Positions 1-35,517 of a DNA stretch of 35,517 nucleotides are shown here, one piece after another. Each line of letters starts with the position of its first letter. Positions within the stretch are counted from its first letter, which is position 1. The stretch comes from an uncultured Bacilli bacterium (GTDB lineage Bacteria > Bacillota_I > Bacilli_A > RF39 > UBA660): contig CANRDN010000021.1 of assembly GCA_947629375.1 (NCBI GenBank), positions 1 to 35,517 on the forward strand, read 5' to 3'. The notes beneath the pieces are model-generated. The model searched no databases and was not told the origin of the DNA. It saw nothing but the letters and a program-made list of their open reading frames with translations. The translations under genes were made by a program, and so were the position numbers.

Positions 1-229
1 CATCAAAAATACCTGTTTTTTCTTTATTCTATAAGTGTTTGATCAATTTTTACTTCACACCAGATATTCTAGAGCCAAAAATTGGGAAATTTTATTCTAT
101 TTTTTTTGCTTTTTTACTTATTAAGTGTTAGAATATGTTCATAAATTTAAATGCAAGCACACAAAAAAGTGCACGAATGAAGTCATTTTTAAGACTTATT
201 TCCCGCATTAAATTTAAAAAAAATTAAAT

Positions 230-245
230 TTGGCTTATTTGCCAA
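230..245. repeat. Left terminal inverted repeat of the IS
   Basis: TTGGCTTATTTGCCAA. Its reverse complement matches 1752-1767 with one mismatch. The repeat is itself a dyad (TTGGC/GCCAA). Confidence 0.65.
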
Positions 246-273
246 TGAAAAGAGGTAAGAATCCTCTTTTCAT
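245..273 (-). terminator. Hairpin after the IS genes
   Basis: A perfect 11-bp inverted repeat (ATGAAAAGAGG at 245-255 with CCTCTTTTCAT at 263-273, 7-nt loop) lies just after the stop of the last IS gene. A T-rich tract follows on the minus strand only after the IS end, so it could be a terminator or a barrier hairpin that protects the IS from outside transcription. Confidence 0.5.
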
Positions 274-278
274 GAACC

Positions 279-524
279 TTATAATTCATTTTTAATTGTT
301 TTTAAATACATTTCAACAGTATTTGTTGTAGACAAATTAAAAATTGATGCTATATCTTCATCCGTAAGATTAGAGAATTTAAGATTAGAATATACGATTT
401 CTTCAAATTTTTTTTGGTTTTGAATTTGAAGTAATAAGTAGTTTAAAATGTCATCTAAAGTTATAATTCCTATAATAGGATCACTATAAACAATTAGATC
501 TTTAATTATTGTATAATCAATCAT
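279..524 (-). CDS. Small passenger protein of the IS, possible HTH
   Basis: An 81-residue acidic protein of unknown function. Its ATG overlaps the transposase stop codon (TAATG), which implies translational coupling; the transposase's last codons supply a GGAG ribosome site. The C-terminal third (LTDEDIASIFNLSTT...) has the pattern of a helix-turn-helix, so a DNA-binding accessory or regulatory role in transposition is possible but unproven. It lies inside the inverted repeats, so it travels with the element. The rest of the protein is predicted helical and leucine/isoleucine rich, with no catalytic motif. Most IS30 elements carry only the transposase, so this second ORF is a distinguishing trait of this subgroup. 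Confidence 0.6.
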   Translation of the reverse strand: MIDYTIIKDLIVYSDPIIGIITLDDILNYLLLQIQNQKKFEEIVYSNLKFSNLTDEDIASIFNLSTTNTVEMYLKTIKNEL

Positions 525-1732
525 TATTTTTCTCCTTTAATATTTTTTGGAGATAAATCAACATCATCTGGAGAAATGTATTTAGCTTGTAAATATTCTA
601 TTAACATAGGATATTTTTTATTTGTTAAATCATAAGGAGTACTACCATTAAGAGATTCTCTTGGAATAGCATTGATATTGTCTCTTAATCTATTTACCAT
701 TTCTTTTGTGATTTTACTAAAAGAAGTTCCTTTTGGGAAAACTCTTCTAATGTATTCGTGATTAACTTCTAATTCATGTTTTTCATATGAAGCATTAGGA
801 TGGCAATAAAATACATTTGATACCTTATTACCTGTATTATAATCGTATTCCATTTCATAAGGATTATAAAATTCACATCCATTATCAGTTAAAATAACTC
901 TAAAAACACGTCTATAATTTTGAATATTCAAGCCATCTTTAATATCTTTAAATATATTAGTAACATTTTGCATATTTTTCTTATCTAATAAGAACATAAG
1001 CATATAATGAGTTTCAACAATATACATAGTTAAAATACATTTATTTTCATTTCGTTTTCCTATTACAGTATCAAGTTGAACTTTGTTGCATTTTGGGTGT
1101 TTAACAATAAAGTCTAAGTAATTTTCATATGTCCTATTTTTTAATAATAAGATATCTCGTTTATATTTATTATTAGACTTTTTTCTTTTTTTATATTTTA
1201 CTTTTTTAGGAAGATCGATATTTGTTAGAGATAAAACATCATTATCGATATAGTTATAAAATGTAACCTTAGAAAAATTAAGAATATCAGAATGATTGAT
1301 AAACACTTGATTAACACTTTGCTTTTTGTATTTGATCAAAGGAACAATCATTTTTTCTATTTCATCAATGTGCTCAGGAGTAATATTGACCCTTTGTCTA
1401 GATTCAGATAATTTTAATTCATAGTTTTCTTGAGCCGTTCTAGCATTATAATATAAATGATGTTTCATACAATGATTTTTATTTTTACAATTATTACAAA
1501 CATATGGTGGTTTATTTAATAATTTACATTTGCTTACTGCTTGTAAAATACCTTTTTGATCAAATGGAGAGTAATAATTACTTTTTATATATCTATTATT
1601 CTTTATTTCTTTAGATATAGTTGTTCTATCTTTATTGATAGCCTTACCAATATAAGTAAAATTATTATTTAAGTTAATTAAATGTTCTATTAAATCTCTA
1701 TTTTCTTTCGTTAAATGGTTAAACTTTGCCAT
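524..1732 (-). CDS. IS30-family DDE transposase
   Basis: This 402-residue protein would cut and join the ends of its own element. The N-terminus carries the IS30 helix-turn-helix (LTKENRDLIEHLI...TTISKEI, residues about 6-45) that normally binds the terminal repeats. A cysteine-rich segment (C-x2-C-x4-C spacing around residues 79-90) follows and may bind zinc. The RNase H-like catalytic core has the expected acidic residues: D in VQLDTVIG (about 220), D in LTDNGCEF (about 283) and E in HELEVNHEYIRR, followed by the family-typical FPKGTSF. Length is slightly above the usual 320-400. The start is the ATG at 1732, preceded by AAAGGAG that lies in the right inverted repeat. No frameshift or stop is seen. 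Confidence 0.9.
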   Translation of the reverse strand: MAKFNHLTKENRDLIEHLINLNNNFTYIGKAINKDRTTISKEIKNNRYIKSNYYSPFDQKGILQAVSKCKLLNKPPYVCNNCKNKNHCMKHHLYYNARTAQENYELKLSESRQRVNITPEHIDEIEKMIVPLIKYKKQSVNQVFINHSDILNFSKVTFYNYIDNDVLSLTNIDLPKKVKYKKRKKSNNKYKRDILLLKNRTYENYLDFIVKHPKCNKVQLDTVIGKRNENKCILTMYIVETHYMLMFLLDKKNMQNVTNIFKDIKDGLNIQNYRRVFRVILTDNGCEFYNPYEMEYDYNTGNKVSNVFYCHPNASYEKHELEVNHEYIRRVFPKGTSFSKITKEMVNRLRDNINAIPRESLNGSTPYDLTNKKYPMLIEYLQAKYISPDDVDLSPKNIKGEK

Positions 1733-1751
1733 GTTTTTTTCACTCCTTTAA

Positions 1752-1767
1752 TTGGCAAATAAACCAA
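1752..1767. repeat. Right terminal inverted repeat of the IS
   Basis: TTGGCAAATAAACCAA, the inverted partner of 230-245. It sits about 20 bases upstream of the transposase start codon. Confidence 0.65.
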
Positions 1768-2098
1768 AAAGATATAATAATTCATTTTGGGCAAAAAGAA
1801 AACTTTAAATTGTTAATTGGGGCTTTGCCCCAAACCCCAGAGTTTATTGTGTTGGGTTTGCCAAAAATGAAGTGAGTGTGATAAATTATAAATAAACAAA
1901 AAAAGAAGTAATTATTTACTTCATTTTTGTATAAACCGTTGCTGCTACTCTGGTTGCTCTCCAGCATTGCCATATCTTTCAACAACGCTCACTATTTTAC
2001 CATGCTTATTTAAATATGCAAGTTATTTACAAATCTAATTTCCCTCTATCAAAAAAACGGGAAGTTAACTTTTTATTTAGTGCTTGGTAAAAAAAGTG
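1768..2098. other. Gene-poor strip with hairpins and a GC-richer patch
   Basis: No convincing gene. It holds a perfect TTGGGGC-TTT-GCCCCAA hairpin (1817-1833), a second hairpin GAAGTAA-TTAT-TTACTTC at 1905-1922 flanked by A and T runs (a possible bidirectional terminator), and a patch at about 1929-1995 that is clearly richer in G+C than its surroundings. On the minus strand the patch can be read as a short open tail ending ...ERYGNAGEQPE-stop, which may be the last codons of a lost gene or part of a dispersed repeat. Confidence 0.4.
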
Positions 2099-2126
2099 TT
2101 GACATTTATGATTGTTATGTTATAAT
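2099..2126 (+). promoter_or_regulatory. tRNA-Gly promoter
   Basis: A perfect TTGACA (2099-2104), 16-bp spacer and perfect TATAAT (2121-2126) with an extended TG upstream of the -10. It lies 20 bases before the tRNA. Confidence 0.85.
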
Positions 2127-2145
2127 TGTAAATGTCTACTTTGAT

Positions 2146-2219
2146 GCGGATGTAGTTCAATGGTAGAACTCTAGCCTTCCAAGCTAATAACGTGGGTCCG
2201 ATTCCCATCATCCGCTCCA
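2146..2219 (+). tRNA. tRNA-Gly (anticodon UCC)
   Basis: The cloverleaf folds with acceptor GCGGATG/CATCCGC, D-stem GTTC/GAAC, anticodon loop CTTCCAA (UCC, reads GGA), T-stem GTGGG/CCCAT, discriminator T and encoded CCA. Two departures from the norm: position 27-43 is a C-A mismatch, and the T-loop reads TCCGATT, so the nearly invariant T55 (pseudouridine) is C. G18-G19 are kept. It has its own strong promoter and terminator. Confidence 0.93.
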
Positions 2220-2230
2220 TATTAGAAAAT

Positions 2231-2261
2231 AAGCTAGTTCTTGAATAGAGCTAGTTTTTTT
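2231..2261 (+). terminator. Rho-independent terminator after tRNA-Gly
   Basis: Stem CTAGTTCT (2234-2241) with AGAGCTAG (2247-2254), 5-nt loop, extended by A-T and G-T pairs, followed by seven T. Confidence 0.8.
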
Positions 2262-2264
2262 ATG

Positions 2265-2330
2265 CCCACGTTATTAGATTGGAAGTTAAAGGAGTTTTCC
2301 CTTATAAAATAAGACATTTACAATTATAAC
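2265..2330 (-). pseudogene. Decayed inverted copy of the tRNA-Gly locus
   Basis: Two blocks behind the tRNA are inverted copies of it. 2265-2285 matches the tRNA's anticodon-to-T-stem region (2176-2196) at 20 of 21 positions, and 2313-2330 matches the -10/leader region (2119-2136) at 18 of 18. The segment between (the 5-prime half of the tRNA) does not match and is 12 bases shorter. The symmetry axis falls close to the terminator hairpin. The copy keeps a TATAAT but I see no good -35 for it, and it lacks acceptor stem and D-arm, so it is not a working tRNA. Confidence 0.75.
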
Positions 2331-2405
2331 CTCAAAAGATTATGTTAACCAAATTGTTCAAATTATTACTTTAATAATTTTTATAAAATATTTCTTAGGT
2401 ACTAT

Positions 2406-3170
2406 TTAGGTACTAAAATTTTTAATTTTTTTATTAAGTGACATATTTTCAATGATATTATCAAAAATGCTATACCATTTTATTTGAACACAAAATCTAT
2501 CCTTTTCATATGTTGGATTATAATTCAAACATCTATTTTTGGGTTGCACTGTTAACACACTAAAATGTATAGTTGAAGAGTAGATATTCTTTTTACTTAG
2601 TATTAGATTCATAATATCATCTTTTGTTATAAATAGAAAATCATTGACCTCACCATAAATTAATGCAGATATATCAAAAGCTGAATTATTACCTTTAAGT
2701 ATAAATCTATCAACAGCTTTTTCTATTAATTCTTTGTTATTTATTTCACTATTTATTTGATCTATCTTATTTTGATTTTCTATTTTATATTCTTCTATTG
2801 ACATTCTTTTTACTCCTTTGCCATTTGTAGTCCCATCTGCATAGTGAAATTTTAAATATTCTATTACAGTATCTCTTGAAACATTATTAGATATTAAGAA
2901 ACTTATAAATTCTGAAATTGGTTCAACGTGAACAGAATTCCTAATTCCTTTTTTGATACTAACTCCTTTGATTTTATTGTTTATTTTTATTAAAATATCT
3001 GATTTTTGTTTATAGTGGTTTAACCAACATTTAATTATTGAATTTTCATCTTCATCAGGGAAAATAGTCTCTATTAAATCTCTAAATAGTGGAGTTAGTT
3101 CTTTGATTGTTTTATTGTTTAATTCTATAACAAAAGAAAACTCGTTATCGTATCCATTTATGTTACTCAT
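2406..3170 (-). CDS. Uncharacterised protein, possible PD-(D/E)XK-like nuclease
   Basis: A 254-residue soluble protein that I do not firmly recognise. The start is the ATG at 3170, six bases after GAGGTG; a GTG three codons upstream lies in the ribosome site. Around residues 58-73 it reads S-D-I-L-I-K-I then G-V-S-I-K-K-G, a D-(x12)-SxK pattern on two beta strands that resembles the restriction-endonuclease fold, where the usual E/Q is S. A helical middle with many charged residues follows. The C-terminal part (HFSVLTVQPKNRCLN and RFCVQIKWYS) is Asn/Cys/Trp rich and looks conserved. No methylase is nearby. It lies between tRNA-Gly and an unrelated operon, a common place for acquired genes. 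Nuclease function is an inference. Confidence 0.45.
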   Translation of the reverse strand: MSNINGYDNEFSFVIELNNKTIKELTPLFRDLIETIFPDEDENSIIKCWLNHYKQKSDILIKINNKIKGVSIKKGIRNSVHVEPISEFISFLISNNVSRDTVIEYLKFHYADGTTNGKGVKRMSIEEYKIENQNKIDQINSEINNKELIEKAVDRFILKGNNSAFDISALIYGEVNDFLFITKDDIMNLILSKKNIYSSTIHFSVLTVQPKNRCLNYNPTYEKDRFCVQIKWYSIFDNIIENMSLNKKIKNFST

Positions 3171-3278
3171 TCTAATCACCTCAATATATATGATTATCCA
3201 TAAGTTTTATAATTCCTAAACTTTTTGTATTTGTTAATTTTTTTTATTACAAAATTTACTTCTTTCTTGTGAAAATAC

Positions 3279-3305
3279 AAAAAAACATTCATTTTTCGGA
3301 ATGTT
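3279..3305 (-). terminator. Terminator of the HD/metallopeptidase operon
   Basis: On the minus strand GAACATTC...GAATGTT forms a 7-bp stem (3284-3290 with 3299-3305) followed by seven T, about 105 bases after the metallopeptidase stop. Confidence 0.65.
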
Positions 3306-3410
3306 CTTTCTTTTTATATTGTTTGTTACCTTTTTATAACTAACTACCTGTATAAAATATTTAAATATTATGACTTTTATTACACCTAGATCCTTTTAAC
3401 AGTTTTATAT

Positions 3411-4295
3411 TTATGTATTGTTTTTTATAGAATCTAAATTTTCAATTTGAATATTTTTCTTTGTTAAAAGTGTTTCACTATCCATACTTAATTCTTCTGC
3501 AATAAAGTTTACTAATTCTTCATCTTTATAATCTATCTTTTCTAACATTTCTAAAAACTTTTGTAATGCTTCTTTTTTATCAATATTAAGTTTTTTTTCT
3601 AGTAGTTTAAGACAGCCTCTTACAAATAGGAAAGAAGATATATAGGATAATCGATAGGAACAAGTTTTATTTTCATCTAGAGAAATACTTCCAAAATCAC
3701 CATTTTTTTCTTGATTAATTAGTTGTTTTACTGAGTATATTTTTTCTTCATCCAAATTTTTAAGAGTGTCCTTATAGTTTTTGAAAGTTTCTTCCAAGTT
3801 TAAGATATACAAGGGAATTACTTCAGCAATTCCTTCATTAATAAAACTATTTTTTGAAAAGAACTCATTATGTATAATGTGAGATAACTCGTGTATTAAA
3901 TTTTCTGCTTTATACACATTAATTTTTTTAAATTCTTTTTCTTCATCATACAAAATATTTTGACTAAGTCCATATGCCCATTTATATCCATCACTTTCAA
4001 AACATCTAACAGGTTTACCACCACCAGTTCCTTTGTCAAATAATTTCGGTATGTTTAAAAGATTGGAATAACTATCATCCGGGACAATATAAATATAGAG
4101 AATTCTTTCTTTTTCTTGGGGAAATTTAATATTTAAGTCCATTAACATTTGGTAGCATTTTTCTAAATTCAATAGATAATTATTATATAAACCTTCATCA
4201 TATTTCTTTGCTAAATTTTTGGATAATTTTATTCTTATATTGTTATTTAGTTCTCTTAATTCAGCTTCTTCAATATAGTTCTTTAATTCATTCAT
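3411..4295 (-). CDS. Putative zinc metallopeptidase (HExxH, gluzincin-like)
   Basis: A 294-residue protein with no signal peptide or membrane segment, so probably cytoplasmic. Residues 135-139 are HELSH, the zinc-binding and catalytic HExxH motif, and 15 residues on comes INEGIAE (E154), which fits the third zinc ligand of the gluzincin (MA) clan, although the spacing is shorter than in M1 peptidases. The N-terminal 120 residues hold an alpha/beta region with a glycine-rich GTGGGKP stretch. The C-terminal third is helical and acidic. The start ATG follows GAGG at good distance. It begins 11 bases after the HD-domain gene, so both are likely one transcript. The substrate cannot be inferred; an eroded or regulatory role is possible. 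Confidence 0.65.
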   Translation of the reverse strand: MNELKNYIEEAELRELNNNIRIKLSKNLAKKYDEGLYNNYLLNLEKCYQMLMDLNIKFPQEKERILYIYIVPDDSYSNLLNIPKLFDKGTGGGKPVRCFESDGYKWAYGLSQNILYDEEKEFKKINVYKAENLIHELSHIIHNEFFSKNSFINEGIAEVIPLYILNLEETFKNYKDTLKNLDEEKIYSVKQLINQEKNGDFGSISLDENKTCSYRLSYISSFLFVRGCLKLLEKKLNIDKKEALQKFLEMLEKIDYKDEELVNFIAEELSMDSETLLTKKNIQIENLDSIKNNT

Positions 4296-4306
4296 AATTA
4301 CCTCGT

Positions 4307-4963
4307 TTATTTAATTGCTTCCCATTCATCTAGAAATTCTTTGACAAAATCTTTCATAAATTTAGTTCGCTCCTTAGCTATTTTTTTAGCCGTAGGCGTG
4401 TTAAAGTTTTCTTCTAATTTTAAAAGTTTATGATAGAAGTGATGAATGGTAGATGGGTCTTCAATCGATTCGTTGTAATCGTCATCAGTTTTTAAGGGGA
4501 TAGATTCAATATACATTGGGTTATTATGAGCGCCATCATAAGAGAAAGCTCTTCCAATTCCAATTGCTCCGATAGCTTCCAAATTATCAGCGTCTTGAAG
4601 TATCAAAGTATTTAAATCTTTTACATTATTTCGATTCCAATTATAATGTTCGTGATATTCGATACAATAACAAATTTTATTTTTAGTTTCTTCATCTAAA
4701 TCGATATGGGAAAGTATTTCTCTTACTTTATCTAAAGAGTCCTTGGGAGAGACAAACTTGCCACATTCGTTTTGCATTATTCGATGAATATCGTGTAGGT
4801 AAGCAGCAAGACCAATTACAATTTTGTCGCCACCTTCCTTTTCTTGAATTTTAAGGGCTAGATTTTTGGTCCTTTCTAAGTGACTGATATCGTGACCTGA
4901 TGAATCATCCTTAAATAATTCTGTTACAAATGGTTTTAATTCTTCAATATATTTATCAAGCAT
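4307..4963 (-). CDS. HD-domain phosphohydrolase (YedJ-like)
   Basis: A 218-residue metal-dependent phosphohydrolase of the HD superfamily. The motif residues are visible: GHDISH (H24 and H28), LHD at 56-58, YHEH at 103-106 and QDAD at 123-126, followed by LEAIGAIGIGR, which is typical of the YedJ/YpgQ group that hydrolyses nucleotides or nucleotide-like phosphates. The start at 4963 is chosen because GAGGTG precedes it; the longer reading frame upstream has a hydrophobic, unconserved N-terminus and no ribosome site. A minus-strand TATAAT lies about 25 bases upstream of that site. It is the first gene of a two-gene operon with the metallopeptidase. The physiological substrate is not known from sequence. 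Confidence 0.85.
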   Translation of the reverse strand: MLDKYIEELKPFVTELFKDDSSGHDISHLERTKNLALKIQEKEGGDKIVIGLAAYLHDIHRIMQNECGKFVSPKDSLDKVREILSHIDLDEETKNKICYCIEYHEHYNWNRNNVKDLNTLILQDADNLEAIGAIGIGRAFSYDGAHNNPMYIESIPLKTDDDYNESIEDPSTIHHFYHKLLKLEENFNTPTAKKIAKERTKFMKDFVKEFLDEWEAIK

Positions 4964-5106
4964 AAACACCTCATTAACTTTCTTAAATTTATTATATAAC
5001 AAAAGCACAGATTTTAAAAAAATACATATGCAAAAGAAGAAAAAGTGTGACACTTACAATAGCAATTTTTAATTACCTTCATATAAAGTAGTAGGAGGTA
5101 ATAAAT

Positions 5107-6015
5107 ATGCGATACGGAATAGATGTGTCAAAATATCAAGGAGATATTGATTGGGAAGAAACTAAAAAAGTAATCGACTTTGCTATTATTAGATGTGGTT
5201 ATGGAAGTAATATTGTAAGTCAAGATGATCCATTATTTAAAAGAAATGCTGATTATTGTACTAAATTAAAGATACCTTTTGGAACTTATCTATATAGCTA
5301 TGCTTTAAATGTTTCAAATGCTAAAAGTGAAGCAGAACACACTTTAAGACTTATTAAAAATTATAAGTTAGAGTACCCAATCTTTTTAGATGTCGAAGAA
5401 AGAAGTCAATTATCTCTTCCTAAAGAGGATTTAATAGAAATAGTTAAGACATATTGTGACATAATTGAAAAAGCTGGTTACTATGTTGGAATCTATGCCA
5501 GTTTGAGTACTTTTACAGGAATACTTAACAGTAGTGAACTTGATAAATATGATAAATGGGTTGCAGAATGGAATAAGGATCTTACTTACCAAGGAAAGTG
5601 TGGTATGTGGCAATATACTGACAATTTATCTTTAACTGGTGTTACGGGAAGAACTGATGGTGATAAATCATTTTATGACTATCCAAAAATAATAAGAGAA
5701 AATGGGCTTAACCATTTAGAAGATGATACAGAAGAAAAACCTGTAATTGATTTAAAATACAAAGTAGGGGATAAAGTTTATTTAAACGGTAACTTATATA
5801 CAAGTGAAGAAGCAAATGTTGTAGAAGACGAATATAAAAATCAAGAATTCACTATATCTAGTGTTAACGATTTAGAAGAAGTGAAAGCCCCATATAAAAT
5901 TGAAATTTCTGGATTTGCTATAGAAGATAATCTTTCCTTAGAACCACCTAAAAAGAATGGAATTCTATCAAGAATCATATGTCTTGTTAAAAAAATATTT
6001 AAGAGATGGAAATAG
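5107..6015 (+). CDS. Glycoside hydrolase family 25 lysozyme, no signal peptide
   Basis: An N-acetylmuramidase of family GH25 that cleaves the glycan strands of peptidoglycan. The catalytic domain covers residues 1 to about 200: it opens with YGIDVSKYQGDIDW (D6), has the acidic pair D95-V-E97 in FLDVEER, and GMWQYTDN near 175. Residues about 217-282 form a small beta-rich domain (KVGDKVYLNGNLY) that resembles a bacterial SH3-like wall-binding module. The protein ends in a cationic amphipathic tail (residues about 286-302, rich in I, L, K, R). There is no signal peptide at the start, which is well set by GGAGGT. Export may need a holin or lysis, or the tail may bind membrane. A strong terminator overlaps the stop codon. 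Confidence 0.88.
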   Translation: MRYGIDVSKYQGDIDWEETKKVIDFAIIRCGYGSNIVSQDDPLFKRNADYCTKLKIPFGTYLYSYALNVSNAKSEAEHTLRLIKNYKLEYPIFLDVEERSQLSLPKEDLIEIVKTYCDIIEKAGYYVGIYASLSTFTGILNSSELDKYDKWVAEWNKDLTYQGKCGMWQYTDNLSLTGVTGRTDGDKSFYDYPKIIRENGLNHLEDDTEEKPVIDLKYKVGDKVYLNGNLYTSEEANVVEDEYKNQEFTISSVNDLEEVKAPYKIEISGFAIEDNLSLEPPKKNGILSRIICLVKKIFKRWK

Positions 6016-6032
6016 GTTCCATTTCTTTTTTT
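6001..6032 (+). terminator. Terminator of the GH25 gene
   Basis: 11-bp stem (6001-6011 with 6017-6027, one G-T pair) with the stop codon in the loop, followed by a T run. Confidence 0.85.
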
Positions 6033-6086
6033 CAACAAAAAATATATAAATGTTTAAAATGTCTAGTTTATTATAATTCTATATGT

Positions 6087-6092
6087 TATAAT
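6087..6092 (+). promoter_or_regulatory. Extended -10 of the lipoprotein gene
   Basis: TGTTATAAT (TG-n-TATAAT) 38 bases upstream of the ATG. No clear -35, as is common with extended -10 promoters. Confidence 0.5.
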
Positions 6093-6129
6093 TTGGATGT
6101 ATACAAAAGTATCACAGATAGGAGAAGAT

Positions 6130-6606
6130 ATGAAAAATTGTAAGAAGTTATTATTAACAGTTGTTCTTGCTTTAGTTCTTGTAGTAGGATTAACAGGATG
6201 TGGCAAGGAAGAAAAAGTAGAAGGAAAAGTAATGGACTTAATTGATAAGGTTAATGAAAAACTTCCTGAAGAGGTTAAAACAAGACTTTTTAATGAAGAA
6301 ATTACGAAAGAAAATGCTGAACATTATATTGGTTCAACTGATATAGAGTTTGAAGAAGCAGTTGCGTCTGAAAATATGATAGGTTCTATTGCTCACTCAG
6401 TTATTTTATTAAGAGCTAAAGATGGAGCAGATATTGAAGATTTAAAAGCTCAATTAAAAAAGAGTATCAATCCTCGTAAATGGATATGCGTTTGGGTAGA
6501 AGATGAAGATGTTATAATTAAAAATAGAGGAGATTTAATAATTGCTATAATTGTTGAAGATGAAGATAATAGAGCAATTATTGAAAAAGGTTTTGACAAT
6601 CTATAA
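6130..6606 (+). CDS. Small lipoprotein of unknown function
   Basis: A 158-residue exported lipoprotein. The N-terminus is MKNCKK followed by a leucine/valine stretch and the lipobox LTGC, with the lipidated cysteine at residue 24. I chose the ATG at 6130 because it directly begins the signal peptide and follows AGGAG; an upstream in-frame ATG has no ribosome site. The mature part is acidic and alpha/beta, with pairs of beta-strand segments (WICVWVEDEDVIIKN, LIIAIIVEDED) and an IEDLKAQLKK helix, reminiscent of small lipoproteins that bind peptide or metal, but no family is recognisable. It has its own promoter and terminator, so it is probably a single-gene unit. Confidence 0.8.
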   Translation: MKNCKKLLLTVVLALVLVVGLTGCGKEEKVEGKVMDLIDKVNEKLPEEVKTRLFNEEITKENAEHYIGSTDIEFEEAVASENMIGSIAHSVILLRAKDGADIEDLKAQLKKSINPRKWICVWVEDEDVIIKNRGDLIIAIIVEDEDNRAIIEKGFDNL

Positions 6607-6632
6607 GAATCTTATTAAAGATTCTTTTTTTG
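6605..6632 (+). terminator. Terminator of the lipoprotein gene
   Basis: Perfect 9-bp stem AAGAATCTT/AAGATTCTT with a 4-nt loop and seven T; it ends just before the next ribosome site. Confidence 0.85.
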
Positions 6633-6641
6633 AGGTGAGAT

Positions 6642-8021
6642 ATGATATTCTCTAGTGTATTATTTATTTACTATTTTTTACCACTTTTATTATTAATTTA
6701 TTTTATTGTTCCAAGTAAATTTAAAAATTTAGTATTACTTATTTTTAGTTTGTTATTTTACTTTTTAGGAGAACCAAAATATATAGTAGTACTTCTATTA
6801 TCGTGTGTATTAAACTATATTTTTGGAAAACTTGTCTACAAAGGTAAGAAGCGTAAGCTTTATTTAGTCTTAGCAATCTTATACAATATTCTTCAACTAG
6901 TATATTTCAAGTATACAGATTTCTTTATAAGTAATGTTAATAACTTCTTTGGTTTAAATATTCCTCTTTTACATATAGTAATGCCGATAGGAATTAGTTT
7001 TTTCACTTTCCAAACGATGGCTTATGTAATAGACGTTTACAATAAAAAGCATAAACCGAGTGATAGTTTAATTAATTTTATGACTTATGTAAGTTTATTT
7101 CCTCAGTTAATAGCAGGACCTATTGTAAGGTATAGTACAGTAGAAGATGAACTTAAAAAAAGAGAACATAACTTTGATAATTTTGGAGAAGGAGCAAAAA
7201 GATTCGTAATAGGTCTTTCTAAGAAAGTGTTACTTGCTAATGTATTGGGTGAATTTGCTGAAAATTTAATAACAGAGACAGTACTATCTTCTTGGCTAAA
7301 ACCAATCTGTTATACTTTCCAAATTTATTTTGACTTTTCAGGTTATAGTGATATGGCAATAGGACTTGGTAGAATGTTTGGTTTCCATTTCCTTGAAAAC
7401 TTTAATTATCCACTTATTGCTAAATCCGTTACTGACTTTTGGAGGCGTTGGCACATTTCACTTTCAAGTTGGTTTAGAGATTATGTATATATTCCTTTAG
7501 GAGGAAATAGGGTAAGTAAAGTAAAATTCTTTAGAAATATTTTAATTGTGTGGTTCCTAACTGGTTTTTGGCACGGTGCGAACTGGAACTTTATCTTATG
7601 GGGATTATATTTTGGAATTATCTTGATAATCGAAAAAGTTTTTCTATCAAAGTTTCTTGAAAAGACTAAAGTATTAAAATATATTTATACTTTAATAATA
7701 GTTATAATAAGCTTTATGATTTTTAGTACCGATTCTTTAGGCGATATCGGAATAAATTTAAAGAATATGTTCTTTTTAAATAATTTGCCACTTTTAAATA
7801 GAGAGACACTTTATTATTTAAGAAATTATCTAGGACTTTTAGTTATTGCTTGTATAAGTGCCACACCTCTTATGAAAGTTTTAGAAACTAAATTAAATAA
7901 AACAAAAGCTAAAAAAGTTATGGATTATGTTGAACCATTTATCTATCTTGGCTTATTAATTTTATCAACAGCGTTCTTAATAGATGAATCATTTAATCCA
8001 TTCTTGTACTTTAGGTTTTAG
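6642..8021 (+). CDS. MBOAT-family O-acyltransferase (AlgI-like)
   Basis: A 459-residue multi-pass membrane acyltransferase that moves acyl (usually acetyl) groups across the membrane onto cell-surface polysaccharide. The family signature is clear: FDFSGYSDMAIG, then DFWRRWHISLSSWFRDY with H271, VYIPLGGNR, and the catalytic-region FLTGFWHGANWNF with H311. About ten or more hydrophobic segments span the protein. The start follows TGAGGTGAG. The next gene, 14 bases on, is a DHHW/AlgJ-like SGNH protein, the usual partner that completes transfer outside the cell; together they form an O-acetylation cassette like AlgI-AlgJ/X. DltB is a relative, but no dltA, C or D is near, so polysaccharide rather than teichoic acid D-alanylation is favoured. 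Confidence 0.9.
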   Translation: MIFSSVLFIYYFLPLLLLIYFIVPSKFKNLVLLIFSLLFYFLGEPKYIVVLLLSCVLNYIFGKLVYKGKKRKLYLVLAILYNILQLVYFKYTDFFISNVNNFFGLNIPLLHIVMPIGISFFTFQTMAYVIDVYNKKHKPSDSLINFMTYVSLFPQLIAGPIVRYSTVEDELKKREHNFDNFGEGAKRFVIGLSKKVLLANVLGEFAENLITETVLSSWLKPICYTFQIYFDFSGYSDMAIGLGRMFGFHFLENFNYPLIAKSVTDFWRRWHISLSSWFRDYVYIPLGGNRVSKVKFFRNILIVWFLTGFWHGANWNFILWGLYFGIILIIEKVFLSKFLEKTKVLKYIYTLIIVIISFMIFSTDSLGDIGINLKNMFFLNNLPLLNRETLYYLRNYLGLLVIACISATPLMKVLETKLNKTKAKKVMDYVEPFIYLGLLILSTAFLIDESFNPFLYFRF

Positions 8022-8034
8022 GGGGAGGTAGCAG

Positions 8035-9096
8035 ATGAAAAATAAAATATTAACTTTTATCTTTATTTTATATATCTTTGGTTTTTCTCTTGCAGGAATT
8101 ATTATGAAAGATAAAAAAATAAGTCTTGAAGAAAGAAGAACTTTAAGTTCTCTACCTGAATACAAAATGGAAAGTGAATATGTTAATAAGCTTGATCAAT
8201 ATTTACTTGAACAGTTTCCTTTAAGAAACACATTTAGAAGTATCAAAGCAAACTTTAATTACTTTGTTTTAAATACATTAGATAACAACCATATCTATCT
8301 AAAAGATAATTATATTTTTAAATCAGAGTATCCGACTAATAAGAATTCAATTGCCAACTTTATTAAAGTAATAAATAAAAATAAAGCAAATTTATTTAAA
8401 GATAATAAAGTCTATATGATGATTGTTCCCGATAAAAATTATTATTTAAAAGATGATTATTTTTTGGAAATTGACTATGACTATCTCTATAAAGAACTAG
8501 ATAGTATCGACGCTACAAAAATAGATATTAGGGATATAATGAAACTTTCTTATTACTATGAGACAGATATCCACTGGAAACAAGAAAAGTTAGATGGTGT
8601 TGTTAAGAAAATGAGTGAAGTTATGAACTTTAAATATGAAAAACAAGACTATCAAGAAAATATTTACAATAAGTTTTATGGTGGTTATTATGGAGAGTCT
8701 GCTATAAATAGAAATCCTGAAAAACTAGTTTACTTAGAAAATGAAGAGCTAAATAATGTTTCTGTTAAGTACTTAGAAAATGATGAGCTAAAGAAAGTCT
8801 ATAATGAAAGTAAGTTAACAGGAATGGATAGTTATGATGTTTACTTGGATGGCGCTAGTTCTTTTATTGAAATAACAAATGATTCAAGTAGTAGTAAGAA
8901 AGAATTAGTTATTTTCAGAGATTCTTTTGGTAGCAGTATTGCACCTTTACTTATTCCTTATTATCACAAAATTACTCTAATAGATACAAGGTATATAACA
9001 AGTGAAAATTATAATCAATTAATTAAATTTACTAACCAGGATGTTTTGTTTCTATACAATACAGTTGTCGTAAATAGTAGTTTTGCTTTAAGATAA
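8035..9096 (+). CDS. DHHW-family (AlgJ/AlgX-like) SGNH-type O-acetylation partner
   Basis: A 353-residue protein anchored by an N-terminal signal/TM (residues about 4-24) with an extracellular catalytic domain. Typical features are EERRTLSSLPEY after the anchor, YYETDIHWK with D178 and H180 forming the DxH pair, and FRDSFGSS with the nucleophile S297. In alginate and similar systems these proteins take the acetyl group presented by the MBOAT protein and place it on the polymer. The ATG follows GGGGGAGGT. It lies 14 bases after the MBOAT gene, so they are co-transcribed. The polymer that is modified is not encoded in this window. Confidence 0.87.
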   Translation: MKNKILTFIFILYIFGFSLAGIIMKDKKISLEERRTLSSLPEYKMESEYVNKLDQYLLEQFPLRNTFRSIKANFNYFVLNTLDNNHIYLKDNYIFKSEYPTNKNSIANFIKVINKNKANLFKDNKVYMMIVPDKNYYLKDDYFLEIDYDYLYKELDSIDATKIDIRDIMKLSYYYETDIHWKQEKLDGVVKKMSEVMNFKYEKQDYQENIYNKFYGGYYGESAINRNPEKLVYLENEELNNVSVKYLENDELKKVYNESKLTGMDSYDVYLDGASSFIEITNDSSSSKKELVIFRDSFGSSIAPLLIPYYHKITLIDTRYITSENYNQLIKFTNQDVLFLYNTVVVNSSFALR

Positions 9097-9104
9097 GAAA
9101 TTTG

Positions 9105-9133
9105 TTGTAAATAAAAATTTTAAGTAATATAAT
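9105..9133 (+). promoter_or_regulatory. Serpin gene promoter
   Basis: TTGTAA (9105-9110), 17-bp spacer and perfect TATAAT (9128-9133), 23 bases before the start codon. Confidence 0.65.
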
Positions 9134-9156
9134 TTTATTGAATAGAGGTGTTTAAA

Positions 9157-10773
9157 ATGGCAAAGAAAAAAGAAGTCAAAGAAGAAGTAGAACAAAAAGA
9201 AGAAGTAGAACAAGTAGTGGAAAAAGAAGTTACAGTTAAAAGAAAAAGTCCTGTTGTTGGAATAATTATTAGTTTTGTTCTTTTAATAGCATTTTCTGTA
9301 ACAGTAGCGTTCGTTATATTAAATAATCCTGGTAGCAAGGAAAGTAAGAGTGATAATAAAAGTAGTGCATATGAGATGACTGGTGCTGGTGTAGAAGACT
9401 TTGATCTATACTTTTTAAAGCAAGATAAGAATAAGAATGTGGTTTACAGTCCACTTTCTATAAAGTATGCTTTATCAATGTTAAATGAAGGAGCAGAAGG
9501 AAATACTAAAACGCAAATTACAAATGTAATTGGTAAATATACGCCAAAGAAATATACAAATAGCAAGAATATGTCTTTTGCTAATGCTCTTTTTGTAAAA
9601 GATTCATTTAGAGATCAAGTATCAGAAAAGTATGTTAATTCTTTAAAAGATAACTATAATGCTGAAGTAATCTATGACTCATTTGAAAGTCCTAAAAAAG
9701 TTAATGACTGGGTTAGTGAAAAGACTTTGAAACTTATCAATAATTTGATTGATAATATTGATTCCAAAGAAAAATATATTCTTATAAATGCTTTAGGAAT
9801 AGATATGGAGTGGAAGAGTAGTTTTGTTCTTGCTAACTGTGAAAATTGTTCTGTTTTTGGTGGATATAATCACGAACAATATCACTGGGCTGGTGGCGAC
9901 CAAGTTGAAAAAGGTACATTTAAAGGTGTAAGTGAAGATATTGCTACAATGGATGTTCTAGCATCTTTAAACAACTATGACATAATAAAAGAAGTTGGCG
10001 AAGATAACATAAGAAAAACAGTTAGAGCAGAGTATATAAAATATTTAAAAGAAAACAACTACAACAATTTAACAACATCACAGATGGAAAAAGAAGCTGA
10101 CGAATATATTGATGCATATATCAAAGAAATTAAAAGTAATTATAAAACTAATGACAAAAGTACAGAGTTTTCATTATATGTCGATGACGATATAAAAGTA
10201 TTTGCTAAAGATTTAAAAGAATATAATAATGTTAACTTACAATATGTAGCAATTATGCCTACAAAAGAAGATTTAGATGAATATGTTTCTAGTTTAGATG
10301 CTAAAGAATTAAATGAGACTTTAGGTAAATTAAAAGAATTAAAGAATGAAAACTTTAAAGAAGGAGTAATTACAAGTATAAAAGGATCTATTCCTAAATT
10401 TAAATTTGATTATAATCTTAACTTACTTGATGAATTAAAATCTTTAGGAATTACTGATGCTTTCGATTCTAATAAAGCTGATTTGTCAGGAATATCTGAA
10501 GAAAAAACATATATTGGTAGTGTTTTACATAAAGCAAATATCGAGTTTACTCAAGAAGGTATTAAAGCATCTGCTGCTACTGAAGTAGGTGGTTATGGAG
10601 CAGGTGGCGAGTTTTCATATAATTATGAAGTTCCTGTTGAAGAAATAGATTTAACATTCGATAATCCATATATGTTCTTAATAAGAGATAAAGAAACTGG
10701 TGAAGTTTGGTTCTTAGGAACTGTCTATGAGCCATCTCTATACAAAAACGAACCAAAACCAACATACTGGTAA
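9157..10773 (+). CDS. Membrane-anchored serpin (serine protease inhibitor)
   Basis: A 538-residue serpin displayed outside the cell. Residues 1-30 are a Lys/Glu-rich cytoplasmic tail, 33-55 a single TM segment. The serpin body starts near residue 75; NVVYSPLSIKYALSMLNEGA (about 95-114) is the classic helix region. The reactive-centre hinge is TQEGIKASAAT (466-475; the P15 glycine is G468), and the C-terminal FDNPYMFLIRDKETG...FLGTVYEP is the family signature. By alignment to the hinge, P1 would be about A482 in GGYGAGGE, which would suit an elastase-like target; this is inferred. A charged helical insertion of about 55 residues (about 280-335) and a CENC motif before it are unusual. The ATG at 9157 follows GAGGTG. 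It is a single-gene unit; protection from host or own proteases is plausible. Confidence 0.9.
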   Translation: MAKKKEVKEEVEQKEEVEQVVEKEVTVKRKSPVVGIIISFVLLIAFSVTVAFVILNNPGSKESKSDNKSSAYEMTGAGVEDFDLYFLKQDKNKNVVYSPLSIKYALSMLNEGAEGNTKTQITNVIGKYTPKKYTNSKNMSFANALFVKDSFRDQVSEKYVNSLKDNYNAEVIYDSFESPKKVNDWVSEKTLKLINNLIDNIDSKEKYILINALGIDMEWKSSFVLANCENCSVFGGYNHEQYHWAGGDQVEKGTFKGVSEDIATMDVLASLNNYDIIKEVGEDNIRKTVRAEYIKYLKENNYNNLTTSQMEKEADEYIDAYIKEIKSNYKTNDKSTEFSLYVDDDIKVFAKDLKEYNNVNLQYVAIMPTKEDLDEYVSSLDAKELNETLGKLKELKNENFKEGVITSIKGSIPKFKFDYNLNLLDELKSLGITDAFDSNKADLSGISEEKTYIGSVLHKANIEFTQEGIKASAATEVGGYGAGGEFSYNYEVPVEEIDLTFDNPYMFLIRDKETGEVWFLGTVYEPSLYKNEPKPTYW

Positions 10774-10801
10774 AAGGAAAAGTTTCGACTTTTCTTTTTT
10801 T
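10774..10801 (+). terminator. Terminator of the serpin gene
   Basis: GAAAAGT-TTCG-ACTTTTC hairpin (UUCG loop), extended by A-T pairs and followed by a T run. Confidence 0.85.
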
Positions 10802-10817
10802 GATGTTCTTAAACATC
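10802..10817. promoter_or_regulatory. Candidate operator dyad (TetR gene)
   Basis: GATGTT-CTTA-AACATC, a perfect 6-bp dyad three bases upstream of the -35 of the TetR gene. Autoregulation by the TetR protein is the natural guess. Confidence 0.3.
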
Positions 10818-10819
10818 TG

Positions 10820-10848
10820 TTGGAAAAATTACAAATGTATTATATAAT
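10820..10848 (+). promoter_or_regulatory. Promoter of the TetR gene
   Basis: TTGGAA, 17-bp spacer, perfect TATAAT at 10843-10848, 17 bases before the start codon. Confidence 0.7.
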
Positions 10849-10865
10849 TTAGATAGAGGTACAAT

Positions 10866-11420
10866 ATGGATAGAAGAGTTAAATATACAAAGAAAGTAAT
10901 AAAAGAAACTTTTATTGAATTATTAGAAGAAAAAGATATCAATAAAATTACAGTTAGTGAATTATGTAGCAAGTGTGATATTAATAGAGCAACTTTTTAT
11001 CGTTACTATCTTGATATCTATGACTTACTTGAAGCGATTAAGCAAGATTTAATCGATGAACTTAAAGAGATGCTTTTAACATATAAGAATTATTCGATAA
11101 GAGATCTAGTTAAAGAATATTTAAAAATTGTTTTACAAAATAAAAATTTGATTAAAATAATATTTGCTAATAGTAAAAATATGTATTTCCTTGATGAGTT
11201 TATCGAGTATTTTTATGAAAATTGTAAATCAAAGTTATTCGATGGAATAGATGATAAAGAGGAAGAGGAAAGAACATTAGCGTCTATTTATGTTGTTAAT
11301 GGCACTTTGGGTATTATAAGTTATTGGGTTCAAAATGATTTTGATGAAGATATAGAAAGCCTTGCAGATACAATTAACAAGATAAGTTATTATGGACTTA
11401 AACAATATAAAAACAACTAA
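10866..11420 (+). CDS. TetR/AcrR-family transcriptional regulator
   Basis: A 184-residue one-component regulator. Residues about 8-55 form the TetR DNA-binding domain: KKVIKETFIELLEEKDINKITVSELC, then the helix-turn-helix DINRATFYRYY. The C-terminal two thirds are helical and would form the ligand-binding dimer domain; the ligand is unknown. A dyad lies directly before its own promoter. It is followed 61 bases on by the DUF368 gene with a possible separate start, so it may control that gene and/or itself. Length and layout are normal for the family. Confidence 0.9.
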   Translation: MDRRVKYTKKVIKETFIELLEEKDINKITVSELCSKCDINRATFYRYYLDIYDLLEAIKQDLIDELKEMLLTYKNYSIRDLVKEYLKIVLQNKNLIKIIFANSKNMYFLDEFIEYFYENCKSKLFDGIDDKEEEERTLASIYVVNGTLGIISYWVQNDFDEDIESLADTINKISYYGLKQYKNN

Positions 11421-11481
11421 ATTACTTTATTAATGGCATAAAGTATGATAATATTACATAGTAAGACTTAAGAGGTGAACA

Positions 11482-12351
11482 ATGGAAAGTATTTTATTGA
11501 TAATAAAAGGATTTTTTATGGGAGTTGCTAATGTAATTCCTGGAGTAAGTGGTGGAACAATTGCTTTAATCCTTGGAATATATGAAAGATTTATTGGAGC
11601 AATAAGTAATCTTTTTAAAGATTTAAAAGAAAATTTAAAGTTTTTAATTCCTATTGCATTAGGAATGGGAATATCTATTGTAACAATGAGTAATGTAGTA
11701 TCTTACTCATATGACAATTTTCCTCTACCAACACTAATGTTCTTTGTAGGACTTGTCTTTGGTGGAATTCCAATGCTTATGAAAAATGTCAAAGAAAAAA
11801 AAGAAAGAAGAAAAGTTAGTAAAGTTAGTAATTATGTTATATTTACTTTAACATTTTTATTAGTTGTCTTTATGGCAAGTTATAAATTTATTTTTAATAT
11901 AAATAGTGAAGTTAGCTTTGCATCTTTAGATGTTACTGGTTACATTCTATTATTTATTGTAGGAGTGGTTGCTGCTGCTACTATGGTAATACCTGGAGTT
12001 AGTGGCTCTTTAGTTCTTATGATTTTAGGTTATTATTACCCAGTTATAAAAGCTATAAAAGGTTTATTTAAAGGAAACTTTGTTCATAATTTTATAATTC
12101 TTGGAGTATTTGGAGTAGGGGTACTTGTAGGAATTGTTTTGATATCAAAACTATTAGAAATGTTATTCAAAAAGTATAAAATAAAAACTTATTATGGCGT
12201 TTTAGGATTCGTTTTTGCGTCAATTGTTGCTATTCCTCTTTCAGCGTGCATCGAGCTTAACTACTTACCAGTTAATATTGAACTTGCAGTAGTAAGTATC
12301 GTTATGTTAATAGCAGGAACACTTATAAGTTACAAATTAGGAGATAAATAA
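11482..12351 (+). CDS. DUF368 membrane protein, PopT-type polyprenyl-phosphate transporter
   Basis: A 289-residue integral membrane protein with about eight hydrophobic segments. It opens with the DUF368 hallmark GFFMGVANVIPGVSGGT and repeats it in inverted-topology style as ATMVIPGVSGSLVLMILG near residue 170, so the protein has two related halves. Published work on this family (PopT) shows that it returns undecaprenyl phosphate from the outer to the inner leaflet for reuse in wall synthesis. The next gene encodes a DedA protein, the other family with this activity (UptA). The start follows AGAGGTG. A terminator with a GAAA loop separates the two, so they may be only partly co-expressed. The family is certain; the transport role is taken from homologues. 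Confidence 0.88.
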   Translation: MESILLIIKGFFMGVANVIPGVSGGTIALILGIYERFIGAISNLFKDLKENLKFLIPIALGMGISIVTMSNVVSYSYDNFPLPTLMFFVGLVFGGIPMLMKNVKEKKERRKVSKVSNYVIFTLTFLLVVFMASYKFIFNINSEVSFASLDVTGYILLFIVGVVAAATMVIPGVSGSLVLMILGYYYPVIKAIKGLFKGNFVHNFIILGVFGVGVLVGIVLISKLLEMLFKKYKIKTYYGVLGFVFASIVAIPLSACIELNYLPVNIELAVVSIVMLIAGTLISYKLGDK

Positions 12352-12371
12352 AGTACGAAAGTACTTTTTTT
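12349..12371 (+). terminator. Terminator after the DUF368 gene
   Basis: AAGTAC-GAAA-GTACTT with a GNRA-type loop, followed by T7. Confidence 0.8.
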
Positions 12372-12403
12372 AATTTTCTTAAATATAATTATTTAGGTGA
12401 CTT

Positions 12404-12991
12404 ATGGATAATTATGTTTTGGAATTAATAAATAATTTTGGCTATTTTGGAATGTTTTTAGGAATGGTTTTAGAAGCTGTTATTATAATTATTCCTAGTG
12501 AGTTGATTTTAGCTACAGGTGGTATTCTAGCATCTCGAGGAATCTTTAATTTTTGGGTTACCTTTATAGTAGGTCTTTTAGGTAGTGTCTTTTGTGCAGT
12601 TATTATCTATCTTATTGGATACATTGGTGGTGAGCCCTTTGTCAAGAAGTACGGAAAGTATTTCTTTATGAAAGAAGAAGATATAAGTAAATCAAATTCC
12701 TGGTATACAAAATATGGTTTGATTGCAGCAGCAGTAGGAAGAAATATTCCGATTATTAGGACACTTATCTCACTTCCTATAGGAATTTCTAGATTATCTT
12801 TTACAAGATTTTTGGTGTACACAACTCTTGGAAGTATACCTTGGACTTTTGTTTTCGTATATTTTGGTTACTCTTTAGGGAACAACTGGACAATACTTAA
12901 AGACTATCTCGATAGATTAAAAATTCCAATAATATTTTTACTTATCGTTTATCTTGTAAGTAAAATATTTCTAAAAAAGAAAAAGGGATAA
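12404..12991 (+). CDS. DedA-family membrane protein (UptA-like)
   Basis: A 195-residue protein of the DedA/VTT family. Hallmarks are the re-entrant helix with PSELILATGG (E is the conserved acid) near residue 30, GxxxG-rich helices at about 45-75, and VGRNIPIIRTLISLPIG near 105-120 with the conserved R of the F/Y-x-R-x-x-P region. About four to five membrane segments and a lysine-rich C-terminus (KKKKG). Some DedA members (UptA) recycle undecaprenyl phosphate; others move other lipids. Its place directly after a DUF368 gene favours the carrier-lipid role. The start follows TAGGTGA. It ends head-to-head with the Nudix gene over a shared hairpin. Confidence 0.87.
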   Translation: MDNYVLELINNFGYFGMFLGMVLEAVIIIIPSELILATGGILASRGIFNFWVTFIVGLLGSVFCAVIIYLIGYIGGEPFVKKYGKYFFMKEEDISKSNSWYTKYGLIAAAVGRNIPIIRTLISLPIGISRLSFTRFLVYTTLGSIPWTFVFVYFGYSLGNNWTILKDYLDRLKIPIIFLLIVYLVSKIFLKKKKG

Positions 12992-13000
12992 AATTATCCC
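12979..13000 (-). terminator. Terminator of the Nudix gene
   Basis: GGGATAA-AA-TTATCCC inverted repeat (12985-13000) spanning the stop codons of both convergent genes. A T-rich tract follows on the minus strand, so it mainly serves the Nudix gene. Confidence 0.65.
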
Positions 13001-13440
13001 ATATAAAACTTATGATTTAAAAAGCAATCGATTGTTTTTTTACTTGGAGAAAAAATATTCTTAGGAAGTTTATCTAAATCGAACCATTCCCATTTTATAA
13101 TTTGATCTGGTTCCATAACTTGTGGTGTTCCTTCAAAATTTTTTGCAATCATTCCCACAGATATATAGTGAGCATATTGATTTTTATCGGTTTGAACACA
13201 GATTACTTCTAATTCTTTTAAAGTAATTCCGGCTTCTTCCATAGCTTCTCTTCTTCCGGCTTCCTCAAATGTTTCTCCATATTCGATATTTCCACCAGGC
13301 ATTGTCCACGTTCCTTCTTCGTGAAGTTCACTGTCTGCTAATTTTTCATCACTGTTTCTTAATCCCAAAAGAAGCTGATTACGATTATTAAATACCATAA
13401 CTCCACAACCTGCTCCAATTGTATTTGGTAATACTGACAT
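12994..13440 (-). CDS. Nudix hydrolase
   Basis: A 148-residue Nudix protein that hydrolyses a nucleoside diphosphate linked to another moiety. The Nudix box is complete: G-x5-E-x7-REAMEEAG, beginning at GGNIEYGETFEEAGRREAM (about residues 50-68). The N-terminal strand GAGCGVMVFNNRNQLLLGLR and TWTMPGG are typical of the ADP-ribose/dGTP-type single-domain members. Length is normal. GGAGG precedes the ATG. It stands alone on the minus strand between two plus-strand groups. The substrate cannot be assigned; house-cleaning of oxidised or modified nucleotides is the default guess. Confidence 0.88.
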   Translation of the reverse strand: MSVLPNTIGAGCGVMVFNNRNQLLLGLRNSDEKLADSELHEEGTWTMPGGNIEYGETFEEAGRREAMEEAGITLKELEVICVQTDKNQYAHYISVGMIAKNFEGTPQVMEPDQIIKWEWFDLDKLPKNIFSPSKKTIDCFLNHKFYMG

Positions 13441-13608
13441 AACTATCCTCCTACAATGATTATAAAAAATTAACGCTTATTTTTCAACTTTAATAGAGTA
13501 ATTTAATAACTTCTTGACATTATTTCCATAGAAAATTTAAATTAATTTTTAATAAAAATATAACACTAAAAGTAAAGAAATATATTCAAAAAATATAGTT
13601 TGATATGT

Positions 13609-13614
13609 TATAAT
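13609..13614 (+). promoter_or_regulatory. Extended -10 of the C11 peptidase operon
   Basis: TGTTATAAT, an extended -10, 25 bases upstream of the start codon; the -35 (TTCAAA-like) is weak. Confidence 0.5.
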
Positions 13615-13638
13615 TATTTTATTATAGTAGGTGAGTTT

Positions 13639-15831
13639 ATGGATAAAGATAATAACGAAGATTTTTATTACAACGTTAAAGAAAAAGATGGAAAAGTTGT
13701 AATTGAAAAAATTAGCAAAAAACACGAGTCTAATGAAGAAGAACCTTTTGCTGAGAAGGAAGAACCTAGTGTTCCTAAACCTAAAGTAGAAGATGACTCT
13801 TGGTACAATATTAAAGAAGAAAATGGTGTTGTATCAATTGAAAAGAAAAGCAAAAAGGTAAAAAATGATGATGAAGAAAATGAGAAAGTGGAAGAGGAGC
13901 CATCAGCAAAAACTTTAGAAGAACAAAGCAATGATTACGATGCACCTGAATTAGTTGAAGAAAACACCTATGTAAAACCTAAGAAGAAGACTTTAACTAG
14001 ATGGATACCTGTAGCTGGAGTCCTTTTGGTTTTAATTGTCTTTTCTTTCGTATTTTTAACATTTACTTCTAAAAGTACTAAAAACGGACCTAAAGAAAGA
14101 ACTTTTATGATTTATATGGTTGGTTCAGACCTTGAGTCAAGTGGTGGTATTGCATCTTTTGACTTAAAAGATTTGACATCATCATCAGTAGATTTGGATT
14201 CTACTAATGTTGTCTTAATCGTAGGTGGTTCTAAAAAATGGCATAACTTTGTTAACGAAGATGAACTTGGAATATATGATTTAACAAGTAGTGGATTTGA
14301 AAAAAGAAAAACGCTTGGTAATAAAAATATGGGAAGCAGTTCTACATTATCTTATTTCTTAGATTACTCATATGAAAATTATCCAGCAGATAAATATGAT
14401 CTATTATTTTGGAATCACGGGTTGGGAGCAGTTGGACTTGAAGCAGATGAATTGTCAGATGACTTTGTCGATATAACAGAACTTGATAAATCTTTTAACA
14501 ATAGTAAATTTAAAGATCAAAAACTTGAAGTAGTTATCTTTAATAACTGCTTAGCAGGTAACATACATTTTGCTAAAGTAATGAGTAAATACGCTGACTA
14601 TATGGTAGCAAGTGAAGAAGTAATGTATGTAGGTCAATTAATAGATAGACTTGATTTCCTTGAAGATATCGATTCAAAAGATAATGGTTACGATATCGGT
14701 TTAGCATACATAGAAAACTCAGATAAATCAATGAATTCTGCTAATAAGTTTACAAGAAGTAATATGGATTCAACACTTTCTATTATCGATTTAAGTAAGG
14801 TATCAAAATTAGATTCTGATTTAAATAAATTCTTTGGTTCAATTAATATAAGCACTAATTTTAAAAATGTTGGATATGCAAGGAAAAAATTATTTACTTA
14901 TGGAGAAAGTGTAGATGCATCATACGATGTTGTCGATTTATATGATTTTATTGATGCTTTAGCTCCTTTATCTAGTGATAGCTCTTTAGCAACTGCTGTC
15001 AAAGATGATTTAAAGTCAGCTGTAAAGTACAACAGTTCATTTAATAATCATTCTAATGGCTTATCTATTTACTTCCCATTCAATGGTTCTTTGGATGTAA
15101 TAGAAACTCACTTATACTTATTTGGTCAATTATGGGATGATAACTATACTAAATTTATTAATGATTTTTATGATATAGCAACAGGAACTAAAAAAGCAAG
15201 AAGGGCACTAAGTGGAAGTAATGTAAACTATTTAAAAAATAAACTATCTTATAAAGGTAAGACTTTGTCAATTAATCTTACTGATGAAGAAAAAGAAGTA
15301 TATCAATATGCAAATGTGTATATTTTCTCTAAAAATACAACAGATGAATCATACAAACTTTTATTAAGAACTGACAATGTTCATCTAGAAAATAATACAC
15401 TTAAGTATAATCATTATGGAATATTAAATATTAATAATACAAACAATGTTTCTTTAATTGAAAAAGATAATCAATATATATTATATGGAGCATTAAATGA
15501 TACTGATGTAATTTCTAATGTAACAATATCTGATAATAAAGTTAATTTAGATAGAGTAACCTTAGATAGTAAAGATAAACCTTCTATGGTTTTGATGGAT
15601 GTAGAAGAAAACGATAAAGTATCATTCTATAATCTAAACTATATAATAACAGAAAATGGAAAAATAAAAGAAGACTGGAAAGAGACAGTTGATAGAGAAA
15701 AAGTAGAATATAATGACGATGAATCTACTGCTAAAATTGATGAAAAGAATTTAAAAGGATATTATGTTTTAGTAGAAATGTTTGATATTAATAACGATGT
15801 ATTCTATAGTGAATTAACACAGATAAAATAA
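13639..15831 (+). CDS. Membrane-anchored C11 (clostripain-family) cysteine protease, copy A
   Basis: A 730-residue surface protease. The cytoplasmic N-terminus (1-117) is very acidic and holds two copies of an 18-residue motif (YN-K-E-xx-G-x-V-x-IEK-x-SKK at 11-28 and 56-73). A single TM segment spans about 122-142. The extracellular C11 domain begins RTFMIYMVGSDLESS; the catalytic pair is H260 in FWNHGLG and C304 in FNNCLAG, the clan CD arrangement. A beta-rich region without known name fills the last 200 residues. C11 enzymes cut after basic residues and often self-process. ATG at 13639 follows TAGGTGAG; an earlier in-frame ATG lies before the promoter. A paralogue follows 15 bases downstream. 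Activity is inferred from the motifs. Confidence 0.88.
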   Translation: MDKDNNEDFYYNVKEKDGKVVIEKISKKHESNEEEPFAEKEEPSVPKPKVEDDSWYNIKEENGVVSIEKKSKKVKNDDEENEKVEEEPSAKTLEEQSNDYDAPELVEENTYVKPKKKTLTRWIPVAGVLLVLIVFSFVFLTFTSKSTKNGPKERTFMIYMVGSDLESSGGIASFDLKDLTSSSVDLDSTNVVLIVGGSKKWHNFVNEDELGIYDLTSSGFEKRKTLGNKNMGSSSTLSYFLDYSYENYPADKYDLLFWNHGLGAVGLEADELSDDFVDITELDKSFNNSKFKDQKLEVVIFNNCLAGNIHFAKVMSKYADYMVASEEVMYVGQLIDRLDFLEDIDSKDNGYDIGLAYIENSDKSMNSANKFTRSNMDSTLSIIDLSKVSKLDSDLNKFFGSINISTNFKNVGYARKKLFTYGESVDASYDVVDLYDFIDALAPLSSDSSLATAVKDDLKSAVKYNSSFNNHSNGLSIYFPFNGSLDVIETHLYLFGQLWDDNYTKFINDFYDIATGTKKARRALSGSNVNYLKNKLSYKGKTLSINLTDEEKEVYQYANVYIFSKNTTDESYKLLLRTDNVHLENNTLKYNHYGILNINNTNNVSLIEKDNQYILYGALNDTDVISNVTISDNKVNLDRVTLDSKDKPSMVLMDVEENDKVSFYNLNYIITENGKIKEDWKETVDREKVEYNDDESTAKIDEKNLKGYYVLVEMFDINNDVFYSELTQIK

Positions 15832-15846
15832 GAAACTGGTGATTTT

Positions 15847-17877
15847 ATGAATAATCAAGATTACAATTATAGGAGAAATGTAAACCAAAATTATAATGAC
15901 TATAAATCTTTTGATGAAATGAACAAAGATTTTAAAAGAAACAATGGAAATAATAATCCAATGTATCAGAATTCTTTTAATACTAATATGTACAACACAT
16001 ATGTTAACAAAGATAAAATAAGTTCATTGCCTAGTAAAGAAAAATTGCGTTTTGGGAAAATTCTATTTATATTTGTAATCTTGTTTTTAATTGGTTCATC
16101 AGTTTTTATCGGCTTTAAAGTTTTTAGAAGTCAAAATATGAAAAAAAGAACATTTATGATCTATATGGTTGGATCTGATTTGGAATCTAAATCTATGCAA
16201 GGGACTTATAGTATTTCAGATATTGTAGGAACTAATATTGATTTGGAAAACAATAATGTTGTTTTAATAGCAGGTGGTTCTAAGAAATGGCATAATTTTG
16301 TAAGTGAAAATGAAATAGGTATCTATAACTTAAAAGAAGAGGGATTTGAAAAAGTTAAAGATTTACCATTAAGTAGTATGGGTAGTAGTAATAACTTAAC
16401 ATCTTTCCTTAATTATGTATATAACAATTATAAAGCTGAAAATTATGATTTAATCTTTTGGAATCACGGATTAGGATCAATTGGAATAGAGCAGGATGAA
16501 TTATCAAATGATTACTTATCTATTTCTGAGTTAGACAAAGCTTTAAAAAATACAAATTTTAAAAATAAAAAATTAGAATTAACTATCTTTTATAACTGTC
16601 TATCTAGTAATTTACATATGGCTAAAGTAATGAGTAAATATTCTAATTATATGGTAGCAAGTGAAGAAATATTTTACTTATCTAAAGTATTAAATAGACT
16701 TAATTTCCTTGAAGAGGTTGAAGTAGAGGATACAGGTTACGATATAGGACTTCGTTTTATTAAACAGTCTGATAAAGTAACAAATCAGTATAATGATAGT
16801 CACTCTAATAAAATAGATTCAACTCTTGCAATAATAGATTTAAAAAATATTGATGAATTAGATAAAAAAGTAAATAAGTTCTTTGAATCTGTCAACTTGG
16901 AAAGCAACTATTATCGTATTGCAAGTATTAGAAGAATGATGCATACTTATGGACAAACACAAACAAATAATTATGACAATGTCGATTTATTTGAACTTGT
17001 TAAGATACTTAAAGACTACTCTAACAATGAAGATGCTGCCGATAAACTTTTAGATGAAATATATGATACAGTGGCATATTCAAGTAGTTTTAATAGTTAT
17101 TCTAATGGCTTATCAATTTACTTTCCTTATTATGGAAGTGATGATGCAGTAGAAACGCATCTTATTGAGTTTGATAAATTATGGAATGATAGTTATATAA
17201 ACTTCATAACAGATTTCTATGACATAAGAACAAGTGCTAAAAGAGCAATAAGAGATAAAAATGGAAGTAATGTAATAACATTAAAAAATGAAGTAAAAGT
17301 AAATGGTAAAGAAGTTTCTTTAAATCTAACTGAAGAAGAAAAAGAAAAGTATCAATATGCTAATTTTTATATCTTTACAAAAGATGAAGATAACAAATAT
17401 AAAATGCTTTTAAAAACAAATAAAGTAGAACTTGAAAATAACACATTAAAATTTAAAAATAACAAATTATTAATAGTAAATAATAAATACATATCACTAG
17501 TAGAAAAAGATAATAAATATATCTATGGAACATTATCTAATGAAGAAGACAATTTAGATGTAATAAATTACTTAGATGATAACTTAAAGATTGTAGAAAC
17601 TTATTTAGATAGTAAAGAAAACTTTATTTCAAGTATTGTAGATTCAAATGATTATAATAAAATGTCTTTATATAATTTAAAATATGATCTATTAGAAAAT
17701 GGAAAGTTACAAGAGTACTTTGCAAGTACTGAAGAAAAAGAATATATTGAACTTGACAAGAATAATTTAGATATTAAGTTAATAGATAACAACTTAAATG
17801 AATATTATGTTTTATTCGAAGTATATGATACTTACAATGATGTATCTTATTCAGAATTAACAAGGGTAACTAAGTAA
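15847..17877 (+). CDS. Membrane-anchored C11 (clostripain-family) cysteine protease, copy B
   Basis: A 676-residue paralogue of the preceding gene. The cytoplasmic N-terminus (1-70) differs: it is Asn/Tyr-rich (NYNDYKSF, NNGNNNP) rather than acidic. The TM segment is about 73-95. The C11 domain starts KKRTFMIYMVGSDLES; catalytic H207 (FWNHGLG) and C251 (FYNCLSS) are both kept, so both copies look active. The C-terminal beta-rich region is shared with copy A (for example LSIYFP and the SELT ending). The 15-bp gap and absence of a terminator show one operon. The duplication is old: the sequences are clearly homologous but diverged throughout, which points to separate roles. Confidence 0.87.
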   Translation: MNNQDYNYRRNVNQNYNDYKSFDEMNKDFKRNNGNNNPMYQNSFNTNMYNTYVNKDKISSLPSKEKLRFGKILFIFVILFLIGSSVFIGFKVFRSQNMKKRTFMIYMVGSDLESKSMQGTYSISDIVGTNIDLENNNVVLIAGGSKKWHNFVSENEIGIYNLKEEGFEKVKDLPLSSMGSSNNLTSFLNYVYNNYKAENYDLIFWNHGLGSIGIEQDELSNDYLSISELDKALKNTNFKNKKLELTIFYNCLSSNLHMAKVMSKYSNYMVASEEIFYLSKVLNRLNFLEEVEVEDTGYDIGLRFIKQSDKVTNQYNDSHSNKIDSTLAIIDLKNIDELDKKVNKFFESVNLESNYYRIASIRRMMHTYGQTQTNNYDNVDLFELVKILKDYSNNEDAADKLLDEIYDTVAYSSSFNSYSNGLSIYFPYYGSDDAVETHLIEFDKLWNDSYINFITDFYDIRTSAKRAIRDKNGSNVITLKNEVKVNGKEVSLNLTEEEKEKYQYANFYIFTKDEDNKYKMLLKTNKVELENNTLKFKNNKLLIVNNKYISLVEKDNKYIYGTLSNEEDNLDVINYLDDNLKIVETYLDSKENFISSIVDSNDYNKMSLYNLKYDLLENGKLQEYFASTEEKEYIELDKNNLDIKLIDNNLNEYYVLFEVYDTYNDVSYSELTRVTK

Positions 17878-17878
17878 T

Positions 17879-18433
17879 ATGATTTGTCCAAATTGTAAAG
17901 TAAAATTAAATAAAGATTCAAAGTATTGTCCAAGATGTGGAACACTATTTAAAAGTGATGATGTAGAAAAGTATTCTAATATGTTTGATACTGATTTACT
18001 TGAAATATATTTTCCTAATAATGAAATAGGTATTCATTTTGATCGTATATCTTTTGGATATATGTTCTTCGGTGGATTCTATGCAGTATATAAAAAACTC
18101 TACTATGTTGGGATTAATAGTCTTGTTTCGTTGTTTGTATTTATAAAAGTTGCCATAAATTCTTATGATTATATAATGTCAACGGTAGGATTTTCCTTTT
18201 TCTTGGTAGTTGCTTTACTTTTATTTCCTATAATAATTTACTTTTATTACTTATTTAAATTTAATGATTTGTTAATAGAGGATAGAAAAACAAGATTAAA
18301 TAAAATAGTAAGAAGTAATATAGATAAAGGTAACGAAGAAATCGTTAAACTTGTGGAAAAAGACAGTAAAAATAGTGTAGTAGCTTTACTTATAGCCATT
18401 ATACTATTGATAATTTTCTTATTAATATTTTGA
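17879..18433 (+). CDS. Zinc-ribbon membrane protein
   Basis: A 184-residue protein with an N-terminal zinc ribbon (C3-x2-C6 ... C17-P-R-C20-G) and three to four membrane segments (about residues 62-80, 84-105, 108-128 and 166-184), with an amphipathic basic helix RKTRLNKIVRSNID between. The ATG lies one base after the stop of copy B, so translation is probably coupled and the protein belongs to the C11 operon; a role in folding, localising or regulating these proteases is possible but not shown. It resembles the DUF2628-type zinc-ribbon proteins of Firmicutes in layout. It ends with TGA. Confidence 0.75.
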   Translation: MICPNCKVKLNKDSKYCPRCGTLFKSDDVEKYSNMFDTDLLEIYFPNNEIGIHFDRISFGYMFFGGFYAVYKKLYYVGINSLVSLFVFIKVAINSYDYIMSTVGFSFFLVVALLLFPIIIYFYYLFKFNDLLIEDRKTRLNKIVRSNIDKGNEEIVKLVEKDSKNSVVALLIAIILLIIFLLIF

Positions 18434-18440
18434 TATTTTT

Positions 18441-18472
18441 AAGCACATTATACATATTTATGTGCTTTTCTT
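18441..18472 (+). terminator. Terminator of the C11 operon
   Basis: AAGCACAT (18441-18448) pairs with ATGTGCTT (18460-18467), then TTTTCTTG. Confidence 0.75.
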
Positions 18473-18484
18473 GTCCAAAAAATG

Positions 18485-18512
18485 TTGCATTTTTAAAGGT
18501 TTGTGCTATAAT
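18485..18512 (+). promoter_or_regulatory. typA promoter
   Basis: TTGCAT (18485-18490), 16-bp spacer, TATAAT (18507-18512) with an extended TG. Confidence 0.75.
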
Positions 18513-18542
18513 TTATAAAGTTTATAGAAGTGAGTGATTTAG

Positions 18543-20351
18543 ATGAAAAAGAGAAATATTGCAATTATAGCGCACGTTGACCACGGTAAAACAACATTAG
18601 TAGATGAAATATTAAAGTCAACTGGAACTTTTAGAGAAAATGAAGATACTAGTAATATATCAATGGATACTAACCCTCTAGAACACGAAAGAGGAATAAC
18701 TATCCTTGCTAAAACTACAGCAGTAAACTATAAAGATTATCGTATTAACATCCTTGATACACCAGGACACGCTGATTTTGGTGGAGAAGTTGAGCGTATA
18801 ATGAATATGGTTGATGGTGTTTTACTTGTTGTAGATGCTTATGAAGGTACGATGCCTCAAACTAGATTCGTATTAAAGAAAGCACTTGCTGCCAAAGTAA
18901 AGCCAATTGTTGTAATCAATAAAGTAGATAAGCCATCTGCAAGATGTAAGGAAGTTGTCGATGAAGTATTAGAATTATTTATGGATTTAGGTGCTACTGA
19001 AGAACAACTAGATTTCAAAGTAGTTTATGCTTCTGCAATCAATGGAACAAGTAGTCTTGACCCTGACATTTCTACACAAAAGAAAGGTTTTGATGGACTT
19101 CTAGACTACATAATTTCTGAAATACCTGAACCAAAAGGAGATGTTAATGCTCCATTACAATTTCAACCAGCTTTACTAGACTATAACGACTTCGTTGGAA
19201 GAATAGGAATAGGTAGAGTTCATAACGGAGTTATAAAAGTTGGCGAAAATGTTTCTTGTATGAGACTTGATGGAACAGTAAAACAATTTAGAATTCAAAA
19301 ACTTTTTGGATACCTTGGACTTAAAAAGATTGAAATAGAACAAGCTGAAGCAGGAGATATAGTAGCAGTTGCAGGTTTATCTGATATATCTGTTGGGGAA
19401 ACTTTATGTGAACCAAATAACTTGATGGCATTACCAATTTTACATATCGATGAACCAACTCTACAAATGACAATTGGAACAAACTCTTCACCATTCTGTG
19501 GAAGAGATGGAAAACTTCTAACAGCAAGAAAGATAGAAGAGAGACTTATAAAAGAGACTCAAAGAGATGTAAGCTTAAGAGTTGCACCTAATGATGCTGA
19601 AAGTTGGATTGTATCTGGTCGTGGTGAATTACATTTAGGAATCTTAATTGAAAATATGAGAAGAGAAGGCTTCGAAGTAGAAGTAAGTAAACCTAAAGTT
19701 ATCATCAAAGAAGAAGATGGAGTAAAGAAAGAACCATACGAAGAGTTACAGATAGAGTGTCCTGAAGATACGGTGGGAAATGTAATTGAAGAATTAGGTC
19801 ATCGTGGTGCTGTGATGGACAGTATGAATAATGTCAATGGACAAGTAAGACTTGTTTATACGATACCATCTCGTGGATTAATCGGATTTACAACAAACTT
19901 CTTAACACTTACTAAAGGTTACGGAATAATAAATCATACATTTAAAGAGTACAAAGAGATGACTAGTGTCGATATTGGTGAAAGAGCTCTTGGAGTACTT
20001 GTTTCAATCGACGAAGGAAAGACAACAGCATATTCTCTTGGTGGACTTGAAGACCGTGGAGTTATGTTCGTAGAGCCTGGTGTCGATGTCTATGAAGGAA
20101 TGATAATAGGAGAACACACTCGTGAAAACGATTTGGCAGTAAATGCAACAAAAGGAAAGAACTTAACTAACATTCGTGCTGCTGGAAGTGACCACACTGT
20201 CGTATTAAAAAGACCAAGACCTATATCACTTGAGTATGCTCTAGATTATATCAATTCGGACGAATTAGTTGAAGTAACACCTCATTTCATAAGACTTCGT
20301 AAAAGAATATTAAATACACAAGAAAGAAAGAAATTTGATAGTAGAAATTAA
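18543..20351 (+). CDS. typA: Translational GTPase TypA/BipA
   Basis: A 602-residue ribosome-binding GTPase of the EF-G group, needed for ribosome assembly and stress or low-temperature growth in bacteria studied. G-motifs are all present: AHVDHGKTT (G1), RGITI (G2), DTPGH (G3), NKVD (G4) and the SA of YASAING (G5). Domains II, III and V follow, and the unique C-terminal domain contains [17 protein letters not shown] and [13 protein letters not shown]. Length is normal. The gene has its own promoter and starts at [11 protein letters not shown], as in homologues. A short GAAATTAATTTC dyad plus T run at 20344-20362 may end the transcript. Confidence 0.97.
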
Positions 20352-20399
20352 TTTCTTTTTTCTTTGTTTTATTATATAATTATTTTAGGATGTGATACG

Positions 20400-20912
20400 A
20401 TGCGTAAAGTAAGAGATATACCAAAAAGGAACTATGAAATATATGCTGTAATAGTAGTAATGACCTTATTAATGTCAGTTGCACTTTTTATAATTTATAA
20501 CAATAAAAAGAATTACGAGAACAGTATTCCAATACTTAGAGATATAGTTCCAGAAATTCACGCCAACGATTTAGATAATTATTTAACGGAAAATAATTCT
20601 TGTGTACTTTATTTTGGTGTAGTAACAGATGATAATTCAAGAGAAGTAGAAGAGGATTTAAAAAAATTAATCGATAGAAGAAAAGTAGAGTTTGTTTATG
20701 TTAATTTAACAGATACAAAAGATAGAAAATCATTCTTTAACAGCTTTAATGAAAAGTATTCTGATGGTCTAACTTTAAATAATTATCCGGCATTTGTTAT
20801 TATAAGAAATGGCAAAATATTTGATATAGTAGAGAAGGGTAATAGAGATCTATATATTGGTGATATTGAACAATTAGTAGATAATTACGAATTAGGAGTA
20901 AGAACACAATGA
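20400..20912 (+). CDS. Membrane-tethered thioredoxin-fold protein without CXXC
   Basis: A 170-residue protein with a basic N-terminus, one TM segment (about residues 15-34) and a thioredoxin-like domain outside the membrane. Fold clues are CVLYFGVVTDDNSREVEEDLKKL (strand then helix), VEFVYVNLTD (strand), and the cis-proline region NNYPAFVIIRNGKIFDIVEKGNR. The usual CxxC is missing; a single cysteine sits at the start of the strand, so redox disulfide exchange is unlikely and a binding or chaperone role is more probable. The start at 20400 follows AGGATGTG. It overlaps trmL by four bases (ATGA type), so they are co-translated. I know of no named family. Confidence 0.7.
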   Translation: MRKVRDIPKRNYEIYAVIVVMTLLMSVALFIIYNNKKNYENSIPILRDIVPEIHANDLDNYLTENNSCVLYFGVVTDDNSREVEEDLKKLIDRRKVEFVYVNLTDTKDRKSFFNSFNEKYSDGLTLNNYPAFVIIRNGKIFDIVEKGNRDLYIGDIEQLVDNYELGVRTQ

Positions 20913-21436
20913 TTAATATAGTTTTATATGAACCTGAAATACCACAAAATACAGGTAACATTATGAGAACTTGTGTGGCAACAGGCTCAAGACTTCATTT
21001 AATAAAACCTTTAGGGTTCTCTTTAGATGATGCTCATTTAAAAAGAAGTGGTGTAAATTATATCGATAAACTTGAGTACTTTGTTTATGAAAATTATGAA
21101 GATTTCCTAAGTAAAAACAAAGGTGAATTTTACTATTTTACAAGATATGGTCATAAGCCACATACAAGTTTTGATTACAGTGATACAACAAAGGATATAT
21201 ATTTGATTTTTGGAAAAGAATCAACAGGAGTTCCAAGAGAATTACTACAACCTCATATTGATAGATGTATGAGAATACCTATGACAGCAAATGTAAGAGC
21301 GTTGAATTTAAGTAATTGTTGTGCCATTGTTGTTTATGAAGTGTTGAGACAACAAAATTATCCTAATTTGTTATTTGATGAGCCACATAAAGATAAAGAT
21401 TTTATTTTTAATGGTATAGATAAAGGGCAAGGATAA
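20909..21436 (+). CDS. trmL: tRNA (cytidine/uridine-34-2'-O)-methyltransferase TrmL
   Basis: A SPOUT-class methyltransferase that modifies the 2'-O of the wobble nucleotide 34 in tRNA-Leu isoacceptors, using S-adenosylmethionine as donor. Motifs fit well: INIVLYEPEIPQNTGNIMRTC at the start (the N-terminal SPOUT strand with N15), LIFGKESTGVP (the AdoMet knot, motif 2) and RCMRIPM...RALNLSNCCAIVVYE (motif 3) near residue 112-145. Length of 175 residues is a bit above the usual 155-160 because of a short acidic tail. It shares four bases with the upstream gene. tRNA-Ala follows after a separate promoter. Confidence 0.93.
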   Translation: MINIVLYEPEIPQNTGNIMRTCVATGSRLHLIKPLGFSLDDAHLKRSGVNYIDKLEYFVYENYEDFLSKNKGEFYYFTRYGHKPHTSFDYSDTTKDIYLIFGKESTGVPRELLQPHIDRCMRIPMTANVRALNLSNCCAIVVYEVLRQQNYPNLLFDEPHKDKDFIFNGIDKGQG

Positions 21437-21445
21437 AAAAAGTTG

Positions 21446-21475
21446 TTGACAGATAGCTTATAAATATGGTATTAT
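21446..21475 (+). promoter_or_regulatory. tRNA-Ala promoter
   Basis: Perfect TTGACA (21446-21451), 18-bp spacer, TATTAT (21470-21475). Confidence 0.75.
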
Positions 21476-21493
21476 TTATGTGTTGTCTGATTT

Positions 21494-21569
21494 GGGGCAT
21501 TAGCTCAGCTGGGAGAGCGCCACGTTTGCACCGTGGAGGTCAGGAGTTCGATCCTCCTATGCTCCACCA
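21494..21569 (+). tRNA. tRNA-Ala (anticodon UGC)
   Basis: A full cloverleaf: acceptor GGGGCAT/ATGCTCC, D-loop with AGCTGGGA, anticodon loop TTTGCAC, T-loop TTCGATC, discriminator A and encoded CCA. All invariant positions look normal, unlike the tRNA-Gly earlier in the window. Confidence 0.97.
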
Positions 21570-21579
21570 AATTGTAAAT

Positions 21580-21607
21580 AACCTTGAGTTTTTCAAGGTT
21601 TTTTATT
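21580..21607 (+). terminator. tRNA-Ala terminator
   Basis: AACCTTGA/TCAAGGTT 8-bp stem with a short T-rich loop and a T run. Confidence 0.85.
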
Positions 21608-21618
21608 TTGTATAGTAC

Positions 21619-21647
21619 TTGTATAAAAAATATTTTTATGTTATTAT
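21619..21647 (+). promoter_or_regulatory. Candidate promoter of antisense RNA 1
   Basis: TTGTAT (21619-21624), 17-bp spacer, TATTAT (21642-21647). It would start RNA near 21654, facing the 3-prime end of peptide copy 1. Confidence 0.45.
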
Positions 21648-21653
21648 GAATTT

Positions 21654-21765
21654 GTCAAGGAAACTTGAATAAAATAAAAAAGGATACATTTGATTGGGGT
21701 AATCAAATACAGTCCCTTTGTTAGGATGCATCTAAAGTCAACGAAAGTTGAAATTAGAAGTTTTG
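21654..21765 (+). ncRNA. Candidate antisense RNA to peptide copy 1
   Basis: From the promoter above, a plus-strand RNA of about 110 nt would contain the ATTTGATT/AATCAAAT hairpin and the TCAAC-GAAA-GTTGA hairpin and end at TTTT (21761-21764). It would be complementary to the 3-prime part of the copy 1 message. Ends are estimates. Confidence 0.4.
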
Positions 21766-21843
21766 ATATTTTAGAAGTAAAATAATTACGACAAAGAATA
21801 ATAGTAGAATTATAATAAACTGAGAGATTTTTCTTTGTATCAA
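21754..21843 (-). pseudogene. Hydrophobic peptide, copy 1 (ribosome site lost)
   Basis: A 29-codon frame aligned with copy 2 through its whole length: it carries the core ISQFIIILLLFFVVIILLLK and a short extra tail YQNF. The start codon position is TTG instead of ATG, and no Shine-Dalgarno precedes it; instead the terminator of unit 2 lies directly upstream, so it is unlikely to be well expressed. From the ISQ codons onward it differs from copy 2 at nine synonymous and only two amino-acid-changing codons (F/Y and F/L), which shows the peptide was under protein-level selection after duplication. Its frame also contains a TATAAT that may serve antisense RNA 2. Confidence 0.6.
21788..21816 (+). 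promoter_or_regulatory. Candidate promoter of antisense RNA 2
   Basis: ACGACA (4 of 6 to TTGACA), 17-bp spacer, perfect TATAAT (21811-21816). It lies inside peptide copy 1 on the opposite strand. Confidence 0.45.
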
Positions 21844-21857
21844 GTGAACTTGAATAA

Positions 21858-21899
21858 AATAAAAAAGGATACATTTGATTGTGCGAATCAAATGCAATC
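21858..21899 (-). terminator. Terminator of the copy 2 peptide mRNA
   Basis: On the minus strand an imperfect long stem whose core is CATTTGATT/AATCAAATG (5-nt loop) is followed by TCCTTTTTT. Its 3-prime arm also matches the 5-prime end of the same mRNA. Confidence 0.7.
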
Positions 21900-21912
21900 C
21901 CTTTGTTAGGAT

Positions 21913-21948
21913 AGCATCTGAGATCAACGAAAGTTGAAATCAGATGCT
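21913..21948. terminator. GAAA-loop hairpin shared by both convergent RNAs
   Basis: 9-bp AGCATCTGA/TCAGATGCT plus an inner 5-bp stem and tetraloop. On the plus strand it is followed by TTTT and would end the antisense RNA; on the minus strand it lies just after the peptide stop codon. Confidence 0.65.
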
Positions 21949-21952
21949 TTTG

Positions 21953-22030
21953 CTATTTTAGCAGTAAAATAATTACAACTAAGAATAGGAGTAATATTAT
22001 GATATATTGAGAAATTTCTCTTTTTGTCAT
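21953..22030 (-). CDS. 25-residue hydrophobic membrane peptide, candidate type I toxin
   Basis: A short gene encoding MTKREISQY followed by an almost unbroken I/L/V/F membrane helix and a terminal lysine, the make-up of small membrane-damaging type I toxins. The ATG at 22030 is preceded by AGAAAGGTGGTG, which matches the ideal anti-Shine-Dalgarno complement at 11 of 12 bases. A promoter lies at 22105-22133 and a terminator follows at about 21860, giving an mRNA of about 240 nt. The ribosome site is held in a hairpin and the mRNA ends are complementary. A convergent antisense RNA is predicted. The sequence does not resemble TxpA, Fst, Ibs, Ldr or Hok that I know. It could instead be a small regulatory membrane peptide. 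Confidence 0.75.
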   Translation of the reverse strand: MTKREISQYIIILLLFLVVIILLLK

Positions 22031-22040
22031 AAAACCACCA

Positions 22041-22070
22041 CCTTTCTTTTATCAATTGATAATAGAAAGG
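22041..22070 (-). promoter_or_regulatory. Hairpin sequestering the ribosome site of the peptide
   Basis: In the mRNA CCTTTCT pairs with AGAAAGG of the Shine-Dalgarno (7 bp), then one mismatch and TTATC/GATAA (5 bp) with an AATT loop. This would keep the full transcript poorly translated. Confidence 0.7.
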
Positions 22071-22071
22071 G

Positions 22072-22098
22072 AAAGCATCTGATAATTCAAATGTATCC
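22072..22098 (-). promoter_or_regulatory. Leader elements complementary to the mRNA 3-prime end
   Basis: In the mRNA leader, GGATACATTTGA (22098 to 22087) is a perfect 12-nt complement of the terminator arm at 21878 to 21867, and ATCAGATGCTTT (22083 to 22072) is a perfect 12-nt complement of 21950 to 21939. The two pairings nest, so they can form together. Confidence 0.7.
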
Positions 22099-22104
22099 GC
22101 AAAT

Positions 22105-22133
22105 ACTATACAGAATACTAAATAATATTACAA
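22105..22133 (-). promoter_or_regulatory. Promoter of the hydrophobic peptide gene
   Basis: On the minus strand TTGTAA (22133 to 22128), 17-bp spacer, TATAGT (22110 to 22105). The start would be near 22098-22100, so the mRNA would begin with the GGATACATTTGA element. Confidence 0.65.
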
Positions 22134-22206
22134 TAAACTTTACACTTTATTACATTATTATCTAAAATGTGTTAAAATATGTTTAGTAATAAACTTGGAG
22201 GTAGTT

Positions 22207-22536
22207 ATGGAAAGAGTATATAACAAATTAGTAAGAGATAATATTCCAGACATAATAAAAGCTAAAAATGAAAAACCTGTTGTTAAAACTTTAAGTGATA
22301 AAGAATTTAAAATAGAACTAGAAAGAAAACTTGATGAAGAATACAAAGAAGTATTAGATTCATCAGGGAAAGAAAGAGTAGAAGAACTTGCTGATATGTT
22401 GGAAGTAATAAAATATCTTGCTAAATTAGAAGGTGCAAGTCTTGAAGATGTAATAGAGTATGCCAAAGAAAAAAGTGCTAAAAGGGGAGCATTCGATAAT
22501 AAAATATATTTAGAAAAGGTCATAGAGAATGAATAG
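22207..22536 (+). CDS. MazG-like nucleoside triphosphate pyrophosphohydrolase
   Basis: A 109-residue all-helical protein of the MazG/phosphoribosyl-ATP pyrophosphohydrolase-like group. It begins ERVYNKLVRDNIPDII, a common start of this subgroup, and has the metal-binding pattern E44-E45-x2-E48 and E59-E60-x2-D63 on two helices. Such enzymes remove non-canonical or excess NTPs. ATG at 22207 follows GGAGGT. It overlaps the next gene by eight bases, so the pair is an operon. The divergent peptide gene lies upstream. Confidence 0.85.
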   Translation: MERVYNKLVRDNIPDIIKAKNEKPVVKTLSDKEFKIELERKLDEEYKEVLDSSGKERVEELADMLEVIKYLAKLEGASLEDVIEYAKEKSAKRGAFDNKIYLEKVIENE

Positions 22537-23270
22537 AATAAAAGTAATGACATTTAATCTAAAACATCGTATTAAAGAAGATGCTTTCTGGTTTTGGCGA
22601 AAAAGGTACAAAGCTATCGTAGAATTTATAAAGCAAGAAGAACCTGATATTTTAGGAGTACAGGAACTTACTACTAAAGGAAAAAGATATCTAAAAAGCA
22701 GTTTAAAAAATTACAAAGTTGTCGGTAAAAAGAGACATAGTATTATCTTCACTAACGAATACAATTGTCTTGTAATAAAAAAAGATTTTAAAATAATAAA
22801 GCATAAAACTTATTCACTATCAGATAAGATAACTCGTTTAGGAAGAAAAGCTAAAACTGATAAATTTCCAAGAATATGCACACTTGCTCATATAGAAAAA
22901 GATAATAAGAAATACTTTGTTATAAATACTCATATTGATAATAGTGACAAAGAAAATAAAAAAAGACTCTTAAACATATTTAAAGAAATAATTGATAATC
23001 ACATCTTAGAAGATGAATACATTATAATTACTGGTGACTTTAATATGACAATAGATAATAAGAATCTAAAAGAATTTTCTAAAGAATATCTTGATCCATT
23101 TAAAGATTATATAACTGGAACCTTTGTTGAATCTGATACATTAAAAGCGATAGATCATATCTTTTTAGATAAGAGATTAGAATACGATAACGATAAAATT
23201 TATAAGGACTCTAACGATAAAGAATATATGAGTGACCATCATCCAATGAGTTGTGAAATTAAACCACAAT

Positions 23271-23272
<2 letters not shown>
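22529..23272 (+). CDS. Endonuclease/exonuclease/phosphatase (EEP) family protein
   Basis: A 247-residue metal-dependent phosphodiesterase or phosphatase of the EEP fold. Motifs in order: VMTFNLKH (metal/phosphate Asn), DILGVQELT (metal-binding Glu), VINTHIDN (His of the NTH motif), ITGDFNMT (D-x-N) and the terminal MSDHHPM (catalytic Asp-His). No signal peptide, so it should act in the cytosol. The protein is lysine rich, which may suit a nucleic acid or phosphoinositide-like substrate; which one is unknown. Its start overlaps the end of the MazG-like gene. It converges with pyrG over a shared terminator. Confidence 0.87.
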
Positions 23273-24924
<1,652 letters not shown>

Positions 24925-25020
24925 TTAAAACTTTCCTTAATTGTATCAAAATAATATAGCAAATAAAAATCTTGTTTTTAGAAAAAAAATAAACTATAAT
25001 TTAATTAGTAACCCCTTTAA

Positions 25021-25058
25021 AATCTTTAATTCTAAAATGAATTAGAGATTTTTTTTAC
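25021..25058. terminator. Hairpin between trpS and pyrG
   Basis: A 12-bp stem AATCTTTAATTC/GAATTAGAGATT with one G-T pair. The longer T run (T8) is on the plus strand; on the minus strand, where trpS needs a terminator, only four T follow. Confidence 0.6.
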
Positions 25059-25080
25059 AAAAAAAATAAACCAATATGGT

Positions 25081-26085
25081 TTATTCGTAATCTATTTTTA
25101 TAGCTTTTTTAACATCTTTTAATGTTTCTTTAGCAACTTCTCTTGCTCTTTTAGAACCTTCGATAAGTATTTTATCCACAACTTCTGGATTTTCTTCATA
25201 ATACTTAGCTCTTTCTTTTATTGGACTTAAGAATTTATTCATACTTTCTATAAGTTCTTTTTTACATTGAACACATCCTCTTTGTCCTTCTTTGCATTCT
25301 TTACAAATAGTATCAAGATTATCACTATTAATTAATTTATGATAGTAATAAACCATACATACAGAAGGGTCTGCTTTATCATCTTTCTTAATCTTATTAG
25401 GATCAGTTATAGCTCCCATAATCTTTTTCTTTATTTCATCTTCAGAATCTCTTAAATATATAGCATTTCCTAAACTTTTACCCATCTTGTCATTGCCATC
25501 TAATCCTTTAATTCTTTTAGTTTCACTTAGATAACTTTCAGGTTCTTTTAAAGTTTCACCATAAATACTGTTGAACTTTCTTACTATTTCACGACATTGT
25601 TCAATTAAAGGTAACTGATCTTCTCCAACGGGAACTAAATCACCTTTAAAAGCAGTAATGTCTGCAGCTTGACTAACAGGGTAACCTACAAAACCATAAG
25701 TAACACTTTCACCATCGTTACCAAATAAAGCTTTCTTTTGAGCTATTTCTGTTTTAATAGTAGGGTTTCTATATAATCTTGCCATAGTTACAAGGTTAGA
25801 ATAGTAAATTGTAAGTTCTGCTATTTCGGGAATCATTGATTGAATAAAGATTGTTGATTTTTCAGGATCAATTCCTATAGCAAGCAAATCTATTGCAATT
25901 TCTCTCACATTTGTTCTTACTTTTTCAGGATTATCAAAATTATCTGTCAAAGCTTGTACATCTGCTATCTCAAAATAAGAATCATAATCATATTGAAGTG
26001 CTACCCAGTTTTTAGATGCCCCAAAGTAATGTCCTAAATGTAATCTTCCTGTTGGTCTAATTCCTGTTAATATTGTTTTTTTCAT
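25081..26085 (-). CDS. trpS: Tryptophanyl-tRNA synthetase
   Basis: Charges tRNA-Trp; a class Ic synthetase of 334 residues. HLGHYFGA near residue 17 is the HIGH motif and KMGKS near 200 the KMSKS loop. The C-terminal region has cysteines spaced C-x20-C-x6-C-x2-C (SVCMV ... CKECKEGQRGCVQC), close to the C-x22-C-x6-C-x2-C that binds a 4Fe-4S cluster in Thermotoga maritima TrpRS. The ATG at 26085 follows GGAAGTG; a GTG three codons earlier is less likely. No T-box leader is seen before this gene. Confidence 0.95.
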   Translation of the reverse strand: MKKTILTGIRPTGRLHLGHYFGASKNWVALQYDYDSYFEIADVQALTDNFDNPEKVRTNVREIAIDLLAIGIDPEKSTIFIQSMIPEIAELTIYYSNLVTMARLYRNPTIKTEIAQKKALFGNDGESVTYGFVGYPVSQAADITAFKGDLVPVGEDQLPLIEQCREIVRKFNSIYGETLKEPESYLSETKRIKGLDGNDKMGKSLGNAIYLRDSEDEIKKKIMGAITDPNKIKKDDKADPSVCMVYYYHKLINSDNLDTICKECKEGQRGCVQCKKELIESMNKFLSPIKERAKYYEENPEVVDKILIEGSKRAREVAKETLKDVKKAIKIDYE

Positions 26086-26153
26086 AAATATCACTTCCTT
26101 GAAAGTATTTTAACATATTATTGATATTTTGAATATTACAAAGTATAAATTCT

Positions 26154-26182
26154 TTGACAATTTGCATATTAATTACTATAAT
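26154..26182 (+). promoter_or_regulatory. asnS promoter
   Basis: Perfect TTGACA (26154-26159), 17-bp spacer and perfect TATAAT (26177-26182); RNA should start near 26189. Confidence 0.9.
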
Positions 26183-26188
26183 TAAATA

Positions 26189-26418
26189 AAACGAAGAACG
26201 AAAGAAGTAGTAATAAATTCTTTTAAAGAGAGTTAGTGGTTGGTGGAAACTAATAAAGATATATTATGAATAACATTCGTGAGTGCTTAAAGAATTAAGT
26301 AGACTAAGCCGGTAGCCACCGTTATAAGCTTCGAGTGATTATTAAGTTTTTAATAATAATTGGGGTGGTACCACGGAATACTAGTTTTCGTCCCTTCTGG
26401 GATAACTAGTATTTTTTT
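26189..26418 (+). promoter_or_regulatory. T-box riboswitch (asparagine) upstream of asnS
   Basis: The leader senses uncharged tRNA-Asn and lets transcription continue into asnS. The conserved T-box is GGGGTGGTACCACGG at 26362-26376, with the TGG that pairs with the tRNA CCA end. A strong terminator follows (26377-26418: AATACTAGTT...AACTAGTATT with an inner GTCCC/GGGAT and T7). A likely specifier codon AAC lies at 26272-26274 in stem I. The adjacent asnS gene supports the amino acid assignment. Confidence 0.93.
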
Positions 26419-26437
26419 AGTTTAAGGAGGGAATTTT

Positions 26438-27817
26438 ATGGATGTTGTTGAACTAATAAAAAATGTAAAAAAATTTATGAACAAAGATGTTGAATTACAA
26501 GGATGGATAAGAAATCATAGAAAACAAAAAGAATTTGGATTTATTGATTTTGCTGATGGAACTTGTTTTGAACACGTGCAACTTGTATATAATGATGATT
26601 TAAAAGATTTTGAAGAGATTCAAAAATATAGAGTAGGGTGCGCTATCAGTGTAAAAGGAAAAGTTATTAAGTCAGAAGGTAAAGGGCAAGAGTTTGAAGT
26701 TAAAGTAGAAAGTATCAAACTAGAAGGTGATTCCCCAGAAGATTATCCAATACAACCTAAAAGACATTCTGATGAATTTTTAAGAGAACAAGCATATTTA
26801 AGAGCGAGAACAAATAAGTATCAAGCTGTATTTAGAGTAAGAAGTGTAGCAGCTATGGCAATACACGAATATTTTCAAAGTCATAATTATGTTTATGTTC
26901 ATACACCACTTATAACAACTGCAGATTGTGAAGGATCTAACCAGATGTTTAAAGTATCAACGCTAGACTTTAATAATTTACCAAAAGATGAAGATGGTAA
27001 AGTTGATATGTCTAAAGACTTATTTGGAAAACTTTCGTTTATTACTGGTTCAGGACAATTACACGGTGAAGCACTGGCAATGTCATTTAAAAAGATTTAT
27101 ACTTTTGGACCAACTTTTAGAACAGAAAAATCAAATACTAAGACTCACGCAAACGAATTTTGGATGATTGAACCAGAAATAGCTTTTTGTGATTTGAATG
27201 GACTTATGGATATAGAAGAAGAAATGCTTAAGTTTATCGTAAAGTATGTTTTAGATAGATGCAGTAGTGAAATTGATTTCTTTGATAAATGGGTTGAACC
27301 TGGATTAAAAGAAAAATTAAATAAGATAGTAGAAGCTAAATTTACAAGAATTACTCATCACGATGTTGTAGATATTTTAAAGAAAGCCCCAGTTAAGTGG
27401 GAGTTTACTCCAAGCTATGATGACGATATTGCTAAAGAACACGAAAAATATATTACAGAATACTTTAATGGACCAGTATTTGTTACAGATTGGCCAAAGG
27501 ATATAAAAGCTTGGTATATGAAAGAAAATCCTGATCACAAGACAGTTGCAGCAGTAGATCTTGAAGTGCCAGGAGCAGGTGAATTAATGGGTGGATCTCA
27601 AAGAGAAGATGATTATGAAAAAACTTTATCTCGTGCTAAAGAAATGGGAGTAGATACATCTGTTGTCGATTGGTATATTAACTTAAGAAAATTTGGTGGA
27701 TGTTACCATTCAGGATTCGGTATGGGATTTGAAAGATTAATTATATATCTAACAGGAGTAGAAAATATTCGTGATGTAATACCATTCCCAAGAACACCTG
27801 GAAGTTGTGATTATTAG
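26438..27817 (+). CDS. asnS: Asparaginyl-tRNA synthetase
   Basis: Charges tRNA-Asn; class IIb synthetase of 459 residues, normal length. An N-terminal OB-fold anticodon-binding domain (residues 1-110, VELQGWIRNHRKQKEFGFI) is followed by the catalytic core with motif 2 (FRTEKSNT) and motif 3 (GFGMGFERLIIYLTG). The SNQMFKVSTLD region fits AsnRS rather than AspRS. The start follows AAGGAGGG directly after the T-box terminator. Expression is controlled by the leader. Having AsnRS implies direct Asn-tRNA formation. Confidence 0.97.
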   Translation: MDVVELIKNVKKFMNKDVELQGWIRNHRKQKEFGFIDFADGTCFEHVQLVYNDDLKDFEEIQKYRVGCAISVKGKVIKSEGKGQEFEVKVESIKLEGDSPEDYPIQPKRHSDEFLREQAYLRARTNKYQAVFRVRSVAAMAIHEYFQSHNYVYVHTPLITTADCEGSNQMFKVSTLDFNNLPKDEDGKVDMSKDLFGKLSFITGSGQLHGEALAMSFKKIYTFGPTFRTEKSNTKTHANEFWMIEPEIAFCDLNGLMDIEEEMLKFIVKYVLDRCSSEIDFFDKWVEPGLKEKLNKIVEAKFTRITHHDVVDILKKAPVKWEFTPSYDDDIAKEHEKYITEYFNGPVFVTDWPKDIKAWYMKENPDHKTVAAVDLEVPGAGELMGGSQREDDYEKTLSRAKEMGVDTSVVDWYINLRKFGGCYHSGFGMGFERLIIYLTGVENIRDVIPFPRTPGSCDY

Positions 27818-27841
27818 AATGATGAAAATCATTCTTTTTTT
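27816..27841 (+). terminator. asnS terminator
   Basis: AGAATGAT-GAAA-ATCATTCT, 8-bp stem with a GNRA loop and T7. Confidence 0.9.
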
Positions 27842-27886
27842 GTATATTTTTCTTAAAACAGGAAATACTTTAAACAGGAGGAAATT

Positions 27887-28426
27887 ATGAAAAAAGTATT
27901 GATGGTTTTAGCTATATTGTTCCTTTTTGTGGGATGTGATATGGGTATTAATAATACACCTACTAAGAAAGTAGAAGAATTCTTAAATAAGTATCAAACT
28001 CTTGATGATGACTTATTAAATAACTTAGATTACTCTATTGAAAGTAATGCTTTAACTGAAGAACAAAAAAGTATGTATAGAAATATAATGAAAATGCAGT
28101 ATAAAGACTTAACTTATGAAGTTAAAGAAGAAAAAGTAGATGGAGATAGTGCAACTGTTACTGTCGAAATAGAAGTTTATGACTATAATAAAGCAAACCA
28201 ACAAGCATCTTCTTACTTTACAGCAAATCAAAATGAATTCTTAAATGAAGATGGAAGTGTCAATGAAACTAAATTCTTAGATTATAGACTTGGACTTATG
28301 AATAATCTAAAAGATAGAGTAAAATATACTTTAGAATTTTCTGCAACTAAAAAAGATGACAAATGGTTCTTAGATGATATAACTGAAGATATGATTCAAA
28401 AAATAAATGGAATATATAGTTACTAA
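27887..28426 (+). CDS. Lipoprotein, NTF2-like/DUF4878-type layout, function unknown
   Basis: A 179-residue exported lipoprotein: KK, a hydrophobic stretch, then the lipobox LFVGC with the lipidated cysteine at 17. The mature part starts with VEEFLNKYQTLDDDLLNNL and has alternating strands (LTYEVKEEKVDGDSATVTVEIEVYD; YTLEFSATKKDDKWFLDDI), a helix-then-sheet layout seen in small NTF2-like lipoproteins that follow TPTKKVEEFL. No catalytic residues stand out. The ATG follows AGGAGGAAA. It is a single-gene unit with its own terminator; the ABC transporter genes lie just downstream. Confidence 0.8.
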   Translation: MKKVLMVLAILFLFVGCDMGINNTPTKKVEEFLNKYQTLDDDLLNNLDYSIESNALTEEQKSMYRNIMKMQYKDLTYEVKEEKVDGDSATVTVEIEVYDYNKANQQASSYFTANQNEFLNEDGSVNETKFLDYRLGLMNNLKDRVKYTLEFSATKKDDKWFLDDITEDMIQKINGIYSY

Positions 28427-28452
28427 GCAAGTGTTAAATAACTTGCTTTTTT
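28425..28452 (+). terminator. Terminator of the lipoprotein gene
   Basis: AAGCAAGT/ACTTGCTT 8-bp stem, 8-nt loop, T6. It overlaps the stop codon. Confidence 0.85.
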
Positions 28453-28497
28453 AGTGCCTTGGTATTATATTTTTACTATAGAAGAATAGGAGAAAAT

Positions 28498-29268
28498 ATG
28501 GTTTTAAAAGTTGAGAATCTTACAAAAGAATATGGTAAAAATATGTCTCTTACAAAAGCTTTGGACAATGTCTCTTTCTCAGTTGATGAAGGTGATTTTG
28601 TTGCCATTGTTGGATCAAGTGGAAGTGGAAAAAGTACCTTACTTCATCTAATTGGAGGAGTTGACACACCAACTAGTGGAAATATTATTGTAAGAGATAA
28701 AAATATTTTTCAGATGAAGGATAAAGAATTATCGAAGTATAGAAGAAAAGATATTGGTTTAATTTATCAGTTTTATAACTTAATTCCTATTTTAAATGTC
28801 GAAGAAAATATAGAAGTTCCAGTTCTTCTTGATAAAGGTAAAGTAAATGAAACTTTTAAACAAGAATTAATTGAAATATTAAAATTAAAAGATTATTTAA
28901 ATTATTTACCAAATGAATTATCAGGTGGAACACAACAAAGGGTAGCAATAGCACGTGCTTTAATAAATAGTCCTGCTTTAGTTTTGGCCGATGAACCAAC
29001 AGGAAACTTAGACTCTAACAATACAAAAGAAATTGTTTCTCTATTAAAATACCTAAATGAAAAATATAAGCAAACTATTTTAATGGTAACCCACGATTTA
29101 AATATTGCTAATTCTGCTAAAAGAATAATTACTATCAGTGATGGAAAAATAGTAAGTGATGTAAGAAAAGATAATAGTGTTCAAACAACAACCTGTCAAA
29201 ACTTAAATAGTGAAGAAAATAAAAGTAAAAATACAGTTAATGAGGAATCATATGAAAATACTCAGTAA
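28498..29268 (+). CDS. ABC transporter ATP-binding protein (LolD/MacB type)
   Basis: The ATPase of an MacB-type exporter or mechanotransmission complex. Residues 1-230 hold Walker A GSSGSGKST, the Q-loop YQFYNLIPI, the signature LSGGTQQR (T in place of the usual Q/E), Walker B VLADEPTGNLD and the switch His in THD. The last 30 residues are a polar, low-complexity tail. The start at 28498 follows AGGAG; an upstream in-frame ATG overlaps the lipoprotein terminator. The permease gene overlaps its 3-prime end by 17 bases, so the two proteins are made together. Substrate (peptide, lipid or antibiotic) is not visible from sequence. Confidence 0.93.
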   Translation: MVLKVENLTKEYGKNMSLTKALDNVSFSVDEGDFVAIVGSSGSGKSTLLHLIGGVDTPTSGNIIVRDKNIFQMKDKELSKYRRKDIGLIYQFYNLIPILNVEENIEVPVLLDKGKVNETFKQELIEILKLKDYLNYLPNELSGGTQQRVAIARALINSPALVLADEPTGNLDSNNTKEIVSLLKYLNEKYKQTILMVTHDLNIANSAKRIITISDGKIVSDVRKDNSVQTTTCQNLNSEENKSKNTVNEESYENTQ

Positions 29269-31717
29269 ATTCACTTTAAAAAATTTAGTTAAAAATAAAA
29301 AAAGAACAATAGTTACAATTATTGGGGCAGTCCTTTCTGTGACTTTGTTATTTTCTGTTGGAATAATCGCATCAACACTGCGCCAGAATGAGTTAAATAG
29401 TGCGATTGAAAAATCTGGAGATTATAATGTTAAAATCAACAATACTGACAATTCAGAAAAGGTAAAGAGTACAATTGAAAATGACACCGACATTGATTAC
29501 TTTGTGAGGTATGACCAAATAGATAATAATGATACTTATAATATTATAAATGCCTCATATAGCTACGAAGATAATTTTGTTTTATCCAAAGGGCGTCTTC
29601 CGGAAAATGAAAATGAAGTAATTGTAACTATTGACTCAAATATTTCTATTGGGACAGAAATTGAAACAGAAGAAAACACTTACAAAGTCGTTGGTATTTA
29701 CAAAGAATCTAAATTTGATCACTATGTCCACAAAAACAATTATTTAAATGAAAATCACAATTATTTATTTACTAAATCAAATAAAGTAAAATCTTCTGTT
29801 TATTACATATATTACAAAAATATGAATGATACAATCGAAAATACATATGAACTTGCAGAAACTTTAAACTTTGATGTTAATCTTAGTACTGAAGGAGTAA
29901 ATATTTATAAAAATGTTTTTATTAATACCAATTATTTACGATTCTTTGGAATAGGTGATGAATCTTTTGAAAGATCAGTTAGACTTTGGGTGTTTTCAAT
30001 CTTAACAGTTTTAGCAATATTTTCATATTTAGCAATAAGCAATTCTTTTGCAATATCAGCAGCTGAAAGAAAGAAAACCATTGGAATCTTTAGAAGTTTA
30101 GGAGCATCTAAATTAGACATCTTTTTAAGTGTTTTATTTGAAGCCTTTATTGTTGCCATAATTTCTATACCTATTGGAATCCTTTTAAGTATAATTCTTT
30201 TATATAGCTCTTCCACAATTATTGAAAAAATGTTATTCTCTGTAGGAAGTAATAATTTTAACTTTGATGTTACAATTTATAATGAATTTTTAATATTTTC
30301 TCTAGGTTTATCCATTGCTGCTATTTTCTTTTCAGCATTAATCCCTGCAATTAAGTCTAGTAAAGTATCACCAATGGAAGCAATAAGACTAAATAATGAA
30401 TTAAAATTAAAAAAGAAAAAAGTAAAAAAGAGCAAAGGATTATTTTCTTTATTCGGCGAAGAAGCAATTATAGCAAAGAATACAATTAAAAGAAATAGTA
30501 AGAAATATCGAAGTGCTAAAGTATCATTAATTATAAGTATCGTTTTATTTATGGTTATAGGTCACTTTATTAATTATGTATTTGGCGAAGTAAATAAAAA
30601 TGCTTATATAGAAGATTATCCAATTGTTATTTCAGTTAAAAATACTAAAGACGGTAAAAAAATAGTTAACGAAATATCATCTTATAGCGAAATAGATGAT
30701 TATATAATAAGTCGTAGTAGAGTAGAAAAAATTCCAAGAAAAACCGGATATTTTATTGATGATGCTTCTGATAAAGAAACTTTTAAAACAATTTTAGTTA
30801 TGTCTATTGACTCTAAAAATTATAAGAAATTTAAAGAGAAATATAATGTAACAGATGATTTTGCTTTTGTAACAAAAAACGAAATTTATAATTCAGGATA
30901 TTCTAAAGATGATAATTACACTAAGCAAATTTGGAATGATGATATTACTTCAATAAACTTATACTTTTTTGAATCAAATGAAAATTATGACGAAGAAACG
31001 ATGGAATCAAAAGAGCAATTTGTTTATGATATAAATAATCCATACTATACTTTTAATAATATAAAATTTATAGATAATAGTGACGATATTGGATTTCCTA
31101 GTGGTGGAATTATTGTAAGTGACAAAATTTTTGATGAACTTGAAGAACTTAAAACTTCTTATAGTGATTCTAAAGCTTCATTTACAATAAAAATAAAATC
31201 TGATGAATATAAAAGTTTAGATAGTAAAATAAAGGCATTAGCAAGTAATTCAGAAGATATAGAAAGTTATAGTAATTATTTAGTTGAAAATGAAGAATAT
31301 CTTAATACAATAAAAGCTGTGAAAATGGGGATTTATGCTTTTCTTATCTTTATAATATTAATAGCAGTTTCTAATATTATTAATACTATTAATACAAATA
31401 TGGATTTAAGGAAAAGAGACTTTGCTGTACTAAGAAGTGTCGGACTTTCAGAAAGTTCATTTAACAAAATGTTATTATACGAAGGAGTTATTTTAGGATT
31501 TGATTCTCTAATCTGGGGGCAAGTAATAGCTAATTTCTTTATTGTTTTAACGCTTATTGCTAATGTATATGGTGATGAATTAGTTCCATATCCATTTAAA
31601 TATCTAATAGCATCCATAATAGGTGTTTACTTAATAATATTTATAACTATGTATTTTGCATCAAGGAAAATAAAGAAGTCTAACATAATTGAAACAATAC
31701 GAAATGAAAATGTTTAA
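29252..31717 (+). CDS. FtsX-type ABC transporter permease (MacB-like)
   Basis: An 821-residue permease with two FtsX halves. The first TM (about 18-40) is followed by an extracellular domain (about 45-230), then three TMs (about 245-265, 290-320, 340-365) ending in the cytosolic PAIKSSKVSPMEAIR. A further TM (about 423-445) precedes the second large extracellular domain (to about 685), and the last three TMs end in KKSNIIETIRNENV. This 4 + 4 layout is the BceB/MacB-like double-FtsX type used in Gram-positives for antimicrobial peptide export or sensing. No two-component system is next to it. The start at 29252 follows GAGGA. A terminator follows. Confidence 0.9.
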   Translation: MKILSKFTLKNLVKNKKRTIVTIIGAVLSVTLLFSVGIIASTLRQNELNSAIEKSGDYNVKINNTDNSEKVKSTIENDTDIDYFVRYDQIDNNDTYNIINASYSYEDNFVLSKGRLPENENEVIVTIDSNISIGTEIETEENTYKVVGIYKESKFDHYVHKNNYLNENHNYLFTKSNKVKSSVYYIYYKNMNDTIENTYELAETLNFDVNLSTEGVNIYKNVFINTNYLRFFGIGDESFERSVRLWVFSILTVLAIFSYLAISNSFAISAAERKKTIGIFRSLGASKLDIFLSVLFEAFIVAIISIPIGILLSIILLYSSSTIIEKMLFSVGSNNFNFDVTIYNEFLIFSLGLSIAAIFFSALIPAIKSSKVSPMEAIRLNNELKLKKKKVKKSKGLFSLFGEEAIIAKNTIKRNSKKYRSAKVSLIISIVLFMVIGHFINYVFGEVNKNAYIEDYPIVISVKNTKDGKKIVNEISSYSEIDDYIISRSRVEKIPRKTGYFIDDASDKETFKTILVMSIDSKNYKKFKEKYNVTDDFAFVTKNEIYNSGYSKDDNYTKQIWNDDITSINLYFFESNENYDEETMESKEQFVYDINNPYYTFNNIKFIDNSDDIGFPSGGIIVSDKIFDELEELKTSYSDSKASFTIKIKSDEYKSLDSKIKALASNSEDIESYSNYLVENEEYLNTIKAVKMGIYAFLIFIILIAVSNIINTINTNMDLRKRDFAVLRSVGLSESSFNKMLLYEGVILGFDSLIWGQVIANFFIVLTLIANVYGDELVPYPFKYLIASIIGVYLIIFITMYFASRKIKKSNIIETIRNENV

Positions 31718-31747
31718 AAGGAAAAGAACAATCTTTTTCTTTTTTTC
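31716..31747 (+). terminator. Terminator of the ABC transporter operon
   Basis: GAAAAGA-ACAA-TCTTTTTC stem with a one-base bulge and a long T run. Confidence 0.75.
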
Positions 31748-31756
31748 TTGTCGTGA

Positions 31757-31762
31757 TATAAT
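31757..31762 (+). promoter_or_regulatory. -10 of the DUF1538/PII operon
   Basis: Perfect TATAAT 24 bases before the start codon, preceded by TGA; the -35 region overlaps the upstream T run and is unclear. Confidence 0.45.
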
Positions 31763-31785
31763 TTATTTAGAGTAGTGAGGATTAA

Positions 31786-33279
31786 ATGAAGAAGATATTT
31801 ACTGAACAATTTATGAAATCTATTAAGTCGATAGTTCCAATAACTTTTATTGTTTTAATAATAAGTGTTTCTTTTTATGATGCTTCTTTAATTAATCTAA
31901 TACCATCTTTTTTAATAGGGGCAGTTTTACTTATAATTGGAATGACACTTTTTAATATTGGTGCCGATATTTCAATGCTTGAGATGGGTTCGAAAATGGG
32001 AAATCACTTGACCAAGAAAAAAAGTATTTGGTTTATTTTAGTTATGAGTTTTATAATTGGTGTTCTTGTTACAATTGCAGAACCAGATTTAAGAGTATTA
32101 GCAAGTCAAGTACCTTCTATATCTTCGGAACTTCTTATTTCTTTGGTAGGAGTAGGGGTAGGAATATTTTTGTTGATTGCTACTTTTAGAATGTTATTTC
32201 AATTTAATTTTTCATTGTTACTTGCTATCTTTTGTGTCATAACTTTTATCATTGCTTTCTTTTCAAAAGAAGAGTTTATTCCCCTTGCTTTTGATTCGGG
32301 AGGCGTTACAACAGGTCCACTTAGCGTTCCTTTCATAATAGCATTAGGAACAGGTCTTGCTGCATCAAGAAACGATAAAAAAAGAAAAGAAGATACCTTT
32401 GGAATGATTGCTTTCTGTTCTATCGGACCAATTATAGTTGTCTTAATTCTTGGAATAATCTTTCAAGCTAAGGCTGGATATAATCAGTATATAATTCCTA
32501 ACTATGCAAGTGTAGGGGAAATAGTGAGAATGTTTTTAAACTCTTTTCCTGACAATTTATTTGAAGTATTGTTATCATTATCACCAATAGTAGTTTTATT
32601 CTTTATCTATAATTTTGTCTTTTTAAAATTAAAAAAGAAAGTATTAAAGAAAATTATTTTAGGACTTATTTATACTTTTGTGGGATTATCTTTATTCTTC
32701 ACTGGAGTAAATGTAGGTTTTATGCCTATGGGATATATGGTTGGAAAGATTTTATCTAATAAAGTAATATTAGTTCCTATTTCGATGCTTTTAGGTTATT
32801 TCATTGTAGTAAGTGAGCCAGCTGTTCTTATTTTAACAGAGCAGATAGAAGAAATAACAAATGGAAATATTAAAAGAAAAGTACTAAATGTAGCTTTATC
32901 AATAGCAGTTGCAATAGCTACAGGAATATCAATTTTAAGAGTTCTTACAGGTATTCCAATTATGTGGTTTTTACTTCCACTTTATGCTTTTGCACTTCTT
33001 ATGAGTTTATTTGTTCCTCATATGTTTACGGCAATTGCTTTTGATTCAGGTGGTGTAGCAAGTGGGGCGATGACAGCAACATTTTTGATGCCTTTTGTCA
33101 TAGGTGTTGCAGAAGCTTTAGGAAGTAATGTCTTAACGGATGCTTTCGGTTTAATTGCACTTGTAGCAACGATGCCTTTAGTAGTTGTTCAAGCAGTAGG
33201 TATAATTTATAAAATTAAAACAAGTCGTAAAGTTGACTATAGTGATCCAGTATACAACGAAGAAATTATTGACTATTAG
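31786..33279 (+). CDS. DUF1538 multi-pass membrane protein
   Basis: A 497-residue integral membrane protein with about twelve hydrophobic segments, likely a transporter. It is built from two related halves: AFDSGGVTTGPLSVPF (near 170) and AFDSGGVASGAMTATF (near 423) are the same motif in each half. GADISMLEMGSKMGN early in the protein is also characteristic. The next gene, 8 bases downstream, encodes a PII-like protein with two domains; PII proteins commonly gate transporters next to them (as GlnK does AmtB), so control by a nucleotide or small effector is a reasonable inference. The substrate is unknown. ATG follows GTGAGGA. Confidence 0.87.
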   Translation: MKKIFTEQFMKSIKSIVPITFIVLIISVSFYDASLINLIPSFLIGAVLLIIGMTLFNIGADISMLEMGSKMGNHLTKKKSIWFILVMSFIIGVLVTIAEPDLRVLASQVPSISSELLISLVGVGVGIFLLIATFRMLFQFNFSLLLAIFCVITFIIAFFSKEEFIPLAFDSGGVTTGPLSVPFIIALGTGLAASRNDKKRKEDTFGMIAFCSIGPIIVVLILGIIFQAKAGYNQYIIPNYASVGEIVRMFLNSFPDNLFEVLLSLSPIVVLFFIYNFVFLKLKKKVLKKIILGLIYTFVGLSLFFTGVNVGFMPMGYMVGKILSNKVILVPISMLLGYFIVVSEPAVLILTEQIEEITNGNIKRKVLNVALSIAVAIATGISILRVLTGIPIMWFLLPLYAFALLMSLFVPHMFTAIAFDSGGVASGAMTATFLMPFVIGVAEALGSNVLTDAFGLIALVATMPLVVVQAVGIIYKIKTSRKVDYSDPVYNEEIIDY

Positions 33280-33287
33280 GAGGGTTT

Positions 33288-33977
33288 ATGGAGAATATTG
33301 TTAAAACAAAAATTTTTGTAACCATCGCTGATAAAGATAGAATTGAAAGAATTATGAAACTTTATAAAAGATATAATATTACTTATTCTTTATCGATAAA
33401 TGGTGTTGGTACAGCATCTAGTGTCATTCTTTCTTATCTTGGATTAGATGAAGTTAAAAAAAGTGTTGTACTTACTGTAGTTCCAAGTATATTAGAAACA
33501 AAGATAATGTATGATTTACATAAAAAGTTAGAAATATATAAACCCGGAAATGGTATTTGTTTTTCCCTTCCAATTACAAGTGCCAGTAGGTACTTATCGA
33601 CGATATATAAAGATGTAAATGTTAAGGAGGAATACTCTATGAAAAAAGATAAAGAATATGAATTGATTGTCTTGATTGTAAGTGAAGGATATGCAAATGT
33701 TGCTATGGATGCTGCTAAAAAAGTAGGAGCAAGTGGTGGTACTTTAATAAGTGGAATTGGTCTTGGTAGTAAAGAAGCTACAAAATTCTTAGGAATAACT
33801 ATTGAACCAGAAAAAGATGTAGTATTAATTCTTGTACCAAAAGATGAAAAGAAAAAGGTTATGGAAGAGATAACTAACGAAGTAGGTTTATCTAAAGAAG
33901 GAAGAGGTATATGTTTCTCACTTCCAGTAGATAATGTAGTAGGGTTAACTAAAGAAATAGAGTTCACAAAAAAATAA
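33288..33977 (+). CDS. Tandem PII-like (P-II family) regulatory protein
   Basis: A 229-residue cytosolic protein made of two PII-like domains, residues about 7-110 and about 120-229, each ending with a GxGICFSLP motif (YKPGNGICFSLP and EGRGICFSLP). PII proteins are trimers that bind ATP/ADP and effectors and act on partner proteins; here the partner is probably the DUF1538 membrane protein encoded just upstream. The start follows AGGAGGG. At the domain border an AAGGAGG and in-frame ATG (M118) could start a second, 112-residue product. The T-loop tyrosine of classical GlnB is not obvious, so uridylylation is not expected. Confidence 0.88.
   Translation: MENIVKTKIFVTIADKDRIERIMKLYKRYNITYSLSINGVGTASSVILSYLGLDEVKKSVVLTVVPSILETKIMYDLHKKLEIYKPGNGICFSLPITSASRYLSTIYKDVNVKEEYSMKKDKEYELIVLIVSEGYANVAMDAAKKVGASGGTLISGIGLGSKEATKFLGITIEPEKDVVLILVPKDEKKKVMEEITNEVGLSKEGRGICFSLPVDNVVGLTKEIEFTKK
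33624..33641 (+). promoter_or_regulatory. Internal ribosome site at the PII domain border
   Basis: AAGGAGG (33624-33630), 8-nt spacer, ATG (33639-33641) in frame at residue 118 of the tandem PII protein. Translation from here would give the second PII domain alone (33639-33977, 112 residues). Confidence 0.55.
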
Positions 33978-33994
33978 AGTATTATATACTTTTC
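33976..33994 (+). terminator. Weak terminator after the PII gene
   Basis: AAAGTAT-TAT-ATACTTT, a 7-bp stem with only a short T run. Confidence 0.4.
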
Positions 33995-34035
33995 TACAAA
34001 TTTAATATATAATAAAAGGGTAATTAGGAGGATAT

Positions 34036-34644
34036 ATGAAGAAGGTAGAAATTAAAACATATGAAATGGGAGAATCTTTACTTCCAACTCTTGTATTTTT
34101 AGTTTTTGGAATATTCTTAATGACAGAACCTGTTAATATTTTAAAAACAGCAATGTATATTCTAGGCGGAGTTATTGCACTTATTGGAGTATTCAACTTG
34201 TTAATTTTTTATAAGACAGGAGAAAATAAAAAAGAGATAATCAATGGCGGAGTATATATTATAATTGGAATGGTCACAATCCTTTGTGTAGCAATATTTT
34301 ACGATACTGTAGAAATGGTTCTTAGATGGCTATTTGCAATCTATTTACTCTATGTAGGAATTAATAGATTAGTTTCTAGCTTTAAAGCGATAGGAAACAA
34401 AACACCATATTTTATTAATTCTATATTAATTATTCTTATTGCTATATTACTTGTAGCAATTCCAGGATTACCACTTATCGCCGTAGGTGCATTTATAACT
34501 GGATATGCAGTTGTTGAAATAGTAGGATTTATCTTTGGAAAGAAAAACTCAATGTCAGTAACAACAGTTAAAGAAACTGTAGAAGTAACAAAAACACTTC
34601 CAAATAAGGAAGAAAATAATGAAGAGCAAAAACTTTTGAAGTAG
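34036..34644 (+). CDS. DUF308 (HdeD-like) membrane protein
   Basis: A 202-residue protein with six membrane segments in three similar pairs, the DUF308/HdeD layout: TLVFLVFGIFLMTEP..., GGVYIIIGMVTILC... and NSILIILIAILLVAIPG, each with a GIxxL or IGxxx turn. The C-terminal 30 residues (from about 170) are charged and cytosolic. HdeD of E. coli is linked to acid resistance, but the role of Gram-positive members is unknown. The start follows TAGGAGG. It lies 8 bases upstream of the Hpt-REC gene, so both are likely in one transcript. Confidence 0.8.
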   Translation: MKKVEIKTYEMGESLLPTLVFLVFGIFLMTEPVNILKTAMYILGGVIALIGVFNLLIFYKTGENKKEIINGGVYIIIGMVTILCVAIFYDTVEMVLRWLFAIYLLYVGINRLVSSFKAIGNKTPYFINSILIILIAILLVAIPGLPLIAVGAFITGYAVVEIVGFIFGKKNSMSVTTVKETVEVTKTLPNKEENNEEQKLLK

Positions 34645-34652
34645 GAGGATTT

Positions 34653-35423
34653 ATGGATATTAATATTTTAGTTCAGGGTGGAGTTGATATTAATAAAGCA
34701 TTGGAGCTTCTAGGAGATATGGAAACTTACAATGAAACTTTACAAGATTTTGTAAATGAATTTGATGAAAAAATAGGTAGCATTAAAACTTATAAAGAAG
34801 CTCAAGATATGCCTAATTATGCAATATATGTACATTCTTTAAAAAGTGATTCTAAGTATCTAGGGTTTACAAAATTAGCAGAACTTGCTTACAATCACGA
34901 AATGGCAAGTAAAGGAAATAATCTTAATTATGTATTACAAAATTATGACTCTTTGATAATGGAAGCTAATAGAGTTATAAGTCTAGTAAAAAGTTATTTA
35001 ACTGGAGCAATTTCTTTTAATGAAACTTCACAAGCAACTAACTCAAATGCTATGAAAATATTAGTAGCAGATGATTCTAATATTATAAGAAACTTTGTTC
35101 AAAAGATGGTTCCAAGTGAATATGCTGTTTTAGTAGCAAATGATGGTGAAGAAGCAATAAATGTTATAAGAATGGAACTTGATAATATTAAAGGAGTTCT
35201 TCTTGATTTAAATATGCCAAAAGTAAATGGATTTCAAGTTTTAGAGTTCTTTAAGACAAATCAATTGTTTGATAAAATACCAGTTGTTGTAATTACTGGA
35301 GATGATTCAAAAGATACAGTTATGAAAGCTTTTGATTATCCAATTGTCGATGTATTAAATAAACCATTCACAGAAAGCAATGTAAGTAATGTACTAATGA
35401 AAATGGTAAATTATAGAAAATAA
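34653..35423 (+). CDS. Hpt-REC phosphotransfer/response-regulator fusion
   Basis: A 256-residue signalling protein. Residues about 1-115 form a histidine phosphotransfer (Hpt) four-helix bundle with VHSLKSDSKYLG (phosphorylatable H near 61; the usual HxLKG is HSLKS). Residues about 132-256 are a receiver domain: ILVADDSN (acidic pocket), the phospho-acceptor D in LLDLNMPKVNGF, T in VVITGDD and K in NKPF. No DNA-binding output domain, so it would relay phosphate or act by binding, as part of a phosphorelay whose kinase is not in the window. The start follows TAGGAGG. Confidence 0.88.
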   Translation: MDINILVQGGVDINKALELLGDMETYNETLQDFVNEFDEKIGSIKTYKEAQDMPNYAIYVHSLKSDSKYLGFTKLAELAYNHEMASKGNNLNYVLQNYDSLIMEANRVISLVKSYLTGAISFNETSQATNSNAMKILVADDSNIIRNFVQKMVPSEYAVLVANDGEEAINVIRMELDNIKGVLLDLNMPKVNGFQVLEFFKTNQLFDKIPVVVITGDDSKDTVMKAFDYPIVDVLNKPFTESNVSNVLMKMVNYRK

Positions 35424-35441
35424 GCCTTCGGGCTTTTTTTT
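35422..35441 (+). terminator. Terminator of the DUF308/Hpt-REC operon
   Basis: AAGCC-TTCG-GGCTT with a UUCG loop and a T run; it overlaps the stop codon. Confidence 0.85.
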
Positions 35442-35508
35442 GTTTACCTTTTTTTGTTTACACGTTTTTACACAGCTCAGTATGAAAAGAGATGTAAAAA
35501 ATTGACGC

Positions 35509-35517
35509 GGGGGGGGG
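35509..35517. other. Poly-G run at the end of the contig
   Basis: Nine consecutive G in a very AT-rich genome at the very end of the sequence. Most likely a two-colour sequencing artefact carried into the assembly, not genuine DNA. Confidence 0.75.

Follow-up and report, generated by a model that had tools for sequence, protein, structure and literature searches.

A candidate type I-like toxin–antitoxin family with complementary mRNA ends in uncultured Bacilli

Results

A putative type I-like module in the window

A stretch of 35,517 nucleotides from an uncultured Bacilli bacterium (the window) carries a locus that we consider probably (at a rough probability of 0.8) to be a type I-like toxin–antitoxin module of an undescribed family, where we infer both the toxicity of the peptide and the expression of the RNAs from sequence. 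The module would consist of a short gene for a hydrophobic peptide on the minus strand and a convergent antisense RNA gene on the plus strand (Table 1). An initial annotation of this DNA had suggested an undescribed module of this type, a suggestion that is supported across relatives by the coding frame, by the antisense promoter and terminator, and by pairing between the ends of the mRNA. The tandem truncated copy, the conserved antisense promoter that precedes it, and the complementary mRNA ends had been missed.

The 25-codon hydrophobic gene, its minus-strand promoter, and its minus-strand terminator are all present as the initial annotation had described them. Transcription would be expected to start at position 22098 and to yield an mRNA of about 240 nt, the 3′ end of which (around 21890–21861) comprises a hairpin followed by TATCC and TTTTTT, with TTTTTTATTTTAT directly after the 3′ arm. 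The Shine-Dalgarno sequence had been called near-ideal and is good but imperfect. The second leader arm has alternative partners, namely positions 21939–21950 (a perfect 12-mer) or the mRNA 3′ arm near 21880–21890. On the plus strand, the promoter-like element that had been noticed is probably the one at 21788–21816, from which an RNA of about 135 nt (about 130 nt had been claimed) would run to a hairpin just past the peptide stop codon, as had also been claimed, and would overlap the mRNA by about 95 nt, close to the proposed 90 nt.

The element at 21788–21816 is a weaker substitute, and the full unit in the window lacks the antisense promoter that is conserved in the family. That promoter instead precedes a truncated tandem copy, which matches the 3′ two thirds of the full unit at 82–90% identity, and RNA would be expected to start from it near position 21654. 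Duplexes with the window mRNA are predicted at −112 kcal/mol for the antisense RNA of the truncated copy, −167 kcal/mol for the cognate antisense RNA, and −124 kcal/mol for that of a second unit in the same genome (C24). Possible sources of antitoxin for the full unit are the truncated copy, acting in trans or by read-through, the weak promoter at 21788, and the C24 unit.

Table 1 Features of the candidate module in the window
Feature	Position	Strand	Remarks
Toxin promoter, TTGTAA-17-TATAGT	22133-22105	minus	9/12 matches
mRNA 5′-terminal arm, GGATACATTTGA	22098-22087	minus	complementary to 21867-21878
Second leader arm, ATCAGATGCTTT	22072..22083	minus	
Shine-Dalgarno and leader hairpin pairing part of the Shine-Dalgarno	22035..22070	minus	
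Shine-Dalgarno-like sequence, AAAGGTGGTGG	22045-22035	minus	GGTGG instead of GGAGG
25-codon ORF, putative membrane toxin, MTKREISQYIIILLLFLVVIILLLK	22030..21953	minus	ATG/TAG; frame kept in 112 units, pN/pS 0.37
mRNA 3′ end: arm region with local hairpin, then U-run	21861..21890	minus	
mRNA 3′ arm, TCAAATGTATCC	21878-21867	minus	complementary to GGATACATTTGA
Antisense terminator hairpin (−20 kcal/mol) with T-run, at toxin stop codon	21914..21950	plus	counterpart in 100/112 units
Weak substitute antisense promoter of the full unit, ACGACA-17-TATAAT	21788-21816	plus	10/12 matches; unconserved in family
Truncated tandem copy	21655..21842	minus	antisense gene kept; toxin promoter, leader and ATG gone
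Antisense RNA 5′ leader, near-invariant: hairpin CAAG-GAAA-CTTG, then AATAAAATAAAAAAG	21656..21682	plus	also search probe
Conserved family antisense promoter, TTGTAT-17-TATTAT, extended −10	21619-21647	plus	precedes truncated copy

Elsewhere in the window we note a 402-aa ORF on the minus strand (524–1732) with an N-terminal HTH_38 domain, which by eye resembles an IS30 transposase; a serpin-family protein (PF00079; 9148–10773) with a membrane segment at its N-terminus; two adjacent, related clostripain-like genes (13600–15831 and 15847–17877), the first of which matches PF03415; and an ordinary T-box leader (RF00230; 26185–26398) before an asparaginyl-tRNA-synthetase-like gene.

The peptide gene is under coding selection in related genomes

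From genomes of related uncultured Bacilli we collected 156 non-identical units. A hydrophobic ORF with its stop codon less than 105 nt before the plus-strand element is found in 112 of them, and in many of the remaining 44 places a hydrophobic core persists with the start lost or the frame shifted. Hydrophobic ORFs preceded by a Shine-Dalgarno sequence and scoring above 4 occur at 100 of the 156 element-anchored places; among 2000 random windows drawn from these loci, 25 contain one. This excess, together with units of the same layout at C24, C6, C7, C10, and C11, indicates that the locus did not arise by chance. The initial annotation had proposed conservation of the frame in relatives as a check on its reading, and across 845 pairs of related coding sequences pN/pS is 0.37 in frame, compared with 0.64 and 1.46 in the other two frames. 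As judged from these substitution patterns, the peptide is under purifying selection. The peptides are mostly 24–31 aa long (25 aa in the window), with a short N-terminus that contains Lys or Arg and often Asp or Glu, and one long run of I, L, V, and F that often has a Lys at its end. A small hydrophobic peptide gene under coding selection, which is a trait of type I systems (usually less than 60 aa), is therefore present.

Consistent with the earlier remark that the peptide may belong to an undescribed family, searches of Pfam, NCBIfam, and PHROGs with the peptides returned nothing beyond chance-level hits on transmembrane segments, such as that of SecE. The PF16935 profile (TxpA/BsrG, Hol_Tox) found nothing in the whole genome, with positive control matches in B. 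subtilis and L. lactis; the PF13955 (Fst) profile likewise found nothing in the genome, and none of 95 distinct peptides contains the P-x3-G motif. Rfam, at gathering and at relaxed thresholds, detected no RNA family at the locus. By sequence, the family is not a member of the known families that we tested. Literature searches located no toxin–antitoxin paper naming RF39 and nothing relevant on type I systems in uncultured genomes.

The family is multicopy and patchily distributed

The genome contains six full units, the truncated tandem copy, and one orphan antisense gene. The unit at C24 has the same layout as the window unit and is 93% identical to it; those at C6, C7, C10, and C11 are more distant, and the peptides of the other units include MKTKTFVIKVLKLIAIILFLLIVMIVVIKK and MKKKDLLISFLIIIIILLIVSLMILCIKK. 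The orphan (C10:43490–43640) is an antitoxin RNA gene with promoter, RNA, and terminator and with no toxin ORF, and is 86–96% like its neighbour at 43102.

Used as a probe with up to three mismatches, the plus-strand element CAAGGAAACTTGNATAAAATAAAA gave matches in 37 of 97 genomes, representing 31 of 79 genera; almost all of these carriers belong to the window's own family. Of 395 genomes of the class, 24 matched a stricter 40-base pattern, all but one of them from that same family, and the reversed pattern matched in none of the 395. The exception, G237 from another family of the class, has one exact match to this antisense promoter and leader pattern (C32:11732–11771), reflecting either horizontal transfer or a misbinned contig. 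In a scan of named genome contigs at least 112 stretches matched; among the matches listed, most were MAGs labelled Bacilli, Tenericutes, Erysipelotrichaceae, Clostridia, or Firmicutes, and two were Candidatus Ventrenecus. We believe the carriers to belong to the order RF39. Single genomes have up to a dozen element matches.

Presence of the unit is patchy, since a relative from the same genus (G001) has the same TrmL and tRNA-Ala genes and then no unit. At the corresponding place (L212) this relative carries a RelB/YafQ-like type II toxin–antitoxin pair, and the site behind tRNA-Ala seems to collect toxin–antitoxin modules. Collections of phages, plasmids, and viral contigs contained no match to the family, which leaves a role in phage or plasmid addiction unsupported.

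These findings bear on what the peptide does. That it is a toxin is suggested by analogy with known systems and by the patterns of decay. In the main alternative, the small membrane peptide would be non-toxic, acting for instance as a regulator on a transporter or in stress signalling, and the antisense RNA would adjust how much of it is made. Many single-helix small proteins are regulators and purifying selection fits a useful product, but we regard this reading as unlikely given the patchy presence of the unit and its absence from the corresponding place in a same-genus relative, the presence in single genomes of many copies that have diverged and have antisense RNAs of their own, and the loss of the ORF where the antisense gene is kept; with the layered repression described below, these features fit a toxin better.

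The two ends of the mRNA are complementary

In the window mRNA, the 12 nt at the 5′ end can pair with the 12 nt that directly precede the U-run. Across 112 units, the duplex between the leader and the 3′ UTR has a mean of −35.5 kcal/mol, compared with −18.9 kcal/mol for dinucleotide-shuffled leaders, and none of 2240 shuffled leaders reached the observed median duplex. For the six full units of the genome, the z scores of the end pairing range from −5.0 to −6.9. At 89.5% of positions the terminal arms pair with each other, and exchanging 3′ arms between units lowers this value to 58% (the largest of 500 swaps gave 65%); arm positions were optimised in this swap test, so that the shuffled-leader test, in which they were optimised alike, is the fairer comparison. 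Several Watson–Crick pair types occur at every arm position, and the arms vary in sequence between units while their complementarity is kept. Pairing between the 5′ and 3′ ends of the mRNA that is maintained through compensating changes, as in hok and aapA, is thus found in this family. In 59 of 88 units a perfect TATAAT precedes the arm by 5–8 nt, a distance from a −10 box that makes the arm the 5′ end of the mRNA. On the 3′ side, a few extra bases (3–8 nt in most units) separate two paired segments and lie in the loop of a weak local hairpin.

The arms might instead be the terminal inverted repeats of a miniature transposon-like repeat, with the promoter and ORF incidental. The units are indeed multicopy and dispersed, with inverted arms at their flanks and an insertion-like pattern of presence and absence, yet we judge this explanation very unlikely because arm sequences vary from unit to unit with their complementarity preserved, unlike the ends of transposons, which are held constant; the position of the left arm just past a −10 box, the conserved antisense promoter outside the right arm, and selection on the ORF also speak against it. 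Less probable still is a chance ORF over a pair of overlapping non-coding transcripts, for although the region is rich in AT and hydrophobic frames readily turn up in DNA of this kind (25 of 2000 random windows reach the score), the in-frame pN/pS and the nearly fixed distance of the ORF and its Shine-Dalgarno sequence from the element in 112 units argue against it.

What closure of the mRNA would do for translation is less evident from folding. Predicted accessibility of the Shine-Dalgarno sequence is 0.18 in the full mRNA, 0.23 without the 3′ arm, and 0.21 with the 3′ UTR covered, and since removal of the arm or covering of the 3′ UTR barely alters it, these predictions leave a translational role of closure unsupported. 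Pairing of the Shine-Dalgarno sequence is modestly stronger than with shuffled leaders (0.30 versus 0.39), and translation may be held back mainly by local pairing in the leader, as in txpA, bsrE, and bsrG (PMC6562991). The mRNA may also be activated by trimming of its 3′ end, as are aapA1 and aapA3 (PMC6733600), but the folding energies do not support this and predict a weak effect. Closure may also shield the mRNA ends from exonucleases; the genome encodes RNase III and two RNase J-like proteins.

A conserved antisense gene matches the 3′ UTR of its own toxin mRNA

The antisense promoter region, taken as the bases upstream of the probe element and lying outside the contig probe, has the consensus TTG..AAAA...TTTTTATGTTATTATG, and in 92 of 110 units the best −35/−10 pair sits at a fixed position with a 17-bp spacer. 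In 100 of 112 units, a terminator hairpin with a T-run and an energy below −5 kcal/mol is found close to the toxin stop codon. The predicted antisense RNA, of about 95–135 nt, spans the whole toxin 3′ UTR and ends at the toxin stop codon. Thus an antisense gene that has its own promoter and terminator and is complementary to the toxin mRNA is found, at the level of sequence, family-wide. The stem of a 5′ hairpin, CAAG-NNNN-CTTG, is paired in 109 of 111 units, which is partly a consequence of the probe: units were gathered by means of the antisense leader, so that conservation of the leader arises in part by selection. U-turn motifs occur in antisense loops in 43 of 88 units, a bare count with no control set.

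Within the genome, duplexes between antisense RNAs and 3′ UTRs range from −137 to −160 for cognate pairs, from −85 to −126 for sister pairs, and from −22 to −51 for all others, a gap between cognate and non-sister pairs that could allow several modules to run side by side. The antisense RNA also contains nearly the same sequence as the 5′ end of the mRNA, and it follows from the sequences that the two must compete for the 3′ end of the mRNA; any effect of this competition is putative.

LexA-like boxes occur in about a third of toxin promoters

The motif NAACN4GTT(T/C) is present in 39 of 107 toxin promoters, whereas about 1.1 would be expected anywhere in the 60 nt searched, and nearly all of these boxes lie 25–28 nt before the mRNA start. 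A box of this kind also stands upstream of the lexA gene (AAACAATTGTTTG; C1, L179:1442) and the recA gene (AAACAAATGTTCG; C15, L197) of the genome, and these two sequences give a first idea of the SOS box in the lineage. Boxes occur in the C7 and C11 units, and none is found in the window, C24, C6, or C10 units. LexA would presumably bind these boxes, and in about a third of copies the promoter looks, from its sequence, to be DNA-damage-inducible. In two reviews (PMC6563280, PMC6562991), the SOS-controlled type I toxins described are from E. coli only.

Discussion

The initial annotation had likened the locus to txpA/RatA and bsrG/SR4, a likeness that holds for the layout of convergent genes overlapping at their 3′ ends and does not extend to homology, which we did not find. 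With these systems and bsrE/SR5 of Bacillus subtilis (PMC6562991) the family shares convergent genes with a 3′-end overlap of about 100 nt and, as predicted here from sequence, an antisense RNA that binds the 3′ end of the toxin mRNA, sequestration of the ribosome-binding site in the leader, and the availability of RNase III. TxpA, however, is about 60 aa long, compared with 25–31 aa for the peptides of the window family, which lack a match to PF16935. Moreover, PMC6562991 describes neither end-to-end mRNA pairing nor SOS control for txpA, bsrG, and bsrE, whereas both are predicted here, SOS control for about a third of units. Long-distance pairing of the mRNA 5′ and 3′ ends, a paired Shine-Dalgarno sequence, and a hydrophobic peptide are shared with hok/Sok and aapA1/IsoA1 (PMC6733600), and a multicopy chromosomal family is shared with aapA. 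In those systems the antisense RNA covers the leader or the ORF, whereas here it is convergent over the 3′ UTR. Activation by 3′ processing, as in hok and aapA1, is not supported by folding here, since the Shine-Dalgarno sequence is predicted to stay poorly accessible after loss of the 3′ arm.

Fst and its RNAI–RNAII pair (par) of Enterococcus and relatives also combine a small hydrophobic peptide with convergent RNAs whose 3′ overlap lies outside the coding region (PMC4147584), but par uses one shared bidirectional terminator whereas the terminators here are separate, and neither P-x3-G nor PF13955 is found. CD2517.1–RCd8 and related systems of Clostridioides difficile (PMC6563280) share convergent, overlapping toxin and antisense genes in several copies per genome and are set apart by description, in that the text of PMC6563280 contains no mention of LexA or of long-distance pairing. 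The LexA-like box in toxin promoters, found here in about a third of units and absent from the window unit, recalls tisB/istR-1, dinQ/agrB, and symE/symR of Escherichia coli, which differ in antisense layout and are unrelated in sequence.

Taking the locus as a toxin–antitoxin module, we envisage that the closed mRNA would be stable and poorly translated, that the antisense RNA would anneal to the 3′ UTR and displace the 5′ arm, and that RNase III would cleave the long duplex of antisense RNA and mRNA, as it does in txpA/RatA and bsrG/SR4. The antisense RNA might fall behind upon loss of a unit, upon growth arrest, or, in units with a LexA-like box, upon release of LexA; the peptide would then be made and inserted into the membrane, and the cell would be slowed or killed. 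More tentatively, at somewhat short of even odds, the units may together form one type I family, multicopy and spread across the lineage, in which the 5′-most 12–30 nt of the mRNA are the other half of its own 3′ stem and so seal the transcript end to end, in which the antisense RNA competes for the 3′ end, and in which about a third of the copies are under SOS control. If true, such control would be the first outside Proteobacteria as far as the surveyed literature shows.

Few lineages are known to have type I systems, which are difficult to detect from sequence. The family described here is abundant in gut Bacilli that are known mostly from metagenomes, and its near-invariant antisense leader provides a simple probe for further members. 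With more than 100 natural variants, in which coupled changes map RNA contacts directly, the family makes it possible to test by comparison how an antisense RNA recognises its sealed toxin mRNA, and also whether toxins of this kind are driven by DNA damage in Gram-positive relatives.
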